DNA of 64,000 bases, from NCBI GenBank assembly GCA_913058265.1, contig CAJXPQ010000009.1:62001-126000 (forward strand), read 5' to 3'. Both the position numbers and the translations under genes were made by a program. Source of the DNA: an uncultured Oligoflexia bacterium. Lineage in GTDB: Bacteria; Bdellovibrionota; Bacteriovoracia; Bacteriovoracales; Bacteriovoracaceae. The notes below the pieces were generated by a model. That model saw only the letters and a program-made list of their open reading frames with translations, was not told the DNA's origin and did not search any database. This document shows positions 1 to 64,000 of the stretch, one piece after another (positions within the stretch are counted from its first letter, which is position 1; the number at the start of each line of letters is the position of its first letter).

Positions 1-26
1 TACTAACTTCATCCGTTTTTTTCTTT

Positions 27-557
27 TTGCAGAATAGTAGGAACGAAGTAGGTGGTAAGATATCCGCTGTTAAGTCAATTTGGTTGTTTTTTGTTATTTA
101 TTACTGGTTTTTGTTACCATTCTTTTTCTTTTTCATTAACTTTGATAATTATCAAACCTACATTCTTATTATTTCACTTCACCTTGTATCAATGTGGATC
201 AGAGGAATTATAGAACTTGTCATGATTTACAAATTTTATAATTGGTCTCCACTGTACGGTATAACACATACATTTGTTCACTTCTTAGGTATCTTACTTT
301 ACGTGGCAGTTAATTTTCTCTCACTTAGCAAATGGCCAATTGAATATTCACTCTATCTATTCATATTACTGGTAACACTTATATGTGAAGTGTGTTTTGC
401 TAAATCCTTCTGGGGCATAAGAGGGGACTCAGTTAACACAAAGAAAATTTACTTTGCTAGTGATGATCCAAAGTGGACCAAGATTAATAGATTAACATTC
501 AATGTTCTCTTATTCCTTAAAGGGTCATATCTATTTATGATGTTTTTATCTTTTTAG
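27..557 (+). CDS. Multipass membrane protein, unknown function (5' end possibly outside window)
   Basis: About 176 residues are visible. The reading frame is open back to the window edge with no in-frame stop, and the first possible start here is a TTG at 27, so the true start may lie upstream. The product is very hydrophobic, with about five membrane segments (near residues 15-38, 44-66, 82-102, 107-127 and 157-175) and aromatic-rich loops. I do not recognise the family. It converges on the NTF2-like gene, overlapping its 3' end by 23 bp, and lies beside the Rieske/desaturase/terpenoid-synthase cluster, so a role in the same membrane-lipid pathway is possible but unproven. Confidence 0.6.
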   Translation: MQNSRNEVGGKISAVKSIWLFFVIYYWFLLPFFFFFINFDNYQTYILIISLHLVSMWIRGIIELVMIYKFYNWSPLYGITHTFVHFLGILLYVAVNFLSLSKWPIEYSLYLFILLVTLICEVCFAKSFWGIRGDSVNTKKIYFASDDPKWTKINRLTFNVLLFLKGSYLFMMFLSF

Positions 558-1167
558 ATTTATTTTTAGAAATAAATAAACCTAAAAAAACTCCAAAAAT
601 AAATGCTATAATAATAAATATAATTGCATATCTTTTCGCATTATTAACTAAAGGGTTGTCAAACAAGTCCGTAGACGAGTGAAGGTTAATTATCTGCCAT
701 TTCCCATTGTTTTTTAATAGTGTGGTAGACCATCTTCCAGGTACATGGATTTCATTCCCATCAGTCATTATGAAGCTATCATTTGATTGTCCAAAGGAGA
801 TCCCAACCTCTCCCTCGTAAAGCCTAGTTAATTCATCTACCTGTATGCCACTTTTAAAACTTTCTACAACTTTGGTTCCACCGGACGTTTTCTCTTTCAA
901 GTAACGAATAATTTCTTTCGTACCCTTGCTTGTAGTAGCATCAGGCCATGTAACAATAGCATCTTCATGGAAGTCATCACTTAAGTTATCTAAGTCCCAA
1001 TTATCAACTTTTACTACTATGCTTTTGAAGAGCTTCCGAAGTTCAGAGTGTCTTTTATCTTCATCTATTTCTACCGAGGGAGAAGAGCTTAGACTAATGC
1101 TAACTTCATCATTCGAGATACTTTGAAATGAAAATAGAATACATATAATAATAAGTTTGAATTTCAT
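535..1167 (-). CDS. Membrane-anchored NTF2/SnoaL-like protein
   Basis: A 210-residue protein with an N-terminal signal peptide (about residues 1-18) and one C-terminal membrane helix (about 181-199) followed by a lysine-rich tail, so most of it should sit in the periplasm. The middle (about 40-165) has the pattern of a SnoaL/NTF2-like fold: a helix-rich start, then a DDFHEDAIVTWP segment and closing beta strands with GKWQIINLHSS. The fold assignment rests on pattern only. Its ATG overlaps the TGA of the Rieske oxygenase (ATGA), so the two are translationally coupled. SnoaL-like proteins often act as small cyclases, isomerases or binding proteins; the substrate here is unknown. Confidence 0.7.
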   Translation of the reverse strand: MKFKLIIICILFSFQSISNDEVSISLSSSPSVEIDEDKRHSELRKLFKSIVVKVDNWDLDNLSDDFHEDAIVTWPDATTSKGTKEIIRYLKEKTSGGTKVVESFKSGIQVDELTRLYEGEVGISFGQSNDSFIMTDGNEIHVPGRWSTTLLKNNGKWQIINLHSSTDLFDNPLVNNAKRYAIIFIIIAFIFGVFLGLFISKNKSKKIKTS

Positions 1168-2147
1168 GAATTATCCTTTGATTGTTTAATTTTAAAACCT
1201 TCATGGCCTTGAAGCCACTTGAAATATTCAATAATTGGAGTATCCTCAGTGTAGGTAGTCCCTAGATTGAAGTGTGTTCCGTGAAGTGTTCGAGCTTCTT
1301 CTTCTAAATATTTATATGTAAAGTGTCTTCTAACGGCCATGATTAATGGTTGAAATAGAGATTTAATTTTATTTGTTTTCTTACTGAAAACAATACCACT
1401 TAGTTTGCAGTTATTGTCATCTAGTGGTGTTGAGTTAAGAATAAAATACGATGTAACACCGTTACTAAACTTGCCGTTTAATAAAAATAGATTCGCCCCA
1501 TATGTATCAATAGTCATATTTATTTCTTTTCCTGCAACCAATTGTATCAGCTTCTCTCTCAAGGAGGTTCCTATTACTTTTGCTGTATATGTATTTGCTC
1601 TTTGGTATGGCATTTTGGAGTTAATTGTAATATCTGATAAAAGCTCCCGTTCATGTACAGATCTAAAGTGATTAAGGTCAAAGGCATGTGATGCTAAAGT
1701 GTACCAGTTTATCTCACCTTCAAAGGAGAAAGAACTTGAAGCTGTGAATTCCTCAATAAACTCATTAATAAAAAAAGGAAAATCAAATAATGCTTCTGTA
1801 TTGTTAAAGAAAAAAATATGTCCACATATATTTTTGACAGGATAAGTCTTAATGTTTGCCCAGCTTGGAACATCTTCACTATTAGGTGTATGAACGCATA
1901 TCCCCTTATCAAACTTGAAGCCGTGATAAGGACAAGTAATAGAACTCTTTGAAATTTTTCCTTTTGAGAGGTCTGCATTCATGTGAGGACATCTTGCGTC
2001 GCTCACATAGATATTGTCTTCATCTTTCCAAAGAAGATACTCTGACTTGTGTACCTTATGAACGATAGGAGCGCTCCGAAGCTGACTAATATGGCAAACG
2101 TAGTACCAGCCCGGGGGAACAATAGGAAAGTTTTCTTCTAATTTCAA
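1164..2147 (-). CDS. Rieske non-heme iron oxygenase
   Basis: Probable oxygenase subunit that hydroxylates or desaturates a hydrophobic substrate using a [2Fe-2S] cluster and a mononuclear iron. The Rieske ligands are clear: C-P-H and C-P-Y-H at about residues 53/55 and 72/75. The iron site D-x2-H-x4-H (in DLNHFRSVHER) is at about 157/160/165. I chose a TTG start at 2147 because a GGGGA ribosome-binding site lies 6 nt before it and the Rieske domain begins soon after. The longer ATG at 2207 has no binding site and would run 7 bp into the divergent desaturase. It is about 327 residues, the usual size for VanA-like oxygenases. No reductase partner is visible. It is coupled to the NTF2-like gene. 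Confidence 0.85.
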   Translation of the reverse strand: MKLEENFPIVPPGWYYVCHISQLRSAPIVHKVHKSEYLLWKDEDNIYVSDARCPHMNADLSKGKISKSSITCPYHGFKFDKGICVHTPNSEDVPSWANIKTYPVKNICGHIFFFNNTEALFDFPFFINEFIEEFTASSSFSFEGEINWYTLASHAFDLNHFRSVHERELLSDITINSKMPYQRANTYTAKVIGTSLREKLIQLVAGKEINMTIDTYGANLFLLNGKFSNGVTSYFILNSTPLDDNNCKLSGIVFSKKTNKIKSLFQPLIMAVRRHFTYKYLEEEARTLHGTHFNLGTTYTEDTPIIEYFKWLQGHEGFKIKQSKDNS

Positions 2148-2166
2148 ATGGAAGTCCCCAGCATTA

Positions 2167-2195
2167 TTTACATTAGAAACCTTACAATATATAAG
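2167..2195 (+). promoter_or_regulatory. Sigma-70-like promoter, leaderless, for the desaturase gene
   Basis: A TTTACA box (2167-2172), a 17-nt spacer and TATAAG (2190-2195) are seen. The ATG of the desaturase follows after only 5 nt, so transcription should begin at or next to the start codon. No ribosome-binding site precedes that ATG. The start site is inferred from spacing. Confidence 0.5.
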
Positions 2196-2200
2196 TAAGT

Positions 2201-3169
2201 ATGTCATATGGAATATTCAAAAAGCTGTTTCTTCGCAATAGCGGGCCACTGCTATCGTTACTTTGCTTCGTTATAATGTTCTCCTGCTTAAGTATTGGGA
2301 GTCACACTGACAACAATAGCCTGAAGGTTACACTTGTCATTATTTTTGCATTGGTAGGGAATACCAACTTCTCGTTAGTTCATGAAAGTACTCACAAACT
2401 CTTAAGCAGTAACCCTACGCACAACTATTTTTTTGGTTTTTTAAGTGCATTCTGGTTTCCTACTAGTATTACTTTTCAAAAAATATGTCATCTAAGTCAT
2501 CATCTTCGAAATAGAACAAAGTACGAAAGGTTCGATATATGTGTTGAAGGGAAAGATGTTAAAATATTTAAATTTTTACAATTCTACGGAATTATCACAG
2601 GTATTTACTGGTTTTTATCTCCGGTAAGCTGTCTATTATATATATTCTCCCCCTTTCTATATAGAGTTTTACGCTATTTGAGAGGAAAATATACCTTCCT
2701 TGAGGGGACTGGGATTATTATGCTGGAAAGTTTTGTTGACCATCCTAGTAGAAAAATAATAATCATCGAAACATTAGTAGTCTTAGCCGCTTATATTGCG
2801 CTGATTAAGTTTGATTATTTCAATCTAGGTTATGCTTTTTTGTGTTATTTTTCGTTCGGTGTTTTGTGGGGGAGTTTACAATATGCAGATCATGCATGGT
2901 CTGAACTTGATACAATACATGGAGCATGGGATTTAAAGATAAATACAGTAATGCAAGCTGTATTCCTCAACTACCATTTCCATAGGGCCCATCATTCTAA
3001 TCCAGATGTGCCATGGTATGAACTGGAAAACTATATAGATAGCAATGCTCTCAGGCCACGACATTTTAAAGTCTGGCTAAGAATGTTTAGAGGGCCTTTA
3101 ATCGTTCCAGATGTTAGTGATAAAGAACTAAATAAACTACTTAAAAACTATGCGAAGGAACTAGTCTGA
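2201..3169 (+). CDS. Membrane fatty-acid-desaturase/hydroxylase-type di-iron enzyme
   Basis: A 322-residue integral membrane protein with the three histidine boxes of the FA_desaturase superfamily: HESTH (61-65), HLSHH (97-101) and HRAHH (261-265), plus a D-H pair at 230-231. Enzymes of this fold use two irons and oxygen to desaturate or hydroxylate acyl chains, carotenoids or sterol-like lipids. The spacing of the boxes and the hydrophobic stretches between them fit four or more membrane helices. It is divergent from the Rieske gene and followed by the squalene/phytoene-synthase-like gene, so an isoprenoid substrate is as likely as a fatty acid. The ATG lacks a ribosome-binding site and looks leaderless. 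Confidence 0.85.
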   Translation: MSYGIFKKLFLRNSGPLLSLLCFVIMFSCLSIGSHTDNNSLKVTLVIIFALVGNTNFSLVHESTHKLLSSNPTHNYFFGFLSAFWFPTSITFQKICHLSHHLRNRTKYERFDICVEGKDVKIFKFLQFYGIITGIYWFLSPVSCLLYIFSPFLYRVLRYLRGKYTFLEGTGIIMLESFVDHPSRKIIIIETLVVLAAYIALIKFDYFNLGYAFLCYFSFGVLWGSLQYADHAWSELDTIHGAWDLKINTVMQAVFLNYHFHRAHHSNPDVPWYELENYIDSNALRPRHFKVWLRMFRGPLIVPDVSDKELNKLLKNYAKELV

Positions 3170-3204
3170 AAATTGAATTTATACTTTTAAAAGAGGTAAT
3201 CAGA

Positions 3205-3987
3205 ATGTCTCGGCGAAGTATTCGGTATTTTATAATATACTTGTTATTATATCTATTCGCATTCATTAATTATCGAAAATCAAAAAGACTGCGTATCGGT
3301 TTTACTTACCTCCAAAGAATTGATGATTATATGGATAGAGATTTGATTACAACAGAAGAGCCAATGGCCGTCTTAAAAAGTCACCTAGACACTAAGTCAA
3401 AATCTCTAGATCCAGTCCTAGATAGCTTATACACACATTTTATTGAACTGAAATTTTCAATAGAGGAAATTAAAAGAATTGAAGTTGCATTCTCCTCACT
3501 CATTCAGACTATGAGCGATGACTACTCCAGAAGGGAATATAGGGTAGTTAATAATCGATTAGAACTATATAAGCACATGCACAAGACATTTTATTTCTCT
3601 GTTGATCTGATGATAATGGTTATATTGCCAAATGAGAAAACTGAAGAGTATAGAGACCTTATCGATCTACTTATATGGTGCTCTATCGTAAGAGATCTTG
3701 AGGTAGATTTTTCAAGCGGACTATATAATATTCCTTCTGAGTTCCTTCAAAAAACAGATAGTCTAAGAACGCTATCATTTAATGAGTTTGAAACGTCCCC
3801 CTTTTTTCGTAAATGGCTAACCGAAATAACAGAAGAATTTTTTGATAATTTTCGAATTATGGAAGCAAGGGTATGTGCTTTAGGTTTTGGCCATAAAAAA
3901 CTAATATATACTATATTTCTAAGTTCTGCTCGAAAGTATTTAAGGGTTATGAGTACTAAGTACAATTTAACAGGTATCTCAGTATGA
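3205..3987 (+). CDS. Squalene/phytoene-synthase-like prenyl transferase
   Basis: A 260-residue, mostly alpha-helical protein with an N-terminal hydrophobic segment (about 9-22). The head-to-head prenyl synthase signatures are present. The first aspartate motif is R-I-D-D-Y-M-D (38-44). The second is R-D-L-E-V-D (163-168), followed by SGLYNIP, which corresponds to the family's RxYLP segment. The middle helix has the expected D-x3-R-x-Y pattern (about 105-112). The family joins two prenyl diphosphates to presqualene/squalene or phytoene; which product is made cannot be told from sequence. It is shorter than CrtB (about 300). An AGAGGT ribosome-binding site lies 7 nt before the ATG. Its stop overlaps the PAP2 gene start (ATGA), indicating coupling. 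Confidence 0.75.
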   Translation: MSRRSIRYFIIYLLLYLFAFINYRKSKRLRIGFTYLQRIDDYMDRDLITTEEPMAVLKSHLDTKSKSLDPVLDSLYTHFIELKFSIEEIKRIEVAFSSLIQTMSDDYSRREYRVVNNRLELYKHMHKTFYFSVDLMIMVILPNEKTEEYRDLIDLLIWCSIVRDLEVDFSSGLYNIPSEFLQKTDSLRTLSFNEFETSPFFRKWLTEITEEFFDNFRIMEARVCALGFGHKKLIYTIFLSSARKYLRVMSTKYNLTGISV

Positions 3988-4613
3988 TTATACTTAAATT
4001 AAAATCTTTTTTTAAGTATTATATACCTTTGGCCATTGTGTTCAGCTTTTTGTACGGAGCAGCTAACTACCTTACTGAATTACGTGAATTTCATTATAAT
4101 TTTTATCTCCCTTTTGAGCTCTATATTCCCTTCATTCCAGAGTTTATATTCGCCTATCTTTCTTTAAATTTTTACTTTTTTTTTATGAACTATATTCTAA
4201 CTGAGAAAGAGCTGAGGGGGATCATAAGAGGTAAGTACATGATACTTATTGTTTCAGTCGTTTTATTCTTATTGTTTCCTGCAAACTTAGGTTACTCAAG
4301 AGATTTTAAAGATTATAACGGACTATTGTTTCTATACAGTAGTCTATATACTTTAGATAAGCCTCATAATTTGGTTCCTTCGTTACATGTCTGCTTCGCA
4401 CTAATAACAATGCTGGGCATCAGTAGAAGTCAAAATAAATCCAAGTTGATAAATGCGATTTCCATAATTTGGTTCTGCTTAATTGTCATTTCGACAATCT
4501 TTACAAAACAACACCACATACTGGATGTGATTGCGGGTCTTGTTGTTGGATACCTTGGATTCGTTTTTAGTAGCAGAGCTTTTGTTGGAGATATGGATGG
4601 AGTACCTGATTAA
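3984..4613 (+). CDS. PAP2-type membrane phosphatase / phosphotransferase
   Basis: A 209-residue multipass protein. The conserved acid-phosphatase core is visible: N-L-V-P-S-L-H (near residue 130) and S-T-I-F-T-K-Q-H-H-I-L-D-V (near 172), the catalytic His and the His/Asp pair of the PAP2 superfamily. The PSLH form and the KQHHxxDV form resemble the inositol-phosphorylceramide-synthase-like (AUR1-type) branch. It probably removes or transfers a phosphate from a lipid at the outer face of the inner membrane. It is coupled to the prenyl-synthase-like gene by a 4-bp overlap, so an isoprenyl (di)phosphate is a reasonable candidate substrate, though this is inference. Confidence 0.8.
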   Translation: MIILKLKSFFKYYIPLAIVFSFLYGAANYLTELREFHYNFYLPFELYIPFIPEFIFAYLSLNFYFFFMNYILTEKELRGIIRGKYMILIVSVVLFLLFPANLGYSRDFKDYNGLLFLYSSLYTLDKPHNLVPSLHVCFALITMLGISRSQNKSKLINAISIIWFCLIVISTIFTKQHHILDVIAGLVVGYLGFVFSSRAFVGDMDGVPD

Positions 4614-4639
4614 CTAGATTGAACATCGAAGATAACAGC

Positions 4640-4663
4640 GCACGATAAGAAACATTATCGTGC
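4640..4663. terminator. Hairpin between convergent genes
   Basis: A perfect 9-bp inverted repeat (GCACGATAA / TTATCGTGC) with a 6-nt loop lies between the PAP2 gene and the convergent barrel gene. There is no T-run on either side, so it may work as a weak terminator or a 3' end-protecting hairpin. Confidence 0.45.
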
Positions 4664-4695
4664 AATGCGTCAAACCTCTATCCCTTAACACAAAC

Positions 4696-6342
4696 TTAGA
4701 ATGACTTCTGATATTGAACTACAGCGACACTATCTTCTGAGTGATAGCCAAAATATGTTTCACTATTGCCGGAGAAATAATAATAACTAATCCCAAGGGT
4801 GTCAGAATCACTAAGTTTGTAATCAATATATGGTCTAAAGCTAAGGCTAGAGCCTTCCATGTAAAGTCTGGTGTCTATCCCAGTAGATAGCTTATCTTTT
4901 GCAAACAGTGATTCAGTACGGAGCATAAAACGCGAGCTACTTGGGTCCCTAAATGTTTCTTCTTCAGTTAAATAATGATCTGTAATGAACTGCCATTTTA
5001 TCTTTGTGTTGTAGACTGGAAAGCTCATGTCTGATCCAAGTGAAAAACTCTGCCTTCTCTCTCTAATAGTTTTTAAGCTCTTAAGTAGTAGCGGAGAATT
5101 TGGTATATAGCTGTATTCAGCTTTAAATAAATGATTACCAGTTTTTTTAGTTAGATCAATCGCAAAGATATCCTCTTGAATATACTCTAAGTACACTCCA
5201 GAACTTAAGCCTTCCGTTGATATGGAGTCTGCTAAAATGTCTGATCGTAATTTTCGGCCAAATGTCAGTATTGGCTCCTGTGTGTAGGCCTTTAAATATG
5301 AAATAGCTGCATTTAAATCTGAATTATAACTGAGTCTAATACCCTGACTAATATTAGTTCTATCTTTAGTATATACCTTGAGGTCTTTTATCGCATCACT
5401 GTTAATTTGCTCTTTAGTAAAACCTCTTAGGGTTCCAGACACTTGATCAATCCCAGTCCAAAGACTATTTGGGCTTAATTGCTTACCTTCTTCAGATCCA
5501 GAGTCTATAAAAAAATCGACTTTAAAGTTATTGAAATACTCTTCATACCTGACAGCGGTAATTGGCCTTCTTAAATATTCACCAGTATCAAAGATAAACC
5601 TTGGAGAGTTTTTAATGTTAACTCTATCGATTGCAGAAAACTCATCAAAAACACCCCATGAAAAAAGTTGCTTACCGAGAGTTAAGGAGCTCTGTGAATA
5701 GGTGAAGTTTAAATAGGCCTCATCTATTTCTATTTTTGATAGGTAGTACTCACCCACACGGCTTGTTTCAGAATATTGCTCATAACGGGCAGTAAGTTTG
5801 ATATTATCAGTATCACCTATATTCTCAATTCCAGTTACAAGCTCACCGTAAGAGCTAAACTGATTAGAATTAGACATATTAGGGGTAAACCTTATCCTGG
5901 ATTGTGCTAAGGATAAATTCTTTTGGGTATCATACTCGTCATCTGCGGCTGCACTGATTTCAACAGAATATATTGTAAACTTTTTCTTTGAAGTGACTTT
6001 GTAGATGGCCGACTTAGGTATTCCTTGCTTTCTAACCTGGGCATATTTTCTTTTAAAGTCTTTATTTTTGATGGTGCTATAGATGAGAAAGTAGAGTTCT
6101 TTTTTGAGTATATGTCTCTTTGTCCTATTGAATCGAAAGTGCCGAATATTTTGGTTATCTTTAATATAGAGTCTATAGAGAGAGATATTTTTTCGTTTTT
6201 TAGTAACGACAGTGCTCTTACCTTGTAGGCTATATTTCTCTGCTAATTTATAGGCCTTGTCTTTGTTCAAGGTATTATAGGTATAGGCGAAGCTATCCAT
6301 GATGGTGAATGTGAATAAGGAAAATAGCAAAATCTTAAGCAT
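4696..6342 (-). CDS. Outer-membrane beta-barrel protein
   Basis: A 548-residue protein with a signal peptide (cleavage probably after the ...DSFA segment, about residue 19), a basic N-terminal periplasmic part (about 25-125), then alternating amphipathic strands to a C-terminal phenylalanine (YQKSF), the signal for insertion by BamA. The segment GKQLFSWGVFDEF is reminiscent of the DUF1302/alginate-export-like barrels, but this is only a resemblance. The ligand or cargo is unknown. The ATG has no ribosome-binding site; a -10 box ends 5 nt before it. It is convergent with the isoprenoid cluster and not clearly part of it. Confidence 0.75.
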   Translation of the reverse strand: MLKILLFSLFTFTIMDSFAYTYNTLNKDKAYKLAEKYSLQGKSTVVTKKRKNISLYRLYIKDNQNIRHFRFNRTKRHILKKELYFLIYSTIKNKDFKRKYAQVRKQGIPKSAIYKVTSKKKFTIYSVEISAAADDEYDTQKNLSLAQSRIRFTPNMSNSNQFSSYGELVTGIENIGDTDNIKLTARYEQYSETSRVGEYYLSKIEIDEAYLNFTYSQSSLTLGKQLFSWGVFDEFSAIDRVNIKNSPRFIFDTGEYLRRPITAVRYEEYFNNFKVDFFIDSGSEEGKQLSPNSLWTGIDQVSGTLRGFTKEQINSDAIKDLKVYTKDRTNISQGIRLSYNSDLNAAISYLKAYTQEPILTFGRKLRSDILADSISTEGLSSGVYLEYIQEDIFAIDLTKKTGNHLFKAEYSYIPNSPLLLKSLKTIRERRQSFSLGSDMSFPVYNTKIKWQFITDHYLTEEETFRDPSSSRFMLRTESLFAKDKLSTGIDTRLYMEGSSLSFRPYIDYKLSDSDTLGISYYYFSGNSETYFGYHSEDSVAVVQYQKSF

Positions 6343-6347
6343 ATAAT

Positions 6348-6376
6348 AATATAGTTAATTCAATATATTATGACTA
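6348..6376 (-). promoter_or_regulatory. Sigma-70-like promoter, leaderless, for the barrel gene
   Basis: On the minus strand a TAGTCA box (6376-6371), 17-nt spacer and TATATT (6353-6348) end 5 nt before the ATG at 6342. No Shine-Dalgarno sequence lies between. Confidence 0.45.
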
Positions 6377-6390
6377 GCTGGATGCTCTTA

Positions 6391-6735
6391 TTAATCTAAG
6401 AACTTGCTTACTGCTACTGTTTTACACCCTGTTAGGTGGGAGAGACTTCTCCCCTCAACGTATATATGAGAAATATCAAGTGGAGAGTCGTTAACAGCAA
6501 CTTGATAGCTGTCCTGAATCCTTTTTAAAGATACGGTACCCACTAGAATTGGGCTTGGATAAGGGTCCTGACAAGCTTCACAGTACTTATCTATGACAAA
6601 GATAGACTTGAGGTCATTATACTTATTGAGCTCTACAACGGCTTTCTTGGCCTGATTAAAGCTTAAATTTTTACATTGGAATGCCAGTGCATGAGCGCTA
6701 CTGAAGACTATCCCCATAATCAAAATTAGTTTCAT
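6391..6735 (-). CDS. Small secreted protein, cysteine-containing
   Basis: About 114 residues from the ATG at 6735, chosen because an AGGGGA ribosome-binding site lies 4 nt upstream and a normal signal peptide follows (MKLILIMG... to about residue 19). The longer in-frame start upstream would bury this signal. The mature part has four cysteines, including C-x2-C (CEAC) and a C near the end, suggesting disulfides or a metal site in the periplasm. I do not recognise the family. It shares a 14-nt upstream motif with the next secreted gene on the same strand. Confidence 0.65.
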   Translation of the reverse strand: MKLILIMGIVFSSAHALAFQCKNLSFNQAKKAVVELNKYNDLKSIFVIDKYCEACQDPYPSPILVGTVSLKRIQDSYQVAVNDSPLDISHIYVEGRSLSHLTGCKTVAVSKFLD

Positions 6736-6744
6736 AATTTCCCC

Positions 6745-6758
6745 TAACGCATTGCTAC
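6745..6758 (-). promoter_or_regulatory. Repeated 14-nt upstream motif, copy 1
   Basis: GTAGCAATGCGTTA on the minus strand, 9 nt before the start codon of the small secreted protein. An identical 14-mer precedes the neighbouring secreted gene (7353-7366). It could be an operator or promoter element, or a remnant of duplication of the upstream region. Confidence 0.4.
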
Positions 6759-6830
6759 ATGAAAAAGGAGTCTGGTGCAAGATCAGCAGTAATATTTACA
6801 ATTTGAAAGATGGGTCGATATTGTTTTGAA

Positions 6831-6854
6831 AGGCCAGAAATGAGCTCCTGGCCT
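6831..6854. terminator. Hairpin downstream of the secreted-protein gene
   Basis: AGGCCAG / CTGGCCT form a 7-bp stem with a 10-nt loop just after the stop of the gene at 6876-7325. The T-rich tract on the minus strand lies before rather than after the stem, so termination would be weak; the A-run is on the plus strand. Confidence 0.35.
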
Positions 6855-6875
6855 GTAAAAAAAAGGACTAATTAT

Positions 6876-7325
6876 TTATTGTTTTACGTATTTAACTGTT
6901 TTACGTGTACCGCTACCAAAGTCATGGCAAACATCGTATTTGTAAGTATAAGTTAATTCAACACTTACTGGTGTAAGTAAAATACCATAGTCTGATACAT
7001 CGTGAGCATTGATTTTTGCTGTATATAAATAACTTTCGTATTCATCACACTGGCTACCATTTGCTAGTACATTGCTGCCAATAACTGCAACATAAGTATA
7101 TACGTCGCCATCATTTGATTCGAGTTTTACATTAACAGTTGATTCAACACCATTAACAACGATTGTCGCCTGATCTAGATGTGGGTTTAATGCAGTTACA
7201 TCAAACTCAATAACTTTTGGATTTGTGAAAGACTGGCTTGTTGAAGCTGAAATTGTTTTTTCTGCTACAAAACTGTCTGCAAAAACTTGAGATGATAATA
7301 ATAAAAGTAGGCTTAAGATTTTCAT
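6876..7325 (-). CDS. Secreted protein, unknown function
   Basis: A 149-residue protein with a clear signal peptide (MKILSLLLLLSSQVFA, cut after about residue 16). The mature part is rich in Thr, Val and Tyr in alternating patterns, which suggests a small all-beta domain, and it has two cysteines (in the SQCDEY and YDVCHDF segments) that could form a disulfide. An AGGAT ribosome-binding site lies about 6 nt before the ATG. I do not recognise the family. It stands alone on the minus strand, divergent from a PAP2 gene, and carries the second copy of the 14-nt upstream motif. Confidence 0.65.
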   Translation of the reverse strand: MKILSLLLLLSSQVFADSFVAEKTISASTSQSFTNPKVIEFDVTALNPHLDQATIVVNGVESTVNVKLESNDGDVYTYVAVIGSNVLANGSQCDEYESYLYTAKINAHDVSDYGILLTPVSVELTYTYKYDVCHDFGSGTRKTVKYVKQ

Positions 7326-7352
7326 AATTTATCCTATGTTAAGTAAAGTGGT

Positions 7353-7366
7353 TAACGCATTGCTAC
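7353..7366 (-). promoter_or_regulatory. Repeated 14-nt upstream motif, copy 2
   Basis: Same GTAGCAATGCGTTA sequence as at 6745-6758, here about 27 nt upstream of the start codon of the secreted protein gene. The two copies differ in distance to the ATG, which argues for a transcriptional rather than translational element. Confidence 0.4.
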
Positions 7367-7381
7367 TATAGATAACTATGT

Positions 7382-7410
7382 ATGACAAGTTGTGAAGTAA
7401 TAATTACAAT
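7382..7410 (+). promoter_or_regulatory. Sigma-70-like promoter, leaderless, for the PAP2 gene
   Basis: ATGACA (7382-7387), a 17-nt spacer and TACAAT (7405-7410), followed by 6 nt and the ATG. No ribosome-binding site is present, so the transcript should start at the start codon. Confidence 0.5.
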
Positions 7411-7416
7411 AACTAT

Positions 7417-8115
7417 ATGATGAAATACCTAGTATTTTTAACGGCTTGTATAAGCTTTGTTGCTCATGCAGACTACTCAGAAAGTGAGTTTAAATCTGAT
7501 CTTAGTTCTGCTTATACTAATAAGACATCTCAAGATATCTGGCTTTATGGTGGCAGCACAACCTTGGCCTTGGTTCTTTTCAGAGATCAATTAGTGGAAC
7601 CTCTACAGGATGATATAGCTGAGAAGGAACCACTGGGCCGCGCATCCCCTATTGGTGATTATGCAGGTCAATTGGTACCAAATGTTATCTATATGAGTTA
7701 CCAATTGTGGTTTCTTAATACACCGGAGAGTCAAAGACGTGGGAAATACATGTTGAAGGCTTCCGCTTTTGCCGGTATGACAACATTCTTTTTGAAGCGA
7801 TTAATTAATGAGAAACGACCTCACGGCGGAGATAGAAATTCAATGCCTTCTGGGCATACCACTACTGCTTTTGCTTTTGCCTCAGTAATTGGGATAGAGC
7901 ACCCAGAGTGGAAATGGTATGGGTATGGTTTAGCAACTTTTATTGGTTTGAGTCGGATGAATGATAATGAGCACTACTTACATAATGTAACTATGGGAGC
8001 AACAATTGGGATGGCCTATGGATATGGCTTACAGAATTCTAAAAGCTTTATGTCAAATACTATGGTTTTAGCCTTAAATGATGGTGGGATGGTTGCTTAT
8101 AATTACAAGTTCTAA
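7417..8115 (+). CDS. PAP2 superfamily phosphatase with signal peptide
   Basis: A 232-residue protein with a signal peptide (to about residue 18) and the three PAP2 signatures in order: K-x6-R-P (KRLINEKRP), P-S-G-H (MPSGHTTTAF) and S-R-x5-H (SRMNDNEHYLH). In the last motif the usual Asp three residues after the His is Asn (H-Y-L-H-N). The mature part has few strong membrane helices, so it may be a periplasmic or outer-membrane-associated lipid or nucleotide phosphatase, like the secreted class A acid phosphatases or LpxE/F-like enzymes. It is monocistronic, converges with the small ORF at 8112 (4-bp overlap), and has a leaderless-type promoter. Confidence 0.8.
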   Translation: MMKYLVFLTACISFVAHADYSESEFKSDLSSAYTNKTSQDIWLYGGSTTLALVLFRDQLVEPLQDDIAEKEPLGRASPIGDYAGQLVPNVIYMSYQLWFLNTPESQRRGKYMLKASAFAGMTTFFLKRLINEKRPHGGDRNSMPSGHTTTAFAFASVIGIEHPEWKWYGYGLATFIGLSRMNDNEHYLHNVTMGATIGMAYGYGLQNSKSFMSNTMVLALNDGGMVAYNYKF

Positions 8116-8348
8116 AAAATCATTGCTAGTTTTGCTATAATCATTTCTAGATTAAAGTCACCTTGAGTACTGTGTTCAAGTGATGAATTAAAAATTTTAT
8201 AACCTTGTTGAATATATTCAAACTCAAGGTCTTCTGCTTTTTGTTCAGTAATATTATTAATGTTTAAAACAAATGCACTATAATCTTGAGGTATTTCATA
8301 TTTATCGTATTTAGTGAGATCAAGGGGTGATTTTGATATATTGCTCAT
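8112..8348 (-). CDS. Small cytoplasmic protein, third gene of the pseudo-receiver cassette
   Basis: A 78-residue, acidic protein without signal peptide or membrane helix. I do not recognise it. Its ATG follows the stop of the 54-residue membrane protein by 2 nt, and it ends 4 bp inside the convergent PAP2 gene. The close spacing places it in one transcript with the 54-residue protein and the 589-residue pseudo-receiver protein, so the three probably act together. Confidence 0.55.
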   Translation of the reverse strand: MSNISKSPLDLTKYDKYEIPQDYSAFVLNINNITEQKAEDLEFEYIQQGYKIFNSSLEHSTQGDFNLEMIIAKLAMIF

Positions 8349-8350
8349 GC

Positions 8351-8515
8351 TTACTCGTCATCTTTAACAATTTTGAACTTGGCCTCAATAACATCATCAT
8401 CGGCCTTAGTTTTCTTTTTTGAGTCATTTTTCATATGATCAATCTTACCCATTCCCATAATAATAGTTCGAAAGATAATGATTAGAAGTAATATGAAAAG
8501 TATTTTGATTAGCAT
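8351..8515 (-). CDS. 54-residue single-pass membrane protein
   Basis: A short open frame: ATG at 8515, stop TAA at 8351. It starts with a hydrophobic helix (about residues 1-20, MLIKILFILLLIIIF...), then a basic Lys-rich stretch (KKKTK) and an acidic tail (ADDDVIEAKFKIVKDDE). This looks like a membrane anchor with a charged cytoplasmic tail. It lies 14 nt after the stop of the 589-residue gene and 2 nt before the ATG of the 78-residue gene, which supports real translation. The ribosome-binding site is weak. Confidence 0.55.
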   Translation of the reverse strand: MLIKILFILLLIIIFRTIIMGMGKIDHMKNDSKKKTKADDDVIEAKFKIVKDDE

Positions 8516-8529
8516 GATTATTTATGACA

Positions 8530-10299
8530 TTATTCTTTGGTTTCGCCAAGTTCTTCAGGTTCTTTTTTTGACTCTTTCGAGGCTTTTTCAGCTTGCTCAG
8601 CGGCAGCTTCTTCTTCGGCGGCTTCTATGGCAGCTAGTCTTTCCGCCTCTTTGGTCTCAATATACTTCTCTTTAGTTGCATTGACTTCTTCAGCGTCCTT
8701 GGCCTTATTATTTTGTAGATCTCTAAAGAAAATTGAGTTTATATAGCGTCTCAGCTCCTGTCTTTCTTCTTCACCAATGCCGTGAATAATTGCATAGTAC
8801 TGTGAATCTGCTTTAGGCGCAGCCGGAGCATTAGAAACGGTAATATACATTGGAACTGGCATGGTAATTCTTAGAATTGTGCCAATGGCTAATTGTTCTA
8901 CAGAGTTTAGATACATATCATTTTCAGAACATGCCACAATAGTGATATCTGATTCGACTTCGCAGTAACTAATGTCTGCAGATTTATCGATATAGATGTC
9001 ACCTTCTCTAGGTGCAGGTAAGTTGGGCTGAATTTTTGCTTTTAGCATCTCAGACATCTTGATACACAAATCTAAATTAATTTTTTCTTTTACGGCAAGA
9101 ATACTTTCATAATTAAAAACTTTTTGCATATAAGCTGAATCATATTCTCCTGAATTAAAAACGATAATGATCGGCTGATAACCCTGACAAACTTCTTTAA
9201 CAACTTTTAATAAATGTTGGAACATTCTTGAATCATTATAAGTATAGGCCATTTCTTCATCGGCTTCCAGTTCTTCCTTGGATACAACCTCCATATTATA
9301 AATTATAAGCTGTGGCCTGATATTAGTTATTTCTTTCTTACAGTTCTTAATAAATGGTTGCGCTCTATAAACAAAAGAATAACTATCAGTGAGGATTTCA
9401 TTATCGAAAAAAGTCATCTCCTTATCTACAACAAAAGCTTTAAGAAATTTCGGTCTTGAGTTATATGCATTCTCTCTGAGCCACTTACCTAGACTGATCT
9501 TTGAAACTTCAATCGCAGAGGTTCTCTCAGCTTGTTTTTTATCTCCATCCTGATTAGTCATATCAGCTGTTTGTACAACAGGATCTACATGGGCAAATTG
9601 TAGAGCTTGAGAGTATTTATAATTATAATAAATATTTTCTTGTGTTTGCGATGCACACATTACAAGATTTGATTTAACTAATTGCTTCCTACTCCAAAAA
9701 TTATTAACTCTTAACTGCTGTTTCTCTTGCATTGAGTAATTTGATTCAATCATTAAAAAATTCTGATTAAGAAAGTTTGCCTTTGCAGGATAATAAGCTT
9801 TTACTGCATCATTCATTTTGGCAGTCGCAAAACCATGATCTTTTACTTTCTCAGGGAATGCTAAAACATCGATATCATAGCAAATAGATTCAAACTCTGA
9901 GGACTTTACATGAATACATTCAAGAGTTGTCATAATTGCTTTAACAACTAGACTTTTACTTTGTTTATATTCACACAGGCCAATGAAAGGAATTTTTAAA
10001 TGAAAGTTTTGTCTCAACCAACATCTAGTTAGGTGCAAAGTCGCTGCATCATTTTTGCTATAGTCAATTAGAACTAACTTTGGATTTTCATCTCTTAACT
10101 TCAATAAGAAAGATTGAATAACTTCATCTTCGTCTGAGTCATATTGTTCGAAAACGGTACCCGAGACATCACTTAATTCTTCAAACCTACGCTCAAGATT
10201 CTTAAAGAATGTTGTGTCACCACCAATATAAATAATCTTTGAGATAACTTTTTTACCATCATCTTCAGACTTTTTATCTTTATTCTTTTCATCAGACAT
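8530..10299 (-). CDS. Pseudo-receiver / PilZ-like domain protein with acidic coiled-coil tail
   Basis: A 589-residue soluble protein. The N-terminal part (about 20-135) has the strand pattern of a response-regulator receiver (IIYIGGD... then LVLIDYSKND at the phosphoacceptor position). A second, similar unit starts near residue 290 (AFVVDKEMTFFDNE; PQLIIYNME, where Asn replaces the usual Asp). Residues about 440-530 resemble a PilZ-like beta barrel followed by GIGEEERQELRRYI. The C-terminus is an Ala/Glu/Lys-rich coiled coil. These assignments come from pattern only. It heads the cassette with the 54- and 78-residue proteins. The ATG has a perfect TATAAT ending 6 nt upstream and no ribosome-binding site. 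Confidence 0.65.
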   Translation of the reverse strand: MSDEKNKDKKSEDDGKKVISKIIYIGGDTTFFKNLERRFEELSDVSGTVFEQYDSDEDEVIQSFLLKLRDENPKLVLIDYSKNDAATLHLTRCWLRQNFHLKIPFIGLCEYKQSKSLVVKAIMTTLECIHVKSSEFESICYDIDVLAFPEKVKDHGFATAKMNDAVKAYYPAKANFLNQNFLMIESNYSMQEKQQLRVNNFWSRKQLVKSNLVMCASQTQENIYYNYKYSQALQFAHVDPVVQTADMTNQDGDKKQAERTSAIEVSKISLGKWLRENAYNSRPKFLKAFVVDKEMTFFDNEILTDSYSFVYRAQPFIKNCKKEITNIRPQLIIYNMEVVSKEELEADEEMAYTYNDSRMFQHLLKVVKEVCQGYQPIIIVFNSGEYDSAYMQKVFNYESILAVKEKINLDLCIKMSEMLKAKIQPNLPAPREGDIYIDKSADISYCEVESDITIVACSENDMYLNSVEQLAIGTILRITMPVPMYITVSNAPAAPKADSQYYAIIHGIGEEERQELRRYINSIFFRDLQNNKAKDAEEVNATKEKYIETKEAERLAAIEAAEEEAAAEQAEKASKESKKEPEELGETKE

Positions 10300-10305
10300 A
10301 TAAAT

Positions 10306-10334
10306 ATTATACCTATTTTTTACAGAAAAATGAA
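10306..10334 (-). promoter_or_regulatory. Leaderless promoter for the pseudo-receiver cassette
   Basis: Consensus TATAAT on the minus strand (10311-10306), ending 6 nt before the ATG at 10299. A weak TTCATT lies 17 nt upstream (10334-10329). No Shine-Dalgarno is seen. Confidence 0.5.
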
Positions 10335-10419
10335 TAATCTTACAAGTATCTGAAATAATTGATGAAATTTTAGATGAATTTAAGAAAAATTTAGAAATAA
10401 TTTATAGCTGACATGGTTT

Positions 10420-11046
10420 TTAGGCACTTAAAAGTGACTTAAAGTGTCTAAGAACTCCAGCATACTGGTCAGAGTGAGCGGACTTAACAGTATAATAAGC
10501 GATTTGATCCTTAATATAGTTAATGGTATCTGAATTACAGGTCCACAACTCTCCTGGGAGAGGATTCACAGTATACTTGTAGCCGGTACCAAGGCAAAAC
10601 ATCTCGTAGAACTGCCCATTATCTTCAATGACTTCCTCCAGCGATACTCTAAGTTTACTTTGAGAAAGGAAATCACGAACATAAGCAATACTGTTATGTG
10701 GTGAGAGAACTATCTGATCATTGAAATTGAGTATGGGAATGATATTTTTGAGAATATCAACAGATAAAATCCCTCCTATCCCGGCTAAAATATATGTTGT
10801 TTTTAAGTTATTTTTTGTAAAATTATAGTTTGCCGCATTTGCCAAAACAATATCACTGCTAGGAATATCCGTACCTGCAAGTTTATCCGTTATACTTTCT
10901 ACTTGGTCGAGGAAAATAACTCTTCTTCCAGTATATTTTGCATTTAGCCCGATTATACCGTGATCACAACAAAGGTCCCAGACGATTTTTGAATCGACTG
11001 AGACAAAAGATAGTATTTTTTGAATTCTCTTGGTTAAGTTTTGCAC
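10420..11046 (-). CDS. TrmK-like SAM-dependent tRNA (adenine-N1) methyltransferase
   Basis: A class I methyltransferase of the TrmK/COG2384 type, which in other bacteria makes m1A22 in tRNA. Visible signatures are VWDLCCDHG (SAM-binding motif I), ILAGIGG (the family's AGMGG segment), IVLSPHNSIAYVRDFL and the EEVIEDNGQFYEM strand pair. I chose the GTG at 11046 because family members begin about ten residues before the L-x-K-R-I helix, and because this start lies just beyond the stop of the upstream gene (11054). Longer ATG starts at 11082, 11094 and 11121 would overlap that gene by 29-68 bp. No clear ribosome-binding site helps decide. The upstream winged-helix gene is probably cotranscribed. 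Confidence 0.65.
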   Translation of the reverse strand: MQNLTKRIQKILSFVSVDSKIVWDLCCDHGIIGLNAKYTGRRVIFLDQVESITDKLAGTDIPSSDIVLANAANYNFTKNNLKTTYILAGIGGILSVDILKNIIPILNFNDQIVLSPHNSIAYVRDFLSQSKLRVSLEEVIEDNGQFYEMFCLGTGYKYTVNPLPGELWTCNSDTINYIKDQIAYYTVKSAHSDQYAGVLRHFKSLLSA

Positions 11047-11053
11047 ACATAAT

Positions 11054-11473
11054 TTATAAAAAATTATCGTAGGTCTGGCCATATTTTCTATCATACTCTT
11101 CTGTATAATATTTTCTAACAAAGTATTGGCCGGATCTTATTGTCTCAATAAAGCCGTAACCTTCTAAACGTCTTACTGTTTGGTGTAAAATTTCAAACGA
11201 AATATCTAACTGTAAAGTTATCTCTTCATGGGAGACAAACGGCGCTATTCCGTACTTCACATGTAAATTTGGTTTACACCAAGTAAGTCTATAAAGGTAC
11301 ATAAGAAGCAAGACTTCTACTCTTGTCAGTTTAAAATCAACTAAAACATCATCAAAAAACAAATCGGGAATTTCAGAAGTAGTAGCATGTGTCCCATCGT
11401 GCATAGGATTATTCGAATTGGGATTACCTGTTTTTGAATGATGGGAACTAAGGATTGTTTGTAAATCTTCCAT
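11054..11473 (-). CDS. Winged-helix DNA-binding-like protein
   Basis: A 139-residue protein. Residues about 45-130 form a helix-turn-helix/winged-helix pattern: a leading helix (LTRVEVLLLMYLYRL), a middle pair (FVSHEEITLQLDIS then EILHQTVRRLEGYGFI) and a short wing (ETIRSGQYFVRKY). The first 40 residues are Asn/His/Ser-rich and probably disordered. It has a strong GGAGGTGA ribosome-binding site. It is likely a small transcription regulator; neither its targets nor any ligand domain can be seen. It sits directly upstream of the TrmK-like gene. Confidence 0.6.
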   Translation of the reverse strand: MEDLQTILSSHHSKTGNPNSNNPMHDGTHATTSEIPDLFFDDVLVDFKLTRVEVLLLMYLYRLTWCKPNLHVKYGIAPFVSHEEITLQLDISFEILHQTVRRLEGYGFIETIRSGQYFVRKYYTEEYDRKYGQTYDNFL

Positions 11474-11591
11474 AACTCACCTCCAGGCACATCATTGCAC
11501 CTTTTAATCATTATAGCCTAAGTCATAGATTAGATACAAGTGTTTTTTATTTAGTTATGCGTGATCCAACTAATACAGGCAGTTTGCTCAA

Positions 11592-14500
11592 TCAAAGTTC
11601 AAGATCAAGTGGAGCTCCATGCCTCATAGTATTAATAGCAAATGACCTAGCATGACTAAAACTAGCAAGTCCTTGCATCCAAGACGCATTGTCACCAGAG
11701 TGTATTACTCTAGTAAGGCCCTTTGAAAAATCTCGATTCATAATAGATTCTTTGAATATTGCCGGGCAGTCATCATTAACAAGGATTACAAAGTCAAAAT
11801 ATTGATCAGCCAGGGATTTTGCAATATTTGAATCACTAGCAAGTTCTAGGGTTAAATTATAAGGACTGTGCCCAGAGGAATAGGCCAGTCCGCAAATGAC
11901 TTCCCACTTAGTGAATATTGTACTGTTTGAGCTTAGAATATTCACTCCATTGCCAAGAGTTAGATTTATAAGAACATCGATTACGGGTTGAATGCTTAGC
12001 TCACCTGAGCCATCAATTAAGACGCCTGAATAGGCCATAGACATATCTCTCCTAGTGAAACTTATTTGACCTGGGATATATCTATTAGGAAAATCTCTTT
12101 GGTCTAAGTCAAACTCATCGTCAGTAAGAGCTTTTTTAAAGTTTTCAAGTTTGTGTTTATCGTACTCAATGATTTCTCCAAAATAGCTTTCGTACTGATT
12201 TATTAATTGAGTCAAAAGTCTTTTAACATTATATATTCTTCTCTGGCGAGAAAGTTTGGAGGTAGATGCAATACACTGTGGCACGCTATCTGAAGTGATA
12301 TCTTCTTTTAAACTAATATTGTCAAAGCGTTTAAGCTTTCGGTTAAACTTGTAAAGGTAATCAACCCCTCCCGCCTTAGGGCCAGTACCGCTCATCTTAA
12401 AGCCACCAAAAGGCTCAATCGCCACTCTTGCACCAGTGCTAGGTCTATTGACGTAAATATTACCTGCTTCAAGCTTAGGTACCATATAAGTAATATCATC
12501 TTGAGATTGACAGAAAATCCCACCAGTTAATGCATACTCAGTAGAATTAAATATTTCTATTGCTTCATCCAATGTTTTGTAAGAAATCAAATGCACTAAA
12601 GGCCCGAAAACTTCCTCTGACGCCACAGTACTTTCCTGTAACACAATATTCTTAGGAAGTTCAAAGACCGAAGGTCCGACACAGTAATTATCAAATTTTA
12701 GTTCAGTAGAGTTAACAATTACTTTTCCACCATAATTTTTTACTTCTTCAATACTTCTTAAAGCTAACGCATGAACACGATCTGCATCTTCCTTCGTAAC
12801 AAGAGGATTAATTGTCGTAGAGAATTTAAATGATGGTCCAATATTTATGTCTTTGACGGCTTCAGAGAAACGTTTAACAAAAGAATCTTTTATTTGTTCA
12901 TCGATTATAATCCTAGAGGCCGCTGAACACTTCTGTCCTGCATGAGCGAAACTAGCATATATTATACCAGAAACAGTCTCATCAAGCTCACAGTTATTCG
13001 TTACAATAATAGCATTTTTCCCACCCATCTCTGTGATAGCAAACTTTGGAATAGAGCTAAAATCGTATTTACTACTTGTTTTAAGTTGGGAAACGTTACG
13101 ATAGATCTGTGTCCCCACCGCCTTTGAACCTGTAAAAACGACCCCAGAGACTAGCTCATGATCAACGATTGCTATTCCAACCTCTGCTTCTCCGATGCCA
13201 ATCTCTAAGATGTCATCAGTAATACCTGCTTCGCGACAAAGATCTAAAAACTTAAGTGCAATGAGAGGTGTTTGCTCTGCAGGCTTCAATATGACACAGT
13301 TACCTGCAACTAATGCAGCTACAGTCATTCCACAAGGGATGGCCAGGGGGAAGTTCCATGGAGCGATAACGCCGACAATTCCAACCGGTCCATAACGCTC
13401 AGTACTTTCAATTTTTACTTGTTCGTTTATATAGAAATTTATAAAATCAATAGCTTCATCAACATCTGCAAGAGCTTCATCTATAGTCTTACCGGCTTCA
13501 AGCATAATAAGTGAAGTTAAGCTCTCTCTCTCGAGTAGAAATAAGTCAGCAAGTCGTTTTAGAGAAGAAAAGCGAAAATGTAAGTCATCACGCCACTCCC
13601 TCTGGTTATATCCATTAAATAAGGTCGAGATCTTAGTCTCTATAGAGTTGGGTGTGTCTAAGGTAACTTTTCCAAGTTCGATCTTTGGATCTGAGCTGCA
13701 AAGAATAAGGTGATCACCTTTGTCATAGAATAGTTTTCCATCCTTTAGCATCTTTAGGTCGCTATTCAACTTGTCACTAACTCTTGTCAAATGCTTTGAG
13801 AGGTAACTTCGTATAGGGTAAATGTTTTTAAAGTCCTTACTCATAATTTCAACTGATTGATCAAATTTATATTTAAAGTTCTCTTGATTTTTTTTGAGTA
13901 CTTCAAAAGGTGACATTGTGTTCAAGCTTTTTTTATGAGATCTCATTATAGTTAAAACACCAACTTGAGATGAGTTTTCCATTATTCTACGAACAAGGTA
14001 GGCCATACCAACTAAAAGGTCTCCAACAGGTATGTAGTTTCTCGTAGGCCAGCCCATCTTTGAAAGCCCGACGCTCAGTCCTTCATAGGTCATATGTAAA
14101 CATTGATGCTCAATTACAGGCGCTTCCGGATAGCGGATTTCCCTAAGTGCTTCAGCAAAAGCATGATCTTGTATATTATGTGAAGCAACTGCAAGCTGAA
14201 TAGAATCACCACTCTTAAGTGAAAGATCAATCAACTGCCTAAAATGTATATCTGTTTCTTCTTTGTTTAAAAATTCAGGAGCAAGAAAATTATGAGCATC
14301 AGCTTCAATGGTCTCAGCATCCCAATAAGCACCCTTCACCAGTCTTATAGGCATCACAATACCACGGGACTTAGCAAACGCTGCGATATCTCTAAGATGC
14401 TTGAACCCATCCCTTAAGTACGCTTGAACAACAATTCCGGTAGCACTAAAACTAATCAGATCTTCATTCTCCATGAGAACTTTTTTATAAATTGAAAAGA

Positions 14501-15698
14501 CAATATCTCGGTAGTGGTAGTGCTCGGCATCGATGTTTAAAAAAACATTATACTGTTTAGCAGCTTGTAAGATTTTGATGAGTCTCGGGGAAACATTTTC
14601 AAAGGTATAATTAAAGTCATGTGGCTTGAAATCATTTGATAAAGCAGATACTTTTATAGAAACATGTGCTCTGTTTATACCGGCGGTATTCCTTGAGTCT
14701 TGCTCTACGTGATCATTAAAGCCCTTAATAATCTCGACAACTTCATTTGTGTATTTATCAGCTTCAATATTAGAGACTACAAGCTCTCCAAGCTGATCAA
14801 TTGTAGCATCTCTACCGGTCAAGCTAAGGTCCTTAAGTGAGCCAGAAGCCTTATTTATATTTTCACCAGCAATGAATCGCTTGGCCATAACTGCAACACT
14901 GAATCTTGTAAATTTTGCCATCAAAAGCGCTGGCATAAATTCAACAATCTTACTTATGATCTTCAAAACAATAATAAGGTAGCCAGGTAACGCTCTCTTC
15001 TGACCTTTAAGACCTTTCTTAGCAGCGATCTGAGAATCAGACAGAAGCCTTCTAAAAGTTTCCAGCAACAACCTTTTAACCTCATCACCGTCTTTATCAT
15101 GATCTAAGTTTGGCAGGATCGCCAGATACTTCAGAAGATGAATTCGAACTAACATAAAATTAGCAGTTAGATCTAGCCCGTAATCAGAGAACTTCTCAAA
15201 GATTGATTGTTTGTACAGACTTACCTTTGCTACCAGTTCTTCAGAAAGTTCAGAGGCCCTGTCAAAAACGACCTTGTCATCCTCATGATCAAATAATGGT
15301 AAGTCATTGGTGGAAGAAATATACTCTATGACGGACGGTGTGTTGTGCAGTGGTATCGTTGCAACAGCTTCAGCGTGCTCTTTCATTAAGTTATGTTCTT
15401 GTGAATCATTATCACCCGGAATACTTAGAATTGAGAGTTCATTTTGTAACTGTTTTGAAGTAACCCTCACAACTTTTTCACCAGGAAAAACACCACATAG
15501 AAATTGAATAGTTCCAATTTGTATAGGCCACTTAAAATCATTAACTATTTCAGCTGTCTCAACATAATCTATAAGGTCATCAAAAGAAGTTTCATCATGA
15601 CTATTTTCACTTATATATCTTAAGTATTCTGGATAAGATATAATACTCCACTCGTGACTTTTAAATTTAACATTCTCAAGTTCATAGAAATGACTCAT
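11592..15698 (-). CDS. putA: Bifunctional proline dehydrogenase / glutamate-semialdehyde dehydrogenase PutA
   Basis: A 1368-residue enzyme that oxidises proline to glutamate in two steps with substrate channelling. The FAD proline dehydrogenase barrel occupies about residues 340-610 (NRAHVSIKVSALS, RLVKGAYWD near 457). The NAD aldehyde dehydrogenase runs from about 700 to 1115, with APWNFPLAIP, FTGSKAVG, EMGGKNAIIV and the catalytic Cys in AGQKCSAAS (about 923). A further 250 residues form the C-terminal ALDH-like domain known from long PutAs. There is no ribbon-helix-helix DNA-binding region at the N-terminus, so it should not repress its own gene. An AAGGAGAG ribosome-binding site precedes the ATG. 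It is monocistronic and could feed energy and carbon from peptide catabolism. Confidence 0.95.
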   Translation of the reverse strand: MSHFYELENVKFKSHEWSIISYPEYLRYISENSHDETSFDDLIDYVETAEIVNDFKWPIQIGTIQFLCGVFPGEKVVRVTSKQLQNELSILSIPGDNDSQEHNLMKEHAEAVATIPLHNTPSVIEYISSTNDLPLFDHEDDKVVFDRASELSEELVAKVSLYKQSIFEKFSDYGLDLTANFMLVRIHLLKYLAILPNLDHDKDGDEVKRLLLETFRRLLSDSQIAAKKGLKGQKRALPGYLIIVLKIISKIVEFMPALLMAKFTRFSVAVMAKRFIAGENINKASGSLKDLSLTGRDATIDQLGELVVSNIEADKYTNEVVEIIKGFNDHVEQDSRNTAGINRAHVSIKVSALSNDFKPHDFNYTFENVSPRLIKILQAAKQYNVFLNIDAEHYHYRDIVFSIYKKVLMENEDLISFSATGIVVQAYLRDGFKHLRDIAAFAKSRGIVMPIRLVKGAYWDAETIEADAHNFLAPEFLNKEETDIHFRQLIDLSLKSGDSIQLAVASHNIQDHAFAEALREIRYPEAPVIEHQCLHMTYEGLSVGLSKMGWPTRNYIPVGDLLVGMAYLVRRIMENSSQVGVLTIMRSHKKSLNTMSPFEVLKKNQENFKYKFDQSVEIMSKDFKNIYPIRSYLSKHLTRVSDKLNSDLKMLKDGKLFYDKGDHLILCSSDPKIELGKVTLDTPNSIETKISTLFNGYNQREWRDDLHFRFSSLKRLADLFLLERESLTSLIMLEAGKTIDEALADVDEAIDFINFYINEQVKIESTERYGPVGIVGVIAPWNFPLAIPCGMTVAALVAGNCVILKPAEQTPLIALKFLDLCREAGITDDILEIGIGEAEVGIAIVDHELVSGVVFTGSKAVGTQIYRNVSQLKTSSKYDFSSIPKFAITEMGGKNAIIVTNNCELDETVSGIIYASFAHAGQKCSAASRIIIDEQIKDSFVKRFSEAVKDINIGPSFKFSTTINPLVTKEDADRVHALALRSIEEVKNYGGKVIVNSTELKFDNYCVGPSVFELPKNIVLQESTVASEEVFGPLVHLISYKTLDEAIEIFNSTEYALTGGIFCQSQDDITYMVPKLEAGNIYVNRPSTGARVAIEPFGGFKMSGTGPKAGGVDYLYKFNRKLKRFDNISLKEDITSDSVPQCIASTSKLSRQRRIYNVKRLLTQLINQYESYFGEIIEYDKHKLENFKKALTDDEFDLDQRDFPNRYIPGQISFTRRDMSMAYSGVLIDGSGELSIQPVIDVLINLTLGNGVNILSSNSTIFTKWEVICGLAYSSGHSPYNLTLELASDSNIAKSLADQYFDFVILVNDDCPAIFKESIMNRDFSKGLTRVIHSGDNASWMQGLASFSHARSFAINTMRHGAPLDLEL

Positions 15699-15762
15699 TT
15701 GCTCTCCTTAATATTGCACACTACTAAATATATGATTATTCACATCTTTTAAAGCTTAAAAT

Positions 15763-15791
15763 TTGACTGTAAAACACTGTAAAGTTAAAAT
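15763..15791 (+). promoter_or_regulatory. Sigma-70-like promoter, leaderless, for the secreted-protein gene
   Basis: TTGACT (15763-15768), a 17-nt spacer and TAAAAT (15786-15791), then 5 nt to the ATG at 15797. It is the best -35 match of the leaderless set. Confidence 0.55.
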
Positions 15792-15796
15792 TATAT

Positions 15797-16942
15797 ATGA
15801 CTAATAGATGCTTAAAATTTATTTCTATTACCGGCCTCTATCTTGTGATGACACTTTCACATGCCCTCGGAAATGACACGACGTACAACATATCAGATCT
15901 CTCGGCGCTACAAGTAGAAGAAGCTTTTGATGAGTATTTTAAACATGCCCTAGACATTAGACCTTCTGAGAGAACCACTAATTGGACTACCATGCTTGAA
16001 GACATGGGTTTAAAGTACATAAATAAGCTTCTAAAACAAAAAACAATCGCTACAAAAGATCAGAATCTAATTACAGATATATCAAAGTGGCCTTACTTCA
16101 AGTCCAACGAGCTATTTATTCAAAAGAGAGACCTCGTTCTGACAAAAATAATCGATCAATGCTTTAGTTACAAGGCCAAAGAAACATGCCTTCAACTATC
16201 AAAGCATTATTTCTATGATTTTCCTCATGAGCTTACCTTTAGTTTCGAGCTTATAAAAATACTAGATAGTCACAAGGTACCAAAACCTACCCTTTGGCCA
16301 TATGCTCAAAAGTTTGCACAAAATAAATTTAGCGAGTTTTACTGTCACAAATCCCCCTTAAAAGAGTTGCTATCAGAGAAAATACTCTCAATGGCCTGGA
16401 AAAAGAAAAAACCATTAGCGATACATTCAGACTGTTTAAAGAAAGTCTTACCTACATTTAAAAAAATACTCAGGTCTTCAGATGCTCAGTATAGATCTGC
16501 AGCATTTAACGTCTTAAAGGCACACAATAATCTTGCGCCTAATGATTATTCTAGCTACTTCTTACTTGAATACCTAGATGATAATCTAAAAAGCATCAAA
16601 GATATTGATATGGCCCTCAAAGAGCTAGATAACTTATCAAAAGATATAAACCTAAGAGAGTCCATCCAAAGAGACCTCTCAAAGCTTGATCTTTTACCAG
16701 GTAAGATCTTTAATTCAAATAAAAAATCTATGGCAAAAATCAGACTACTAAACCGACACTTCCCAGAATATATCGACCTCTACGCTAAAACATGTTTGAG
16801 TTACTTAGATGGTTCTGTAAAGTTTAATAAGGGAAATCCAACTCCTCACTGCCACTCTTTGTTTACTCTTGATAAGAAACTTAATATTCTTCCGGCCTTG
16901 TTTCATAAAAGCTATTCAAAAGCCACTGCCTTCACAAGGTAA
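15797..16942 (+). CDS. Secreted helical protein, unknown function
   Basis: A 381-residue protein with an N-terminal signal peptide (hydrophobic core about residues 9-21, cut after ...SHALG). The mature part is rich in Leu and Lys and predicted helical, possibly a repeat scaffold: segments such as SAAFNVLKAHNNLAPNDYSS look like alpha-alpha repeats. It has several cysteines in pairs (CFSYKAKETC, CHKS...DC, CLSY...CHS) compatible with periplasmic disulfides. No catalytic motif is recognised. It is divergent from putA, monocistronic, has a leaderless-type promoter, and ends at a strong bidirectional terminator shared with the SWIB gene. Confidence 0.65.
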   Translation: MTNRCLKFISITGLYLVMTLSHALGNDTTYNISDLSALQVEEAFDEYFKHALDIRPSERTTNWTTMLEDMGLKYINKLLKQKTIATKDQNLITDISKWPYFKSNELFIQKRDLVLTKIIDQCFSYKAKETCLQLSKHYFYDFPHELTFSFELIKILDSHKVPKPTLWPYAQKFAQNKFSEFYCHKSPLKELLSEKILSMAWKKKKPLAIHSDCLKKVLPTFKKILRSSDAQYRSAAFNVLKAHNNLAPNDYSSYFLLEYLDDNLKSIKDIDMALKELDNLSKDINLRESIQRDLSKLDLLPGKIFNSNKKSMAKIRLLNRHFPEYIDLYAKTCLSYLDGSVKFNKGNPTPHCHSLFTLDKKLNILPALFHKSYSKATAFTR

Positions 16943-16969
16943 ATAAAACAAAACAAAAGTATTAGACAT

Positions 16970-17004
16970 AAAAAAAGCCCTGATAAAATCAGGGCCTTTC
17001 TTTA
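16970..17004. terminator. Bidirectional intrinsic terminator
   Basis: GCCCTGA / TCAGGGC stem (16977-16983 and 16989-16995) with a 5-nt loop, an A-run on the left and a T-rich run on the right. It serves the convergent secreted-protein and SWIB genes. Confidence 0.85.
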
Positions 17005-17022
17005 TATTAAATAATATTTAAA

Positions 17023-17394
17023 TTACTTAAGGTGCTTAGAAACAAGTTTAGTCATTTCAAACATTGAAACTTCTTTCTTTCCAGCGAATACAGCTTTAAG
17101 CTTAGCATCTGCAAGAATATTTCTCTTGTTCAAAGGGTTTTGAAGGTTGTTTTTCTTAATGTATTGCCACATTTTCTTAACAACTTCAGTTCTAGGAAGC
17201 GGCTTTGAGCCAACAATTTCTGCTAATTCTGTTGAAGGAGTTAAAGGTCTCATAAAAGCAGCGTTTGGCTTTCTTTTAGTTTTAGACTTAACTTTCTTAG
17301 CTACTTTTTTAGTTGCTTTCTTAGCTACTTTTTTAGTCGCTTTCTTTGCAACTTTCTTAGTTGCTTTCTTTGTTGCTTTCTTCTTAACAGCCAT
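17023..17394 (-). CDS. SWIB-domain protein with histone-H1-like lysine tail
   Basis: A 123-residue basic protein. The N-terminal 40 residues are repeats of a K-K-A-T/V-K-K unit like bacterial histone H1-like (HC1/Hc2) tails. The rest (about 45-123) is a SWIB/MDM2-type domain: LTPSTELAEIVGSKPLPRTEVV..., W-Q-Y-I-K-K-N-N-L-Q, then MFEMTKLVSKHL. This suggests a nucleoid-binding or condensation factor; SWIB proteins are known in Chlamydia and a few other bacteria. It has a strong GGGAGGAAA ribosome-binding site and a TATAAT at 17429-17424, so it should be well expressed. Its actual role here is inference. Confidence 0.85.
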   Translation of the reverse strand: MAVKKKATKKATKKVAKKATKKVAKKATKKVAKKVKSKTKRKPNAAFMRPLTPSTELAEIVGSKPLPRTEVVKKMWQYIKKNNLQNPLNKRNILADAKLKAVFAGKKEVSMFEMTKLVSKHLK

Positions 17395-17423
17395 AAATTT
17401 CCTCCCAGAAATAAATGTTTTTT

Positions 17424-17429
17424 ATTATA
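17424..17429 (-). promoter_or_regulatory. TATAAT -10 box for the SWIB gene
   Basis: A perfect TATAAT on the minus strand, about 30 nt before the ATG, giving a leader of about 23 nt that contains the strong ribosome-binding site. The -35 region is poor. Confidence 0.45.
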
Positions 17430-17580
17430 AAAACACTTTTTGTTATGCACCTATTCTATATTAGGATAATCAGTTTTTTATTTTAACGCAAATAAAAAAT
17501 ATAAAATTTGTTTTTATTTCGGTTGTTTTACTCAAACACTTAAATCTTTTTAAGATAGTAATGATAAGTGATAAAATGAA

Positions 17581-17623
17581 AAAAGCTTGAAAGAACCTTG
17601 GATACAGATACCTTCAAGCTTTT
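17581..17623 (-). terminator. Long-stem hairpin downstream of clpA
   Basis: AAAAGCTTGAA and TTCAAGCTTTT form an 11-bp stem around a 21-nt loop; on the minus strand a T-rich run follows. A second 8-bp hairpin (TAAGAGAA / TTCTCTTA, 17658-17677) lies closer to the clpA stop. Together they probably end the clpS-clpA transcript. Confidence 0.6.
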
Positions 17624-17693
17624 AGTGTTCTTAATTTTATTTGATTACTTCTTTTAATAAGAGAAAGAATTCTCTTATGTTAATTTTTAGTCA

Positions 17694-20051
17694 CTATGAA
17701 ATTTCTTCCACTTTTTCCTTCGAAAATTCGAATTTGACTTCATTCTTTGCCACTTTGGCTAAAACTTTGCCACCATTTTCAAGTTGCCCAAAAAGTATTT
17801 CATTTGCAAGTGGTTTTCTTAGTTTCTCGTCTATCAAGCGTCCTATAGGGCGTGCACCCATTTTTGGATCGTATCCATTTTCGATAAACCAATCAATTAA
17901 TTCATCTGAAACATCTAAATATGCTCCTTTTTCGACTAATTGATTCTCTAATTCGATAATAAACTTCTCAACGATGGAACGAATATTTTCTTTTGATAAA
18001 TGGTTGAAATAAATTATAGAATCCAATCTATTTCTGAATTCTGGGCTAAAATATGTCTTTAAGGCCTGGTCTCTCTTAGAAATATTCATTGTTTTACCAG
18101 AACTAAGTCCTATATTGCCGGATTCAAGTTGAGTTGCACCTGCATTTGAAGTCATTATCAAGATAACATTTCTAAAATCAGTCGTTTTACCGTTAGAATC
18201 AGTTAGTTTACCGTGATCCATAACCTGTAAGAGAATATTAAAAATATCTGGATGCGCTTTTTCTATTTCATCTAATAATAGTACTGAATAGGGATTTTTA
18301 TTAATTTTATCAGTAAGAATTCCACCCTGATCAAAACCAACATAACCTGGAGGAGCACCAATTAGCTTACTAACTGCATGTTTTTCCATGTATTCAGACA
18401 TATCAATGCGTTCATAGTTTATTCCCATCGTAAGTGCCAATTGCTTGGCCATCTCAGTTTTACCAACACCAGTTGGACCCGCAAAAAGGAAGTTTGCAAT
18501 AGGTTTTAACTCATTTCCAAGGCCAGATCGAGATAAGATTATTGCATTTGCAACTTGCCTTACACCTTCATCTTGTCCGAATAATAAGAGTTTTAGGTCT
18601 CTTTCTAAATTTCTTAGTCTATCTTTTTCATTAATAGAGAGGCTTTTTTCAGGAATCCTCGCAATTTTTGCCACAATATGTTCTATATCGTTCATTGTGA
18701 CTTCAACTGGTTTCTCTGGAACACTATCAGGGTTATTAATTCTTAAGTAAGCACCAACTTCATCAATAACATCAATCGCCTTATCAGGAAGTTTTCTCTC
18801 AGTAATATGTTTATTCGCCAACTTTACACTCGCCTCAATAATCTCTTTGGAATAAGTTACGTTATGGTGCTCTTCAAAGCGTGACTTTAAACCCTCTAGT
18901 ATTTCAATCGTGTCTTCTGGTGAAGGCTCAGCGATATCAATTTTCTGAAATCTTCGAGTTAAAGCTTGGTCTTTTTCAAAGAATTTTCTAAACTCATCGT
19001 ATGTTGTCGATCCCATACATCTAATAAGACCTCTACTTAAAGACGGTTTTAGTAAGTTTGAAGCATCCATACTCCCTGCATTTGTTGATCCTGCTCCAAT
19101 AATATTATGAATTTCATCTATAAAGAGAATACATCCATGCTTTTCATTTTTCTCTTCTATTGCCTTTAGAACGCCCTTTAATCTCTCTTCAAAGTCTCCT
19201 CTAAATTTTGTTCCTGCAAGTAAAGATGCCATATCAAGGCTATAAATCTCCATATCCTTTATGATTGAGGGAACTTCACCGTTAACAATCAGTTGTGCCA
19301 ATCCCTCAGCAATTGCAGTTTTCCCTACACCTGCATCTCCTACTAAAATAGGATTATTCTTTCTTCTTCTACAAAGAACTTGGATTGTTCTCGTTAATTC
19401 ATCATTTCTACCTATTATTGGATCAAGTTTTCCTTCTCTGGCTTGATCCTTCAGATTAACAGTAAACTCTTCAAGTACATTAGAAACACTTCCTTGAGCT
19501 AAAGGATCCTCCATCTCCACTTTTGAATTATCTTTAGAAGAAACAGCTTTATCTACAGTATGAGCAATCCGGTTAACCAGTTTAAATTTTTCTAATCCAT
19601 TTTTTTGTAAAAAGAATACAGCATGGCTATTTTTTGCAGAAAACATAGCGACTAGTAAATGGAGAGGAAGAATTGAGTTCTTTCCAGAGCTTTGAACATG
19701 AAGTGCAGCTCTTTGAATAACTCTTTGAAGGCTCATACTAATCTCTGGTTGATAAAATATCCCACTCTGATTTGCCAAGTCTTTCATTTCCTTATTATCA
19801 AATTGCTCTTCAGCGATCTCATCTATCTCTTCATCACTTAATGTACTGTAATTGTCTAAGTTTGCAGTAAAGCCTTCTAGGTCTTTTTCAAGATTAGCCA
19901 CGTTTGCTCCACAATCGCTAATCGTATTCCTAATGCTCTCGTCTGATATCAAGGCAAGTAAAACATTTTCTAAAGTCAAAAACTCATGTTTAAGAGTATT
20001 TGCCCGTCTAATGGCCTTGTTTAATAAAATTTCTAGTTGTGCACTTATCAT
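17694..20051 (-). CDS. clpA: ATP-dependent Clp protease ATP-binding subunit ClpA
   Basis: A 785-residue AAA+ unfoldase that feeds substrates to ClpP. The N-domain (about 1-150) is followed by two ATPase modules. The first has Walker A GDAGVGKT and Walker B CILFIDE. The second has Walker A GPTGVGKT, VLLLDEIEKAHPD, and the I-G-L loop (GNIGLSS) that docks on ClpP. It is close to the usual length (about 760). A GAGAGG ribosome-binding site precedes the ATG. It follows clpS by about 36 nt in the classic clpS-clpA order; clpP is not in this window. Confidence 0.97.
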   Translation of the reverse strand: MISAQLEILLNKAIRRANTLKHEFLTLENVLLALISDESIRNTISDCGANVANLEKDLEGFTANLDNYSTLSDEEIDEIAEEQFDNKEMKDLANQSGIFYQPEISMSLQRVIQRAALHVQSSGKNSILPLHLLVAMFSAKNSHAVFFLQKNGLEKFKLVNRIAHTVDKAVSSKDNSKVEMEDPLAQGSVSNVLEEFTVNLKDQAREGKLDPIIGRNDELTRTIQVLCRRRKNNPILVGDAGVGKTAIAEGLAQLIVNGEVPSIIKDMEIYSLDMASLLAGTKFRGDFEERLKGVLKAIEEKNEKHGCILFIDEIHNIIGAGSTNAGSMDASNLLKPSLSRGLIRCMGSTTYDEFRKFFEKDQALTRRFQKIDIAEPSPEDTIEILEGLKSRFEEHHNVTYSKEIIEASVKLANKHITERKLPDKAIDVIDEVGAYLRINNPDSVPEKPVEVTMNDIEHIVAKIARIPEKSLSINEKDRLRNLERDLKLLLFGQDEGVRQVANAIILSRSGLGNELKPIANFLFAGPTGVGKTEMAKQLALTMGINYERIDMSEYMEKHAVSKLIGAPPGYVGFDQGGILTDKINKNPYSVLLLDEIEKAHPDIFNILLQVMDHGKLTDSNGKTTDFRNVILIMTSNAGATQLESGNIGLSSGKTMNISKRDQALKTYFSPEFRNRLDSIIYFNHLSKENIRSIVEKFIIELENQLVEKGAYLDVSDELIDWFIENGYDPKMGARPIGRLIDEKLRKPLANEILFGQLENGGKVLAKVAKNEVKFEFSKEKVEEIS

Positions 20052-20087
20052 AAAAACCTCTCTATCCTTAAGATGGTACTGATTTCT

Positions 20088-20426
20088 CTAATCGCAAGCC
20101 TCAAATGAAGTTTTTAATGGGTGTCCCTTGCCACGAGAATATCGATTTACTTTTGCCGTCTTTGACTCTGCAACCTCAAACGTAAATATTCCACAAAGTC
20201 CCTGCCCCTCATGATGAACTTTCAACATAATTCCATGGGCTTCATCATAAGTTTTATTAAAAAACTTCATTAATACATGTATCACAAACTCCATAGAGGT
20301 GTAGTCGTCGTTATGTAACAAAATCTTATACATCTTTGGTTGCTGAAGCTTTGTCTCTTCCGCCACTGCAATCCCTGGATCACCTGACTTTTCACCTGAA
20401 TCACTCATCATCTTAAATTTTTGCAT
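20088..20426 (-). CDS. clpS: ClpS adaptor protein
   Basis: A 112-residue adaptor that delivers N-degron substrates to ClpA. The family core is visible: YKILLHNDDYTSMEFVIHVL (the HNDDYT loop contributes to the N-end residue pocket), then a VHHEGQGLCGIFTFEVAE segment. The first 30 residues are a flexible tail that normally inserts into the ClpA pore. A GAGGGAAT ribosome-binding site precedes the ATG. It is the first gene of the clpS-clpA pair and divergent from the RlmK-like gene. Confidence 0.95.
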   Translation of the reverse strand: MQKFKMMSDSGEKSGDPGIAVAEETKLQQPKMYKILLHNDDYTSMEFVIHVLMKFFNKTYDEAHGIMLKVHHEGQGLCGIFTFEVAESKTAKVNRYSRGKGHPLKTSFEACD

Positions 20427-20464
20427 ATTCCCTCTATAAATATTCCTGACTATCTTAATTTAGT

Positions 20465-20493
20465 TTCACTCATCATTACATAAAGATTATAGT
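20465..20493 (+). promoter_or_regulatory. Sigma-70-like promoter, leaderless, for rlmK-like gene
   Basis: TTCACT (20465-20470), a 17-nt spacer and TATAGT (20488-20493), then 7 nt to the ATG at 20501. There is no ribosome-binding site. Confidence 0.45.
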
Positions 20494-20500
20494 ACTTTTT

Positions 20501-21442
20501 ATGCAAGAAACTTCAATTATTCTCAATAGACTTAGAAAAAACTTAAAAATTAGAAAAAATCTAATTAAATCTGAAGGTATAGAAGCCTATCGTCTCTACG
20601 AGAAAGACATACCTGAGTATCCCTATATAATTGATATCTACAAAGACTATGCTGTTATCTATGAGAAGGGTAAGAAAATAGGTGAAGATGACGAGTTAAA
20701 TGACCTTGTATATGAGCACAGAACAGATATTTTTGCGGCCTTAGGTGAATTACTTAATATTCCAGAAAATAAAATACACCTCAAAGAAAGAGTTAAACAA
20801 AGTGGAAAGCAACAATACGAGAAGATCGCAAAAGATAAACTGTCCTTTGCTGTAAAAGAAGGAGAGATGAAGTTCAAAGTGAATTTGGAAGATTATCTCG
20901 ACACAGGTTTATTTCTTGAGCACAGACCTCTCAGAAAAATTATCAATCAAACTTCCGCTAGTAAGAAAGTCTTAAATCTCTTTGCCTATACAGGAAGTTT
21001 TTCAGTAGCAGCGGCCCTTGGTGGTGGAGTCGTAACAACGGTTGATATGTCACGAACCTACCTTGATTGGGCCCGTGATAACTTTAGAATTAATGATATT
21101 ACGATTAAAGATCATCATTTCACTCAAGCCGATGCAGTAAACTACATTATGAACCTCGTAGAAAAATTTGATATTATTATTCTAGATCCACCAAGTTTTT
21201 CTAATTCGAAGAGAATGGAAGATATCTTTGATGTTCAAAGAGATCATATCACTTTGATCGAAAAGCTTATGAGTTTATTAAACCCTGAAGGCGTTCTTTA
21301 TTTTTCAAATAATCTTCGAAGTTTCAAATTAGATTTTCTTATTAGAGAAGGTTTTAAAATTGAAGATCTAACTTATAAATCAATTCCTAAAGATTTTAGA
21401 GATCAAAAAATTCATCAATGTTATAAAATTACTCAGAAATAA
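20501..21442 (+). CDS. rlmK: Stand-alone RlmK-type 23S rRNA methyltransferase
   Basis: A 313-residue SAM-dependent methyltransferase that matches the C-terminal half of gamma-proteobacterial RlmKL (the m7G2069 activity). Shared features are LNLFAYTGSFSVAAALGG (SAM motif I), TVDMSRTYLDWARDNF, LDPPSFSNSKRMEDIFDVQRDH and the YFSNNLRSFK strand. The N-terminal 90 residues carry the small RlmI-like domain (AVIYEKGKKI). In E. coli this domain is fused to RlmL; here the RlmL half is a separate gene at 58042. RlmI-like m5C activity is the alternative, but the NSKRM-FDVQRDH block favours RlmK. It is monocistronic and has a leaderless-type start. Confidence 0.8.
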   Translation: MQETSIILNRLRKNLKIRKNLIKSEGIEAYRLYEKDIPEYPYIIDIYKDYAVIYEKGKKIGEDDELNDLVYEHRTDIFAALGELLNIPENKIHLKERVKQSGKQQYEKIAKDKLSFAVKEGEMKFKVNLEDYLDTGLFLEHRPLRKIINQTSASKKVLNLFAYTGSFSVAAALGGGVVTTVDMSRTYLDWARDNFRINDITIKDHHFTQADAVNYIMNLVEKFDIIILDPPSFSNSKRMEDIFDVQRDHITLIEKLMSLLNPEGVLYFSNNLRSFKLDFLIREGFKIEDLTYKSIPKDFRDQKIHQCYKITQK

Positions 21443-21476
21443 AAAAAAGCCTCTGATGGGGGAAACACCAGAGGAT
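21441..21476 (-). terminator. Intrinsic terminator after the 271-residue secreted protein gene
   Basis: On the minus strand CCTCTG / CAGAGG form a stem that continues into a run of eight T. It lies about 65 nt after the stop of the minus-strand gene and at the end of rlmK. Within and beside it are three phased GGGGAAA copies (see findings). Confidence 0.65.
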
Positions 21477-21540
21477 TTGCTATAGGGGAAAACAGTCATT
21501 TCCAATCTAGGGGAAAACTAAAAATGACTAAACTGTTATT

Positions 21541-22356
21541 TTATTCTTGTACAACTTCGCCGCCCTTATAAATCGTCCCGTAGTCTGAGGTTGGATTTAC
21601 ATGCGCTGGCTTCTCTTCTTTTTCTTTTTTATCTTTTTTATTAAAATCAAACCAACGGCTCTTTTCTTTTTCGCTATCTCGATCTGAAGTATCTACAATT
21701 TCACTCAATTGGAAATCACATTCTGTCACATAAGTTACTCTGTGAACTTCATTTCCATCTTCTTCTATTTCGTCACTCATCCAGCCTGGTAAACCAAGGA
21801 AGCCTCTGTAGCTATAATCTTTATAATCAAATAAAACATCTAGCTCAATTCGAGCAAATGCTTTACCGTTTCTAAATGTATAGTGTCGAGCATTCTCTAA
21901 ATTCATTCCATTCTTTAAGCCAACAACGTCGACTGTTACTCGCGGAGTACCTGATGTACGACTATATCTTAAGGCAATATCAACTTTGCCAGGAATTTCA
22001 ACAATCGAGTACGGTATATCGGCATCGATTGCAGTAATACTCTGTATATCAGATTGAAAAACAGTTATATGCTCATCTTTGTGTTTTACTGTATCCGTTG
22101 GGTAAGGAACAACTCTTCTAAATTGATTACCCAATCTTTTTGTTCCCATATCATTAATTGTGAACTCGCTTACACTAAAATTACTCTTTTCAAGAGAATC
22201 AATATCAGTATGATTACCGTAGTACTTACTAGTACTTATTTTTTTAGCTCCTAAGACTTGAGAGCAAGAACCTGTTACAAAATCATCAGAATAGCTTGCA
22301 GCTAATAGTGGCTGACTTAAGAATGTTCCTAAAACTAGTACACCAAAATACTTCAT
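21541..22356 (-). CDS. Secreted protein, unknown function
   Basis: A 271-residue protein with a signal peptide (MKYFGVLVLGTFLSQPLLAA, cut after about residue 19). The mature part is about 190 residues of mixed beta pattern with two cysteines (GSCSQ near the N-terminus and TECDFQ near residue 212), followed by a lysine/glutamate-rich tail (KKDKKEKEEK). No known motif is recognised. A strong AAAGGAGAAAGAG ribosome-binding site suggests good expression. It is monocistronic, with its own terminator. Confidence 0.65.
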   Translation of the reverse strand: MKYFGVLVLGTFLSQPLLAASYSDDFVTGSCSQVLGAKKISTSKYYGNHTDIDSLEKSNFSVSEFTINDMGTKRLGNQFRRVVPYPTDTVKHKDEHITVFQSDIQSITAIDADIPYSIVEIPGKVDIALRYSRTSGTPRVTVDVVGLKNGMNLENARHYTFRNGKAFARIELDVLFDYKDYSYRGFLGLPGWMSDEIEEDGNEVHRVTYVTECDFQLSEIVDTSDRDSEKEKSRWFDFNKKDKKEKEEKPAHVNPTSDYGTIYKGGEVVQE

Positions 22357-22501
22357 ACTCTTTCTCCTTTAGTACTGTATATAGAGCAATATAAGGGCCA
22401 AGTATGGTGACTATAAATTCAGAGAGTTAGATCAATATAAGTGTATAGTTTTTAGACAGTGTGTGATTATTAAACAAATTTGAATCTTGTAGAAAGTGTT
22501 A

Positions 22502-22525
22502 AGGCGCTAGCTTTCACTAGCGCCT
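22502..22525. terminator. Strong hairpin after the decayed secreted-protein gene
   Basis: A perfect 9-bp stem, AGGCGCTAG / CTAGCGCCT, with a 6-nt loop, just after the stop at 22531. There is a short T-rich stretch on the minus strand. Confidence 0.65.
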
Positions 22526-22530
22526 GGCAA

Positions 22531-23049
22531 TTAGCCAATAACGATATCTGAAAGATTTTTTTCAATAGATGTAGTTAGAATTTTAATACACCTTCGAACT
22601 GCAGGTAGAGTATAAGACGTCAACTTGTCGTCTGTGTAACCTCTGACTCCAAAAATAAAGGTGTCAGCTAGGTGCTTATAGTTTTCAGCGACTATAGTCT
22701 CTTCTCCACCCCATATTGTGCATTTACTGAAACTATTACCTGTTCCGACAATATTAAGTTTCTTGAAAATACTCTTCACACCCACATCAGGCTAGCTTTG
22801 AGTTACGGTATTAAGCATCTTCTTTAGAGCAACAAGATTCATGCGGCAATCCCCTTCACTGGAAATATTTAAAGAGTAGCACTTCTCGAGTCTTAAGCCC
22901 TCTAAGTACCCTTTAAGTCTACTACAATGGTAAGAATCAACAGGAACTGCTACAGAGTCTAGAACATTACGAATGCTTTCTACTTTATCACTACTGTTTG
23001 CAAATGATATTCCTGAACTGAGTAGCATAATGCATACTAATAATATTCT
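22531..23049 (-). pseudogene. Decayed secreted cysteine-containing protein (in-frame TAG, lost start)
   Basis: Two short open frames, 23028-22792 (78 residues) and 22785-22531 (84 residues from a GTG), are in the same frame and separated by one TAG and two sense codons. Upstream of the first ATG the frame stays open and encodes a textbook signal peptide (KFWRILLVCIMLLSSGISFA), but no ATG, GTG or TTG lies at its start. A GGAG ribosome-binding site (23051-23048) sits where the start should be, with TTA and GTA codons at the right distance. I infer one roughly 165-residue secreted protein gene that has lost its start codon and gained a nonsense codon. Readthrough of the TAG, or two real small proteins, are less likely alternatives. 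Confidence 0.6.
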
Positions 23050-23153
23050 CCAAAATTTTAAAAGTTATAATTAATCATAGGAGTTATTTCGATCTGAGAG
23101 TAGTCCTCTTGAAACATTTATGTACTGGAGTAAATAGTGATTAGATTTTGGAC

Positions 23154-23182
23154 AAAAAAAAGGGCCCACTTAAGTGGACCCT
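23154..23182 (-). terminator. Intrinsic terminator of rpsA
   Basis: On the minus strand AGGGTCCACTTAAGTGGGCCCT is followed by a run of eight T, about 30 nt after the rpsA stop. One G-C/T mismatch is present in a long stem. Confidence 0.9.
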
Positions 23183-23212
23183 ATCTCTATATAATAGGTA
23201 TTTTACTAACTA

Positions 23213-24940
23213 CTAGTCTTTAACGTTGAAACCTTTAAGTTTCTCAGCTAGTGAAGATGTAGAAGCTGACTCATCTTGCTTGTAATCTGCAAGATCAGCA
23301 TTTTCTGCGTTCTTCTTAGATAGAGCGATTTTCTTGTCACCTTTATCGATAGACATTACTCTTGCTTTAACTTTATCACCAACTTTAACAACGTCTTCTG
23401 GCTTCTCAACTCTCTCTTCAGAAAGTTCAGAAATATGAACAAGACCTTCAATTCCAGTTTCAAGTTCAACGAAAGCACCAAAATCAGTTACTCTCATTAC
23501 TTCACCTTCAACGACAGAACCAACAGGTAATCTTTCTTCAATTTTCTTCCAAGGATCTTCCTCAAGTTGCTTAATTCCTAAGCAGAATTTTGAGTTATCA
23601 GCATCAACAGTTAAAACAGCTGCTTTAATTGAATCACCAACTTTAAATTCAGTACTTGGGTTTACATTTTTCTTAGTCCAAGAAACATCAGAAACATGAA
23701 TTAGAGCATCAATGTTTTCACCTAGGTCAATAAAGACACCAAAATCAACGATTGCTTTAACTGTTCCTTCAACTGCCTTACCAACTGGGTATTTTGCAGC
23801 TAAATCATTCCAAGGGTTTTCAAGAAGTTGCTTAAGACCTAGAGAGATTCTCTTGTTCTCAACATCTACTTCAAGTACTTGAGCTTCAATTGTTTCACCT
23901 ACTGCATGACCTTTGATAGGTCCCTTAGGGTTAGTCCAAGAAACTTCTGATACATGAACAAGACCTTCGATACCGTCAGATAATTCTACGAAAATTCCGT
24001 AATCTTTAACTGAAACGATCTCACCAGTAACTTTCGTTCCTGTAAGGTAATTATCCTTAGCACTCTCCCAAGGGTTAGGAAGAACTTGCTTAAGACCTAA
24101 AGAAACTCTTTCTTTAGCATTGTCATATTTAAGAATTTTAACATTGATTTCGTCGCCTACAGCTAATAGGTTCGAAGGATGCTTAACTCTTCCCCATGAC
24201 ATATCTGTAATGTGAAGAAGACCATCAACACCACCAAGGTCAATAAATGCACCGTAGTCTGTGATATTTTTAACAATACCTTTAACGATCATTCCTTCAG
24301 TGATTTGACCAAGAGTATCTTCTCTTAGCTTCCCTCTTTCTTCAGCTAAAATAGCTCTTCTAGAAAGAACGATGTTTCCACGTTTCTTATTAAACTTAAT
24401 AACTTTGAATTCCATTGTTTTACCAATAAATTTATCAAGGTTTTTAGTTGGTCTGATATCAATTTGTGATCCTGGTAAGAATGCCTTAACACCGATGTCT
24501 ACTGATAATCCACCTTTAACTTTTGCGATTACTGTACCCTTAACTGGGTCACCCTTTTCACAAGCCTCAGATATTTTATCCCATGCTTGTAAAATTTCTG
24601 CCTTGTCTTTTGAAAGTACAAGATTACCAAGATGTGATTCAAGTTTTTCTAAATAAACTTCGATTGTATCACCTTGTTTTACTTTTAAAGTTCCGTCATA
24701 GTTTCTAAACTCTTTCGCTAGAACTAATCCTTCCTGCTTGTAACCGATATCAACCATTACGTAATCATCTGTTACCGAAATAACGTGACCGTTATAAACT
24801 TCACCTTCTGAGAAGCTTACTGTAGCTGAGTCGCTTAAAAGTTTTCCGAACTCTGTTGTTGATGCTGCTGCCGCTGCTTCTGATTCCTCAGTTACAACGT
24901 CAAATTCTTTTGCCCATGATGGGATTGTTGTTGTTGACAT
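23213..24940 (-). CDS. rpsA: 30S ribosomal protein S1
   Basis: A 575-residue RNA-binding protein of the small ribosomal subunit that helps mRNA docking. Six S1 domains follow one another from about residue 30 to 555. Domains 3 to 6 show the canonical pattern (for example [20 protein letters not shown] and [13 protein letters not shown]). The start at 24940 is chosen because an AAAGGTGG ribosome-binding site lies 7 nt before it; the longer ATG at 24985 has none. It has its own TTGACA-TATAAA promoter inside the end of the preceding glycosyltransferase gene, and a 17-bp palindrome at the 5' end of the predicted leader. Confidence 0.95.
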
Positions 24941-25005
24941 AATATTGTCCACCTTTAAATTTAATATCCTCACCTCAAAAGTCAAAGACGTATTAGTGAG
25001 TGATT

Positions 25006-25022
25006 TTCAAACATTGTTTGAA
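25006..25022. promoter_or_regulatory. 17-bp palindrome at the 5' end of the rpsA leader
   Basis: TTCAAAC-ATT-GTTTGAA is a perfect 7-bp inverted repeat with 3-nt centre. It starts at about the predicted rpsA transcription start (about 25023), so it would form a 5'-terminal hairpin in the mRNA or act as an operator. Confidence 0.45.
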
Positions 25023-25029
25023 GTGTGAT

Positions 25030-25058
25030 TTTATAATCTTTTCAGGGGTTTATGTCAA
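25030..25058 (-). promoter_or_regulatory. Strong sigma-70-type promoter of rpsA
   Basis: Perfect TTGACA (25058-25053), a 17-nt spacer and TATAAA (25035-25030) on the minus strand, within the last codons and just after the stop of the glycosyltransferase gene. It gives rpsA a leader of about 83 nt. Confidence 0.75.
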
Positions 25059-26219
25059 TGAGGACCGAGAGGTTTTCTTAACGACTAGCCTTTGTCGCTT
25101 TGCAGCAGTTCGAACGTATATCTGCTGGAATTTGTCAGCATATCGATCAATTCCGTGCCCCTCAGTAATCTCCTCAAAATAATCCTTAAGAGCGCTTCTA
25201 TATATTGAATAATTGGTAAGAATTTTCTCTAATTTGGTTTTTGCCTCTCTGGTATCTTGGGCATAATAGGACTCTCCTATCCACCTATATTTAAAAAGTA
25301 AATCCTGTCGCGTGGCTGATCTTGGAAATAAGACAGGAGTTTCGTTCATCAAGGCCATTATTTCAAAGTCATTGAGAGGCTCATCAAAGGCCAAACTCAG
25401 AAAGACATCAAGGTTTTTAAGCTCCTGAGCCTTTGACTCCAAGCTATAGAGTAAAATATCACCTTCATAAAATTCATAATCTAGCTCAGTTAAGACTCGT
25501 TTCGCCTTATCTTTTTGATAAACCCTAGGCCCTAAAAAGATGCTTAGCATCAGCTGACCTAAATCTAAGTTATTATGACTTTTCAAAACACGAAATGTTT
25601 TTACTACCGACTTCAATTTATGCAGCTCATTTATATTATTTATAACACAACCAATTATTTTTTTATCTACAACCTCTCGATTAGATCTAACAGTATCGAT
25701 ACCGCTACCAAGATTTAGAACTTTTTTAGGATTTATTAAAAAAGTCTCTCTAGTTAGATCCTTAATTTCGTCTGAAAGAGTCAGAATATGATCGACTCTT
25801 CTAAGTAACCACCTTGAAAAGATATTAAAATGCGAATCTTTAATATGTTCATTATGAGTACAAAGTAACGGAGTTTTAATATTAGATTTCAATATTAAAC
25901 TTAATGGCCAAATATGTTTAATAGAATAAGTATGTACAATATCATAATCTCCTTGATTCAGAATTCTTTTAAAATCAAAGTATGAATCAAACATAAATAA
26001 TAACGGAATTTTTTTAGGTGTAATATAAATTCGAGGAATGTCTTCTTTGTCTGCTTCCTTGTCTACTTGTGAGTTCTTTAAACATAACATTGTGGGATTG
26101 CTACCAGAGTTACGTAAGAAGATAGCATCGGATATGGCCCTACGTTCTACGGTAGACCACTTCTTGCTTGTGCAGATAAGTAATACATTAAAATCTTGTA
26201 AAATTATTTTCTCACGCAT
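25050..26219 (-). CDS. Family 4-like glycosyltransferase
   Basis: A 389-residue GT-B-type transferase. The N-terminal half has the early acceptor-domain features (GDYDIVHTYSIKHIWP, LLCTHNEHIKDS, HILTLSDEIKDL). The junction has GSGIDTVRSN, and the C-terminal half carries the sugar-nucleotide-binding region with the E-x7-E-like segment DEPLNDFEIMALMNETPV. It shares a TAATG overlap with the DUF3108 lipoprotein gene and lies downstream of lpxK. It therefore probably adds a sugar to lipid A, LPS core or another envelope glycan; B. bacteriovorus lipid A is known to carry mannose in place of phosphate, so that is one candidate. The donor and acceptor are not known. Confidence 0.75.
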   Translation of the reverse strand: MREKIILQDFNVLLICTSKKWSTVERRAISDAIFLRNSGSNPTMLCLKNSQVDKEADKEDIPRIYITPKKIPLLFMFDSYFDFKRILNQGDYDIVHTYSIKHIWPLSLILKSNIKTPLLCTHNEHIKDSHFNIFSRWLLRRVDHILTLSDEIKDLTRETFLINPKKVLNLGSGIDTVRSNREVVDKKIIGCVINNINELHKLKSVVKTFRVLKSHNNLDLGQLMLSIFLGPRVYQKDKAKRVLTELDYEFYEGDILLYSLESKAQELKNLDVFLSLAFDEPLNDFEIMALMNETPVLFPRSATRQDLLFKYRWIGESYYAQDTREAKTKLEKILTNYSIYRSALKDYFEEITEGHGIDRYADKFQQIYVRTAAKRQRLVVKKTSRSSLT

Positions 26220-27310
26220 TATTTAGAATAAGAGGTGATCTCACCTGTTACTTTCCCTATTTTAATTTTTGCATCAAATTTCAAAAAGATTCTCCGCTCA
26301 TCCGCTGAGAACCAAAAGTTCATATAACCACCCTTAATAGTTTCACCACTATGCTTAGTATGAACCAAGACTTTAAATGCCTCTTTCTTTCCAATTTTCG
26401 TTTCAAGTGTTTCTTTTGATTTTATCGTCGCGGATAAGAGTTCAACCTTACCTTTATTTACAATCGGTATTTCATATTGTTTCCCAATGATCATGGGCAA
26501 GCCCCGCAAGAAATAGAGAGATGAGAAAGGGTCTTGGTAGAAGCGAGGTATGGAGTATTCTTTCTGTTTTTTCTTTTCTTTATCTTTCGTCACTCTTTTA
26601 TAAAATGAATAAGCCTTTAGTTTTTGTCTATCAAATAACTGTAAATCATCAATGTCCTGTGAGCTCTGTCTTTGGATTAAACTAAACTTCAAAGGTAGAA
26701 ACTCATCTTTTGTTAAGTAAGAATCACCTAGATCATTTACTTGGTAGAGATATGAGTAATAGCTTGATGTTTTTAATTTCGTTTGAATATGATAAACCTC
26801 TCGGTTATCCATAAGAGTATTTTCTTTTGTTTCAACAATTATTGAACCTGTAGAAATTCCCATATAACTTACTTCTAAAATACTCTTCTCTCCTGGAAAA
26901 ATAAAAGGCTTATATTTATGCCAGAAAAGAGCACTTTTTTCATCAAAACCTTTGAGCTTTTCGGGGAAGCCTTCAGGGTAAGCTTGTAACGCTATACTCT
27001 TTCTTTTTTTCTTGGCCATCAAAGTGGGTTTTTGCGGTAAAGTACCCGTTCTTTTATGGTTATGAGATTTCTTCTTAGATGTTGGAGTGAGTTGTGGCTT
27101 ATTTTCTTTATCCACTTGTTCAGATAAAACAACCGTCTTAGCAGAATCAACTTGGAATTTCTTCAAGACATCTTTGTTAACTGAAAAGTCTTTCATTAAC
27201 TCATCATTTCTTTTTTTGATATCATCTTCCCCACCAAATATATCTTTAAATGAAGTTGATGAACAACTTGAAATAATCATGAAAAAAACTAAACTGAATA
27301 TTTTGCTCAA
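26219..27310 (-). CDS. DUF3108-type lipoprotein
   Basis: A 363-residue protein with a lipoprotein signal (MSKIFSLVFFMIISSCSS, lipidated Cys about residue 16) and a charged linker to about residue 110. A DUF3108-like beta domain follows (about 135-360), with FPGEKSILEVSYMGISTG, then YLYQVNDLGDSYL and the closing GGYMNFWFSADERR. The family is periplasmic or outer-membrane associated and of unknown biochemical role. Here it sits between lpxK and a glycosyltransferase, overlapping the latter by 1 nt, which ties it to LPS or envelope assembly. Confidence 0.75.
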   Translation of the reverse strand: MSKIFSLVFFMIISSCSSTSFKDIFGGEDDIKKRNDELMKDFSVNKDVLKKFQVDSAKTVVLSEQVDKENKPQLTPTSKKKSHNHKRTGTLPQKPTLMAKKKRKSIALQAYPEGFPEKLKGFDEKSALFWHKYKPFIFPGEKSILEVSYMGISTGSIIVETKENTLMDNREVYHIQTKLKTSSYYSYLYQVNDLGDSYLTKDEFLPLKFSLIQRQSSQDIDDLQLFDRQKLKAYSFYKRVTKDKEKKKQKEYSIPRFYQDPFSSLYFLRGLPMIIGKQYEIPIVNKGKVELLSATIKSKETLETKIGKKEAFKVLVHTKHSGETIKGGYMNFWFSADERRIFLKFDAKIKIGKVTGEITSYSK

Positions 27311-27357
27311 GTAAGAATCCTTATCTATATTAACTCTAGATATATTCTAAACCCTAT

Positions 27358-28422
27358 TTAATTATAATCAAGATTCAATATCTTTTTGATCCTTTGAAGA
27401 ATCTCTTCTTCTCCAGCTAAGAATTTAACATCAATGTTTAGAGACATAATTCTTGAGTCTTTTGATACCTTTCTAAGTTTAACCATATCCTTTTCACTCG
27501 TCATGACTATGGCGTCGTGCTTGGCACTTTCAATCAAAATATCATTGATGTCTTCATGGCTGAAAAAGTAATGATCTGGGTAGACTTTTTTATAGACTAT
27601 TTCTGCACCAAAGCCCTCCAACATATTATAGAAAGATTCAGGGGCGGCAATTGCTGTCACAGCCAGAACCTTCTTTCCTTTTAAACCACTAACGTCCATG
27701 ATTTCTTGGTCAAAACTATCAACGATCCGGCTAGGTTTATAAATTAATTTTCCAATCGGAATACCCTTACGATGATGAGCACTCAACATGGTCAAAAGGT
27801 CCTCAATCTTCTCTTCCGAAACTTGGTCAACTCGACTAATAATAATGACATCAGCATCCTTGAGAGAGCTCAGTCCTTCACGTAAGTATCCCATAGGTGC
27901 AGTTTTATAACGATCAAGTGGAAGTAAAGCATCGAATAAAACGATATTTAATGAGCGGTATAATTGAATATGTTGAAAACCGTCATCAAGTAAAACAACG
28001 TCAGGTTTAAGACTATGAAAAAAAGACTTTAAATTTGCAGAACGTCTTTTACCAACGACGACTGCACCTCTCTTCATCTGCTTTGAAATAAGTAGAGGTT
28101 CATCTCCAAATTCATGAGGATTAGAAAGAAACTTTTGGCCACCACGAATGACTCCTGACTTATGTTCAAGCCTTCCCTTATACCCTCTTGTTAAGATTGT
28201 CGTTTCAAGATCATAAGTTTCGAGCTTCTTAACGAGCCAAATAGTAAGCGGTGTTTTACCTGTTCCACCGAAGGTAATATTTCCAATAGAAATAATAGGA
28301 ACTTTAAAATAATCTTTTTTGAGAAAACCGTACTCATAAAGAGAACGGCGAATCTTATAGCTTGTCTCCCAGACGGAAGATAATGGACGCATAAAAATAT
28401 TTTTTATCATAAAATTATCCAT
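27358..28422 (-). CDS. lpxK: Tetraacyldisaccharide 4'-kinase LpxK
   Basis: A 354-residue inner-membrane-associated kinase that phosphorylates the 4' position of the lipid A disaccharide. The P-loop is GGTGKTP within IISIGNITFGGTGKTP (about 44-60). The conserved LLDDGFQH lies near residue 140, and LTRGY follows the P-loop as in the family. Its start overlaps the lpxB stop (TAATG). Its presence implies at least one lipid A phosphate, unlike the phosphate-free lipid A described for B. bacteriovorus. Confidence 0.95.
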   Translation of the reverse strand: MDNFMIKNIFMRPLSSVWETSYKIRRSLYEYGFLKKDYFKVPIISIGNITFGGTGKTPLTIWLVKKLETYDLETTILTRGYKGRLEHKSGVIRGGQKFLSNPHEFGDEPLLISKQMKRGAVVVGKRRSANLKSFFHSLKPDVVLLDDGFQHIQLYRSLNIVLFDALLPLDRYKTAPMGYLREGLSSLKDADVIIISRVDQVSEEKIEDLLTMLSAHHRKGIPIGKLIYKPSRIVDSFDQEIMDVSGLKGKKVLAVTAIAAPESFYNMLEGFGAEIVYKKVYPDHYFFSHEDINDILIESAKHDAIVMTSEKDMVKLRKVSKDSRIMSLNIDVKFLAGEEEILQRIKKILNLDYN

Positions 28423-29555
28423 TAAGTACTTTTGATAACGTCTGCCATATAGTCCGGTACAGAAAAGTCATCGCCTGTTAGTAGTTTATTTGTTTTTGCT
28501 AATTCAATAATCATATTATCATACATCTCTGGGTTTAATAATAGCTGGCGCAAGTGCTTAGCTACATTATATCGATCTGCGTGATGCTGAATCAATTCAG
28601 GAAAAATCATTTTATTCCCAAGAATAATATTTGTTAAACTTGCAGGTCCATCATAAGGAACAAGTAGTTTTAGTACGAACTCCGTAAATAGCGACACTTT
28701 ATAACAGACGACTGTTGGAACTTGAAATAGCCCTGTTGCGAGTGTAACAGTCCCACTAGCAGCAACAGAAAGGTCGGCCCAATCAAGTGCCTCCGCCAGC
28801 TCACGAGAATCCCACTCTTTCGAGAAGTTCAGGTCTGTATGATAATGCTCGTCACGAACAGATTCCGACTTTACAATTCCTAGTTCAAATTCAAAGCCCT
28901 CTTCCTGTAGAATTAGTACACCTCTAGTAAATATCGGAAATAAAGTTGAAACTTCTACATTTCGACTTCCCGGTAGGATCAATAGCTTTGATTTTGATTT
29001 TGAAATATTATCTGAACTTCGTTTACGTATATGAGTTAAGTGTTCACTATATTCAAGCATCAATGGGTGTAAGACAGACTTTACATTTGTCACTCCTCTA
29101 TCTTGAAACCATTTTTTTTCAAAAGGTAAAATCGTAAAGAGAGTATGAACATTTCTTTCAAGAATTTTAGCTCTCCAAGGCTTCCATACCCATGCCTGAG
29201 GAGCAACATAATAAAGAACTTTTATACCGCGAGCCTTTAACTTTTTGGCCAATTTTAAATTGAAACCTTGAAAATCAACTAAGATCGCCGTTTTCGTCTC
29301 ACGCTTCTTTACTTCATCTAAGATATGATCCAGTGCTCGACAATAAAAAGGAATTTTTCCTAAGACTTCAGAGATGCCAATTCCTGAGAAGTCTTTTAAG
29401 TGATAAAGAATTTCCAAGCCTTGCTCTTCTAAGCGTGAGCCCCCGACACCATAAAATTCAGTATCAGGAAGTAATTGCTTAATTTGAGGATAAAAAGTCA
29501 TAGCATGATCTTCACCAGACTTTTCTCCTGCAATAATTAAACAACTTTGTATCAT
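28422..29555 (-). CDS. lpxB: Lipid A disaccharide synthase LpxB
   Basis: A 377-residue GT19 glycosyltransferase that joins UDP-diacylglucosamine to lipid X. Family signatures include IAGEKSGEDHA at the N-terminus, YYVAPQAWVWKPWRA (about 110-125), LPGSRNVEVSTLFP and the GTVTLATGLFQVPTVVCYK segment. It overlaps the upstream oxidoreductase gene by 4 bp and the downstream lpxK by 1 bp. Confidence 0.95.
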   Translation of the reverse strand: MIQSCLIIAGEKSGEDHAMTFYPQIKQLLPDTEFYGVGGSRLEEQGLEILYHLKDFSGIGISEVLGKIPFYCRALDHILDEVKKRETKTAILVDFQGFNLKLAKKLKARGIKVLYYVAPQAWVWKPWRAKILERNVHTLFTILPFEKKWFQDRGVTNVKSVLHPLMLEYSEHLTHIRKRSSDNISKSKSKLLILPGSRNVEVSTLFPIFTRGVLILQEEGFEFELGIVKSESVRDEHYHTDLNFSKEWDSRELAEALDWADLSVAASGTVTLATGLFQVPTVVCYKVSLFTEFVLKLLVPYDGPASLTNIILGNKMIFPELIQHHADRYNVAKHLRQLLLNPEMYDNMIIELAKTNKLLTGDDFSVPDYMADVIKST

Positions 29556-30493
29556 TTAAGAGATACCCTCTCTGATTTATCAAGACTCTCCATCACCTTT
29601 GAAACAAGAAAAACAGCTTTAGCACCGTCATCATAATTAACCACTGGTGCAGAGTTATTTAAAATAGAATTATAGAATTGTTCTTGTTCAATAAGAAGAT
29701 GGTCTCTTTTTTCATAGTTGCTTTCTTTTACAAAGGTATCATCATCAAACTTTGAACTTGAACCTTCATAAATTTTATTTGCAAATAAATCAACATAGAT
29801 ACAGCCAGAGTCACTCATAACTTCTAATGCTCTAACTTCTTTTACATGATTACGCCCAGAAGTAATAATAGCTTCAGATCCATCTTCAAAAGAAAAAGTA
29901 GCAGTTACATGATCCCACTTACTCGTGATAATTTTATGTCCAATTGCAGAAACACTCACTGGACTCATTTTTAATATATAAAGCATTAAGTCGAGATCAT
30001 GAATCATAAGATCCTGAACGGCATCAACATCTGTAGCTCTACCCTTAAAAGGAGCAAAGCGATCAATCTTAAATGTTCTCTTTCCAGTAATCGCTGCAAA
30101 CTTATCGCTTAATAATTCCCAGGCTTGATGACACCTTTCACTATGTCCCACCTGTAGAACCTTATCTCCAACCTTATCCGCTAAGAGCACAACTTCGTCA
30201 TAAGTTGCGCATAAAGGTTTTTCACAAAAGACATGCTTATTATTTTCAAGTAACAGACTTGTTAATTCGAAATGAGTTGAGGTCGGAGTCACAATGATTG
30301 CAGCATCGATCTCATTCATAACTTCTTTAATATCAGCAACAACTTTAATCTTTGGATAGGCTTCTTTAACAGCAGCTTGGTTGAAGGGCTCTACAACAGC
30401 AACTAGATTTGCATTTTCAAGGCCAGCTGCTTTTTGTGTATGCCAACGTCCAAGATGACCATAACCAACAACTGCAACATTAACTTTTTTCAT
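29552..30493 (-). CDS. gnnA: Gfo/Idh/MocA oxidoreductase, probable UDP-GlcNAc 3-dehydrogenase (GnnA-like)
   Basis: A 313-residue NAD-dependent sugar dehydrogenase. It has a Rossmann start (VAVVGYGHLGRWH), the catalytic Lys in FCEKPL (about residue 92-97), and the D-x-x-x-H-D-L-D segment (about 162-170) typical of the family. It lies between lpxA and lpxB with a 4-bp overlap to lpxB. In Acidithiobacillus and Leptospira the gene at this place is gnnA, which with the aminotransferase GnnB makes the 2,3-diamino sugar of lipid A; the same diamino sugar is reported for Bdellovibrio lipid A. The GnnA role is inferred from place and family. No gnnB is in the window. Confidence 0.75.
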   Translation of the reverse strand: MKKVNVAVVGYGHLGRWHTQKAAGLENANLVAVVEPFNQAAVKEAYPKIKVVADIKEVMNEIDAAIIVTPTSTHFELTSLLLENNKHVFCEKPLCATYDEVVLLADKVGDKVLQVGHSERCHQAWELLSDKFAAITGKRTFKIDRFAPFKGRATDVDAVQDLMIHDLDLMLYILKMSPVSVSAIGHKIITSKWDHVTATFSFEDGSEAIITSGRNHVKEVRALEVMSDSGCIYVDLFANKIYEGSSSKFDDDTFVKESNYEKRDHLLIEQEQFYNSILNNSAPVVNYDDGAKAVFLVSKVMESLDKSERVSLK

Positions 30494-30501
30494 AATTTAT
30501 C

Positions 30502-31296
30502 CTATGACATAAATGGGGCAAGACCGACTTCACTTTCTCGAATAAAGTCTGCAATCTCATCAATAATTTTATTATTCTTATACTCATCCATATTTTCAGG
30601 ATGATTAGCAAATGCTCTAGGAGATAGAGCTGACGCATCCATCATTCTATAAAATTCAACGACTTCAGAAATTTCATCCTTAGAGTAGCCACGTCTTCTC
30701 ATACCAATAATATTGACGCCTTTAATTTTAATTCTATTTCCAAGGGCGGCACAAAATTGAGGTACATCCTTATCAATAGCACTAGCTGCACCGATAAATG
30801 CTCCGCGACCGACACTACAAAACGGTGTGACTCCACATGCGCCCCCCATCTGAACATAATCACCAATTTTCACATGTCCAGCACACATAGTGCCATTAGC
30901 AAGAGTCACGTTATCCCCAACTTTACAGTCGTGAGCAAAGTGAACACCTGTCATGAAGTAGCCATTATTTCCAATAATTGTCTCGTGATTCTCTTTTGTA
31001 GTGGCCCTATGGACAGTACAGTTTTCTCTAAAAAGATTATTATCTCCAATGATTGTTCTAGTTGGCTCATCTTTATAAGATTTATCTTGAGGCGGAACTC
31101 CTATAGAACAAAACTGGTGAAATTCATTATTATTTCCTATAGTTGTGTGTCCATTAATAACGACATGAGAGAGCAGTTTACAATCATCTCCAATTTTCAC
31201 ATCAGAACCGATAAGACAGTAAGGTCCTATTTTGATATTGTTACCTAAAATTGCACCCTCTTCAATGATTGCAGTTGGATGTATCTCAACACTCAT
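30502..31296 (-). CDS. lpxA: Acyl-ACP--UDP-GlcNAc O-/N-acyltransferase LpxA
   Basis: A 264-residue left-handed beta-helix enzyme, first step of lipid A synthesis. Hexapeptide repeats run from about residue 5 to 185, with the catalytic His in GVHFAHDCKVGD (about 123) and the helical C-terminal domain after about 190 (MRRRGYSKDEI). The length matches the family. It follows fabZ with a 1-bp overlap (TAATG type). If the neighbouring GnnA role is right, this enzyme should prefer an amino group at C3 of the sugar. Confidence 0.95.
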   Translation of the reverse strand: MSVEIHPTAIIEEGAILGNNIKIGPYCLIGSDVKIGDDCKLLSHVVINGHTTIGNNNEFHQFCSIGVPPQDKSYKDEPTRTIIGDNNLFRENCTVHRATTKENHETIIGNNGYFMTGVHFAHDCKVGDNVTLANGTMCAGHVKIGDYVQMGGACGVTPFCSVGRGAFIGAASAIDKDVPQFCAALGNRIKIKGVNIIGMRRRGYSKDEISEVVEFYRMMDASALSPRAFANHPENMDEYKNNKIIDEIADFIRESEVGLAPFMS

Positions 31297-31796
31297 TACG
31301 CACCCTTCGTTATAAGGTCTAGCTTAGCTAATATTTTTGCTTGTGAAATCTTTTCATCATTAGATAAAACTTCGCAAGCATAAGTCGCGATAGTTCCTCT
31401 ACACTTTTCCATTTTTGCATGTATTTCAAGTACCATGCCTGGAGTAACAGGTTTCCTAAACTTTGCAGATTCGACACTTAGCAAGAGAGTCTCAACTCTT
31501 GTGCCATCTCCTAACCCAGTGAGCCCCAGTGATACAAAAGCACAAGATTGCGCCATCATCTCAACTTGTACAACACCTGGAAGAATAGGGTTTCCTGGAA
31601 AGTGACCCGCCAGAATTTCCAGATCTTCTCTGACAGTAAAGTTTGCAATTACGTGAGTACCGACAAGGTCACGACCACTACGTGTCTCCATGTCCTTGAC
31701 CTCATCAGGAATACGCAATTCACTGACAGTATCTATAAACTTAAAAGGTGCTCTATGAGGTAGAAACTCCAGAACCTGTTCTTCATTTAATAACAT
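31296..31796 (-). CDS. fabZ: 3-hydroxyacyl-ACP dehydratase FabZ
   Basis: A 166-residue hot-dog-fold dehydratase of fatty acid synthesis. The active-site His is in AGHFPGNPILPGVVQVE (about 77-93) with the catalytic Glu at the end of this segment. HRAPFKFIDTV near the N-terminus is typical. It is slightly longer than usual (about 145-150) owing to an insertion near residues 33-50. It lies between lpxD and lpxA, the common arrangement that lets FabZ and LpxA share the 3-hydroxyacyl-ACP pool. Confidence 0.93.
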   Translation of the reverse strand: MLLNEEQVLEFLPHRAPFKFIDTVSELRIPDEVKDMETRSGRDLVGTHVIANFTVREDLEILAGHFPGNPILPGVVQVEMMAQSCAFVSLGLTGLGDGTRVETLLLSVESAKFRKPVTPGMVLEIHAKMEKCRGTIATYACEVLSNDEKISQAKILAKLDLITKGA

Positions 31797-31804
31797 AATT
31801 TATC

Positions 31805-32839
31805 CTACTTTTTTGAAAGTTTATTAAGCACCGCTTGAGATCGAAGCCAATCTTTAACGGGCCTTGCAGGGTGACCAGCAACGATAGCTCCTGCAGCAAT
31901 TTCAGCATTTTCACTTACGACAGCTCTTGCTGCCACTTGGGCTCTTTTGCCAATTTTAGCACCAGGAGCAACCCCTGCACCAGCTCCAAAGCCACAATAA
32001 TCGCTAACCTCAACACTACCAGCGAGGCCAGTTTTGCCACAGATAACAACATGCTTACCAATCAAAACATTATGTGAAATTTGCAGATCATTATCTAAGC
32101 GAGAACCATCTCCAATAGTTGTAGGGATAAAAGCCCCAGCATCAATCATAGAGTTACAGCCAATCTCAACATCATTTCCAATACTCACTCCACATAAATG
32201 CCAAATTTTATTATGAACTCCATCATAGAAATTATATCCAAACCCATCGGTCCCAATTACTGTGCCCGCATGAATACGACAGTCATGACCTATAGATGTA
32301 TATGGATAGATGGTAATATTTGGATATAAAATCGAGTTATCACCAATTGAAACCTCTGGCATGATCACGCAACCTGGAAGGATACGAACGTTTTGGCCTA
32401 TTGATACGTTTTCGCCAATAAATACACCTTGAGCTATCTCTGCTGTAGGATCAATTTGAGCTGATCCCATCTGCCGTCCGTCCACCTGGTAATTGAGGTC
32501 AGCATGTAATAGATCATAAAAAGGCTTTGATAATTCACACATCGCCTGATCGATACTCTCTGAAGTGGCAACCCATGCAAAACGAGTTTCAATGGACTTT
32601 TTACTATCGTCCGGAAGTCCCTCAAAGAACTTCTTATCTAATATGATTCCAGATCTTAGAAATTCATCATTGTTAGATCGTCGGCCGATCGCCCTAAGAA
32701 AACGATTATTTTTCACAAAACAAAATGTGTTTTCCAGAGGAGCATCAGAATGAGAAATCCCGACAAGCTCGAAATCCTCGTGATCTCCATATATGATTTC
32801 AATGGATTTATGTATCTCTAGTAGACTTGAGAATTGCAT
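31805..32839 (-). CDS. lpxD: UDP-3-O-acylglucosamine N-acyltransferase LpxD
   Basis: A 344-residue hexapeptide-repeat acyltransferase, third step of lipid A synthesis. An N-terminal uridine-binding domain (about 1-105) is followed by the beta-helix (about 125-305) with GTDGFGYNF and the catalytic His in LQISHNVLIG (about 255). The C-terminus has a short helix. It follows skp by 3 nt and precedes fabZ by 8 nt in the envelope operon. Confidence 0.95.
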   Translation of the reverse strand: MQFSSLLEIHKSIEIIYGDHEDFELVGISHSDAPLENTFCFVKNNRFLRAIGRRSNNDEFLRSGIILDKKFFEGLPDDSKKSIETRFAWVATSESIDQAMCELSKPFYDLLHADLNYQVDGRQMGSAQIDPTAEIAQGVFIGENVSIGQNVRILPGCVIMPEVSIGDNSILYPNITIYPYTSIGHDCRIHAGTVIGTDGFGYNFYDGVHNKIWHLCGVSIGNDVEIGCNSMIDAGAFIPTTIGDGSRLDNDLQISHNVLIGKHVVICGKTGLAGSVEVSDYCGFGAGAGVAPGAKIGKRAQVAARAVVSENAEIAAGAIVAGHPARPVKDWLRSQAVLNKLSKK

Positions 32840-32842
32840 CTA

Positions 32843-33349
32843 TTACTTAGAGTGCTTCTTGTCGTATGCCTTGATGACCTTATCTGTTAGATCGATAGTC
32901 GAAGCTGCATAAACAATAGGTGAAGAACTAATCTCAAATGTCATCGCTACTTTTTCATCTTTCGATATTTGATCGATAATAGGCTTTAATTTATCAAGAA
33001 TTGGCTTCTTAAGTTCTTTTTCTTGCTTTTGAATCTCTTTTTGATATCCCATCATTTGCTGTCTAACAGCTGCAATCTTTTGTTGTATTTCACCAGCTTT
33101 CTTTGCTTTCGCTTTTTCAGATAATACTAAGTTTTGCTTTTGAAAGTCAGCCTGAAGTTTTTTAATTCCTTCTTCTTGTTTTTTTACTAAATTTTGCTTT
33201 GATTTAAATGATTTCTCGAGAGTTGTATTTACACTCTTACCTTCTTTAATAGTAGTAATGATCTTTTGAATATTAACCATCCCAACTTTGACTTCTGCCA
33301 TTACAGAAATTGAAAAACACACTATCGATAATACTAAAATCTTCTTCAT
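32843..33349 (-). CDS. skp: Skp/OmpH periplasmic chaperone
   Basis: A 168-residue protein with a signal peptide (cut after about residue 18, ...SVMA), then KVGMVNIQKII, the usual first strand of OmpH/Skp. A long Lys/Gln-rich coiled coil follows (about 45-115) that forms the tentacles holding unfolded outer-membrane proteins, and it ends with the beta segment VAMTFEISSSPIVYA and a closing helix. It lies between bamA and lpxD, the conserved order in many Gram-negative bacteria. Confidence 0.92.
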   Translation of the reverse strand: MKKILVLSIVCFSISVMAEVKVGMVNIQKIITTIKEGKSVNTTLEKSFKSKQNLVKKQEEGIKKLQADFQKQNLVLSEKAKAKKAGEIQQKIAAVRQQMMGYQKEIQKQEKELKKPILDKLKPIIDQISKDEKVAMTFEISSSPIVYAASTIDLTDKVIKAYDKKHSK

Positions 33350-33388
33350 ATAATACTCCTAGTTCTTTTATTTTCTATATCATTCTTA

Positions 33389-35683
33389 TTAAAATAATTG
33401 TCCAATATCAAAATGAAATTGCTGTCCACCCTCATCCTCCTTAGGATCTATTGGATAACCAAATTCAAACCTTAAAACACCAATTGGTGAGAACCATCTA
33501 AAACCAAAACCATAATCTTGTCTTAGGGTAAATTTCTCTGGATTAAACTCATCAGCATAAACGTTACCAGCATCAAAGAAGACAACCCACTTAAGTCCGG
33601 CTTCCTTTACAAGGGGATGCTCAAATTCAAACTGAGACAAGATTGAGAATTGACCACCAACATTAAAAGTATCAAATGTTCCGGCATCTTGTTTGTCTTC
33701 AAGTAATTCCTGAGGACCGATATCTTCATAGTTGTAACCTCTCATATTACGAGAGCCACCCATTTGAAATTTTTCTGTACGTGGAACATCTTTATCTGCA
33801 ACTGTCTTTGTAATTTGCTCTAACTTTAGTCTTGACCTAAAGACAAGCTCTTCATACACCGGATAGTAATAGCGTCCCTCAAAGGCACCTTTAAGCCAGA
33901 ACTGATCACCATACATACCTGCATTCTCAAATGAGATACTTGCATATACACCTTTAGTCGGCTCAAAAATATTGTCTCGCTTATCGTATCTTAAAGTTGT
34001 CTTAAGAGTCGCCGCTGTTCCGTTCTCTGTATCAAGATCAATCGTTGGGTTTCGTACGTCTTCAATTTCTGTAACTTCATGTCTCAGTGTTAGGAATAGT
34101 CTTGTATACTCAAAGATTGGATAGCCAACTCGAATATCTCCCCCATACTTCTCAGATGAGAATGAACTAATTAAACCATTAGAAGTTTTATAAATATCTG
34201 CCCCGGCAGTCCACTTAGAATCCAAAAAGTATGGTTCTGTGAAACCGAGGTTATATGTTTTCTGATTTTCAGAAAGTGATACGTTTAAATTTAAGTTTTG
34301 TCCCAAGCCTCTAAAGTTGTTTTGAGCAATACTTGCTTGAAAGAACCCCTTCGTCGCAGTTGAGTACCCAGCACCTAAAGAGATCTGACCAGTTTGTCTT
34401 TCCTTAACTGTAATTTCAACATCTAAAATATTATCCTTTCCTCTTGGAGAAACGGTATTAAAGATAACTGATCCTGGCTCAAAAAATCCAAGTCTATTAA
34501 CATTTTCTTTCGACTTACGAAGAAGACTTCCTGAGTATTTCATACCTTCATATACTCTAAGTTCACGTCGAACAACTTTATCTCTAGTCTTCGTATTTCC
34601 CTTTACAATAACCTTACCAAAGTATGCAACCTGACCCTTTTCAAAAGAATAATGAATATCAACTTTATTCTCTCCTGGAACGATCTGAAGTCGCCTTAAA
34701 ACGTTGGCAAAAGCATACCCTTTATCCTGGTACATCTCTGTTAGGACTTGAATATCTCTTCGCAATGTCTCTTCAGAGTAAACCTTACCTGACCTAAGAT
34801 CGACCTTTTCTCTCATCTCACTTTCTGTAAACAATAACTCTCCGTTAAAGAAAATATTATTTACATCAAACTTAGGACCTTCCTTTACATCAATTGTAAT
34901 GAAGATCCACTTCTTATCTTCAGATACAGTGATAACCGGATTTCCAATATTAATCTGCAGGTAGCCTTTCGACTTATAAAGATACTTGAGTCTCTCAACA
35001 TCAGTTTTAAAATTAAATTCTTTAAAATTCCCGGAGCCACTCATACCAGAGAACAAGGTCTCCTCTTGAGTACTCATCATTGCCTTTAAGTCTTCATCCG
35101 GCAGGTCATGGTTACCAAGGAAGATTATTTTCTTTACTGTTACTTTATCAAATTCTTTTACATTGAATATCAGATCAAGACCGCCAAACTCATTCTTAGT
35201 TAAATCATAGGTCACGCTTGCAAGGTAGAAACCTTTCTCTTCATAGTATTTTTGCAATAATTGAATATCACTCTTAATGGTATTAACATCCAGAATATTA
35301 AACTCTCTGGTTTTAACTTGCTCTTTAAGATCATCACCTGAAACCTCATCATTACCAGTGAAGCTAATCTTACTAATGATAGGCTTTTCAATAACTTTTA
35401 GAACTAAGTGATTTTTTCCTTTTACAATTTTATGATGGGCCTCAACAGATTCGAAGTACTTCATTTCATATATTTTTTTGATGTCTTCTTTAAGAGTGTA
35501 TGTGTTTAGACTCTCGCCAGTTTTTGCATCAATTTTTTCTAGAATTGCCTCAGCTTCAACTTTCTTTGTTCCAAGAACTTCAATTATATCAATCTTAAAA
35601 AGATTTTTAGCCTCACCAATTGATGAGCTAGCACTAGTAAAAGTTGAAATAAGTAATATATTTAATAACAAGATTTTAATCAT
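33389..35683 (-). CDS. bamA: Outer membrane protein assembly factor BamA
   Basis: A 764-residue Omp85 protein that inserts beta barrels in the outer membrane. It has a signal peptide (to about residue 18), five POTRA domains (about 28-425, with repeated V-x3-G-N/T-K/x elements such as VIVKGNTKTRDKVVRREL), and a 16-strand barrel from about 430 with the VRGF-like lid motif seen as MRGYNYEDIGP and a terminal Phe (DIGQLF). It lies downstream of lolCD and upstream of skp. The number of POTRA domains is estimated from repeats, not modelled. Confidence 0.96.
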   Translation of the reverse strand: MIKILLLNILLISTFTSASSSIGEAKNLFKIDIIEVLGTKKVEAEAILEKIDAKTGESLNTYTLKEDIKKIYEMKYFESVEAHHKIVKGKNHLVLKVIEKPIISKISFTGNDEVSGDDLKEQVKTREFNILDVNTIKSDIQLLQKYYEEKGFYLASVTYDLTKNEFGGLDLIFNVKEFDKVTVKKIIFLGNHDLPDEDLKAMMSTQEETLFSGMSGSGNFKEFNFKTDVERLKYLYKSKGYLQINIGNPVITVSEDKKWIFITIDVKEGPKFDVNNIFFNGELLFTESEMREKVDLRSGKVYSEETLRRDIQVLTEMYQDKGYAFANVLRRLQIVPGENKVDIHYSFEKGQVAYFGKVIVKGNTKTRDKVVRRELRVYEGMKYSGSLLRKSKENVNRLGFFEPGSVIFNTVSPRGKDNILDVEITVKERQTGQISLGAGYSTATKGFFQASIAQNNFRGLGQNLNLNVSLSENQKTYNLGFTEPYFLDSKWTAGADIYKTSNGLISSFSSEKYGGDIRVGYPIFEYTRLFLTLRHEVTEIEDVRNPTIDLDTENGTAATLKTTLRYDKRDNIFEPTKGVYASISFENAGMYGDQFWLKGAFEGRYYYPVYEELVFRSRLKLEQITKTVADKDVPRTEKFQMGGSRNMRGYNYEDIGPQELLEDKQDAGTFDTFNVGGQFSILSQFEFEHPLVKEAGLKWVVFFDAGNVYADEFNPEKFTLRQDYGFGFRWFSPIGVLRFEFGYPIDPKEDEGGQQFHFDIGQLF

Positions 35684-35737
35684 TCAGTGGCCTTAAAGTT
35701 TAGCTATCTCTTTAAAATTACAATTAACTTAGAGATA

Positions 35738-36394
35738 TTAGCTAATAATCTGACCATCTTCAATGGTTATTTTTTGATCGAATGCATCGGAAACATTACC
35801 ATCATGCGTTACAACAATAAGCGTAGAATTAATCTCTCGAGCTAAGTCTTGTAGTAGCTTTATAACTTTCTGAGTATTAACAGAGTCAAGGTTACCCGTA
35901 GGCTCATCACAAAGAAGAAGTTTTGGGTTTAAAGAGATTGCCCTAATAATATTAATCCTTTGCTGCTCTCCGCCAGAGATCTCAAAAGGATATTTCTTAA
36001 GGCAATGCTCAACGTCTAAGATTATCGCATACTTAATAATTCGTGCCTTAACTTCTTTGATATTATGTTTGCCAATTTTCGCTGGAAGCAGAGTGTTATC
36101 GAGACAATTCATTGACGGTAGAAGAAAATGAAACTGAAAGACAAAACCAATAAATTGATTTCTAAAAAGTGCCAATTCATCATCGCTAAAGTTAGAAATA
36201 TCGACACCTTCAAGGACAACCTTTCCGTGCTCGGCCTGCTCAAGTGCTCCTAAAATATATAGTAGAGTCGATTTTCCAGAACCAGAAGTTCCAACAATCG
36301 CAAGATTCTGGCCCTTATCTACAGAGAAAGATATTCCTTTAAGAACATCAGTCTTAGCATAATTTTTTTTTACATCTTTAACTTCTAAAAACAT
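35738..36394 (-). CDS. lolD: Lipoprotein-releasing ABC transporter ATPase LolD
   Basis: A 218-residue ATPase that powers release of lipoproteins from the inner membrane. Walker A is GTSGSGKST (about 36-44), signature ISGGEQQR, Walker B LLLCDEPTGNLD, and the switch His is in VVTHDGN. It overlaps the start of the permease gene product by 1 nt (ATG/TGA style), so the two are coupled. MacB-like ATPases are close relatives, but the coupling to a LolC-type permease next to bamA favours LolD. Confidence 0.93.
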   Translation of the reverse strand: MFLEVKDVKKNYAKTDVLKGISFSVDKGQNLAIVGTSGSGKSTLLYILGALEQAEHGKVVLEGVDISNFSDDELALFRNQFIGFVFQFHFLLPSMNCLDNTLLPAKIGKHNIKEVKARIIKYAIILDVEHCLKKYPFEISGGEQQRINIIRAISLNPKLLLCDEPTGNLDSVNTQKVIKLLQDLAREINSTLIVVTHDGNVSDAFDQKITIEDGQIIS

Positions 36395-37578
36395 TATGAA
36401 AATTCCTGTCTTAAACCTGAAATAAGTGGTTTCCGTTTCATTCTATGTAAAGAAACAAAACCAATTAGTATAATCCATATTAAGGATACTCCAAAAACAT
36501 AAACGTAATCCATTTTACCCAATAATAAAGACAAGTCACTTAATACGTAGATATCACCAGGGATTTTTAAAAAGGGCAATTTCAAGATGACTTGGTCAAA
36601 CACAAAGACTAACATCAAGGAGAAAAGACAGGCCAGTCCCCAGATACCAACGAGGGTTGAAATCCAAAATCGTTGTAAACTTGCAAAGTTAAGCCCTAGT
36701 GTACGAAGCATAAAAAAAGCTTGAGCCTTTGTTTCAGATATATAAATAAGAAATGCGATAACATTAAGAATAGAGACTATAACTATAAGTTGTAGGACAA
36801 CACTGATACTAACCTTCTCATATTCAACGGCCTCTATAAGAACTTCAAACTCACTCCAAAAAGGGGTAAAGCTAAAGTCGTCTCCTAAAATTTCTTTATA
36901 ATGTAATATTGCGAAATTGAGGTTTTCAAATGACTTAATTTTCATCATTCCAAAGTTGGACACACCTTCTCTATAGGTCATCATAGTCTCAAGCTGTTTC
37001 TTATCAATATAAATAAAGCGAAAATCTTTTTCGTAGATACCATGATGAACAATGCCGTCAACTCTCATTTCTTTGAGGATTGCAGAACCTAGGTTTTTAG
37101 CTTTTGAAGAAGATAAAGCAAGAACAATATTATCTCCAACTTTAACCTGGTATGTTTCTGCGAATTGTTCTCCAATTAAAACACCCTGATCAAGTGATGA
37201 AATATCCAGCCCAGAAATTTCTGCGAATGAATCCTTATTAATACCTTTAACAAGAACTCCCTTACCTTCTTCACCTGTGAGAGCAAAAGCTTCTATCTGT
37301 AACAGAAATGCAATTGATTGAGAGAACTCTGTATTGAGTTTATTTTTAAGACTATCTTCTTCAAGAAAAAAACCGTCTCTTGCTATAAACTTAATATCAC
37401 CATTTGATTGAGAAAGAGCTTTTTTTAAAGTGAATTCAAACCCATCCATTAGCCCTATGGTACAGAGGATGACTGCCATTGAAAAAGCAAAGCTTCCAAT
37501 TGTTCCAACTAGGAATTTATAAGACGTCCGGCTTTCAAAAATTATCTTAAATAAAGAAAGAACCGGTAGTCTGGCCAT
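36394..37578 (-). CDS. lolC: Lipoprotein-releasing ABC transporter permease (LolC/LolE type)
   Basis: A 394-residue inner-membrane protein with one N-terminal membrane helix (about 20-42), a large periplasmic domain (about 45-255) and three C-terminal helices in an FtsX domain (about 260-385). Only one LolC/E-type subunit gene is present in the cluster, so the complex may be a homodimer (LolF-like), or a second subunit may lie elsewhere. Its start overlaps the lysS stop by 1 bp and its stop overlaps lolD, so translation of the three is coupled. Confidence 0.88.
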   Translation of the reverse strand: MARLPVLSLFKIIFESRTSYKFLVGTIGSFAFSMAVILCTIGLMDGFEFTLKKALSQSNGDIKFIARDGFFLEEDSLKNKLNTEFSQSIAFLLQIEAFALTGEEGKGVLVKGINKDSFAEISGLDISSLDQGVLIGEQFAETYQVKVGDNIVLALSSSKAKNLGSAILKEMRVDGIVHHGIYEKDFRFIYIDKKQLETMMTYREGVSNFGMMKIKSFENLNFAILHYKEILGDDFSFTPFWSEFEVLIEAVEYEKVSISVVLQLIVIVSILNVIAFLIYISETKAQAFFMLRTLGLNFASLQRFWISTLVGIWGLACLFSLMLVFVFDQVILKLPFLKIPGDIYVLSDLSLLLGKMDYVYVFGVSLIWIILIGFVSLHRMKRKPLISGLRQEFS

Positions 37579-39119
37579 TAGTCTTCTTTATTTTCGAAAA
37601 ATGTTTCTTTCTTTAGAAGTGGAAATAAAATGACATCTCTAATTGTTGAAGAGTTTGTAAGAATCATAACAAGTCTGTCGATTCCAATCCCCTCTCCGGC
37701 AGTAGGAGGCATTCCATATTCAAGAGCTCTTACGTAGTCATAATCAGGGTCACAAGCTTCGTCGTCACCACCGTCTTTCATGACAGCTTGATCGGCAAAT
37801 CGTCCCAACTGATCAGTTGGATCGTTAAGCTCATTAAAGGCATTTGCAATTTCCCAACCATTAATAAAGAGTTCAAAGCGATCAACAATATCTGGATTAG
37901 AATCATTTCTTCTCGATAGTGGTGATACCTCTGTTGGATATTCTGTTATAAATGTAGGTTGAATAAGTTTCTCTTCAACAAACTCTTCAAAACATAAAAC
38001 CATAAGTTTTGCAGTGCTTAGCCCATCAAGTTTGTTTGGATCAACTTCTAGCTCATCTTTAGACTTTAAAAATGAAATCATTTTGACTTTATCCTTAAGA
38101 TCTTCAGCAGAAAGACTAGTGTGCTCAATAACCGCTTCGCTCATAGGAAGCCTTCTAAATTTTGCACCAAAATCAATTTCGTTTTCACCCCAAACAATTT
38201 TTTCAGAGCCGATAACGTCTTTTGCTATTCCATGCATAAGCTTTTCAGTGAACACCATAAGGTCTTCATAAGTCGCATAAGCCTGATAAAACTCCACTGA
38301 AGTAAACTCTGGATTATGCTTAACTGACAACCCTTCATTTCTAAAACAACGGTTCATCTCAAATACTTTTTCGTAACCACCAACAATAAGTCTTTTTAAG
38401 TGTAGCTCGGGAGCTATTCTCATAAAGAGTTCCATATCCAGAGCATTGTGGTGAGTATTAAAAGGTTTCGCGGCTGCTCCACCTGCAATTGAATGCATCA
38501 TAGGAGTTTCAACTTCTAACCAGTCATCCTGGTAAAAGAATTCTCGTATATATCTCACAACTTTAGATCTTGTTCTTAATTTATCACGAGACTCTGGAGA
38601 CATAATCATATCCACATATCTCATTCTGTATTTTAATTCTTGATCTGTAAGACCATGAAATTTTTCTGGAAGTGGTCTCAAAGATTTTGTTACCACTTTA
38701 AAATCATGAGCTTCAAGTGAAAGCTCACCTTTACCAGTTCTAAAGACAGTTCCCTTTGCCCAGATAATATCTCCATAATCACAAAGCTTATAATCTGCAA
38801 AACCTTCTTCCGAGGTAATACTTTTCTTTACATAAAATTGAAATCTGGTTGTGCCATCATCAACTTGAATAAAAGCAGCCTTACCAAAATCTCTTACCAT
38901 CATGGCACGGCCAACTAATTCATATGTTTCAGTTTCACCGATATCTTCTTTTGCAATATCACCAAACTTCTCTATAAGTTCACTTGCTGTTGCCGTGGGT
39001 TTTATTCCATGTTTGTACGGATGAGAGTTAGCCTCAGATAGCTTACTTCTCTTTTCCTTCCTAACATTCATTTGTTCGTTAAATTGATCTTCCCACTGCG
39101 AAATGTACTTTTCTCTCAT
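37578..39119 (-). CDS. lysS: Lysyl-tRNA synthetase, class II
   Basis: A 513-residue class II synthetase that charges tRNA-Lys. The OB-fold anticodon-binding domain (about 55-160) is followed by the catalytic core. Motif 2 is FRNEGLSVKHNPEFT, and motif 3 is GEGIGIDRLVMIL near the C-terminus. I chose the ATG at 39119, which has an AAGGA ribosome-binding site and gives the normal N-terminus; the longer frame to 39161 has none. Its stop overlaps lolC, placing this tRNA synthetase at the head of the lipoprotein/outer-membrane genes. Confidence 0.95.
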   Translation of the reverse strand: MREKYISQWEDQFNEQMNVRKEKRSKLSEANSHPYKHGIKPTATASELIEKFGDIAKEDIGETETYELVGRAMMVRDFGKAAFIQVDDGTTRFQFYVKKSITSEEGFADYKLCDYGDIIWAKGTVFRTGKGELSLEAHDFKVVTKSLRPLPEKFHGLTDQELKYRMRYVDMIMSPESRDKLRTRSKVVRYIREFFYQDDWLEVETPMMHSIAGGAAAKPFNTHHNALDMELFMRIAPELHLKRLIVGGYEKVFEMNRCFRNEGLSVKHNPEFTSVEFYQAYATYEDLMVFTEKLMHGIAKDVIGSEKIVWGENEIDFGAKFRRLPMSEAVIEHTSLSAEDLKDKVKMISFLKSKDELEVDPNKLDGLSTAKLMVLCFEEFVEEKLIQPTFITEYPTEVSPLSRRNDSNPDIVDRFELFINGWEIANAFNELNDPTDQLGRFADQAVMKDGGDDEACDPDYDYVRALEYGMPPTAGEGIGIDRLVMILTNSSTIRDVILFPLLKKETFFENKED

Positions 39120-39198
39120 ATTTATTAATCCTTGTTTTTTAAGGTATTTACAATATTTCACACAAAAGTACCAGGACCATTTCTGTACTTACGCCGCG

Positions 39199-40383
39199 TC
39201 AAAAGCGATCAACAGTCTTTGCTCCAATTAAGTCACCTAGAACATTGACCATCGTTATTGGGTAATCCCAAAAACGATCAATCAATAAGTAGATTCCAAT
39301 ATATTCCAATGGAATCCCGACCATCTGCATTACGGCCCCAATCATCATCATTCCACCACCTGGAATACCAGAAGTCCCCGCAGATGAAGTCATTACAAAT
39401 ATAAAAACTAAAAACTGTTGAGTTAGATTGAGATCCATACCAGCAAATTCTCCCAGGAAAAGAATCACAATTCCTTGGTATAAGGCCGAGCCATCCATAT
39501 TTAAAGTCGCACCTAAAGGTAGTACAAATCCCGTTGTTTTTTTACTAACCCCTGCATTTTCCTCGAGAACTTTTGTCGATACTGGAAGAGTTGCAGCGCT
39601 AGATGCAGTAGTTAAGGCGACAATTAAAGCCTGTTTTACATTTAATATAAATTTAAAAGGATTAAATTTTCCTGCAATATAACCAATCAATGGCAGTGAT
39701 ATCAATGTATGAATCAAACACGCTATAGTAATAGCAATAAATAACGGGCCTAAACCAACAAAAATTTTCGTATCTGTTTTGGCGACAATACTAGCAATCA
39801 GAGACATAACTCCAATTGGAGCAATCATAATAATCCAATCAATCAAGATCATCATTACCGCCTGAATAGATTCAGAGAAATTTATAAGTGTGTCGCGGTG
39901 AGAGGCTTTTGCCTTTAAAGATGCTAGTGCAATTAAGACCGTAAAGACAACAATCTGAACAATATTTCCCTGAGATAAAGAATTAAAAAAGTTATCCGAG
40001 AAAAAGCTTGTGATAACTCCACCGAATGAAATATCTGCAAGCTTTGAAGGGTCATACTTTGCGAAATTCTCAAATTGAATACCTTGAGAAAAAGAATATG
40101 AATTTGCAACTAACAAGCCAGTAATGCAAGCAAGAGTACTTGTCGTGAAATAATATAAGATAGTATTGCGTCCTAGTTTTTTTAAATCAGATATATTAAG
40201 TTTCGCAATTGAAAGGTAAATTGAGGTGACAACAAGAGGTACGATTAACATTTTAAGTAGCAGAATAAATATATTTCCAATAAATTCTAATTGATTTGCA
40301 ATAATTGGTAGAAAGAGACCTAAAAGAATTCCTATCCCAGCAAAAAGAACGACTGCAAATTCAAATTTGAGACTACTCTTCAT
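39199..40383 (-). CDS. Dicarboxylate/amino-acid:cation symporter (DAACS family)
   Basis: A 394-residue membrane carrier of the GltP/DctA type that takes up glutamate, aspartate or C4-dicarboxylates with Na+ or H+. Typical elements are the re-entrant loop TTASSAATLPVS (about 262-275), GFVLPLGATLNMDGSALYQG with the NMDGS signature, and the second hairpin SSAGTSGIPGGG. It has about eight membrane helices. It overlaps the end of prfB by 11 bp, so it is cotranscribed with translation genes. The substrate cannot be fixed from sequence. Confidence 0.92.
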   Translation of the reverse strand: MKSSLKFEFAVVLFAGIGILLGLFLPIIANQLEFIGNIFILLLKMLIVPLVVTSIYLSIAKLNISDLKKLGRNTILYYFTTSTLACITGLLVANSYSFSQGIQFENFAKYDPSKLADISFGGVITSFFSDNFFNSLSQGNIVQIVVFTVLIALASLKAKASHRDTLINFSESIQAVMMILIDWIIMIAPIGVMSLIASIVAKTDTKIFVGLGPLFIAITIACLIHTLISLPLIGYIAGKFNPFKFILNVKQALIVALTTASSAATLPVSTKVLEENAGVSKKTTGFVLPLGATLNMDGSALYQGIVILFLGEFAGMDLNLTQQFLVFIFVMTSSAGTSGIPGGGMMMIGAVMQMVGIPLEYIGIYLLIDRFWDYPITMVNVLGDLIGAKTVDRF

Positions 40384-41501
40384 TGCTAACTGCCCTCCAC
40401 TGGAGATAGCTTTTCATAAAACCATCAAGGTCACCATCTAAAACCTTGTCTGCATTGCCGGACTCAAAATTCGTACGATGATCTTTAACCATCTTATAAG
40501 GATGAAGAACATATGATCTGATTTGTGATCCCCATCCAATTTCTTTTTTTCCTGCCTCAACTTCAGCTGCTTCTGCTCGCCTAACTTCCATTTCTTTTTC
40601 ATATAGTCGTGATTTAAGAACTTTAAAAGCTGTCTCTTTGTTATGTAGTTGGGAACGTTCATTTTGGCAGGTCACTACTAATCCAGACGGAAAGTGAGTA
40701 ATTCGAACAGCTGAATCGGTTGTATTTACAGATTGTCCACCTGCACCTCCAGACCTATAAACATCAATTCGAATATCTTTATCTAGTATTTCAATCTCAA
40801 TATTATCATCTAGCTCCGGAGAAACAAATATAGAGGCAAACGAAGTATGTCTTTTTGCATTTGAATCAAAGGGTGAAATTCTCACAAGTCTATGGATACC
40901 AGACTCAGACTTTAAGTTTCCATAGGCAAACTCACCGCTGGCCATAAAGGTCACTGATTTTATCCCTGCTGTATCTCCATCCTGAACATCGATCATTGTG
41001 AGCTTTAAATTATGCTGCTCAACCCATCTTGATATCATTCTATATAACATATAGGCCCAATCACAAGACTCAGTACCACCAGCTCCTGCATTGATAGAAA
41101 TTATGGCGTTATTAGGATCGGTCTCTTCTGATAAAAGTGATTGTTGTTCTGCTTCTTCAAGCGCAGGCCTAAGATTCTCATAAACCGAAATTGCCTCAAC
41201 GACACTCTCTTCATCCCCTTCACTTACAAATTCACAAAGAGCATCAAAGTCATCAAACATATTTGCGACATTTTCGTACTTATTCACTGCTTGGGTAAGG
41301 ATAGATTTTTCTTTCTGAATAGTCGCTGCTGCTTTAGCATCTTCCCAAAAGCCTTCAAGCGCCTCAAGTTCAGATATTTCAATTAGTCTTATTTTCTTTT
41401 GATCAACTTCAAAGTGACCTCCGGATATGTTCTAAAATATCTCGAAGTTTTGTAATTTCAGATTGATACTCTGATAGTTGTAATTTACTTGTTTCACTCA
41501 T
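40373..41501 (-). CDS. prfB: Peptide chain release factor 2 with programmed +1 frameshift
   Basis: RF2 ends translation at UGA and UAA. The gene starts at ATG 41501 (GGAGAG ribosome-binding site), reads 30 codons to CTT, meets in-frame TGA at 41411-41409, and must shift +1 to continue from 41410 to the stop at 40373. The full product is about 375 residues, the usual RF2 length. The shifted frame restores the family N-terminus (EVDQKKIRLIEISELEAL, then GFWED). Visible motifs are the codon-recognition SPF (in VRISPFDSN) and GGQ (SGGAGGQSVN). Without the shift the remaining ORF would lack the N-terminal domain. Confidence 0.95.
41409..41422 (-). promoter_or_regulatory. RF2 autoregulatory +1 frameshift site
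   Basis: On the minus strand GGAGG (41422-41418, an internal Shine-Dalgarno), then TCA, the slippery CTT (41414-41412) and TGA (41411-41409) followed by A. Spacing matches the E. coli prfB site (AGGGGG-UAU-CUU-UGA). Confidence 0.93.
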
Positions 41502-41555
41502 TTAACTCTCCAGCTGTAATATAATTTACCTCAAGAAGGAGCTTATAAGCAAATA

Positions 41556-43886
41556 TTATTCCACTTTATCTCTTAAACTATCACAGGGAAAAGGATTGTC
41601 CTCGTTAGAAGGTGAACTATTAGCAATGATCTCTAAGACAGCTGCAAAGGTCATTCGATCTGCATAAATATCTTTTTCAGCATTGTTAAACTTTAAATCG
41701 TATACAAAACCTAAAAATTTCTTTCCAGCTTTTGCGGCTCCAACGACTTGTCTCCATCGACCAGCAATTGTTTGCCATGCTCGACTATACCATCTACCAG
41801 TAATTTCACTTGGATCGAATTCTGGAAGTTCTGGAACTTCATTGAACTTAACAATATATAAGAATATTTCCTTAGAATATTTTTTTAATGATTCGACAGG
41901 CACAAGTCCTTCAATTGCTGATTTATATAAGTAATAAGCTCTATAAACTTCGTTGATCTCTAAAGTCCCTCGCTTACCTGCAGTATCAAGCTTAATGATT
42001 GATTGTTCAATCAAGAGTAAACCTGCAAGAGAAACAATATAGTCGCCGTTATCCATGGGAACTTCTTCACCGTTTGTAAACTCAGTACAAGCACGGCTAA
42101 ATCTTGCAGCTGACCTTATGTACTTTTCTCTTGTTTCATCAGATAAACTTTCAAGGTATTTCCCTAGCTCTGGGATATAGTCACGAACGGCTTTACTCTC
42201 ACTCTTTTCATTTAAGAAAGAAGTAAAATTATCTCTAAAACACTGCGGATGAATTTTTCCATTTCCAGCATCCTCACACTTAGACTGCATAAAGTCTTCG
42301 AGAGGAGTTGTTAAAGATAATGAACTCAAAACAGTTGAAGCAAATTCAACAAACTCAGGGATTTCGATACGAGAATCGCCATTTGATTGATAATGGAATA
42401 ATGTCGCCATAAGAGTGATTGTCTCAGCAGTAGAGGCAACCCTACCATGAAGGATAAATCCTTCACCTTCAAGAATTTGCGAATAGTCCACCATAAGTGT
42501 TTGAAGCTTTTCTAAACTAATAACATAATCACCATTTGCTGTTGTATCTAAGTCACCATAATGAATGAAAAATCTTCTAATGATATCTTCAAGGACTGAT
42601 ATCTCAAAGACTCCTCTTGGATTTCGGTGAAATTTATAATTATAATAAGCTGAAATTTCTGAACCTTGAACAAATCGATAGTCTTGAACGATTCGATTAA
42701 AGTCTCCTTTAAAGCTTTCCTCAATCGGATCAATAGTCACAAGACCTGTAAAATCAAAGAGTCTTCTAGTTAGAGCACTGAAAAAAGAGTTTTCCTCAGC
42801 ATAAGAACGATAAAAGAAAACACCTCGAGCTAAATTTTTATATATAATATCATTCAAAAGGATATTTAACTCTCCAGCAGTGAAGTTCTCAGAATTACTA
42901 TCAAGTAAAACATTTTTCACCTTAAGAAATGAGTCTTTGTATTTAACGTAAGGAGCGATGCTTGGAAAGAAGGCCGAAACAACATCCTCTAACTGATCAT
43001 AAGTAAAGATAACTTCATCCAAATCATCTTTATAGAAAAAATTCTGCTGGGCTGTAAATACATCTTCTTTCAAGATCTTTAATAGCTCTTCATCTTCATC
43101 TTTACTTTTATCTACAATAAACGAAGCATTCGTAAAATCATAAGCAATTTTTCCCACATCACCAAAGATACCACTTAAATGCTTTAGCTCTTTAGAAGTT
43201 AGGACACTAGAGCTTCCGCCAAGAACGGCTTTTTTTACAAATGATAGTTTTGCTATATAACCTAAAACTTCATTATTACCTATATTTTCAAAGCGATTTA
43301 GAAATAAATCTATATCGAGTGTTCGTCCATTCTCTTTAATTACTTTTTCAAAGGCTTTACCAGTCTTAAATAAAGCACTATAGATTTGAGCCTTTCTTCT
43401 GTTGTGTTCATTAAATGATACGGCCTCATCAATAGAAAAGTATTTATAGACCTCTCCTTCCACCATATTCTCATTTAGCTCAACAAGAAGCTCTGTTAAT
43501 TTTGGAATATTTCTTTTCGCAATATGACTCTTAGAGTCTCCAAAAAGAAGAGAGTTAATTTCAAAAACGGCCGTAAGGACTTGAATAGTCTCTTCAGTAT
43601 CAATTTCAATTTTAGCACGAATATAACGAGCCAACTCTTTTTGAGAAAGATAGCCTTTCTTATCACTCTTAACCACATCCATAAAAAGCATTAGGTTACT
43701 TTCAAGACACTCAATATCACCCTTAATATTTTCAGATAAGATTTTTGATAATGCTTCGGAGTCAAAAGCACATGTTCCATATTGAGGAACTTGAACTTCG
43801 TCCTCAGTCTTACTAAACATATCACCACAGGAAGCCAGTAGTAACATTAACATAGATAAATGTAGTGCATTCACTAATCGTGACAT
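41556..43886 (-). CDS. Large lipoprotein with degenerate EF-hand-like repeats
   Basis: A 776-residue protein with a lipobox (LLLASCG, lipidated Cys about residue 20). Several segments look like EF-hand calcium loops or degenerate copies: KSDKKGYLSQKE (about 75), SNGDSRIEIPEF (about 495), plus weaker ones near 440 (TTANGDYVISLEKL), 625 (DNGDYIVSL) and 650 (DTAGKRGTLEINE). They recur with helical flanks, suggesting an all-helical repeat protein. The family is unknown to me. It lies between a barrel gene (24 nt upstream) and prfB, so it is probably made with the barrel and could be its outer-membrane partner. Confidence 0.7.
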   Translation of the reverse strand: MSRLVNALHLSMLMLLLASCGDMFSKTEDEVQVPQYGTCAFDSEALSKILSENIKGDIECLESNLMLFMDVVKSDKKGYLSQKELARYIRAKIEIDTEETIQVLTAVFEINSLLFGDSKSHIAKRNIPKLTELLVELNENMVEGEVYKYFSIDEAVSFNEHNRRKAQIYSALFKTGKAFEKVIKENGRTLDIDLFLNRFENIGNNEVLGYIAKLSFVKKAVLGGSSSVLTSKELKHLSGIFGDVGKIAYDFTNASFIVDKSKDEDEELLKILKEDVFTAQQNFFYKDDLDEVIFTYDQLEDVVSAFFPSIAPYVKYKDSFLKVKNVLLDSNSENFTAGELNILLNDIIYKNLARGVFFYRSYAEENSFFSALTRRLFDFTGLVTIDPIEESFKGDFNRIVQDYRFVQGSEISAYYNYKFHRNPRGVFEISVLEDIIRRFFIHYGDLDTTANGDYVISLEKLQTLMVDYSQILEGEGFILHGRVASTAETITLMATLFHYQSNGDSRIEIPEFVEFASTVLSSLSLTTPLEDFMQSKCEDAGNGKIHPQCFRDNFTSFLNEKSESKAVRDYIPELGKYLESLSDETREKYIRSAARFSRACTEFTNGEEVPMDNGDYIVSLAGLLLIEQSIIKLDTAGKRGTLEINEVYRAYYLYKSAIEGLVPVESLKKYSKEIFLYIVKFNEVPELPEFDPSEITGRWYSRAWQTIAGRWRQVVGAAKAGKKFLGFVYDLKFNNAEKDIYADRMTFAAVLEIIANSSPSNEDNPFPCDSLRDKVE

Positions 43887-43910
43887 AAATTTCGTCCTTA
43901 CATTCTACTT

Positions 43911-45329
43911 TTAAAAAGTATATTTAAGCGAACTAAATACCGAATCATTATTTTCGAACTGTGACCAATAAGATTTCTCTTCTGGATTAGTTCCAATAAT
44001 GTTAATCCCAGCAGCTGCTGTGACATTCGGCCCAAAGCGATAGTTCGTTTTAAACATTGTGAGACGATCTTCCGTGAGCATATCAAATTTGTAGTCGAGC
44101 ATAATGTCGACCTTACTTGTAATTCGTTTTGAGTAAGCAAAGTTTACAGCTTGATTCCAGCGAGGATACTCTGCAAGGATTTCATTATCCCTATCAAAGT
44201 CACTAACCCTAGCAATATAGCCTAAGTGTACTTTTGCATCACCATCTCCATACTTTGCACCTGTACTCAAGTAGTCCTCTTTGATCTTTTTAGGCTTGAT
44301 TCCAATCTGCTCGATATATGGTGTTTTTCCCTCAGGAGATTTATTTGGGATAGAGCTAATTGCTCCTCCGTATAAGTCTAAGTTTTCATTAATTTTATAT
44401 CCCATATCTCCACCAACAACATCGTGGTAATAAAACTGAGGTGTCACTTCTGCATTTATTTGAGAAAGATCAGACTCAGCATTAACATCTGCAATAACAG
44501 AGATGCTATTCTCTGGTTTTTTCATATAAAAAGCATTCCATGAAATTGAGCTTTCAGGCTTTGAGAAACCAATTTTTGCACCCACTGAATACTTAAAGAG
44601 AACGTCTGCCATTTCAGGAAAGTTAACCGTATATTTGATAGGTACATCTTTACCATCAACAGGAACTGACTCTGCTGGTGCAGAACACCAAGGGTTTTTA
44701 CAGATAACTTTACCAGTACTCTCATCAACCGTAGTCCCAGGATTTAGTTCCGGAACATATATCATTGAACCAAATAATGAAACTTTAACTCCATTATCCC
44801 AAGACTTATCATAAAAAACACCGATAAGTCCTTCCTGATTAGGCTCAAAGTAATCAAAGTTTTCTCTATTATTAACCTTACCAAGTCCCCATGCTGCATC
44901 AGTTGGAGACCAGTCCATAATCGCTCGCCCAATGGCCAGCTTAGAACTTGAATACTTATATTCTAAAATAACTTCTTTTAGTGAGAACATAAGTTCTTCT
45001 TCATTATTAATTCTTGCTGATAAATCAAATCGCTTTGAAGAGTTTCCTTCAGATAACGAATTATATTTAATATTTAGTTCACCAAAGTGATCATTACCTA
45101 CAACTTCACCAACATCATCTATCAGCCTGTTTGTTTGAATTCCAAAGTCTCCAGAGAGGTTTGATTCTTGAACTGTACTATTACTAGATTTCTTCAAAGT
45201 CGTTGATACTTTATTTGCTGTAGTGGTAGCCGCCAAAACTGACATATTACTAAATACAGCAAGACCCATGATCGCGATCACGGAACTGCTAAGAAAGTTT
45301 GACGATAGTTTGTTCAATATTAACTCCAT
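43911..45329 (-). CDS. Outer-membrane beta-barrel (porin-like) protein
   Basis: A 472-residue protein with a signal peptide ending at ...MSVLAA (about residue 34) and about sixteen alternating strands ending in Phe (SSLKYTF). The segment AIGRAIMDWSPTDAAWGLG near residue 118 resembles the DUF1302/LbtU-like barrel entry strand. Two start choices exist: ATG at 45329 without a ribosome-binding site (a TATACA lies 6 nt before it), or TTG at 45317 with GGAG 6 nt upstream. It is paired with the EF-hand-like lipoprotein gene downstream. Cargo unknown. Confidence 0.75.
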   Translation of the reverse strand: MELILNKLSSNFLSSSVIAIMGLAVFSNMSVLAATTTANKVSTTLKKSSNSTVQESNLSGDFGIQTNRLIDDVGEVVGNDHFGELNIKYNSLSEGNSSKRFDLSARINNEEELMFSLKEVILEYKYSSSKLAIGRAIMDWSPTDAAWGLGKVNNRENFDYFEPNQEGLIGVFYDKSWDNGVKVSLFGSMIYVPELNPGTTVDESTGKVICKNPWCSAPAESVPVDGKDVPIKYTVNFPEMADVLFKYSVGAKIGFSKPESSISWNAFYMKKPENSISVIADVNAESDLSQINAEVTPQFYYHDVVGGDMGYKINENLDLYGGAISSIPNKSPEGKTPYIEQIGIKPKKIKEDYLSTGAKYGDGDAKVHLGYIARVSDFDRDNEILAEYPRWNQAVNFAYSKRITSKVDIMLDYKFDMLTEDRLTMFKTNYRFGPNVTAAAGINIIGTNPEEKSYWSQFENNDSVFSSLKYTF

Positions 45330-45545
45330 AAAATCTGTATATATGTCCTAGATAAAATTCTACCAAAAGGCGCAGAAAAAGGTAGCGCTTAACCCCTTTA
45401 GGTATAAAAATTACCTGTAAATCTTTTAGTCAATCGCTTATAAATCCCTGAAATCACGAAGCAATGACCGACTGTAAGACTCTGTTAGTTGTCGAAGTAT
45501 TGAGAAATTGGAAGAATATGGGCTCATAATGGAAAAGGAATTACA

Positions 45546-46865
45546 ATGAAACATTTATTAGTATTAACGGTTTTTGTAGCAAGTCTAGCGATGGCCTCAA
45601 CACCAAAGTTTGAAAAAACTAAACTCTTTGTTAAATTGAACACAAATGAAGTAATGCCAAAGCATGAACTCATTACCAATGTTAAGCACTTATTTGCTGA
45701 TAATTATCTTGTCACAACTACTAACTCTGAAAAGTTAGCAACTGAGCTTGCTAATGACCTTAGTGTTAAGCTTACTGAAAAAAGTTACTATGCTGGAAAG
45801 AGAGCTCTTCCAAAAGCCTCTGAGAATAAAGGTGGAGATTTTGACTTTGATATCTTCTCTGCATTCAATGATCCTAAAATAGGAAAAATTTGGTCTTTTA
45901 GAGATGCTGGTAAGAACGGTGTTTCTGTTAACAAATCATACCTATCACCACTAGGAAGAACAAAGGCACAAGTGATTGTTGCTGTTGTTGATACAGGCGT
46001 TGATTATAACCATGAAGACCTTAAAAATGTTATGTGGAAAAACACAGCAGAGATCGCTGGCAATAATATTGATGACGACGGCAATGGTTATATTGATGAT
46101 ATTTTTGGGATTAACCCACTTGTAAAAGATTCAAATGGAAATGCTACAGGTGATCCAAAAGCAAGCCATGCACATGGTACACATGTAGCAGGTACTATTG
46201 CAGCTGAGCAAAACAATAACGTTGGTATTGCAGGTATTGCTTCAAATGCAATAATTATGGCAATTAGAACTGTTCCTGATACATCGGACGAGACAGATGC
46301 AGATGTTGTTGAATCATTTCTATACGCAGCAGAGCACGGAGCGAAACTTATTAACTGTTCATTTGGAAAAAGCCACAACGAAGGTGGAATGATTGTAAAT
46401 GAAACTATTGATCATATTGGTCAAAACCATGGTGTGCTAGTTCTAGCAGCTGCTGGAAATGATTATGGCCGAAACATTGATTCGAGACTGACTTATCCAG
46501 CTTCATTTGAAAGTGATTACCTTCTTGTTGTAGCTTCAACAAGCAAAGGTGGAGGGTTATCATTCTTCTCAAATATTGGTCCAAAAAGTGTTGATTTAGC
46601 GGCTCCAGGATCTGATGTATACTCAACTGTTCCAGGTAATAGATACCAAAACATGTCGGGAACATCCATGGCCACTCCAACAACTGTTGGTGTAGCGGCT
46701 GAGGTCTTAAGTCACTTTCCAGGACTAACTCCATTACAACTTAAGAAAGTTCTTATGGATTCAGTAACTCCTGTAAAAAAATTCAGCGGAAAAATGGTAA
46801 CGGGAGGAAGAGTTGATCTTTTTAACTCTCTTCAATTTACTCTTGAGAACTACTCTAAGCTTTAA
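45546..46865 (+). CDS. Secreted subtilisin-like serine protease (S8)
   Basis: A 439-residue secreted protease with a signal peptide (cut after about residue 17, ...LAMAS), a propeptide-like domain (about 20-105) and an S8 catalytic domain. The triad is Asp in VVDTGVDYNHEDL (about 149), His in HAHGTHVAGT (about 213) and Ser in MSGTSMATP (about 376); the oxyanion Asn is in AAAGNDYG. It has an AAAGGAA ribosome-binding site. It is monocistronic with a bidirectional terminator. Such proteases fit digestion of proteins outside or inside prey, but the role here is inference. Confidence 0.93.
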   Translation: MKHLLVLTVFVASLAMASTPKFEKTKLFVKLNTNEVMPKHELITNVKHLFADNYLVTTTNSEKLATELANDLSVKLTEKSYYAGKRALPKASENKGGDFDFDIFSAFNDPKIGKIWSFRDAGKNGVSVNKSYLSPLGRTKAQVIVAVVDTGVDYNHEDLKNVMWKNTAEIAGNNIDDDGNGYIDDIFGINPLVKDSNGNATGDPKASHAHGTHVAGTIAAEQNNNVGIAGIASNAIIMAIRTVPDTSDETDADVVESFLYAAEHGAKLINCSFGKSHNEGGMIVNETIDHIGQNHGVLVLAAAGNDYGRNIDSRLTYPASFESDYLLVVASTSKGGGLSFFSNIGPKSVDLAAPGSDVYSTVPGNRYQNMSGTSMATPTTVGVAAEVLSHFPGLTPLQLKKVLMDSVTPVKKFSGKMVTGGRVDLFNSLQFTLENYSKL

Positions 46866-46884
46866 TTAAAATACAAATAATTTG

Positions 46885-46917
46885 AAAGGGCGAAGATTTA
46901 TTCTTCGCCTTTTTTTA
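46885..46917. terminator. Bidirectional terminator between subtilase and ybeY
   Basis: GGCGAAGA / TCTTCGCC stem with a T-run of seven on the plus strand and an AAA tract on the left. It overlaps the last codons of ybeY. Confidence 0.85.
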
Positions 46918-47434
46918 TGGCACTAATATTGTCTATAATCTCTTTTTCAAAAGCTTCCATCAGTTCTTCTTCAGCCTTAGAGACTTCATGGTCATAACCA
47001 CATAGGTGTAAAAAACCATGGGCCACAAGATGAACAAATTCGTCGATATAAGGAATCCTAAACTCAACAGCTTGATCTTCACAAACAGACCTACAAACGA
47101 ACAAATCTCCAAGTTCAATTTCATTGTTAAAAGTATCAAACTCAGAGTTTCTTATAGACTCCTGCATTGGAAATGAAAGAACATCCGTAATCTTGCCCTT
47201 TCCCCGATGCTCAAGGTTTAATTCGGTAATAACACTATCGCTAACAAGGTTTATGTTGAGAATGAATTTCTCATGATCAAGATTAAGAGTTTCATTTTTA
47301 AGGTCAATAATAGCTTCACAGAAAAAATCTAGGATCATTTCATAACTCTGAAGGTCAGACTCTGAAATTTCAAAGTCCTCAAAGTAAAAATTAATATCCA
47401 TGACTGGAGATTCAAGTATTAGTTCTTTTTCCAT
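46898..47434 (-). CDS. ybeY: Endoribonuclease / rRNA maturation factor YbeY
   Basis: A 178-residue metal-dependent RNase needed for 16S rRNA 3' processing. The zinc motif H-x3-H-x5-H is in HLVAHGFLHLCGYDHE (about 132-147), and the preceding LNLEHRGKGKITDVLSFP is the family's substrate loop. I chose the ATG at 47434 with an AGGGTG ribosome-binding site. The longer frame to 47575 would overlap the divergent mazG gene. A further ATG (MDINFYFEDFE) 11 codons later is possible. Confidence 0.92.
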   Translation of the reverse strand: MEKELILESPVMDINFYFEDFEISESDLQSYEMILDFFCEAIIDLKNETLNLDHEKFILNINLVSDSVITELNLEHRGKGKITDVLSFPMQESIRNSEFDTFNNEIELGDLFVCRSVCEDQAVEFRIPYIDEFVHLVAHGFLHLCGYDHEVSKAEEELMEAFEKEIIDNISAIKKGEE

Positions 47435-47492
47435 ATTGCACCCTATATAGTAAATTGATGTATATCTAGCATAAATAGAGATTGGAGAGCAA

Positions 47493-48284
47493 ATGGAATA
47501 TACGAATTTTTCACAATTAGTCGATGTCATCTCTAAGTTAAGAGACCCTGACAATGGTTGTCCTTGGGATCTCAAACAAGATCATAAATCACTACTAAAG
47601 TACCTCATTGAAGAAAGTTATGAGTATGTCCATGCTGTTGAAAAAAATGATTCTGCCAATATGGAGGAAGAGCTTGGAGATGTCTTGCTTCAGGTACTAC
47701 TTCACTCGCAAATTGCATCTGAAACAAATCAATTCGATATCGAGTCTGTGTCCAAAAAACTTGCAGAGAAAATGATATATCGCCACCCACACGTGTTTGA
47801 AGATAAGAACATCGCCAAAGATGCAGACGAAGTAAGAACCAATTGGGAAAAATTAAAAAAACAAAAAAGAAAAGATCAACACCATATTCGTATTGATGAT
47901 GCATATGCTCCATCTCTAAAAGCCTCGGAAGTAATAGGCGCCAAGTCACAAGCCGTTAACTTTGATTGGGATCATATTAATGATGTTCTTGCCAAAGTCG
48001 AAGAAGAACTTGATGAAGTAAAAGTCGAAATGAAGTCAGGTGATAAAGCAAAGCAATACGAAGAAATTGGTGACCTTTTATTTTCAGTGGCGCAATTAGC
48101 AAGACATATGGACATTGATCCGGAAGCCGCTTTAAAAGATGCTAACCTTAAATTTGTTAAACGAGTAAACCTTGTGGAAGACAAGGTAAAGTTAGACGGT
48201 CACAAAATGCAAGACCTGCCAACAACAACTCTTGAAGAGTACTGGCAACAGGTCAAAAAAGATTTGAAAAAAGGACCCTCATAG
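47493..48284 (+). CDS. mazG: Nucleoside triphosphate pyrophosphohydrolase MazG
   Basis: A 263-residue all-alpha NTP pyrophosphohydrolase that removes aberrant or excess (d)NTPs. The N-terminal domain shows CPWDLKQDHKSLLKYLIEES with E-E-x2-E and then the MEEELGDVLLQVLLH motif. The C-terminal copy (about 160-250) repeats the fold with EEELDEVKVEM and EEIGDLLFSVAQLA, the fully active half in E. coli MazG. It has a GGAGAG ribosome-binding site. It is divergent from ybeY; its end nearly touches the convergent M3 peptidase. Confidence 0.95.
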   Translation: MEYTNFSQLVDVISKLRDPDNGCPWDLKQDHKSLLKYLIEESYEYVHAVEKNDSANMEEELGDVLLQVLLHSQIASETNQFDIESVSKKLAEKMIYRHPHVFEDKNIAKDADEVRTNWEKLKKQKRKDQHHIRIDDAYAPSLKASEVIGAKSQAVNFDWDHINDVLAKVEEELDEVKVEMKSGDKAKQYEEIGDLLFSVAQLARHMDIDPEAALKDANLKFVKRVNLVEDKVKLDGHKMQDLPTTTLEEYWQQVKKDLKKGPS

Positions 48285-48294
48285 TAAAGGACTT

Positions 48295-50319
48295 CTAAAT
48301 TAATCCAGCTCTTTTTAAGAGTGGATCAACAGAAGGCTCTTTTCCGCGAAACCTTTTATAAAGCTCCATTGGATCAACACTACCACCTTTTTCTAAGATA
48401 TTTTCCTTAAAGCTCTGAGCAACCTCTTTGTTAAAAATCCCGTTCTCTTTGAAATAAGCAAAGGCATCTGCATCTAAGACTTCAGCCCACTTATAACTAT
48501 AATATCCTGAAGAATAGCCTCCAGAAAAGATATGTCCAAACGATGTTGAAACAGATCCTAGTCCCTCTGAAGGGTAAAGATTAAACGGCTTAAAGGATTC
48601 TTGCTCAAAGTTATAGATATCCTCAATTGCACTAGGATCTGCCAAGTGCCAATTCATATCTAAAGTGGCAAGACTCATTTGTCTTAAGGTACCCATTCCC
48701 TCTAGAAACTTACGACTTTCTTTTATTTTAGTAATTAATTCCTCTGGAATAGATTCCCCTGTCTCGTAGTGACGAGCAAAAAGATCTAAGCATTCTTTCT
48801 CCATAACCCAATTTTCCATAATCTGACTTGGAAGTTCTACAAAGTCCCAAAACACATTCGTACCAGCAACAGATTTATAATGAGACTTGGCAAGGAGTCC
48901 ATGTAGGCCATGACCAAACTCGTGAAACAAAGTCATCACTTCATCCAAAGTTAATAGTGACGGCTTTGTTGCTGTAGGCTTAGTAAAATTACAAACATTA
49001 CAAACAAATGGCCGCTTAGTTTCACCAAACTGGAAGCCAGCATTCCTAAATGTTGTCATCCAAGCACCTGGACGTTTTTCAGGTCTTGGAAAGTAATCAC
49101 CATAATAAAGTCCTACGTATTCACCTTTATCATCTTTAACTTCGTAAACCTTTACATCTGCATGATACTTGGGAAGGTCTGTTCGCTCGATAAATGTTAA
49201 CCCGTAAAGTCTTTTTGCAATTTCAAAGACACCTTCAAGAACATTTTCAAGTTTAAAGTATGGTCTTAGAATCTCGTCATCAAAATCGAGTTCTTTCATA
49301 AGTAATAACTCAGAGTACATTGATGAATCATATGATCTTAACTCATCATCACCAGTTAATTCTTTCTTTAAATTTTGAATCCTTTGAAAGTCAGCTTTTG
49401 CCTGTGTCTTAGATTTCTCAGTAATATCACCGATAAAATTCATAACTCGTTCAGAATTTCCGGCCATACGTCTCTCCAACACAAAGGAAGGATGATCCTT
49501 ATAGCCTAGAAGATTGGCCCTTTGTTTTCTAAGAACTAATGTTTCCTTTATAAGTTCTGAGTTATCAAACTCACCCTTTAGAGTCTTCGTTGAATTTGCT
49601 GTCCAAATCTCTTTTCTCAATTCACGATTCTTACAGTACTGCATAAAAGGTATATAGCTTGGATAATCAAAATTAAATGCCCATTTTCCAGCTTGCTCTT
49701 TTTGACTAGCAAGTTCTTTTGCTGCCTCTAAAATCCCAGCTGGCATACCTTCCAATAGCTTCTCATCCTCAACGACTAGTAGATAACCAGCATTGGCCTT
49801 TCTAATATTTTCAGAAAAGTTTAAGCTAAGCTTGGATAATTTTTGATCAATTTCTCTCAAAATTTCTTTATCTGCATCATTTAATAAAGCACCATTTCTT
49901 GTGAAGCCTTTATATGAATTATCAATCACAACCAATTGCTCAGAGTTTAGATTCATTTCGTCTTTTTTATCGTATACTTGCTTAACCTTTGCAAAAAGAT
50001 CAGCGTCCAAACTAATATCACTTGAATATTTTGTAAGTTCTTCATTGAATTCTTCAGCAATTTCATTCAACTCATCAATACAATGTGCAGAATGCAGTGC
50101 ATAAAAGATTTCAACAATTGAGTCCAGACGATCTGCTGAACATTCCTCTGCCAAGATAATCGAATCAAATGAGATCTCGTTACATTTTTTAACTTTTTCT
50201 ATATTTTCTTTTGCTTCATTGATCGCAACTTTTAAAGCTGGTAGATAGTGCTCTGGTTTAATAAGTGAAAAATCAATGGCTTCAAACTCAAGTTTTGAGT
50301 CTTGTAATAAAGGATTCAT
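48295..50319 (-). CDS. prlC: M3-family oligopeptidase A (PrlC-like)
   Basis: A 674-residue zinc metallopeptidase that degrades short peptides in the cytoplasm. The zinc site is HEFGH (in LFHEFGHGLHGLL, about 464-468) with the third ligand Glu in the FVELPSQIMENW segment (about 497). The helical N-domain and the terminal YYSYKWAEVLDADAF pattern are typical of the family. No signal peptide is present. It might recycle peptides from predation or protein turnover. Upstream, 14 nt away, is the transporter gene, so it may be cotranscribed with the DtxR-like regulator and the carrier. Confidence 0.93.
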   Translation of the reverse strand: MNPLLQDSKLEFEAIDFSLIKPEHYLPALKVAINEAKENIEKVKKCNEISFDSIILAEECSADRLDSIVEIFYALHSAHCIDELNEIAEEFNEELTKYSSDISLDADLFAKVKQVYDKKDEMNLNSEQLVVIDNSYKGFTRNGALLNDADKEILREIDQKLSKLSLNFSENIRKANAGYLLVVEDEKLLEGMPAGILEAAKELASQKEQAGKWAFNFDYPSYIPFMQYCKNRELRKEIWTANSTKTLKGEFDNSELIKETLVLRKQRANLLGYKDHPSFVLERRMAGNSERVMNFIGDITEKSKTQAKADFQRIQNLKKELTGDDELRSYDSSMYSELLLMKELDFDDEILRPYFKLENVLEGVFEIAKRLYGLTFIERTDLPKYHADVKVYEVKDDKGEYVGLYYGDYFPRPEKRPGAWMTTFRNAGFQFGETKRPFVCNVCNFTKPTATKPSLLTLDEVMTLFHEFGHGLHGLLAKSHYKSVAGTNVFWDFVELPSQIMENWVMEKECLDLFARHYETGESIPEELITKIKESRKFLEGMGTLRQMSLATLDMNWHLADPSAIEDIYNFEQESFKPFNLYPSEGLGSVSTSFGHIFSGGYSSGYYSYKWAEVLDADAFAYFKENGIFNKEVAQSFKENILEKGGSVDPMELYKRFRGKEPSVDPLLKRAGLI

Positions 50320-50332
50320 AAACGCTCCATGT

Positions 50333-51571
50333 TTATTTATTTATTTTTTTCTGTTCTCTAAATAATGTAAAGACTAAGAATATCCATATTCCTAAGAATA
50401 TAAATTGTAGTGATGTTAGGACATTCATAGTTATATATCTATTTTTTATAAACTCAAGTGCAAATACAAATGCAATTAAAGCTTTGGCCAACCTGTATAC
50501 AAACATATCAGTTAAGTACTTCGCTCCAAATTTCTGTAAGCTCAATAGAGGGTTATACATAACTTCTTTTGCAATTGCGAATGCTGAATAGTCGACACCT
50601 TTAAAAGTAATAAATACAGCTGCCGTTATAAATAAAGAACTTACTCCTGTTGAAACACCACAAATAACTACAATAATATACAAGATAGGAATTGCGAGGA
50701 ATATGGATCTATTTGAAAAGCGTAATAAAAGGTATGGCAGTACAAAAAATTGCAATACCAGAGAAACTCCATTCACATATGAATAGAACTGCCCAAGATA
50801 AGCTGTTCTTTCATTTTTAGTCGTAACCATTTGTTCAAAGAGAATATTAAACTGTAGCTCAGCGATATAAATCACTAGTTGGGATAGGGCCACAACTGAA
50901 GCGATTAGGAATACATACTTTTTCACTCCACGAATGGCCTTTAAAGGGGTTATCGATTTATTTGATGATAATCCTTTGAGCTTAATATGACTTGATAAAT
51001 TGAAAACCACCATAGCAGCAAAGATAATGACAAGAGATCCATAGAACACGGCTTCGGTACCATAAGAGTTCGCCATATATTTTGTAAGTTGTCCTCCAAC
51101 GATTCCACCTAAAGCTCCGGCCCCACCGATAGGACCTAGTAATCTTTTCAATTGTTCTAAATCAAAGTAAGAATTTGTAAAGGCCAGGCAAGAGTGGAGA
51201 AGTAGAACGATATATGCTTCTTTAACTGCAAAGATAACGAGTGCCATCTCTTTAATCCCTGACTTAAAACCAAGGTATGCCCCTAACAAAGAAACGATAG
51301 TTAATGAGGAAGTTAAAATAAATAATTTATGTACACCAATTCTTCCTAGGAGTTTATTGTTAATTCCAATCATAAACATCAAAGCGATAATTCCAATAAA
51401 TGTCGCTAATGAATAATCTTTTACTGTGTAAACATCATAAAACAAGGCACTCGAGACGGAGCGCATAAGAGGATAACTAAATAGAATAAGAAAATAGGAA
51501 ATAAAAATGATTGATGTAGTCTTTTTAAAATCTGGACTTAAGTTTTTATAAAATAATAAAAAGTTTTTCAT
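50333..51571 (-). CDS. MFS / nucleotide-carrier-like transporter
   Basis: A 412-residue integral membrane protein with about 12 helices. The segments DLEQLKRLLGPIGGAGALGGIVGG (about 137-160) and the later FKGVDYSAFAIAKEVMYNPL are reminiscent of the bacterial ATP/ADP carrier-like (NTT/Tlc) branch and its MFS relatives, which exchange or import nucleotides. This is a pattern-based call. Its ATG overlaps the stop of the DtxR-like regulator (ATGA), so the two are coupled; it precedes the oligopeptidase gene. Whether the substrate is a nucleotide, a metal chelate or something else is open. Confidence 0.65.
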   Translation of the reverse strand: MKNFLLFYKNLSPDFKKTTSIIFISYFLILFSYPLMRSVSSALFYDVYTVKDYSLATFIGIIALMFMIGINNKLLGRIGVHKLFILTSSLTIVSLLGAYLGFKSGIKEMALVIFAVKEAYIVLLLHSCLAFTNSYFDLEQLKRLLGPIGGAGALGGIVGGQLTKYMANSYGTEAVFYGSLVIIFAAMVVFNLSSHIKLKGLSSNKSITPLKAIRGVKKYVFLIASVVALSQLVIYIAELQFNILFEQMVTTKNERTAYLGQFYSYVNGVSLVLQFFVLPYLLLRFSNRSIFLAIPILYIIVVICGVSTGVSSLFITAAVFITFKGVDYSAFAIAKEVMYNPLLSLQKFGAKYLTDMFVYRLAKALIAFVFALEFIKNRYITMNVLTSLQFIFLGIWIFLVFTLFREQKKINK

Positions 51572-52056
51572 TCGAGATACTTGTCACCCTTCTGAGCTTT
51601 CGAAAACTCAAGATGACTTTTAAAATGGGATAACTCTAATTCGGTCTTTGACGTTTTTAGAAACTCAAACAAAGAGCTTCTCGTCTCATCACTCATTAAG
51701 TGCTCAACCAAACATGAGTCCTTATGAGCAATATCTTCATTTACTTTTAAAATATCTTTTAGGAAATAATAAAATAAAGTTCTAGTTGATAAGATCTTAT
51801 GAACTTCATCATGTCCTGAATCAGAAAGAGAGAGAAACTTACTTTCATCTTCTACAACCAACTCTCTTCGCTTTAAATTGCTTAGAGCTGTTGAAACACT
51901 TCCTTTAGTCAGGCCCAGTTCTTTGGCAATATCAGTAACTCTCGCGTAGCCCTTATCTTCCTTCAACTTGTGAATCGTCAAAAGGTAATGGGCCATAGAG
52001 TGGGTAATCTCATTATCTGAAGTATGTTGAATGTTTTTTTTGTCTGACATATGCAT
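51568..52056 (-). CDS. DtxR/MntR-like metalloregulator
   Basis: A 162-residue regulator. The N-terminal winged helix (about 18-75) has the DtxR pattern: HYLLTIHKLKEDKGYARVTDIA, then GLTKGSVSTALSNLKRRELV. The dimerisation and metal region follows (about 85-140), with FLKDILKVNEDIAHKDSCLVEH, where the D-x-C-x2-E-H residues match the usual metal ligands. There is no SH3-like third domain, as in MntR. The ATG at 52050 (third codon) may be the real start. An imperfect inverted repeat overlaps the promoter region just upstream. It is coupled to the transporter gene, which it probably controls. Confidence 0.75.
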   Translation of the reverse strand: MHMSDKKNIQHTSDNEITHSMAHYLLTIHKLKEDKGYARVTDIAKELGLTKGSVSTALSNLKRRELVVEDESKFLSLSDSGHDEVHKILSTRTLFYYFLKDILKVNEDIAHKDSCLVEHLMSDETRSSLFEFLKTSKTELELSHFKSHLEFSKAQKGDKYLE

Positions 52057-52076
52057 ATAATTTATAAGACATTATG
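52053..52076. promoter_or_regulatory. Imperfect inverted repeat before the DtxR-like gene
   Basis: GCATATAAT and ATTATGC flank a 9-nt centre that includes a TATAAA-like -10 on the minus strand. It is a candidate operator for autoregulation. Confidence 0.35.
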
Positions 52077-52238
52077 CCTAATGGCCATATAGACCAACTT
52101 TTATTGCCGCCTTCAAACATAGCTAAAACTTCGTAACATGAGCCAAGCCACTGAAATAACAAGGTATTGAGCGGTAGTTTTGTCATATAGGGGAAAATGT
52201 TTTGTTACATGATAAAATATTAGCAATTTGAGGTAGTT

Positions 52239-53876
52239 ATGAAATTTATAAGTATTCTATTTATTCTTCTATTAAGTCAGTTTTCGATGGCGCAGGATTC
52301 AGCATTTGATGGCTTAAATCCACTTTCATTAGAAGACGAGCAAGGCTCAGAGGAATATATTCATCAAGGTCTAGCACAAAAAGATTACGCTGAACTTTGT
52401 GAGAAAAATGAAAATAAATACAAAGATATATGTACTGAGGATCAAGCGGCCTTTAGTAACGGTTTTGGAAAGACTTTAGAAGTACTACTGCCAGCACTTA
52501 CCAAAGCTTACGCTCTTTTTAATACTCTAGGTGGTGGAGGAAATTTTGACGCTAAAGTCTTGAATGATAAAGGTCAGCAACAATTCAAACAAACAAATTC
52601 AGACGGTACCTCTAGTACTTATCATGCTGACGAGGCTAAAAGCCCTGATGACAAAGCACAAACAGAAGAAAAATCTGATTACTGTGGCTATATTGCACTC
52701 GTCTCAGAGGCAGCAAGTACAGCTTATATGCTAGTCGCAAACGAAAAAACAGAGCAGAACTATACTTCAGAAAAGCCTGAAGCAAGGCAAGCAGCAAGCT
52801 TCTATGCTCTTTCAGATAATCACAAAGACATGGCCAAAGCAGCAGAAGTACAAGGCGGTGTATGGGCGGCAACAGCGGGATGTTATGCTATCTATTTATC
52901 TCAAGCGGCTTATCAAGGTGACTGGAAAGTCTATGCTAAATTAGGTGCCTCAGTATTTATCTCTGGTTTCTACTTTAAAAAATCTAAGGCGCATAAAGGC
53001 AGAGCTAAACTTTTAACTGAAATGGCGAAAGACTTACCTCAAGCTGGAGACTGTAATCCGTTTACTCAAACGACTTGTTTTTGTAATGAAGAATCTTCTT
53101 TTGCTGTAGACCCAGGTAATTTTAATCGATTCTGTGTTCCAGAGTTATTGGCGCAGAGAAATCAAAATAATGACTCATTTGTCTGCCTTGACCAAAATGG
53201 TAAAGCTGATGTGAGTTGTGCTTGTAAGGGTTCTAACAGCTGTATTGATAGAAGACTCTCTGTCGCTGGTATTGATATAGGACTTGGTCCAACAGTTATG
53301 AAGAATCCTATTTCGGCCATTGATCCACTAAGAAACGGTTTCGGTACAGGGAATGTAGCTGCTGCCGCCAATAGAAACTTAGCATTAGCAAAGAAAGCAC
53401 TCAATACGTTTAAACCGACTAAGGCCATTCCTTTAGATGATACTCAAAAAGGTATCGCCAAACAATTTAATTTGGATGGTATTCCCAAAGCTGCATCGGC
53501 GATGATGTCTAAAGCAAAATCAAGTAAGTCTGCTCTTCCTAGATCATTAAGTTCATTTGGTGGGTCGACACAAGGCTTGAAGGGAAGAAGATCTGCAAAG
53601 AAACAGGTTACTAAGATCAACCCATCAAACTTTAAGCAAGGTAAAACAATAAGACAGAAACGTCAGGGCAACTCAGGGTTACCAAGCTTTGGAAGAAAAA
53701 AGAAAACAGCTGCTGGAATCAAGATCGAAGATTTTGAGCAAAAGGCTCTTAGAGATGCAGAGTTAATACCTGAAAACGGTAAGGGTATCTTTGAGACTAT
53801 TTCAACTCGTTATAAGAAGCGTGCTTGGAATGTTGAATTCAGAGACGTGATTATGGAAGAGATGAATAAGAAATAA
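52239..53876 (+). CDS. Large secreted cysteine-containing protein, unknown function
   Basis: A 545-residue protein with a signal peptide (cut after about residue 18, ...SMA). The first half (about 60-260) is Ala-rich and helical, with paired cysteines. A Cys cluster lies about 267-330 (CNPFTQTTCFCNEESS... then CVP, CLDQ, CAC and CID), implying several disulfides in the periplasm. The C-terminal 180 residues are basic and Ser/Lys-rich (KSSKSALPRSLSS, RRSAKKQ, GKTIRQKRQG), probably disordered. No known family is recognised. It has a GAGGT ribosome-binding site and ends 3 nt from the convergent aldo/keto reductase stop. Confidence 0.65.
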   Translation: MKFISILFILLLSQFSMAQDSAFDGLNPLSLEDEQGSEEYIHQGLAQKDYAELCEKNENKYKDICTEDQAAFSNGFGKTLEVLLPALTKAYALFNTLGGGGNFDAKVLNDKGQQQFKQTNSDGTSSTYHADEAKSPDDKAQTEEKSDYCGYIALVSEAASTAYMLVANEKTEQNYTSEKPEARQAASFYALSDNHKDMAKAAEVQGGVWAATAGCYAIYLSQAAYQGDWKVYAKLGASVFISGFYFKKSKAHKGRAKLLTEMAKDLPQAGDCNPFTQTTCFCNEESSFAVDPGNFNRFCVPELLAQRNQNNDSFVCLDQNGKADVSCACKGSNSCIDRRLSVAGIDIGLGPTVMKNPISAIDPLRNGFGTGNVAAAANRNLALAKKALNTFKPTKAIPLDDTQKGIAKQFNLDGIPKAASAMMSKAKSSKSALPRSLSSFGGSTQGLKGRRSAKKQVTKINPSNFKQGKTIRQKRQGNSGLPSFGRKKKTAAGIKIEDFEQKALRDAELIPENGKGIFETISTRYKKRAWNVEFRDVIMEEMNKK

Positions 53877-53879
53877 ATT

Positions 53880-55130
53880 TTAAAAATACTCTTTCAAATC
53901 TGAAACGTATTCACTCTTCTTCATACCCACTAAAATATAATCAACGCCAAAAGTACTATACTTTTCAATTACTTTTTTAGACAAGTTTTTATCGCTCTCA
54001 AATAAGAGACCTGAATCTAGCGCCTTTGACTCGAATTGCTCTGCTCTCTTATTCATTCTCGCGAGTGAAAATTGAACTGCATGATCATAGAGTTTATAAT
54101 AATTCTTCGATTCAACTGGTGTTAAGTCCTTTCCATAGATTTTTGCAATAAAAGGAAAAAAGTAATTTTGGAAAACTTGATCGACGGCATCGGGGCTATT
54201 TTGCTTATACCAAATAGTTGAAATTTGCTTCATCAAGGGAATATCAAAAAGCTTATCGTGCTCATCTTCTCTTTGATCTATAAAGTTGATTACCAATGGT
54301 TGGATGAGTTTATTAAATAGTTCTTCTGCATTCTTCTCATCCTTATAGATCTCATCTACAGGATAGTTTGCAAGTCTTAAAAGACCTTGTTCAGTGAAAC
54401 AATTAAGTGGCCTATTGATAATTGTTGTTAGGTTGTAAATAGCTGCTTGTTCAACAAGGTGATTACCACCATACTGTCTTTCAAGTGCTCCCATCTCCAA
54501 AATATTTAATGGGAACTGAATATACTTAAAATTATGGTCAACTTTAATATCTCTAGCGGCTCCCATGACAATATCAAGGTCCGTGGATTCAGCGTCATCT
54601 TTTGGATCAACGAATGTGTTCGAACTAATTCCGTAGGAGCCAATTAATCCCCTATCCACAAGCTCTTCCAATTTTTCAAAAGCCGCTTGAATACGACGAT
54701 AGTATTCTTGTTTATCCGCACTAGAAGTCTTGAGGTAGTATTCAGGATTATGGAGTAAGTACACATCAATAAAGTTCAGCTCTAATCGCTGTAATGTCTT
54801 TTCAATTTGATCTTCTATAAAGAGTGGATGAATGCAATGTTTGTGTCCTGCAGATATATGAACAATATCATCAACTCGTTTATCGTTTACAAGTTTATCT
54901 AGCTCACTAAGACTTGATCCTTGAATATAACCTACTTTAGATACAATCAAAGGTTTTGGACCTTGATGTTCCTTAAGAACCTTACCAATCAATCTCTCAG
55001 AGTCTCCATCTGTATAGTTCGAAGAGGTATCAATTAAGCTAACCCCAGCGGCCAAAGCTTCTTTCAAAGCTTGCTCATGTTCTTCAGACTTAACACTGAT
55101 TCTATATCCACCAAATCCAACTTTACTCAT
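53880..55130 (-). CDS. Aldo/keto reductase, long form
   Basis: A 416-residue member of the aldo/keto reductase family, longer than the usual 300-330 because of an insertion and a C-terminal extension (about 265-380). The active-site Asp and Tyr are in LIDTSSNYTDGDSERLIG (about 33-50), the Lys in IVSKVGY, and a His in DIVHISAGHKH. The strand FIDVYLLHNPEY is typical. I chose the ATG at 55130 (MSKVGFGGYRIS); the longer frame runs into rpiB. It lies 5 nt after the rpiB stop, so it is probably cotranscribed and may act on a sugar or sugar-derived aldehyde. Confidence 0.85.
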   Translation of the reverse strand: MSKVGFGGYRISVKSEEHEQALKEALAAGVSLIDTSSNYTDGDSERLIGKVLKEHQGPKPLIVSKVGYIQGSSLSELDKLVNDKRVDDIVHISAGHKHCIHPLFIEDQIEKTLQRLELNFIDVYLLHNPEYYLKTSSADKQEYYRRIQAAFEKLEELVDRGLIGSYGISSNTFVDPKDDAESTDLDIVMGAARDIKVDHNFKYIQFPLNILEMGALERQYGGNHLVEQAAIYNLTTIINRPLNCFTEQGLLRLANYPVDEIYKDEKNAEELFNKLIQPLVINFIDQREDEHDKLFDIPLMKQISTIWYKQNSPDAVDQVFQNYFFPFIAKIYGKDLTPVESKNYYKLYDHAVQFSLARMNKRAEQFESKALDSGLLFESDKNLSKKVIEKYSTFGVDYILVGMKKSEYVSDLKEYF

Positions 55131-55134
55131 ATCT

Positions 55135-55563
55135 CTATTCCTGATCCAACATTTCAATTCTGGTTTGATGTCTACCACCCTCAAAGTCCGTAGCAAGCCA
55201 TGTATCTGCCATTTCCTTAACCAGATCAATTGTGTGCTTGCGTCCTGCAAGACAAAGAATGTTGGCGTTATTATGTAATTTCGTCATCTTTGCATCATTT
55301 ACATCATTACAAAGGCCTCCGCGAATACCTTTATATCTATTTACCTGCATGCTGATTCCAATGCCTGATCCGCAAAGAGCAATTCCTCGTCCATTATTCT
55401 CAAGAACCGCATCAGCTATTTTCTTCCCAAACTCTGGATAATGCACACTTTCGGCAGAGTTTGTTCCAAGGTCAATAACCTCAAAGCGATCATTAAAATA
55501 GTCAGCAAGTTGTTGTTTTTGCTCAAATGCAGCATGGTCTGAGGCAATAAATAGCTTTTCCAT
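55135..55563 (-). CDS. rpiB: Ribose-5-phosphate isomerase B
   Basis: A 142-residue RpiB/LacAB-type isomerase that interconverts ribose-5-phosphate and ribulose-5-phosphate. The family features are FIASDHAAFEQK at the N-terminus, the catalytic Cys and loop in ALCGSGIGISM (about 66-76), and the HNNANILCLAGRKH block (about 98-111). I chose the ATG at 55563 with a GGAG ribosome-binding site 6 nt upstream. It is the first gene of a pair with the aldo/keto reductase. Confidence 0.95.
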   Translation of the reverse strand: MEKLFIASDHAAFEQKQQLADYFNDRFEVIDLGTNSAESVHYPEFGKKIADAVLENNGRGIALCGSGIGISMQVNRYKGIRGGLCNDVNDAKMTKLHNNANILCLAGRKHTIDLVKEMADTWLATDFEGGRHQTRIEMLDQE

Positions 55564-55655
55564 AAGTGACTCCGTTTTCTTTATTATTACCAAAATTTTA
55601 TAAGTTTGTAAGGAATCAATGAGAATTTTTAGATAATGCTGTGTAGGGGTAGCAA

Positions 55656-56420
55656 TTATTTAGATAAAATAATTTCTACCCAAGGGTTATTTACAATAAG
55701 TTTATCACTTTCTTGCTTTTTTAATTCTTTAAACAACCTTCCTTTAACGCTAAACATTCCTGCCTTAGCCTTATTGATCTTAACCTTTATGGAGTCTCCA
55801 TTATAATAAATTTCACCACTACCTTTTAACTTTATCCCCTTAGCTTTCAAACTAAAGTTCAGAGCATTTTTATTAATCTTAAAATCTATATTGGATACTG
55901 ATTGCATTTTACCACTCTTACCTGCAACAACTGAGTCTATTGAAAGACTTCCTGAATGATTTAAACATGAATCTAAAAACTCTTCTGATGCTGTCCTCTC
56001 TTCCGAGGAAAAAATATGTTCACACTTCACATTGAGCTTGTTCAAATCAATAGACATATCATCACTTGAACTAAATGATCTTCCCTTAAGAAGTCCTAGC
56101 TGTATTTGAAATACTTGTCCGTTACTATTTAAGTTAAAGCCACTCCAGTTAATAGACTCTAATTCTTCAAGTTGTTTAGGTAATTGATCAAATTCGAATT
56201 CGTCGTTATCGATAGACAAATACAGAGATCCTGCCTGTTCTTCGACTTCAATCTCAACAGGATCGCTATAGTTTAAGCCATTATATTCCCACTTAGATGC
56301 TGTCGCCTTTCCGCTTGGACTTAAGTAGCTTCCTGAAAAGTCAGAAATATTTCCCACTGGAAACTCCGCAAATACGCTTGTTGAACAGACCACTAGGGCA
56401 AAAATCATTATTTTTTTCAT
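55656..56420 (-). CDS. Secreted protein, unknown function
   Basis: A 254-residue protein with a signal peptide (MKKIMIFALVVCSTSVFAEF, cut after about residue 18). The mature part alternates polar and hydrophobic residues throughout, compatible with a beta-rich fold such as a lipid-binding or barrel-like domain. It has two cysteines in the middle (KCEHIFSSEE and DSCLNHSG). No family motif is recognised. It has a GAGGTGG ribosome-binding site, lies downstream of the ahcY terminator, and is probably monocistronic. Confidence 0.65.
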   Translation of the reverse strand: MKKIMIFALVVCSTSVFAEFPVGNISDFSGSYLSPSGKATASKWEYNGLNYSDPVEIEVEEQAGSLYLSIDNDEFEFDQLPKQLEELESINWSGFNLNSNGQVFQIQLGLLKGRSFSSSDDMSIDLNKLNVKCEHIFSSEERTASEEFLDSCLNHSGSLSIDSVVAGKSGKMQSVSNIDFKINKNALNFSLKAKGIKLKGSGEIYYNGDSIKVKINKAKAGMFSVKGRLFKELKKQESDKLIVNNPWVEIILSK

Positions 56421-56528
56421 ATAACCACCTCGTATAAATAACTTCGGTCATTACTCAAAAATAATTCTTGATTTAGTTAGGCGGAGGGAAGATCTTGCCA
56501 GAGGACTCAGAATACTCAAGTTTAAGCA

Positions 56529-56562
56529 AAAAAAAAGCCCTCAATTAAATGAGGGCCTTTTA
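56529..56562. terminator. Terminator of ahcY (bidirectional)
   Basis: GCCCTCA / TGAGGGC stem with a 6-nt loop; on the minus strand it runs into nine T just after the ahcY stop. Confidence 0.88.
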
Positions 56563-56582
56563 TAACTATAATTTCTTTATTT

Positions 56583-57884
56583 TTAGTATCTGTAATGCTC
56601 TGGCTTGTACGGACCAGCAACTTCAACACCGATATAATCAGCTTGATCTTTTGTTAGCTCTTCAAGTTCAACACCAATTTTTGCAAGATGTAGTTTTGCA
56701 ACTTTCTCATCTAAATGCTTAGGGATCATATAAACCTTTGCAGCTTCGTATTGACCTTTATTTTCCCAAAGTTCTAACTGAGCTAGAACCTGGTTACAAA
56801 AAGAGTTACTCATAACAAATGAAGGATGTCCTGTAGCACAACCTAGGTTTACTAATCTACCTTCAGCAAGAAGGATAATATCTTTGCCGTTAATTGTGTA
56901 CATATCAACTTGTGGCTTAATTTCAACTTTTGTTCCACCGTGCTCAGCGTTTAACCACCCAACATCGATTTCGTTATCAAAGTGACCGATATTACAAACG
57001 ATAACTTTATCTTTCATTTTTTCAAAGTGCTCTCCACGAATAATATCTTTGTTTCCAGTTGTTGTAACAAAAATATCTCCTTCAGAGATAACTGAATTCA
57101 ATTTTTTAACTTCAAAGCCATCCATCGCTGCTTGAAGAGCACAGATAGGATCGATTTCAGTCACGATAACTCTTGCTCCACTTCCTTGAAGAGAAGCAGC
57201 AGAACCTTTACCAACGTCACCATAACCACAAACAACAGCGACTTTACCTGCGATCATAACGTCTGTAGCTCTTCTGATAGCATCAACACAAGACTCTTTA
57301 CATCCATATTTGTTATCAAATTTTGATTTCGTAACTGAATCATTTACATTGATAGCTGGCATTGGAAGTGTTCCGTTTTTAACTCTTTCATAAAGTCTAT
57401 GAACACCAGTAGTTGTTTCTTCAGATAAACCTTTAATATCTTTTACAAGATCAGGGTACTTATCAATAACCATATTTGTTAAGTCTCCGCCATCATCAAG
57501 GATAAGGTTAAGAGATTTACCATCTTTAAATCCAGAGATTGTTTGATCAATACACCAGTCGAATTCTTCCTCAGTTAGACCTTTCCAAGCATATACGGGA
57601 ACGCCTGTTGCTGCGATCGCTGCTGCTGCGTGATCTTGAGTTGAAAATATATTACATGATGACCATGTTACTTCGGCCCCTAGAGCTGTAAGAGTTTCGA
57701 TCAAAACTGCTGTCTGAATTGTCATATGAAGACAACCTGCAATTCTTGCACCGGCAAGTGGTTGACTTGGACCATACTCTTCTCTAATAGACATAAGTCC
57801 TGGCATCTCTGCTTCTGCTAATCTAATTTCTTTTCTTCCCCAGTCCGCTAGACTGATGTCTTTAACCTTGTAGTTTTCGGCCAT
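56583..57884 (-). CDS. ahcY: Adenosylhomocysteinase
   Basis: A 433-residue NAD-bound enzyme that splits S-adenosylhomocysteine into adenosine and homocysteine and keeps the many SAM methyltransferases running. The NAD-binding segment is [18 protein letters not shown] (about 220-237). The N-terminus has [16 protein letters not shown], and the C-terminus is the typical KPEHYRY. I chose the ATG at 57884, since the in-frame GTG 9 nt upstream is part of the AAGGTGAG ribosome-binding site. It has a plausible promoter about 36-64 nt upstream and its own terminator. Confidence 0.97.
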
Positions 57885-57919
57885 TTTTCTCACCTTTGTA
57901 GTAGTAAATTTATTGCTGA

Positions 57920-57948
57920 ATCATACATACCTTAATGCCCTTCGTAAA
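57920..57948 (-). promoter_or_regulatory. Sigma-70-like promoter of ahcY
   Basis: TTTACG (57948-57943), 17-nt spacer and TATGAT (57925-57920) on the minus strand, giving a leader of about 28 nt that contains the strong ribosome-binding site. Confidence 0.45.
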
Positions 57949-58041
57949 CGCTTACACAGTAGAAATTACTAGTTTTTACATATGTCTATACAGTTAATTG
58001 CAAGTGAGATAAGTAGTTAAAAATTAAAAAATGAGAAAGTA

Positions 58042-59307
58042 ATGGCAAACAAAGAAATTGAGAAAATTAAAGATGAGTACTTCGCATCGTGTCCAACAGG
58101 CTTAGAAGAGCTTTTAGCGAGTGAAATCAAAGCTTTAACCTATGAGAAGATAACAGTAACGAAAGGTGGCGTTCACTTTCATGCCCCAGGTAAAGTTGCG
58201 CTAGAGCTGATGCTTAGTTCAAGAATAGCATCTAGAATCTATAGGAAAGCCTTCAGATTTGATGTAAAAATTGAAAAAGACTTATATTTCTATGCCAAAG
58301 AGATCAAGTGGAAGTCACTTTTTGACCTTGAACAAACCTTTAAAATTACAGTGGTTCAAAGTAAGTCGGCAGATGGAACTAAGAGATCAAAGTTTAAAAA
58401 CTCTATGTTCTTAGCTCAAAACCTGAAAGATGGAATCGTAGATCGATTTAGAGAAGATTGTAAGGATGAAAGACCTTCAGTAGACAAAGATCAGGCAGAC
58501 ATGACTATACTTCTTCATGTTGAGCCGCACGTAAATATTCACTCAGTAAAAGAGACGGCAACGATTCTTGTTGATATGTGTGGCGCTCCTCTAAGCCAAA
58601 GAGGATACAGAGATACAAACTTCTCGGCCCCTTTAAAAGAAAATTTGGCCGCAGGACTTGTTTTACTTTCAGGATATGATGGAACTCAAAACTTCGTTGA
58701 TCCTATGTGTGGATCAGGAACAATCATAATTGAATCTCTTCTTATTAAGGGGAAGATACCTCCAAGCTATATCGCACTTGAAGCCATTATCACTCACAAA
58801 GAGGAATCTTACTGGGACTTTTTGAATCATAGCTGGTTTTTGAGAGATAAATATCTCATTGAAGCCTGGGCCAAACACTTAAAAGACTATATGGAAAAAG
58901 CCAAAGACGGTTTCGATAATTTAGATAAATCTAAAGTTAAAACTTTTGCTAGCGATATAGAAAAATACGCTTTTAATGCCTCAAAGTTTAACTTGAATGC
59001 ATCTGACCTTGCAGACTTCGTTACATTAGAACAGCAAGATGCCACGAATGTAGAAATAGCCAGTATAGACTCCGGCATCATTGTTACAAACCCTCCATAC
59101 GGTGAGCGAATTGGTGAAGATAGGGATTTACCCGAGCTTTACCACAACTTTGGAGAGAATCTAAAAAAGAACTTTAAAGGCTTCAAGGCTTATATCTTTA
59201 CAGGAAATTTGCCTTTAATTAAAAACATCTCTCTTAGAACATCTAAAAGGCAGATATTATATAATGGTGCAATTGAGTCTAGACTAGTGGAATACGATCT
59301 CTTTTAA
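58042..59307 (+). CDS. rlmL: Stand-alone RlmL-type 23S rRNA methyltransferase (THUMP domain)
   Basis: A 421-residue SAM-dependent RNA methyltransferase that matches the N-terminal half of E. coli RlmKL (the m2G2445 activity). The ferredoxin-like start YFASCPTGLEELLASEI is followed by a THUMP domain (about 50-170). The catalytic domain has FVDPMCGSGTIIIESLLI and the IVTNPPYGERIG motif (about 351-361), which fits N2-guanine methylation. The RlmK half is encoded separately at 20501. It has a GAGAAAG ribosome-binding site. Its stop overlaps the convergent hypothetical gene by 4 bp. Confidence 0.9.
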   Translation: MANKEIEKIKDEYFASCPTGLEELLASEIKALTYEKITVTKGGVHFHAPGKVALELMLSSRIASRIYRKAFRFDVKIEKDLYFYAKEIKWKSLFDLEQTFKITVVQSKSADGTKRSKFKNSMFLAQNLKDGIVDRFREDCKDERPSVDKDQADMTILLHVEPHVNIHSVKETATILVDMCGAPLSQRGYRDTNFSAPLKENLAAGLVLLSGYDGTQNFVDPMCGSGTIIIESLLIKGKIPPSYIALEAIITHKEESYWDFLNHSWFLRDKYLIEAWAKHLKDYMEKAKDGFDNLDKSKVKTFASDIEKYAFNASKFNLNASDLADFVTLEQQDATNVEIASIDSGIIVTNPPYGERIGEDRDLPELYHNFGENLKKNFKGFKAYIFTGNLPLIKNISLRTSKRQILYNGAIESRLVEYDLF

Positions 59308-60152
59308 CTTTGCTCTTTCTCTAGCTCTATTTGAGCAAATTTTTCATCGATCTTCATCGCAAGATCAGGTGATGCAAATCTCATTAATGCTGATTTGTTC
59401 TTAATTTTATCATAGTGCTTACTAGATCTACTAAAGAAGTAAGATCTGATATCGCTATCCTTCAGAAAAATTGTATGTCCCTTACCAGCAAATTTTCTAA
59501 TAGCAAAATCAGAATCAAGTAAGAGTATATCTCTAATCATAAAGTTTTTCGCCACATACATCACAACGGTATAATCACTCATCTCTACAAGTGATCGCTT
59601 AAGCTTTACACCTTTTGGACTTGTGACATCTTGCCAATGTATACCAACCTCAGCTTTTTTTTCTTCTTCGGTAAAAAAGTCAAAACCACGCTGAGATGAT
59701 GATTTTTTCTGATGAAGCCCAAAGATTGTTTTGGCATACCACTCTCCCAGCTGAACAGGAAGATTCTTACCGTTAACTAAGACCTTATGATCTTTTAAAA
59801 TTTGATAAACTTGATTTACAATTTCGACGGCTTCAAATATTTTCTTCGCATCTGGACAGTGAACAATATTAACAAGCTTTTTATCTTTCTGAGTTAACTT
59901 ACGATTAAAAATCTTTTGATACCAGCTCTCAAAACTTTTAAGTTCTAAGTAATCCAGCGAGCTCAAAACATAGCCCTCAGCTTGGAGCTGAGAGACACTG
60001 CCAATATCTTTATTTTTCTTACTTAAAACTGAGAATGGCATAAAAGTATCGTCATCAATACCCCGAACAAATAAGCTCTCTTTCCAGTAGTCACTACTAC
60101 CGTGGGTCTCAGACGAAAACTCACTACAGAGTCCATCAATTAAATTTTTCAC
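59304..60152 (-). CDS. Cytoplasmic protein, unknown function
   Basis: A 282-residue basic, soluble protein with no signal peptide or membrane helix. It starts with GTG at 60152 behind an AAGGA ribosome-binding site. Mixed alpha/beta pattern; there are segments such as ESWYQKIFNRKLTQKDKKLV and VEMSDYTVVMYVAKNFMIRDILLLDSDFAIR, but no motif I recognise. It lies just after the acyl-CoA dehydrogenase gene (57 nt) on the same strand and converges with rlmL. Confidence 0.6.
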   Translation of the reverse strand: MKNLIDGLCSEFSSETHGSSDYWKESLFVRGIDDDTFMPFSVLSKKNKDIGSVSQLQAEGYVLSSLDYLELKSFESWYQKIFNRKLTQKDKKLVNIVHCPDAKKIFEAVEIVNQVYQILKDHKVLVNGKNLPVQLGEWYAKTIFGLHQKKSSSQRGFDFFTEEEKKAEVGIHWQDVTSPKGVKLKRSLVEMSDYTVVMYVAKNFMIRDILLLDSDFAIRKFAGKGHTIFLKDSDIRSYFFSRSSKHYDKIKNKSALMRFASPDLAMKIDEKFAQIELEKEQS

Positions 60153-60209
60153 TTATATCCTTAAAACTTTTAAATTATATCTAAGTCTAGTATATCAGAG
60201 ATATCAAAA

Positions 60210-61943
60210 TTATAAAGAATATGTTGCGAAGTCATCCTCTACACTAACGATAGACTTGGCCAAGGAAATTGATTGTACAAGATATTGTGAACAGTAAATC
60301 TTAAAGTCGACTATTTTAGTTTCCAAGAATTCTTTATCTGATCCACTTGCACCTGCTTCAATTTGCTCATGGGCAACCATCGCCGACTCCATTAATCTCC
60401 AAGCAATAATAATATGTGAAGATAGATCCAAGAAGTCTTTACAGCTTTGAAGAACAAGATTCATATCTTTATTCTGAGCTTTTTTTCCAATAAATCCCAT
60501 TGCTTCTTGAGATGCTGCAACTGCCTTTGAAAAAACTCCTCTCTCAAAAGTAAAAGCATCGGACAAATTGTTTGATGATTTAAAAATTTCTTCGGAGATC
60601 GATCTAAGCGCTTTCCCCTCATCTTTTAAAATCTTACGCAAGACAAAGTCAACTGCCTGGATACCGTTTGTTCCCTCATAGATTGTTGCTATTTTAATAT
60701 CTCTTACAAATTGCTCCATACCATATTCAGTACAGTACCCATAACCACCATGTGCCTGGACTGCATCAACTGCAACGTTGAATCCCTGCTCTGAACAGAA
60801 TGACTTACAGATTGGTGTTAGAAGACCAATATAGTCATGATATTTCTCATCATTCTCTGCAAGATCGAAAAGGTTAGATGTGTAAAGTATTAGGGAGCGC
60901 ATCCCTCTTGTCATGGCCCTCATCTTTAACATCATCTTCTTGATATCTGGATGATTTATAAGCTCAGTTCTAAACTGAACTCTCTCTGTAACGTATTGCT
61001 TAGTCAGCTCGTATGCGAGGTTTGCTTGAGCTTCACCTTGCATTCCGCAATCAAGCCTAGCTTCGTTCATCATAATGAACATATTTTGCATACCTTCAAA
61101 TTCTTTTCCAATAAGATAACCTTCACAATTATCCTCATCTCCGAAATTCAAAACACAAGTAGCTGAAGCGTGAATTCCCATTTTATGCTCGAAAGAAGGA
61201 CAAGTTACATCATTAGACTCACCACAAGTTCCGTCTTCGTTAAGCTTAAACCTTGGCACAACAAAAAGTGAAATACCTTTAGTCCCAGCATCCCCCTCAG
61301 GAGTTCTCGCTAGAACAAGGTGAATATTATTTTCGTACAGGTCACTCTCACCTGATGAAATAAAGATTTTAGTACCTTTAATCTTATACCAACCATCTTT
61401 GCCACTAATTGGCTTCGCTGTAGATTTCAGATTCCCAACATCAGATCCTGCACCAGACTCGGTAAGACACATTGTCCCTCCCCAAGTCCCATCCATAATC
61501 TTAGGAATATAAGTATTTTTTATATAATCATCACCAACTTTGTGCATAACACTCATAGCGCCTTTAGTTAGTCCTGGATACATTGACCATGCTGTATTGG
61601 CGCCTAATGAAAGAGATCTACATGCAGCAGAAAGAGCTTCGGGAACAGGGGAACCTCCAATATCTTCGGAGATACCAAGAGCATACCACCCCATCTCATA
61701 AAAAAGTTTATTCGCTTTTTGCAGACATTCAGGAACAATGACCTTGCCGTCAACCATCTTCACTCCAACTTCATCACTTTCGATTCTAGTTGGGTAGATC
61801 TCGTTCTCAACAAATTTATCACATTCGATTAAAATTTCTTTTACTGATGCGATATCAAAACCATACTTCTCATTTTGAGAAACATTTAAAACGTCATTTA
61901 AGTTAAATAGGATGTCTTGCTGATCGGATTTATAAACTGCCAT
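60210..61943 (-). CDS. Acyl-CoA dehydrogenase, long C-terminal form
   Basis: A 577-residue FAD enzyme that makes trans-2-enoyl-CoA in fatty acid oxidation. The FAD/substrate motif CLTESGAGSDVGNLKSTA (about 157-174) and the catalytic Glu in ATIYEGTNGIQA (about 426-437) are clear. The C-terminal 130 residues form the helical extension seen in the 590-residue class of bacterial acyl-CoA dehydrogenases. It has an AAGGAG ribosome-binding site. No other beta-oxidation genes are nearby. It would let the cell burn lipid from its food. Confidence 0.93.
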   Translation of the reverse strand: MAVYKSDQQDILFNLNDVLNVSQNEKYGFDIASVKEILIECDKFVENEIYPTRIESDEVGVKMVDGKVIVPECLQKANKLFYEMGWYALGISEDIGGSPVPEALSAACRSLSLGANTAWSMYPGLTKGAMSVMHKVGDDYIKNTYIPKIMDGTWGGTMCLTESGAGSDVGNLKSTAKPISGKDGWYKIKGTKIFISSGESDLYENNIHLVLARTPEGDAGTKGISLFVVPRFKLNEDGTCGESNDVTCPSFEHKMGIHASATCVLNFGDEDNCEGYLIGKEFEGMQNMFIMMNEARLDCGMQGEAQANLAYELTKQYVTERVQFRTELINHPDIKKMMLKMRAMTRGMRSLILYTSNLFDLAENDEKYHDYIGLLTPICKSFCSEQGFNVAVDAVQAHGGYGYCTEYGMEQFVRDIKIATIYEGTNGIQAVDFVLRKILKDEGKALRSISEEIFKSSNNLSDAFTFERGVFSKAVAASQEAMGFIGKKAQNKDMNLVLQSCKDFLDLSSHIIIAWRLMESAMVAHEQIEAGASGSDKEFLETKIVDFKIYCSQYLVQSISLAKSIVSVEDDFATYSL

Positions 61944-62002
61944 TATGTGCTCCTTAAGATTTTTACAAGGTAAGCATAACGTATAAATCAGTATTTAAAA
62001 AT

Positions 62003-62037
62003 AAAAAAGGCCAGACAAATTATGTCTGACCTTTTTT
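62003..62037. terminator. Bidirectional terminator
   Basis: GG-C-CAGACA / TGTCTG-A-CC stem (one mismatch) with an A-run on the left and a T-run of six on the right, between the lipoprotein gene and the acyl-CoA dehydrogenase gene. Confidence 0.75.
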
Positions 62038-62058
62038 GTTATATATAGTTATGAAAAA

Positions 62059-62895
62059 TTAAAATTGAGCTGATCTACTTCCAATATTTATCACTTGATA
62101 AGTGTTTGTCATATAATCGTATTGAAGATCGTGAATTGTAACTTGTACGCTTCTAATTGTTTGTGATCCTGAGAAGCTTAGTACACCAGTTAAGTCGTAA
62201 TTATCAGTAACGGCCAAAGGATTTGCAATTATTGGTAATTCTTGACTCAGTATATAACCTTTAACATCTTGTGATCCGTCATTGTAAAAGTACTCTATAT
62301 AGTCAGCATTAACCTTTTTACCATCAGTTAAGTATACTTGCGCTTGTGACACAACAACTTTTGCTACTGGTCTATTATCCATGTTCAACATTTCTCTAAA
62401 TAAAGCATCATTTCTAGTATAGCTTGCGTTCACAAAGTTAAAGACACCGTTTGAACTACCTGTTGCTACATCTACATTTACACTTGATGAAGTAGAAGAT
62501 CTTACAACTTTATATTCACCTTTATCAACAATGACACCAAGATCCTGTCCTTGATTATATTGATCACAGTCACCTCTTAATTCACCAAAAAGATTGAAAC
62601 AAAAACCGAAGTCTAAATTAAAATTCACACCACCAAAATTATCTCCACCAAACTCTGGTCCAATATGATAAACAACCATATTATTAGATACACCTGAATT
62701 TAATGCCTTTGATGAGTAATAAGATTTTAATTGATCATAATCACCAAAATTCTCACCGCTTCCACCTTGGTTATACCAGTCCTGAGTACTTGAACTCGAA
62801 CTACTACTACTACCGCCTGACTCATTCTCTTTTCCACATGAAGCTAAGGCCAAAACCATTGCTCCTAATGCGATAACTCTAAATAATTTTTTCAT
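62059..62895 (-). CDS. Lipoprotein with polyserine linker, unknown function
   Basis: A 278-residue protein with a lipobox (LALASCGK, lipidated Cys about residue 20), a polyserine linker of eight serines (about 29-36), then a Gly/Asn/Tyr-rich region and a beta-rich domain (about 140-278). Two further cysteines (FGFCFNLFGELRGDCD) may form a disulfide. The ATG at 62895 has a GGAGAGAG ribosome-binding site; the upstream in-frame ATG has none. The linker suggests a surface- or outer-membrane-anchored domain. Family not recognised. Confidence 0.7.
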   Translation of the reverse strand: MKKLFRVIALGAMVLALASCGKENESGGSSSSSSSSTQDWYNQGGSGENFGDYDQLKSYYSSKALNSGVSNNMVVYHIGPEFGGDNFGGVNFNLDFGFCFNLFGELRGDCDQYNQGQDLGVIVDKGEYKVVRSSTSSSVNVDVATGSSNGVFNFVNASYTRNDALFREMLNMDNRPVAKVVVSQAQVYLTDGKKVNADYIEYFYNDGSQDVKGYILSQELPIIANPLAVTDNYDLTGVLSFSGSQTIRSVQVTIHDLQYDYMTNTYQVINIGSRSAQF

Positions 62896-63134
62896 AACTC
62901 TCTCCAAAGTTCGTAACTAAAATATATACATACTTACATACAAGATTGATGCCAACAAGCTCAGATAAGGAATCAAGTACTTAACAAACTGCTGTGTATA
63001 GATTCTATGCATAGAGATAAATAGTGTTCAAATTTTAGACACTTTTACCAATGAAGTTAATTTAGAATATGTCGGTTTCTTGGACAGTATATGAAAAGAC
63101 TACAACTGAGACCTAAGCAGATGAAAATCTCCTT

Positions 63135-63140
63135 TATAAT
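63135..63140 (+). promoter_or_regulatory. TATAAT -10 box before the small secreted gene
   Basis: A perfect TATAAT with a poor -35 region, giving a leader of about 30 nt with a TTGGAGAA ribosome-binding site. The rest of the 281-nt gap (62896-63176) shows no gene. Confidence 0.4.
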
Positions 63141-63176
63141 ATTACTGATACATAAATTAATTTTGGAGAAATACTT

Positions 63177-63665
63177 ATGAAAAATCTAATCTATGCAATG
63201 ATAGCGACAATATCTCTTTCTAGTATGGCACATGATGTGACTATTAATACGAACGGTGATGAGTTTCTAACAAGTGCGAAAGTAATGTGTGCTTATGTTA
63301 ATGGAAATACAAGAAGTTATTCTGAAGCAGGTGAGTTTGAAGTCAATGAAGAAAGCGTAGATATTGATTTAGGCGTAATTAATGTCGTTAATCAAGCTTG
63401 TAGCCACGCAGTGCTAACAATACATACAAAAGAGATCATCAATGATATTCCACTTTCTCGCTCTTACAGACTTGAGCTAGACACTGAAAGAAAACTTGCA
63501 TTACTTGAATCAAACGAGTTATTCCTAAAACAAACAGATAATTCAATTGATGAAGACAGCGCAAATCTTAGTGAGCATATTGAGGCTGGAGTGAATAGAA
63601 TTGGTGAAATTATTGGCGCTGGGCTCTACTTACTTAGAAACCCAGATTTCAAAGGCATACCTTAA
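63177..63665 (+). CDS. Small secreted protein, unknown function
   Basis: A 162-residue protein with a signal peptide (cut after about residue 18, ...SSMA). The mature part is acidic with two cysteines (VMCAYV and QACSHA), probably one disulfide, and a beta pattern over residues 20-115, followed by a helical C-terminal segment (about 125-155). It has a GGAGAA ribosome-binding site. The family is not recognised. It converges on the truncated aldehyde-dehydrogenase-like gene with a 9-nt gap. Confidence 0.6.
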   Translation: MKNLIYAMIATISLSSMAHDVTINTNGDEFLTSAKVMCAYVNGNTRSYSEAGEFEVNEESVDIDLGVINVVNQACSHAVLTIHTKEIINDIPLSRSYRLELDTERKLALLESNELFLKQTDNSIDEDSANLSEHIEAGVNRIGEIIGAGLYLLRNPDFKGIP

Positions 63666-63674
63666 TCAATTAAA

Positions 63675-64000
63675 CTAATAACCAATTGGGTGCCAAACAG
63701 TCTTTTGTTCAACAAAATCAAGAACAAGGTCTAAAGATTGTCTCGTATCCAATTTATTAGGAATGATTCTTTTCATATTATCAACAGATTTTGACCTCAA
63801 TTCATAATACTCAGCTTTATCTTCATTTTGAAAACTGATTCCTTTAACTTCCATATGTTCTGAAATTATAGATAAGATAGATTTATAATCACCACTTAGT
63901 AGATTTACAACACTTGGCGGAAGATCTGAAGTTTCAAATATTTCTCCAAGAGTTGTCACTACCGGAGAACACTCTGGACTTACAATTGATACCACTGAGT
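63675..64000 (-). CDS. Aldehyde-dehydrogenase-like protein, C-terminal part (gene continues beyond window)
   Basis: The last 107 or so codons of a minus-strand gene whose 5' part lies outside the window. The frame is open to the edge. The visible segment SPVVTTLGEIFETSDLPPSVVNLLSGD matches the aldehyde-dehydrogenase segment following the NAD-binding strand, and the end carries KTVWHPIG, seen at the C-terminus of a subclass of tandem or short ALDH-like proteins. The catalytic Cys is not in the visible part, so activity cannot be judged. Confidence 0.7.
   Translation of the reverse strand, partial: SVVSIVSPECSPVVTTLGEIFETSDLPPSVVNLLSGDYKSILSIISEHMEVKGISFQNEDKAEYYELRSKSVDNMKRIIPNKLDTRQSLDLVLDFVEQKTVWHPIGY

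Follow-up and report, generated by a model that had tools for sequence, protein, structure and literature searches.

Which product do the enzymes encoded at positions 535-4613 of this DNA make? The window, a stretch of 64,000 nucleotides from the genome of an uncultured Oligoflexia bacterium, carries five neighbouring genes there. On the minus strand lie a SnoaL/NTF2-like protein (535..1167; PF13474, E 2.5e-5, above cut-off) and a Rieske non-haem iron oxygenase (1164..2207; PF00355, E 2e-19). The plus strand encodes a membrane di-iron desaturase/hydroxylase of the FA_desaturase family (2201..3169; PF00487, E 9e-16), a divergent squalene/phytoene-synthase-like (SQS-like) enzyme of 260 amino acids (3205..3987), and a PAP2-superfamily phosphatase/phosphotransferase of the PAP2_3 type (3984..4613; PF14378, E 3e-10). 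A terminator-like hairpin, recognized by consensus match only, closes the cluster at its convergent end (4639..4664, assigned to neither strand; 10-pair stem, minus-strand T-tail). A sequence-only reading had seen in these genes a self-contained pathway that builds and oxidises an isoprenoid membrane lipid or pigment. We see an even chance that these genes belong to a rare biosynthetic cluster of scattered occurrence, whose enzymes work at the inner membrane to make an oxidised isoprenoid lipid; an isoprenoid core of the product is likely. The sequence-only reading had left out two genes that belong to the cluster neighbourhood: a double-GNAT-like gene directly upstream of the window, and the gene of a 208-aa multi-TM protein, family F17 (1..557, plus strand), whose true start precedes the window by 70 bp (G000:C9:61931; -69..557). 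The F17 protein matched neither Pfam nor any known family in the profile search, and has a homologue (38% identity) between the SQS-like and PAP2 genes of another cluster-bearing genome, G006 (L038:11130-11768).

The enzymes flanking the SQS-like gene carry the residues expected of their families. The desaturase, already named as a His-box enzyme from the sequence, has three His boxes (HxxxH, HxxHH, and HxxHH) that are invariant in 10 homologues, and the catalytic motifs PSxH and HxxxD of the PAP2 protein are invariant in seven; the Arg of the SRx5Hx3D motif is absent from the latter. In the Rieske protein, the cluster ligands CxH...CxxH and the catalytic-iron motif DxxHxxxxH are invariant in 11 homologues. 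Translation of this gene probably starts at the TTG at 2147 rather than at the ATG at 2207, as judged from the nucleotide context, since GGGGA lies just upstream of the TTG, the homologues begin nearby, and the ATG would overlap the divergent desaturase start. The proposed coupling of the Rieske gene to a membrane-anchored NTF2-like protein holds: the Rieske stop and the SnoaL start overlap by 4 bp, and the SnoaL protein, which has a signal-like N-terminal segment and a C-terminal TM helix, is likely periplasmic and TM-anchored. Orthologues of the same architecture adjoin an SQS-like gene in Planctomycetota, Acidobacteriota, and Gammaproteobacteria. The PDB kin of the Rieske protein are SxtDIOX and DdmC; with SxtT/SxtDIOX, DdmC, and KshA it shares both iron-binding motifs and a length of about 340 aa, but identity is low and the window protein falls in clades whose members are encoded next to SQS-like genes. 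In the Rieske tree it groups with SQS-neighbour proteins from other phyla (98/93); a single-sequence search of GTDB contigs with it found nothing. Horizontal transfer of the whole cassette was considered and set aside: the Rieske tree favours cross-phylum kinship, but the desaturase tree puts the window copy next to members of its own family, and the SQS tree gives no resolution.

The central question is the nature of the SQS-like enzyme, whose assignment draws on a fold model, motifs, hhalign, and the PF00494 matches of its relatives. Alone, the window protein matches no Pfam family and has a weak HpnD match (E 0.006); it is also the most divergent member of its family (branch 3.66 in the SQS tree). 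PF00494 is matched by five of the 13 homologues, and above the cut-off by L064 only (30.9 vs 26 bits). The two aspartate motifs noticed earlier, DDxxDxD (aa 40-46) and RDxxxD (aa 163-168), are invariant in all 13 members and line up with the canonical SQS/PSY motifs in hhalign. The canonical QLTNxxRD and YCxxVAGxVG stretches are not present in the family, which has WCSxxRD and TFxxSxD instead. PDB sequence searches with the protein and with profiles gave no significant match, and the fold was therefore tested by prediction. The AlphaFold model (pLDDT 88.9, pTM 0.85) confidently places the protein in the class I all-helical isoprenoid-synthase fold. Foldseek matched it to CrtM and human squalene synthase with probability 1.00 and TM mostly 0.53-0.61 (about 0.6 for both, with CrtM among the best structural matches), at E-values of only about 0.02. 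The predicted structure supports the SQS/PSY-type fold on which the sequence-only reading depended.

For this model, the better one, Foldseek also gave probability 1.00 for single-substrate terpene synthases (linalool/nerolidol and diterpene synthases). The enzyme could thus be a class I terpene synthase that ionises one GGPP or FPP to a C15/C20 hydrocarbon or alcohol. From this, the desaturase, Rieske, and GH3 enzymes would produce a terpenoid acid or amide that is small and diffusible, and the end product would be a secondary metabolite, not a membrane lipid. The changed helix that bears YCxxVAGxVG in SQS/PSY suits this alternative, and so does the sparse, scattered distribution of the cluster (6 of 369 Bdellovibrionota genomes). 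However, the second motif has the RDxxxD form of SQS/PSY rather than the NSE triad of terpene cyclases, the better sequence-family matches are to HpnC, HpnD, and SQS_PSY, and TM values to bacterial cyclases (0.4-0.53 in Foldseek) fall below those to CrtM and SQS. We regard a single-substrate terpene synthase as unlikely, though it deserves serious attention.

Whether the genes form one pathway was asked of other genomes. A search with the SQS-like alignment found 12 further loci, in Bdellovibrionota, Planctomycetota, Acidobacteriota, and Gammaproteobacteria; a weak match in G077 looks like a DsbA/thioredoxin-like protein rather than a relative. Counting the present locus, the desaturase occurs at 12 of 13 loci, the Rieske and PAP2 proteins at 11 each, and the SnoaL protein at six, across at least four phyla. 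The PAP2 gene overlaps the SQS-like gene by 4 bp here, as had been noted, and elsewhere the two are joined: PAP2 stands at the N-terminus of the SQS-like domain in L064, L066, L068, and L070, the desaturase is fused to it in G115, G116, and G118, and a planctomycete (L065/L090) has a desaturase-PAP2-SQS triple fusion of 834 aa (L065:6396-8900). These three kinds of fusion indicate that desaturase, PAP2, and SQS-like proteins belong to one pathway, and together with the recurrence of the association at 12 more loci they place it beyond chance. The proposal that the genes work together, and would co-occur in other genomes, is in this way borne out.

A further reading places the same enzymes on a fatty-acyl backbone: desaturase, PAP2, Rieske, GH3, and GNAT proteins would work on an acyl chain, and the SQS-like protein would add an isoprenoid part or be a lipid-diphosphate-binding accessory. 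G001 and G046 keep desaturase, PAP2, and Rieske genes together, and neither an SQS-like nor a canonical SQS/PSY gene was found in their genomes (Lnb_N/DUF4105, tried as a replacement in both, is unrelated); this module can therefore act on something else. The desaturase belongs to the FA_desaturase family, and GH3 enzymes activate acids. That family also includes terpenoid oxygenases such as CrtW, however, desaturase and PAP2 are fused directly to the SQS-like domain, and aspartate motifs invariant in 13 divergent members are what an active prenyl-diphosphate enzyme would be expected to retain. A fatty-acyl product appears distinctly improbable.

The neighbourhoods elsewhere are richer than that in the window: they include a GH3 amide synthetase and GNAT-like proteins and, in many cases, B12-radical-SAM enzymes. 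In one planctomycete, two radical SAM, two GNAT, GH3, SnoaL, Rieske, and desaturase-PAP2-SQS genes form a tight, overlapping operon. An RND transporter with weak HpnN/HAE3 similarity is overlap-coupled to the SQS-like gene in G006, G115, and G116, and G118 shares this gene order. In the present genome, GH3, GNAT, an AurF-like enzyme, an RND exporter, and an RnfD/UnbV protein are encoded on another contig (C4). G006 has nearly all the genes in one cluster, approximately the sum of the C9 locus studied here and the C4 locus; by analogy with this one full parallel, the two loci may act as partners. The description of the pathway as self-contained thus does not stand, as conserved partners lie on another contig and no prenyl-diphosphate synthase was found in the cluster.

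Could the locus be a piece of an ordinary pathway to carotenoids, hopanoids, or sterols? The SQS/PSY-type synthase and, in relatives, the HpnN-like transporter and HpnJ/BchE-like radical SAM neighbours speak for this. As in the HpnC/HpnD/HpnE squalene pathway, there is an SQS/PSY-type synthase with aligned Asp-rich motifs and weak HpnC/HpnD profile matches, and the RND transporter is distantly similar to HpnN of hopanoid clusters. In contrast to that pathway, only one synthase is present, neither HpnC+HpnD+HpnE nor a squalene-hopene cyclase occurs in the annotated neighbourhoods, and the cluster adds PAP2, desaturase, Rieske, SnoaL, GH3, and GNAT proteins. CrtM and CrtB share DDxxD and RDxxxD with the SQS-like enzyme but differ in the QLTN and YCxxVAGxVG stretches and in their CrtI partner; neither a CrtI-type phytoene desaturase nor a cyclase was seen beside any of the 13 loci, as already remarked for this one. 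Moreover, a complete set of carotenoid genes (crtE/I/B/Y/Z-like, at G000:C1), canonical CrtB included, forms its own cluster elsewhere in this genome, while no canonical SQS/PSY was found in G006, G115, G116, and other cluster-bearing genomes. An ordinary pathway is accordingly very hard to credit. Within the original proposal, the isoprenoid part remains likely, and the pigment part is weakened by the separate carotenoid cluster, which argues that the locus does not make a carotenoid.

For an oxidised isoprenoid lipid, we infer the following substrates, order of steps, amide linkage, and export. Central metabolism would supply FPP or GGPP, and the SQS/PSY-type enzyme would join two of these prenyl diphosphates, possibly ending at a presqualene-type diphosphate. 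The coupled or fused PAP2 protein would then remove the (di)phosphate, leaving a membrane-held alcohol. A precedent exists in human PLPP6/PPAPDC2, a PAP2-superfamily presqualene diphosphate phosphatase that acts on an SQS intermediate; the cluster's protein shares the superfamily and is fused to SQS-like domains in relatives, but is a bacterial PAP2_3-type sequence of putative activity. Desaturation or hydroxylation of the chain would fall to the Rieske oxygenase and to the di-iron membrane enzyme, whether fused or adjacent, and the periplasmic SnoaL protein may catalyse an isomerisation, dehydration, or cyclisation. GH3 and GNAT-like enzymes, which other genomes encode within the cluster and this one on the other contig, could link an acid product to an amine, and the RND/MMPL protein would extract the lipid from the inner membrane. 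The most specific version is a speculative proposal of low probability: the SQS-family enzyme would go no further than a cyclopropylcarbinyl (presqualene-type) diphosphate, the fused PAP2 would free the alcohol, the fused desaturase and the Rieske enzyme would yield an acid, GH3/GNAT would add an amide cap, and an RND pump would export the product, a bacterial isoprenoid lipid of a new class.

No description of the cluster was found in the literature searched, largely papers open without subscription, in agreement with the earlier remark that it matches no familiar pathway. Domain-based annotation would largely miss it, because the key enzyme usually falls under the SQS_PSY cut-off. The natural desaturase-PAP2-SQS fusion offers a ready handle for product discovery via single-host expression. 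The finding is of a coherent biosynthetic cluster common to planctomycetes, acidobacteria, gammaproteobacteria, and relatives of predatory bacteria; should it make a membrane lipid, that lipid would be isoprenoid and yet belong to none of the hopanoid, sterol, and carotenoid families.

The cluster spans positions 1-4613 of the window (62001-66613 of contig C9, in the window's own genome, G000). The SnoaL (535-1167) and Rieske (1164-2207) genes lie on the minus strand, while the desaturase (2201-3169), the 260-amino acid squalene/phytoene-synthase-like (SQS-like; 3205-3987) and the PAP2 (3984-4613) genes lie on the plus strand. Overlaps of 4 bp are found in SnoaL/Rieske and in SQS-like/PAP2, and the TTG at 2147 is the more plausible start of the Rieske gene. 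The window opens, from position 1 on the plus strand, within the 3′ end of a gene for a 208-amino acid multi-TM protein (family F17); directly upstream of it lies a double-GNAT-like gene, F12 (C9:60754-61908, minus strand). PAP2 is followed by a terminator-like hairpin and then by an unrelated convergent gene. No further members of the relatives' cluster families were found among the remaining window ORFs; a second, unrelated PAP2 gene (7417-8115) is located 2.8 kb away from the cluster.

By itself, the SQS-like protein has no Pfam match and a weak HpnD match (E 0.006). The evidence for SQS/PSY kinship converges once 13 homologues are included. DDxxDxD and RDxxxD are invariant in all of them. 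Of the homologues, five hit PF00494, with one exceeding the curated cut-off, and others give HpnC/HpnD matches of about 2e-5; both motifs align in a profile comparison with canonical CrtB/HpnC/HpnD-like sequences (E 6e-5, probability 65%). In Foldseek, an AlphaFold model built with 13 sequences (pLDDT 88.9, pTM 0.85) scored best against CrtM and human squalene synthase (TM up to 0.61, probability 1.00) and usually lower against class I terpene synthases; CrtM and SQS also held most top ranks with an earlier, lower-confidence model. Since all Foldseek E-values exceed 0.01, the modeled fold class is firm while the subfamily is probable. The SQS/PSY-type fold proposed in the sequence-only reading is supported. 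The family lacks two signature stretches of canonical enzymes, QLTNxxRD and YCxxVAGxVG, and is therefore described not as a squalene or phytoene synthase but as a divergent sister clade.

The SQS-like gene is rare: it occurs in 6/369 Bdellovibrionota genomes (a seventh, weak match was spurious), 1/193 genomes of one acidobacterial class and 1/9 of one planctomycete class. Searching the genomes of 84,980 species recovered 12 loci from Bacteriovoracaceae, a Pseudobacteriovorax-labelled MAG, Planctomycetota, Acidobacteriota and Gammaproteobacteria. Counting the window's, the 13 loci (some truncated by contig ends) carry desaturase in 12, Rieske in 11, PAP2 in 11 and SnoaL in 6 cases. The three types of natural fusion across phyla (desaturase-SQS, PAP2-SQS and desaturase-PAP2-SQS) are hard to explain unless these proteins act in one pathway, and the expected co-occurrence in other genomes was confirmed by the 12 further loci and the fusions. 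In the Pseudobacteriovorax-labelled MAG (L069:7956-11044), a cytochrome P450, a possible alternative oxygenase, and then the desaturase come after the SQS-like gene; neither Rieske nor PAP2 lies in the vicinity. In a Thermoanaerobaculum MAG, an OleABCD-like set read by eye (KAS III, alpha/beta hydrolase, AMP ligase, SDR; L070:12008-16160) lies 3 kb downstream of a PAP2-SQS fusion.

Carotenoid and hopanoid identities were rejected because a complete, separate carotenoid cluster exists on contig C1 of G000 (L071:8337-14852; GGPP synthase, GHMP kinase, CrtI, CrtB, cyclase and CrtZ-like, named by sequence reading), canonical SQS/PSY is absent from several genomes that carry the SQS-like gene, and no CrtI or cyclase adjoins the gene at any locus seen, as the sequence-only reading had noted for the window. 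In the C1 cluster the GHMP (mevalonate-kinase-like) gene adjoins that of GGPP synthase.

Relatives point to a wider pathway. The planctomycete G371 has a single operon of eight overlapping genes: two B12-radical-SAM, two GNAT-like, GH3, SnoaL, Rieske and the triple fusion. In the relative G006, an RND transporter gene overlaps the SQS-like gene, and further members of the cluster are an AurF-like di-iron protein, a second desaturase, a hexapeptide transferase, F17, a secreted 500-amino acid protein without known family and one protein with NqrB/RnfD, FG-GAP and UnbV/ASPIC domains. Contig C4 of G000 holds the missing partners (GNAT, GH3, a second Rieske, AurF-like, F2, RND, another GNAT and RnfD-UnbV); as C9 and C4 taken together nearly match the single G006 cluster, the pathway in G000 is probably split across these two loci. 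Single NqrB/RnfD, FG-GAP and UnbV/ASPIC proteins adjoin GH3/Rieske genes on C4 (L092:2171-4939) and at L038:319-3117 and L046:16075-18000; UnbU and UnbV are conserved genes of enediyne clusters. The F2 family (secreted, ~500 amino acids, no significant Pfam match) recurs next to Rieske/RND genes (L038:6470-7999, L051:9641-11197). Additional Bacteriovoracaceae clusters (L043, L044, L047, L048 and L049), with one to four Rieske oxygenases each, fatty-acid hydroxylases, ferritin-like/AurF-like di-iron proteins, GH3, SDR and MMPL, form a broader oxygenase-rich family without SQS-like genes.

Iron-ligand motifs are intact in the Rieske and desaturase, and PAP2 has its active-site residues. The SQS-like enzyme would join prenyl diphosphates, PAP2 would remove phosphate, the di-iron enzyme and Rieske would oxidize the product, GH3/GNAT would conjugate it and RND would export it. 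The signal-like N-terminus and C-terminal anchor of SnoaL, together with PAP2, suggest that part of this work is on the periplasmic side. The main doubt comes from the relatives G001 and G046, in which desaturase, PAP2 and Rieske co-occur (with GH3, GNAT and radical SAM in G046) and no SQS gene of any sort was found in the genome; therefore, the oxidation/conjugation module can use a different backbone, and the product at SQS-bearing loci could be mixed. It is a further point of doubt that the window's SQS-like copy evolves fastest, although it retains both motifs.

In the tree, the closest kin of the window Rieske are Rieske proteins encoded beside SQS-like genes in Planctomycetota, Acidobacteriota and Gammaproteobacteria (98/93). 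Homologues of the window SnoaL were found only at such loci, and the desaturase branches with its own family. The cluster has a mixed history, and a single transfer event is not proposed. No published report of it was found in the open-access literature. The types of chemistry involved are known; the gene combination and the SQS clade appear to be undescribed.
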